Source: Desulfarculus sp.
GTDB taxonomy: Bacteria > Desulfobacterota > Desulfarculia > Desulfarculales > Desulfarculaceae
Direction: 5' to 3'
DNA length: 10,000 bases
Assembly (NCBI GenBank): GCA_020216805.1
Contig: JAIWNN010000111.1
Location: 1-10,000, forward strand
Shown here: in pieces, positions 1 to 10,000 of the stretch
Position numbering within the stretch: the stretch's first letter is position 1
How the letters are laid out: every line of letters begins with the position of its first letter
Made by a program: the position numbers and the translations under genes
The notes under the pieces: model-generated
Seen by the model: only the letters and a program-made list of their open reading frames with translations
Told to the model about the DNA's origin: nothing
Databases searched by the model: none

Positions 1-1083
1 GGCCGGCGGCGGGGCGGCGGCCGGCGGCGTCGCGGCGGCTGACGGCGTCGCGCCGGGGGGCAGGGTGGTCAAGTCCAGAACCAGCTTGCGTCCGCCGTCC
101 AGGTAGGAGATCTTGCGCCGGCCCAGGGGTCCGGCCAGGCGCAGGAGCAGTTCCAGGGGCTGGGGCGAGGCCACCGCCAGATCCAGCACCCGCGCGTCCG
201 GCCGGGGCAGGCTGACCCCAGGCTCCAGGCGGGCCCAACCCAGGGACAGCACGGCCTCGGCCCCCAGGGGCTGGATCTTGCCGTCCAGGGGCGCATCGGC
301 CTCCACCACCAGGCGGGTGAAATCGGGGTGGGTGCCCAGTCGGATCTTGTTCACCCGCACCGGCGGACCGCTGGGCTGGGGGGCCGGGGCCGCTGGTTGG
401 GTGGCGGTCGGGACGGTGGTGGTCGGGATCCGGGCCGGCGGTTGGGTGGTGGTCGGGACGGTGGTGGTCGGAGTCCGGGCCGGCGGTTGGGTGGTGGTCG
501 GGACGGTGGTGGTCGGGATCCGGGCCGGCGGTTGGGTGGTGGTCGACGCAGTGGTGGTCGGGACGGTGGTCGGCGGGGTCTGGGCCGGAGCCGGGGCCGG
601 CATGGGGGTCCGGGCCTGGTCGACCGGTGCGGGGGCGGCGGCGCTCACCCCGCCGGAGCCGGCCTGTTCGACCTTCACCTCCATCGCTCCCGGCCCGCCC
701 AGCTCCAGCGTCAGGCGGCGGCTGGCGGAGTCGTAGAAGGGCAGCACCGTGATGCCCGGGGTGCGGGTGCGCACCACCAGCTCGGTGCCGGCGGCATAGG
801 GCCGCACCTGCAGCGAACGGATCAGGGGGTCGGCGGCGGTGGCCGGCAGCCCGCGCAGGGAGGTGATGCCCGCCAGACGCAGGATCACGGTCTGGGGGTC
901 GGAGAGTTCCACCTGGTAGGCGATGGGGGAGTCGGCGCTCAGGATCAGGCGGGTGGTCCGTCCGGACGGGATCAGATCCACCCCGGTGACCACCCCGGCC
1001 AGGGCGGGCGAGGCCGCCAGGGCCAGCAGTCCGGCCAGGATCCAGGCGGCCAGCCAGGCTATCGCGCGCGGACTGGGGCGCAA
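1..1083 (-). CDS. Secreted AMIN-domain protein, N-terminal 361 residues (3' end outside window)
   Basis: The reading frame is open from a TTG at 1083 to the left edge. TTG is chosen because AGGGAG lies just upstream and translation gives at once a signal peptide: basic start (RPSPR), a hydrophobic stretch at about 7-25 and an Ala-x-Ala cut site near residue 28 (SPALA-GVV). Residues about 29-127 form a beta-rich AMIN-type domain (GVDLIPSG, TRLILSADSPIAY, VILRLAG, LTLEL pattern). Next comes a Pro/Thr linker (about 150-228) built from a 15-residue repeat. A second AMIN-like beta domain follows (about 241-340: VRVNKIRLGTHPDFTRLVVE, KLVLDL), then a new Ala/Pro-rich stretch at the edge. AMIN domains in other proteins (amidase AmiC, secretin PilQ) bind or localise to the cell envelope, so a periplasmic envelope role is inferred. 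The C-terminal part, which would define the function, is not visible. A sigma-54 promoter lies upstream. Confidence 0.85.
   Translation of the reverse strand, partial: MRPSPRAIAWLAAWILAGLLALAASPALAGVVTGVDLIPSGRTTRLILSADSPIAYQVELSDPQTVILRLAGITSLRGLPATAADPLIRSLQVRPYAAGTELVVRTRTPGITVLPFYDSASRRLTLELGGPGAMEVKVEQAGSGGVSAAAPAPVDQARTPMPAPAPAQTPPTTVPTTTASTTTQPPARIPTTTVPTTTQPPARTPTTTVPTTTQPPARIPTTTVPTATQPAAPAPQPSGPPVRVNKIRLGTHPDFTRLVVEADAPLDGKIQPLGAEAVLSLGWARLEPGVSLPRPDARVLDLAVASPQPLELLLRLAGPLGRRKISYLDGGRKLVLDLTTLPPGATPSAAATPPAAAPPPA
395..575. repeat. 45-bp in-frame tandem repeat, three full copies plus a degenerate fourth
   Basis: Units begin at 395, 440 and 485, each starting GGTTGGGTGG on the plus strand. 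A degenerate partial copy starts at 530. The three full units differ at only a few bases. In the minus-strand gene each encodes 15 residues close to PTTTVPTTTQPPARI, making a stiff Pro/Thr spacer between the two AMIN-like domains. The length is a multiple of three, so copy-number change keeps the frame. Confidence 0.9.
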
Positions 1084-1133
1084 GTTCTCCCTTTCCGTGG
1101 ACGGGGGGGGCGGTAGTGCCCCTGTGGCATCAG

Positions 1134-1150
1134 AGCAAGAAGGGTGCCAT
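1134..1150 (-). promoter_or_regulatory. Sigma-54 (-24/-12) promoter of the AMIN gene
   Basis: Read on the minus strand, TGGCAC (1149-1144), five bases CCTTC, then TTGCT (1138-1134) match the RpoN consensus TGGCAC-N5-TTGC exactly. The expected start of transcription is near 1123, about 40 bases before the TTG start codon at 1083. Its use needs a sigma-54 activator, and one is encoded immediately upstream. A weak CATAAT box (1170-1165) upstream has no good -35 partner and is not needed to explain expression. Confidence 0.8.
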
Positions 1151-1219
1151 TTCCGGCGATGGGAATTATGCGCGCAACAGCTCGATTTGCGATGGTTTTC
1201 ATCACGCTTTGCCGCCGAC

Positions 1220-1239
1220 GACGCCGCTTGGCCGGCGTC
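1220..1239. other. Perfect 7-bp inverted repeat between activator and AMIN genes
   Basis: GACGCCG and CGGCGTC flank a six-base loop. The element lies 15 bases beyond the stop of the activator gene. On the minus strand five T residues (1244-1240) come before it and no T-run follows, so it is not a standard intrinsic terminator. It could still form an RNA hairpin protecting or ending the activator mRNA, or serve as a protein site about 70 bases upstream of the -24 element. Between stop and hairpin, CCCGCCGGG followed by TTTTT is a very short alternative terminator. Confidence 0.4.
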
Positions 1240-1254
1240 AAAAACCCGGCGGGA

Positions 1255-2691
<1,437 letters not shown>

Positions 2692-2753
2692 TTTCGCCAG
2701 GCTCCCTGGGGCGGTGACAAACGGCCGCCGCCGTCATAATTCCGACACCTGCT

Positions 2754-2783
2754 TATTCTCGTGAAACTCCAAACGATTTGCAA
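2754..2783 (-). promoter_or_regulatory. Weak candidate sigma-70 promoter for the activator gene
   Basis: TTGCAA (2783-2778) and AGAATA (2759-2754) are 18 bases apart on the minus strand. They lie in the only AT-richer patch of the 291-base gap (2692-2982), 62 bases before the ATG at 2691. The match is modest and no sigma-54 consensus was found in this gap, so the activator is probably made independently of sigma-54. I see no further gene in the gap. Confidence 0.25.
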
Positions 2784-2926
2784 GTACCTTTTGTGAGGCG
2801 GTCATTGGGCCCCACCCCAGGCAGAACCGGTCTGGCCGCTCCCAGGCTCCGGCTCCCGGCCGATCCGGAGGGAAAGACCTTGGCGGCCTCGCCGATTGGC
2901 CCTAATCCAGACTAGCCCGGCAAGAT

Positions 2927-2962
2927 TAACGCCCCCGGCCGGCGCGCGGCGCGGAAGCGTTA
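2927..2962 (-). terminator. Possible terminator or hairpin after the soluble chemoreceptor gene
   Basis: TAACGC (2962-2957) and GCGTTA (2932-2927) form a 6-bp stem around a GC-rich interior that can fold on itself. It starts 20 bases after the stop codon at 2983. Only ATCTTG follows, so the U-tail is poor and termination here is a guess. Confidence 0.3.
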
Positions 2963-2982
2963 GAGGGGTTAACCGTGATTGG

Positions 2983-4254
2983 TCAGATCTGGAGCAGGTT
3001 GTCGAAGGAGACGTCGGCCCCCAGCACCCCGGCGATGCGGCCGTCGGGCCCCCGCAGGGGGGTGGAGATGGTGAAGCAGAAGCTGTCGCTGGCCACCGAG
3101 CGGTAGATCTCGGAGATGTAGGTGGCCTGGCCTTCCACGGCCCCCCGGAACCAAGGCCGGGCGGACCAGTCCTGACCAAAGCCGCTCTGGCCGTAGGCGG
3201 CCCTGAACCCCCGGCGGGCGATGTTGTCGGTGATCTGCCGTCCCTGGGCGTCGGTGACGTAGAGCAGCTCCAGGAAGGGATGGCGCTCCGCCACCTGGCG
3301 CAGGAGGGTCTCCATCCGCTCCCGGCGCAGGCTGGTCAGCTCGGCACTGGCGGCGGCCGCCTCCACCACCTGGCGGGCCTTGGCGTGGGCCGGCAGGCGG
3401 AAGGCCCCCAGCCCGGTCAGGAGGCGCTCGCACTGCGCGCGCACCAGCTGGCCCAGCTTGGCCAGATCCTCGGCCCCGGCCCGGTGTTCGCGGGCGGTCT
3501 CGGCCACCGAGTCGATATCCTGGGCCACCAGGGTCACCCGCTCCTGCTGGTCCCGGCCGGCCTCGGCGATGCGCGCGATCAGAGCGTGGAGATTGCGGGC
3601 GCCCTCCTGGCCGGCGCGATCTCCGCCCTCGCCGCCCACCGCCGCGACCAGATCCCCCACCTGGGACTGGATGGCCGAAAGGATGTCCTCCACCCGTTGG
3701 GCGGCGGCCATGGTCTGGTCGGCCAGGGTCTGCACCTCGCTGGCCACCACCGCGAAACCCAGGCCGTGCTGGCCGGCCCGGGCGGCCTCCACCGCCGCGT
3801 TGAGCGACAGCAGCTTGGTCTGGTTGGCCACCCGGCGGATGATGCCCATGATCTCGCCGATGTCCTGGGAGCGTTGATGCAGGCTCCGGGTGGTCTGGGC
3901 CACCTGGGCCGAGAAGGCCGCCGCGGCCTGGGTGCTCTCGGCGATGGCGGCCACGCTGCGCTCCAGGGCGCGGCCGGCCTTGGCGATCTCCTGGGCGCGC
4001 TGGGCCTGGTCGCGGGCCCCGCGCTCCAGGGCCTGGGCCAGGCTGCTCAGCTCCGGGGCAACCCGCCCCAGCTCCACCACCGAGCCGGCGATCTTCATGA
4101 CCACCGCCTGGAGCTTGGCGAACAACTGATTGAGCACGCCCACCAGGCGGCGCAGGCGGCCGAAGCGGGGGGCGGGGAGATTGGTGGTCAGGTCCCAATT
4201 GCCGTGGGCCATCTCCCGCAGGGGGGCGGTCACGGAAGCGGAAAAGTCGAACAT
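2983..4254 (-). CDS. Soluble methyl-accepting chemotaxis protein with C-terminal Cache-type sensor
   Basis: The start is the ATG at 4254 (protein begins MFDFSASV), with GGAG 8 bases upstream. A longer frame to 4368 is rejected because it passes through the sigma-54 promoter and encodes unlikely sequence. The 423-residue protein has no signal peptide or membrane segment. Residues 11-50 look like a HAMP-type segment (GNWDLTTNLP, then LNQLFAKLQ). Residues about 60-280 are the coiled-coil signalling domain with the conserved tip at 138-175 ([27 protein letters not shown]), which contacts CheA and CheW. Residues about 315-423 carry Cache hallmarks: YVTDAQGR at 332-339, R366-P-W368-F, then FTISTPLRGPDGRIAGVLGADVS at 394-416, given here only as a pattern. 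Cache domains are normally extracytoplasmic and N-terminal, so here a cytoplasmic ligand is likely sensed. A consensus sigma-54 promoter precedes the gene. Confidence 0.9.
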   Translation of the reverse strand: MFDFSASVTAPLREMAHGNWDLTTNLPAPRFGRLRRLVGVLNQLFAKLQAVVMKIAGSVVELGRVAPELSSLAQALERGARDQAQRAQEIAKAGRALERSVAAIAESTQAAAAFSAQVAQTTRSLHQRSQDIGEIMGIIRRVANQTKLLSLNAAVEAARAGQHGLGFAVVASEVQTLADQTMAAAQRVEDILSAIQSQVGDLVAAVGGEGGDRAGQEGARNLHALIARIAEAGRDQQERVTLVAQDIDSVAETAREHRAGAEDLAKLGQLVRAQCERLLTGLGAFRLPAHAKARQVVEAAAASAELTSLRRERMETLLRQVAERHPFLELLYVTDAQGRQITDNIARRGFRAAYGQSGFGQDWSARPWFRGAVEGQATYISEIYRSVASDSFCFTISTPLRGPDGRIAGVLGADVSFDNLLQI

Positions 4255-4310
4255 GGGCAGGTCTCCATCGGCGTTGCGGGGAACGTCCGGGCGGACTTTC
4301 CTTTTTGTAG

Positions 4311-4327
4311 AGCAAGGGTGGTGCCAA
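4311..4327 (-). promoter_or_regulatory. Sigma-54 (-24/-12) promoter of the soluble chemoreceptor gene
   Basis: On the minus strand, TTGGCAC (4327-4321), then ACCC after the shared C, then TTGCT (4315-4311) give TGGCAC-N5-TTGC with exact spacing. The predicted transcript start is near 4300, leaving a leader of about 45 bases to the ATG at 4254. The position independently rules out translation from the upstream ATG at 4368. The core shares TGGCACC and TTGCTCT with the promoter at 1134-1150. Confidence 0.85.
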
Positions 4328-4432
4328 GGGATGGCCGGCGCATGAAGCCTATTTATCGCGTGAATCAAAGGAGATGTTCTGCGAGGTCTTTTATGGTGCT
4401 ACCAAACGGTGGCTTCGTAACGCTTGCGCCTT

Positions 4433-4454
4433 GAAATAAGCTACCTGGCGGTAG
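4433..4454 (-). terminator. Candidate intrinsic terminator of the zinc operon
   Basis: CTACC-GCCA-GGTAG (4454-4441) forms a 5-bp stem with a tight 4-base loop, followed by CTTATTTC. It begins 17 bases after the permease stop codon. The stem is short and the tail only partly U-rich, so efficiency may be low. Read-through would enter the chemoreceptor leader. Confidence 0.4.
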
Positions 4455-4471
4455 TGGGTGTCGAATCCGGC

Positions 4472-5323
4472 TCAGGCCCCGCGGCCGCGTCCCCGGACCC
4501 AGGCCAGACCGGCCACCAAGAGATAGGACGCCCCCGCCAGGACGATGATCACCGCGCCGGTGGGCAGGTCCGGGCCATAGGAAATGGCCAGGCCGGCGGT
4601 GGTGAACAAGGCGCTGAGCCCCACCGCCGCGGCCATGATCTGCCACAGGCGGAAGCAGAAATGCCCGGCCACGGCGGCCGGCAGGGTCAACAGGGCGATG
4701 ACCATGATCAGGCCCACCACGGTGGACAGCAGGACCACGGTCAGGGCGGTCAGCCCCAGCAGCAGCAGGTAGTAGCCCTCCACCGCCAGGCCGCGCAGGC
4801 GGGCGAACTCGGCGTCGAAGCAGACCGCCAGCAACTGGCGGTAGCACCCCAGGCCCGCCAGGGTCACCAGCGCGCCCAGGCCGCCCAGCAGCCAGAGGTC
4901 GGTGGGGGAGACCATCAGGATGTTGCCGAACAGGTAGCCCATCAGGTCCACGCCGTAGCCCGGGGTGGCGGCCATGAACAGGATGCCCAGGGCCATGCCC
5001 AGGGCCCAGATGGCCCCGATGATGGTGTCCTCGCGCTGGCGGGCGCGCAGGTTGACCAGGCCGATCAAGGCGGCGGCGATGAGCGCGGCGGCCACCGCGC
5101 CGTAGAGGGGGTGCAGCCAGTCCCACCCGCGGGTGGCCTGGAGGTAGCGGGCCGCGCCCAGCCCGGCCAGCACGCTGTGGGCGATGGCCCCGGCCAGGTA
5201 GGAGATGCGCCGGCTGACCACGTAGGCCCCCACCACCCCGCAGGACAGGCTGGAAAGAAGGCCGGCCCAGAGGGCGTATTGCAGAAAGCCGAAGCGGGGC
5301 AGGGCCTCCAGGAACTCAATCAT
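4472..5323 (-). CDS. Metal ABC transporter permease, ZnuB-like
   Basis: The 283-residue protein is almost entirely hydrophobic and belongs to the ABC-3 (ZnuB/MntB) permease family. Likely membrane spans fall near 13-33, 45-62, 73-92, 103-120, 143-160, 186-218 (one long or two short), 228-247 and 255-275. Family hallmarks include the SYLAGAIAHSVLAGLG stretch (41-56), the ARQREDTIIGAIWALG loop and span (94-109), which is the region that couples to the ATPase, and LLTLPAAVAG (211-220). Basic residues at the C-terminus (RGRGRG) suit a cytoplasmic end. It forms the inner-membrane channel that takes metal from the binding protein. The ATG at 5323 overlaps the ATPase stop by 8 bases, indicating translational coupling. 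Zinc is inferred from the binding protein; manganese importers share this fold. Confidence 0.9.
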   Translation of the reverse strand: MIEFLEALPRFGFLQYALWAGLLSSLSCGVVGAYVVSRRISYLAGAIAHSVLAGLGAARYLQATRGWDWLHPLYGAVAAALIAAALIGLVNLRARQREDTIIGAIWALGMALGILFMAATPGYGVDLMGYLFGNILMVSPTDLWLLGGLGALVTLAGLGCYRQLLAVCFDAEFARLRGLAVEGYYLLLLGLTALTVVLLSTVVGLIMVIALLTLPAAVAGHFCFRLWQIMAAAVGLSALFTTAGLAISYGPDLPTGAVIIVLAGASYLLVAGLAWVRGRGRGA

Positions 5324-6062
5324 GGCGGCACCCCAGGTGGTGGTCGTGGCGGACCATCAGCACCTCGCGGCCGTAGATCTCGGCGATGACCTCGCCGGTG
5401 ATGTCGCAGGTGGGGTGGCTGACCACCCGGCGGTTGACGCAGATCACCTGGCCCACGTAGGGGCTGACGAAGCCGATGTCGTGGGAGACCACGATCACGG
5501 TGGCCTCCCGGTTCAGTTCCTTGAGCAGCTCGAAGACCTCGCGCTCGGCGGCGGCGTCCACGTTGGCGGTGGGCTCGTCCATCAACAACAGCCGGGGACG
5601 GTCGACCAGGGCCCGGGCGATGAGCACCCGTTGGCGCTGGCCGCCGGAGAGATCGTGGAAGGGCCGCGCCGCCAGACCGGTCAGGCCCACCCGCTCCAGG
5701 GCCGCGTCAGCCTCCCGGCGCGCGGCGCGGCCGGCCCAGGGCCAACGTCCGCCCGCTCCCAAACGGCCCATCAGCACCACGTCCTGCACCGCCACCGGGA
5801 AGGCTGGGTCCACCTGGCTGTGCTGGGGCATGTAGCCCACCCGACCGCGCACCTCTTGCGGCGGGCCTCCCAGCACCGCCAGCCGCCCCCGCTGGGGGGT
5901 CAACAGGCCCAACATCAGCTTGAGCAGGGTGGTCTTGCCCCCGCCGTTGGGCCCCACCACCGCGGCGAAGGCCAGCTCCGGCACGGTTAGGTCCACACCC
6001 TCCAGCACCGGCTGTCCGTTGTAGGCGAAGCTGAGCCCGCTGATCTCCACCGCGTTGACCAA
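5316..6062 (-). CDS. Metal ABC transporter ATP-binding protein, ZnuC-like
   Basis: The start is a TTG at 6062 with GGAGG 8 bases upstream, one base after the binding-protein stop codon. The 248-residue ATPase has Walker A GPNGGGKT (37-44), Q-loop Gln80, signature LSGGQ (138-142), Walker B LLLMDE (158-163) and switch His194 (VSHD). YMPQHSQVDPAFP (78-90) is typical of the zinc/manganese import subfamily. Two copies should power the ZnuB-like permease at the cytoplasmic face. The C-terminus ends HDHHLGCRHD (239-248), a cluster of His, Cys and Asp that could bind metal. His-rich tails also occur in other ZnuC proteins, where they may add feedback by metal, but that role is inferred here. Confidence 0.92.
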   Translation of the reverse strand: MVNAVEISGLSFAYNGQPVLEGVDLTVPELAFAAVVGPNGGGKTTLLKLMLGLLTPQRGRLAVLGGPPQEVRGRVGYMPQHSQVDPAFPVAVQDVVLMGRLGAGGRWPWAGRAARREADAALERVGLTGLAARPFHDLSGGQRQRVLIARALVDRPRLLLMDEPTANVDAAAEREVFELLKELNREATVIVVSHDIGFVSPYVGQVICVNRRVVSHPTCDITGEVIAEIYGREVLMVRHDHHLGCRHD

Positions 6063-6063
6063 A

Positions 6064-7008
6064 TCAATTGCCTCCGGCCAGGCCCCGGGCCAGGGACTCG
6101 GCCATCCGTCGCCAGTTTTGGGGCGGGTCGGGGGAGAGATCGTCCAGGGGCTCCACCACTCCGCCGATCTCCCGCGCCACCTGCTGGGCGCTCTTTTGGG
6201 GGAACTGGGGTTGCACGAAGATCACCTTCACCCCGCGCGCGCGGGCCTGGCCGATCAGCCGGGCCAGATTGCGGGGGCCGGGCTCCTTGCCGCCGGTCTC
6301 CACCGCCACCTGCCTCAGCCCGTAATCGCGGGCGAAATAGCCGAAGGCCGGATGGTACACCATGAACTCACGGCCGGCGAAGGGGGCCAGGCGGGCCACG
6401 AGCTCCTGGTCGATGTCCCGGAGCTCGGCCAAGAGGGCCGCCAGGTTGGCCTGGATGGCGACGGCCTTCTCCGGCCAGAGGGCGCTCAGCTCCCGGGCCA
6501 TGGTCCGGGCCAGATCCTGGCAGAGCCGGGGGCTCATCCAGACGTGGGGGTCCAGCTCGCCTTCCCCGTGGCCGTGATCATGTCCGTGCCCGTGGCCGGC
6601 CTTGGCCGGGCCGGGCGGCGGCGCGACCTTGCCGTGGCCGTGGGCGGGCTTATCGCCCGCGGGCTGTTGCCCCTCTCCGGGCAGCAGATCCAGGCCGTCG
6701 GCCAGGTCCACCACCTTCAGACCGGGGTTGGCGGCCGCGATCTTGGGCAGCAGTTTCTGCTCGAAGGGCAGGTCGAGGCTGAAGTAGACCTTGGCCGTCG
6801 CCACCTGGGCGGCCTGCTTGGGGCTGGGCTCGAAGGTGTGGGGGTCCTGGCCGGGGCCGGAAAGTGAGGGAACCGCCTGGCCCGCCACCCGCCCGGCCAG
6901 CCAGGCCACCGGCGGCACCCCGGCGGCCAGGCCCGGCTCCGAAGCGACGGCCAGGGTGGGGGCGGCCAGGCCCAACCAACACAGGACGGCCACGAACCAA
7001 GAACGCAT
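6064..7008 (-). CDS. Periplasmic zinc-binding protein of ABC importer, ZnuA-like
   Basis: The 314-residue protein starts at an ATG with GGAGGT six bases upstream. Residues 1-23 are a signal peptide (hydrophobic core 5-20, cut near AVASE). It is a cluster 9 (A-I) solute-binding protein. Predicted metal ligands are His57 (DPHTFEP), His155 (DPHVWMSP), His219 (VYHPAFGY) and an acidic residue near Asp289-Asp290. Between the first two lies a His-rich flexible loop, residues about 119-148 (DKPAHGHG, then HGHGHDHGHG). Such loops are characteristic of zinc carriers in this cluster and argue for zinc over manganese. VETGGKEPGPRNLARLI (236-252) is the family's conserved second-lobe motif. The gene sits between the RHH regulator (37-base gap) and the ATPase (1-base gap). 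Confidence 0.93.
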   Translation of the reverse strand: MRSWFVAVLCWLGLAAPTLAVASEPGLAAGVPPVAWLAGRVAGQAVPSLSGPGQDPHTFEPSPKQAAQVATAKVYFSLDLPFEQKLLPKIAAANPGLKVVDLADGLDLLPGEGQQPAGDKPAHGHGKVAPPPGPAKAGHGHGHDHGHGEGELDPHVWMSPRLCQDLARTMARELSALWPEKAVAIQANLAALLAELRDIDQELVARLAPFAGREFMVYHPAFGYFARDYGLRQVAVETGGKEPGPRNLARLIGQARARGVKVIFVQPQFPQKSAQQVAREIGGVVEPLDDLSPDPPQNWRRMAESLARGLAGGN

Positions 7009-7045
7009 GTTCGCACCTCCAGGACAGGATGTTCCAGGGCTGGCT

Positions 7046-7327
7046 CTAATCGTGCTGATGCGTCGCCGCGCCGCCGTGGTCGCAGACCAGGTGCAGGGCC
7101 TGGCACTGACCGCAGCGCTGCAACTGGTGATGGCGGCTGAAGCGGCTCCAGTGGTCCTTTTGCTCCGGAGTCAGGCTGCCGGTGCCCTGGCACAGGGGGC
7201 AGACCCCGTCCAACGCCGCCAGAATGGCGTTGCGGATGAATTCACTGCGGTTGGGGATGTGCTCCATGGCCCGCATCAACGAGGGTTCGGCCTTGAAGCT
7301 GATGACCTCGGCCTTGAGCTTGTTCAT
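7046..7327 (-). CDS. Ribbon-helix-helix regulator with C-terminal cysteine ribbon, probable zinc-responsive repressor
   Basis: The start is the ATG at 7327 with GGGAGA just upstream; the frame runs further up to 7513 but that part lies upstream of the promoter. The 93-residue protein opens with a CopG/NikR-type ribbon-helix-helix: a beta strand (KAEVISFKA, 5-13), helix one, the PNRSEFIRNAI turn and second helix (25-35). Residues 43-82 hold C43-P-L-C46 and C72-G-Q-C75, followed by H79 and C82, with a His-rich middle (H59, H66, H67). This looks like a small zinc ribbon. The tail THQHD adds two His. As first gene of the operon, under a promoter containing a palindrome, it probably represses zinc uptake when metal is plentiful. 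It is unlike Zur (Fur family), the usual zinc repressor. DNA binding is well supported; zinc as effector is inferred. Confidence 0.85.
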   Translation of the reverse strand: MNKLKAEVISFKAEPSLMRAMEHIPNRSEFIRNAILAALDGVCPLCQGTGSLTPEQKDHWSRFSRHHQLQRCGQCQALHLVCDHGGAATHQHD

Positions 7328-7355
7328 GCTTGTCTCCCATTCGACGCCACTCTCA

Positions 7356-7372
7356 GTATTACGCCGTAATAC
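7356..7372. promoter_or_regulatory. Palindromic operator GTATTAC-GCC-GTAATAC
   Basis: Two perfect 7-base half-sites in opposite orientation flank three bases. The site fills the right part of the promoter spacer and covers the whole -10 box, so a bound protein would block RNA polymerase. Half-sites of this kind suit dimeric ribbon-helix-helix proteins, and the first gene downstream encodes one. I found only this copy in the window. Confidence 0.75.
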
Positions 7373-7383
7373 GAGTCCGTCAA
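7356..7383 (-). promoter_or_regulatory. Sigma-70-type promoter of the regulator-zinc importer operon
   Basis: On the minus strand, TTGACG (7383-7378) and TAATAC (7361-7356) are separated by 16 bases. Each differs little from consensus. The expected start is near 7349, giving a leader of about 22 bases to the ATG at 7327. No other promoter fits in the short gaps further on, so this probably drives all four genes. Confidence 0.65.
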
Positions 7384-7415
7384 GGGGAAGTCGGCAGGTT
7401 GGGCCCAGGCGAGGG

Positions 7416-7459
7416 GGCCGCCGTCCGGCCGGGGGGGACGATCCGGCCGGACGGCGGTC
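7416..7459 (-). terminator. Long GC-rich hairpin after the transmembrane chemoreceptor gene
   Basis: CCGTCCGGCC (7421-7430) pairs perfectly with GGCCGGACGG (7445-7454). Pairing can extend outwards to 7416/7459, with one wobble pair, and inwards by two or three pairs, leaving a small G-rich loop. It begins 27 bases after the stop at 7486 and ends about 33 bases before the zinc-operon -35 box. No U-tract follows on the minus strand, so it may be a Rho-assisted terminator or a 3'-end stabiliser. Confidence 0.5.
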
Positions 7460-7485
7460 GGGGACAACGGCCCGGAGTTGGGGGG

Positions 7486-9474
7486 TCAGGCCGCTTGGGG
7501 CAGGTTGGTCCAATCGTCGTCGTCATCGCCCAGGCCGGCCCGGCCTGGCGCGGGGGCGTCCGTCCTGACCGCCAAGGGCCAGGGTGCTGGCGGCCGACCC
7601 GGTTCGTCCTGGTCCGGCGCGGGATCCTGGCCGCAGTCCGGCCTGGACCAAGGCCCAGAGCGGCCCGCGCCCTGCACAATGGCCCGCAGGGTCTCCAGGT
7701 GGTCCTCCAGACCCTGGGCCTGGGTGGTGAGTTGCTCGCTGGCGGCGGCGGTCTGTTGGGCTCCGGCGGCGTTTTGCTGGGTCACCCGGTCCAGGGCGGC
7801 GGCGGCCTGGCTCACTTGCTCGATGCCCAGGGCCTGCTCCCGGCTCATGCCGGCCATTTCGGCCACCAACTGGCCCAGGCGCTGGTTGTCCTGGCCCACC
7901 CGGGCGAAGGCCAGGACGGTCTGTTCCATCAGGCGGCCGCCCTCCTCCACCCGGGCGATGGTGTCCTTGATCAGGCCGGCGGTGTCGGCGGCCGAGGCCG
8001 CGCTGCGCTGGGCCAGGCGGCGCACCTCCTCGGCCACCACCGCGAAGCCGGCCCCAGCCGACCCGGCCCGGGCCGCCTCCACGGCGGCGTTCAAGGCCAG
8101 CAGGTTGGTCTGAAAGGCGATCTCGTCGATGGTCCGGACGATGCGCCCGGTCTGGAGGCTGGCCTGTTGGATCTGGGCCATGGCTTGGCCCAGAGTTTCG
8201 GCCAGCCGGCGGACGCGCTCCATCTCCTCTCCCGCCTGGCGGGAGAGTTGCTCGGCCAGGCCGGCGTGTTCGGCGCTGGCGCGGGTCATGGCCGCCATCT
8301 GCTCCAGGGTGGCGGCGGTCTGCTCCAGGCTGGCGGCCTGCTCGCCGGCGCCCTCGGCCAGGGTCTGACTGGCGTCGGCCATGGTCGCGGCCGCGCCGGC
8401 CACCTTCCGGGCCCCCTGATCCAGACCGTCCATCACCCGGCGCAGGGGCCGGGTCAGGCCGCGGCTGAGCAAGACGCTCAAGGCCAGCCCCAAGGCCATG
8501 GCCGCCGCCAATCCCGTCAGCACCAGGCGCATGGCGTTGGCCAGGCGTCCGCTGGTCTCTTCGGTCAGCCGGCCGATGCCGGCCAGGCCGGCGTCGGCGG
8601 CGCGGGTGGTCAGGGCGATCATGCCCTGGGACAAGACCTCGCGCTTTTGGCGCAGCTCCTCCAAAGCCAGCCAATTGTCCACCCAGGCCGCCAGGAGCGA
8701 CTGGTACTGCTCGGCGGCCGAGCGGCTGCCGGCCACCTGGGTCATCAGGGACGGCTCGGTGCGGCAGAGGCTGATCAGTTCGTCGAACAGCTCGCGCATG
8801 GCGGTCAGGTCGGCGTCCACCCGGCTCATCAACTCCTGGTCGTGGCTGGTCTGGGCCTGTCGGCTCTTGAGCAGGGCCGCGTTGCCGGAGTGGATCACCT
8901 GGTTCATGGCCTGGATGCGCTTCTGCCGCCAGATCAGCTTGTCGGCCGGTTGGCCCTCGGCGATGTCTCGCGCCAAGGCCTGGGCCTGGTCGGCCAAAAA
9001 GGCGTGGGCGTGGTCGGTGAACCGGGCCTGGGCCGCGCCCATCATGGTCAGATAGTTGGAGTTCTCCTCGGACTTCTCCTTGGTCAGCTCGACGATCTGG
9101 CGATACTCCCCGGCCTGGGCCCTGGCCTCTTGGGCGGCCGCGCCCAAACCGCCCAGCTCCGGGAAACGCTCGGCCAGTTGGGCGGCCTCGGCCGCGTGCT
9201 CCTCCACCTTCTGGAGACCCTCCAGGCCCTTTTCCAACAGCGCGGGGTCGCCGGTCATGGCGTAACCGCGCACCTCGAAGATGGTCCGGGACCAGTTGCG
9301 CTCCAAGTGGCTGGCCACCTCCACCTGGGGGGCGTAGGCCCGCTCCAGGGTGTCCTGCAGACCGCGCACCGCGTTCATCCGCCAGACCGCCAGCCCACCC
9401 AGGGCCAGGGTCAACAGGGTCAGCAGCCCGAAGGCGAGCTGCATCTTGGTGGAGAGCTTCAGGGTGAAAGGCAT
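7486..9474 (-). CDS. Transmembrane methyl-accepting chemotaxis protein with helical periplasmic sensor
   Basis: The 662-residue receptor starts at an ATG with a perfect AGGAGG seven bases upstream. Membrane spans are at about 12-31 and 313-337. The roughly 280 residues between them are almost all helical with no Cache or PAS signature. Length and pattern fit a helical bimodular (HBM) domain, the type found in the organic-acid receptor McpS, but this is by eye. After the second span only a short linker ([10 protein letters not shown]) precedes the coiled coil; the GDL and DE-G-L parts of a normal HAMP domain are missing. The CheA/CheW-binding tip is at 448-486 ([20 protein letters not shown], then GFAVVAEEV). 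Residues 603-662 form a Pro-rich, disordered tail with five Asp and a Trp (650-655). It probably reports an external chemical to the flagellar motor and is probably co-transcribed with the upstream GGDEF gene. Confidence 0.93.
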
Positions 9475-9533
9475 GGGGCATCCTCCTGGTCGCGGGCGGG
9501 CGGGGCGGACCGCGCCGAACGCCTGGGGGTTGG

Positions 9534-10000
9534 TCAGCGTAAGTTTGGGCTCCGGAGCGGGGCCGGGCAGGCGGCCGAGGCCCGATCGCCCAGGGGCAGC
9601 CGTCGGTCGCGCACGTAAACGTTGCCGGGCAGGGACTTGGCGTAACGCTTGACCTCGGCCGCGCGCTGGCTGATCTGGCCCAGGTCGCAGCGGCCCAGGC
9701 AGTCGACGATGGCCATGGAGACCGAGATGAGGGGGAACTGACCGGGGTTGCCGTTGCGGTCCTTGCCCAGGACAAAGCCGCGCCGGCGGTCCTCCGGGGA
9801 ATAGCAGTGGGGCACCAGGCGGGCGAAGCAGCGCGTCACCGCCCGGCAGACCCGCTCGGCCCGCTCCGGGGTGGTGATGACCACGAAGTCGTCACCGCCC
9901 ACGTGGCCCACGAAGGCGTCCGGCCCGCCGTGGCGGCGCAGGGCCCAGACCAGGATCCGGCCCATCAGCAGGATCACCTTGTCGCCGGCCTCGAAACCGT
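9534..10000 (-). CDS. GGDEF-domain protein, C-terminal part (5' end outside window)
   Basis: The frame is open to the right edge; the first visible residues are GFEAGDK, typical of the GGDEF fold, so the true start is outside. Possible internal starts such as the GTG at 9977 lie inside the domain and are rejected. The signature at 9885-9899 reads GGDDF in place of GGDEF. GGDEF domains make cyclic di-GMP from two GTP; the Glu-to-Asp change at the fourth position makes activity uncertain. No RxxD inhibitory site is seen at the usual place before the motif. The following [20 protein letters not shown] insert and [11 protein letters not shown] strand are seen in a subgroup of bacterial GGDEF proteins. 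The last 20 or so residues (Ala/Pro/Arg-rich) are outside the fold. Transmembrane chemoreceptor follows after 59 bases. Confidence 0.85.

Follow-up and report, generated by a model that had tools for sequence, protein, structure and literature searches.

Introduction

NikR is named as the sole metal-regulated ribbon-helix-helix (RHH) protein in a passage of a 2019 review (PMC7055735). For zinc, the part of another review that lists the regulators raising zinc import gives Zur and AdcR, the latter a member of the MarR family (PMC6103462). Our literature search found no description of a regulator family joining an RHH domain to a Cys/His domain. We describe such a protein at the head of a znu-type operon in a window of 10,000 nucleotides of Desulfarculus sp. 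DNA.

RHH proteins such as MetJ, Arc and CopG bind short palindromic boxes as dimers, often with two dimers adjacent to one another. From gene linkage, invariant residues and the position of a two-box site in the promoter, we propose that the protein is a zinc-sensing repressor of zinc uptake, whose metal-bound form would occlude the promoter as two dimers on one operator. We put the probability of this reading at roughly three in four.

Results and discussion

The regulator gene (7046..7327, minus strand) encodes 93 amino acids and is the first of four genes on one strand, separated by no more than 37 nt. It is followed by znuA (6064..7008), encoding a zinc-type substrate-binding protein with a long His-rich loop (Pfam ZnuA, 207 bits), by znuC (5316..6062), encoding an ATPase (ABC_tran, 110 bits), and by znuB (4472..5323), encoding a permease (ABC-3, 215 bits), all on the minus strand. 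The original prediction had described a 93-residue protein carrying C43/C46 and C72/C75 and leading a znu-type operon; the reading frame has all four cysteines in place and the downstream genes are supported by Pfam. The best NCBIfam scores of the transporter proteins are to the zinc proteins AztC (ZnuA), AztA (ZnuC) and AztB (ZnuB); no NCBIfam model reaches its cut-off among the matches listed (25 of 195 for znuC). Elsewhere in the window, positions 2983-4368 (minus strand) encode a chemotaxis-type protein whose MCP signalling domain precedes a partial dCache domain. This domain order is unusual, the end is possibly frameshifted, and another reading frame overlaps at 2802-3179.

Of the 217 relatives returned by a protein database search, 120 were listed, and 66 of these together with the window protein form alignment A1 (67 rows). 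Scanning genome contigs with A1 yielded at least 189 relatives, of which the best 80 were kept as loci, so that the related loci lean towards close relatives. By record title the 80 loci span about a dozen phyla, the phylum grouping being ours: Desulfobacterota, Planctomycetota, Spirochaetota, Zixibacteria (including GN15), Hydrogenedentes and Bacillota, and further Acidobacteriota, Glassbacteria, Omnitrophota, TA06, Lentisphaerae and Acidimicrobiia. Single taxon labels may be wrong because nearly all records are MAGs or uncultured.

The RHH_1 profile is matched by 34 of the 67 A1 members at E ≤ 0.01, and the window protein itself gives E 0.011 and 16.1 bits, below the Pfam cut-off of 20.5. 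By these profile matches the family is assigned to the RHH (CopG/Arc/MetJ) superfamily. Together with the AF2 model, they place the predicted DNA-binding domain at residues 1-41 (7205..7327, minus strand). The AF2 monomer (mean pLDDT 82.6, pTM 0.49) has RHH helices at residues 15-21 and 27-40, and its Cys/His domain is modelled as a helix and two strands; compared with solved structures it gave no clear match to any RHH or zinc domain. At E ≤ 1, the listed Pfam and NCBIfam matches of the window protein contain no NikR model, and its five PDB sequence matches contain no NikR chain. The FUR domain (PF01475) does not match the window protein at E ≤ 1 and matches one of the 67 A1 members (E 0.0099). 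The claim that the regulator is distinct from the Fur-family Zur stands for its fold and not beyond it; the genome of origin also has three Fur-family genes. Such genes are not fewer in genomes that carry the regulator, so that a replacement of Zur does not follow.

The sequence GTATTAC-GCC-GTAATAC occurs exactly at 7356-7372. We take it as the predicted operator, made up of two GTAWTAC boxes (7356-7362 and 7366-7372) at a 10-bp pitch. It overlaps the sole sigma70-like promoter match between 4300 and 7600 (shuffles average 0.1), which lies on the minus strand with TTGACG at 7383-7378, a 17-nt spacer and AATACT ending at 7355. An alternative −10 element, TAATAC with a 16-nt spacer, is equally possible, and the −10 region (7355..7361, minus strand) overlaps the box at 7356-7362. 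The −35 hexamer (7378..7383, minus strand) starts 11 nt before the operator, which is the commonest register among the homologues: a TTGACA-like −35 (at least 5/6) stands at offset −11 in 18 of 69 loci and at −9 in 9, with two or fewer at the other offsets listed.

Upstream regions of the RHH gene were usable in 79 loci, L066 being left out since its gene is cut at the contig start. A two-box site matching at least 12 of 14 positions is present in 69 of the 79, compared with 14 of 3,950 mononucleotide and 4 of 3,950 dinucleotide shuffles. Fifteen other pitches (7 to 22 bp) each gave between 0 and 10 loci, the 10-bp pitch alone giving 69. With no motif assumed, the commonest 7-mer is GTAATAC, in 61 of the 79 regions. 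The central bases of the two boxes are AA in 22, TA in 18, AT in 16, TT in 12 and GA in one of the 69 sites. As read from these sites, the conserved unit is a pair of self-complementary GTAWTAC boxes one helical turn apart, the central A/T of each box being independent of the other. It follows that the perfect palindrome of the window is one of four common forms. The 7-3-7 palindrome first noticed over the −10 box and spacer of the only promoter is thus exact and overlaps the promoter as described; what appears to be conserved is the two boxes and their 10-bp pitch. Boxes in tandem or palindromic arrangement on one face of the DNA, as predicted in these 69 loci, are a layout of RHH type. We note that 54 of the 69 sites are looser ones (12-13 of 14 positions), which counts against the zinc-repressor reading.

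Gene context was surveyed in the 80 loci by searching up to 4 kb from the RHH gene for matches to the window ZnuA, ZnuB and ZnuC. At least one of the three is found in 71 loci (ZnuA in 65, ZnuC in 69, ZnuB in 62) and all three in 57; L014 has ZnuC only. Homologues had been expected beside metal genes, and znuA or znuB is indeed within reach in 70 of the 80. A His-rich stretch, defined as at least five His in 25 residues (an arbitrary threshold, applied without a control), occurs in 39 of the 65 neighbouring ZnuA proteins and is absent from 26.

Nine loci have no znu gene within 4 kb, two of which (L030, L042) end near a contig edge. In L022 and L076 the operator is present and is followed by the RHH gene and then by an unnamed membrane-type protein (L022:10305-10958 and L076:10510-11472, on planctomycete contigs; the L076 copy has a His-rich N-terminus), with no Pfam match above cut-off and no NCBIfam match at E ≤ 0.01. 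It is possible that this protein is an alternative zinc transporter or chaperone. The remaining five are orphans with neither znu genes nor a site nearby: L065 and, titled as spirochaetes, L023, L039, L061 and L072. The genome of L023 has a strict site, that is, an exact GTAWTAC-N3-GTAWTAC, before a separate znuA-C-B set (L128). In the genomes of L039 and L065 the strict sites fall within metK and beside an hsp20 gene, and those of L061 and L072 have no strict site. The orphans L061, L065 and L072 count against the zinc-repressor reading.

The ten loci that lack a site before the RHH gene include four in which the site stands before znuA: in L020 and L080 the RHH gene follows znuB, and in L037 and L041 it lies tail to tail with znu genes on the opposite strand. 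The other six are L023, L033, L039, L061, L065 and L072. L078 carries one site before the RHH gene and another before a distant znuA. The expectation that the site precedes RHH or zinc-uptake genes across phyla is thus borne out, by the 69 RHH upstream regions and by znuA in these four others. The original prediction of a self-contained, autoregulated switch fares less evenly: the site does stand before the regulator's own gene in 69 of 79 loci, and in some loci it leads znuA or an outer-membrane gene.

These additional targets were counted by hand from 22 strict sites lying away from the RHH promoter in regulator genomes. Thirteen of them precede znuA or the gene of an LbtU porin, of a porin-like protein or of a small His-rich protein accompanied by a TonB receptor; the other nine stand before non-metal genes, within genes or with no clear target, and count against the reading. 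Six precede znuA (G066, G074, G085, G088, G109, G199) and two precede LbtU porins (G000, G046). Three precede a His-rich protein of about 130-145 residues followed by a TonB receptor (G043, G049, G050); the small proteins are mutually similar and the receptors were confirmed. Two precede a porin-like protein (G377, G455). In G455 the porin-like gene is followed by RHH-znuACB, and a member of the same family is divergent from znuA in G199.

The small His-rich proteins (L138:3063-3500, L141:3494-3874, L142:2391-2780) are of membrane type and share, by eye, a CALCAFL-like motif. They have no Pfam or NCBIfam match, and a protein search with the L142 copy gave seven matches, one nearly identical. 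The porin-like proteins (L218:4043-5833, L219:1510-3288, L220:2956-4698) are probable outer-membrane proteins of about 580-627 residues with an adjoining box pair and 51-54% mutual identity, again with no Pfam or NCBIfam match; we regard them as candidate zinc porins.

The draft genome of origin (1.83 Mb, 55% complete) holds two strict sites, where about 0.0006 would be expected from the base composition of the window. The second ends 232 nt before the gene of a 399-residue LbtU-family porin (NF033652, 240 bits against a cut-off of 90), and a TTGACA starts 12 nt before it, compared with 11 nt for the −35 hexamer of the window. This porin gene is downstream of feoB (Pfam; L137:1-1914), and its contig also carries a Fur-family gene; the locus may thus serve iron, with zinc control added to it. 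This location and the annotation of LbtU porins as siderophore porins count against a zinc reading.

ZnuABC-type transporters can also take manganese or iron as cargo. It could be, then, that the operator control is as proposed and that manganese or iron is sensed, the transporter being of a broad Zn/Mn/Fe type. The LbtU site after feoB fits this picture, as do the frequent iron linkage of LbtU and TonB targets, the absence of any NCBIfam model at cut-off among the matches listed for the window transporter, and the 26 ZnuA neighbours without a His-rich stretch. We nevertheless consider it unlikely. Zinc is preferred over other metals because of the transporter type, whose best NCBIfam scores are to the zinc proteins, because of the long His-rich loop of the window ZnuA, and because of the ligand set of the regulator: five Cys and two His are typical of zinc sites, unlike those of Mn(II) or Fe(II) sensors.

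These residues lie in the putative metal-binding domain, residues 43-82 (7082..7201, minus strand). C43, C46, H59, H67, C72, C75 and C82 are identical in all 200 aligned relatives (all 80 loci and all 120 listed proteins, with 194 distinct cores among them), and H79 is kept in 70 of the 80 loci and 99 of the 120 listed proteins. Homologues were expected to keep the four cysteines first recognised, and all 200 do; H59, H67 and C82, which had gone unremarked, are likewise invariant. The number of invariant Cys/His residues, seven, suggests that metal is bound at more than one site. The domain probably has one structural and one sensing site, and we infer that the four cysteines C43, C46, C72 and C75 would form the structural site, with H59, H67 and C82 contributing to the sensing one.

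The C-P-x-C-x-G-x-G pattern of the domain resembles the zinc folds of DnaJ and anti-TRAP, in which zinc is structural; the DnaJ_CXXCXGXG profile is matched by 26 of the 67 A1 members at E ≤ 0.01, and anti-TRAP matches have E 0.002 and 0.019. Accordingly, the whole domain might be a zinc fold of purely structural role. The protein would then act as an autorepressor, metal-independent or redox-tuned, that does no more than fix the basal level of znu expression. The chance of this appears slim, since H59, H67 and C82 are invariant beyond the four-cysteine site and since the linkage to zinc uptake in most loci would go unexplained.

Sites and regulator also occur together across genomes. In the class, strict sites are found in 8 of 15 genomes with the regulator and in 2 of 48 without (Fisher p 6e-5). 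In the phylum, 38 of 394 sampled genomes match the regulator, one of them (G178) weakly, over 31 residues; with this genome counted as without the regulator, strict sites occur in 19 of 37 regulator genomes and 8 of 357 others (Fisher p about 2.5e-16). Part of this association comes from the RHH promoter itself, and related genomes are not independent. The reversed pattern, as a control, occurs in 13 of the 394 phylum genomes and in none of the 37. Among the 50 genomes holding related loci, 17 have a strict site and three the reversed pattern. Strict sites are absent from 18 of the 37 regulator-bearing phylum genomes and from 33 of these 50, which counts against the proposed reading.

The eight phylum genomes with a strict site and no detected regulator include G057, where the site precedes znuA, and G408 and G362, where it precedes RHH antitoxin-toxin pairs. 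G057 (L143:1493-2500) is a 97% complete genome of the same genus in which the regulator was not found. The strict box pairs at the antitoxins lie just before RHH genes accompanied by a ParE-like or PIN toxin (L221:3465-3711, L227:1601-1839), in genomes without a detected copy of the zinc RHH protein. RHH antitoxins and the zinc regulator may share a DNA code, and the box pair before the antitoxins hints at the origin of the DNA-binding part of the regulator. The eight exceptions, G057 included, might suggest that the operator serves another factor and that the RHH gene only travels along in the znu operon. This is very improbable given the strong co-occurrence (19 of 37 against 8 of 357), the arrangement of two neighbouring palindromic boxes on the same face of the DNA, which is usual for RHH operators, and the RHH antitoxin genes behind two of the eight.

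Returning to the zinc-sensing repressor, we envisage that its N-terminal RHH part dimerises and that one dimer would bind each GTAWTAC box. Two dimers would then lie next to each other across the −35/−10 spacer and the −10 element, separated by one helical turn. The genes under control encode importers, and so it should be the metal-bound form that represses. With sufficient zinc, metal in the C-terminal Cys/His domain would lock the DNA-binding form, which would keep RNA polymerase from the RHH-znuACB promoter and from those of genes for metal uptake across the outer membrane. Under zinc scarcity the protein would lose its metal, repression would cease, and regulator and transporter would be produced together.

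Conclusions

We rate as the novel element the pairing of an RHH domain, a Cys/His metal domain and this operator in a metal-responsive repressor. On balance we lean towards the view that the family represents a third architecture of zinc-uptake repressor, neither Fur- nor MarR-type, spread over about a dozen phyla, with a possibly antitoxin-like RHH domain and a two-site Cys/His domain, and controlling both inner- and outer-membrane uptake, including LbtU and porin-like proteins. The possible antitoxin-like origin is suggested because RHH antitoxins use the same box.

If this is correct, a zinc switch distinct from both Zur and AdcR is widespread, operating in many bacterial phyla, and zinc-uptake control would be explained in poorly studied ones (Desulfobacterota, Planctomycetota, Zixibacteria, Hydrogenedentes, Spirochaetota). 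RHH regulators would gain a second metal and a second type of metal domain beyond NikR. The box offers a handle for finding zinc-uptake genes, including those of outer-membrane proteins annotated as siderophore porins or unannotated.

Of the known systems, NikR is similar in having an RHH domain followed by a C-terminal metal-binding domain and in repressing a metal ABC importer. It differs in that an unrelated, tetrameric C-terminal domain binds nickel and in that its operator is a widely spaced dyad; in the present family the Cys/His domain spans about 40 residues and the two operator boxes have a pitch of 10 bp. MetJ, Arc, CopG and RHH antitoxins share the placing of adjacent RHH dimers on adjacent short palindromic boxes, and MetJ, Arc and CopG are not known to have such a Cys/His domain. 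The antitoxins of L221 and L227 have the same strict box pair before antitoxin-toxin genes; they are proteins of 73-74 residues without the Cys/His domain and are paired with toxin genes. Zur, of the Fur family, is similar in expected function, namely zinc co-repression of znuABC and of outer-membrane zinc uptake, but has another fold, operator and metal sites, and Fur-family genes coexist with the regulator in its genomes. AdcR, as the review section presents it, is likewise a non-Zur regulator of zinc uptake and belongs to the MarR family, whereas the regulator described here would do so with an RHH domain.
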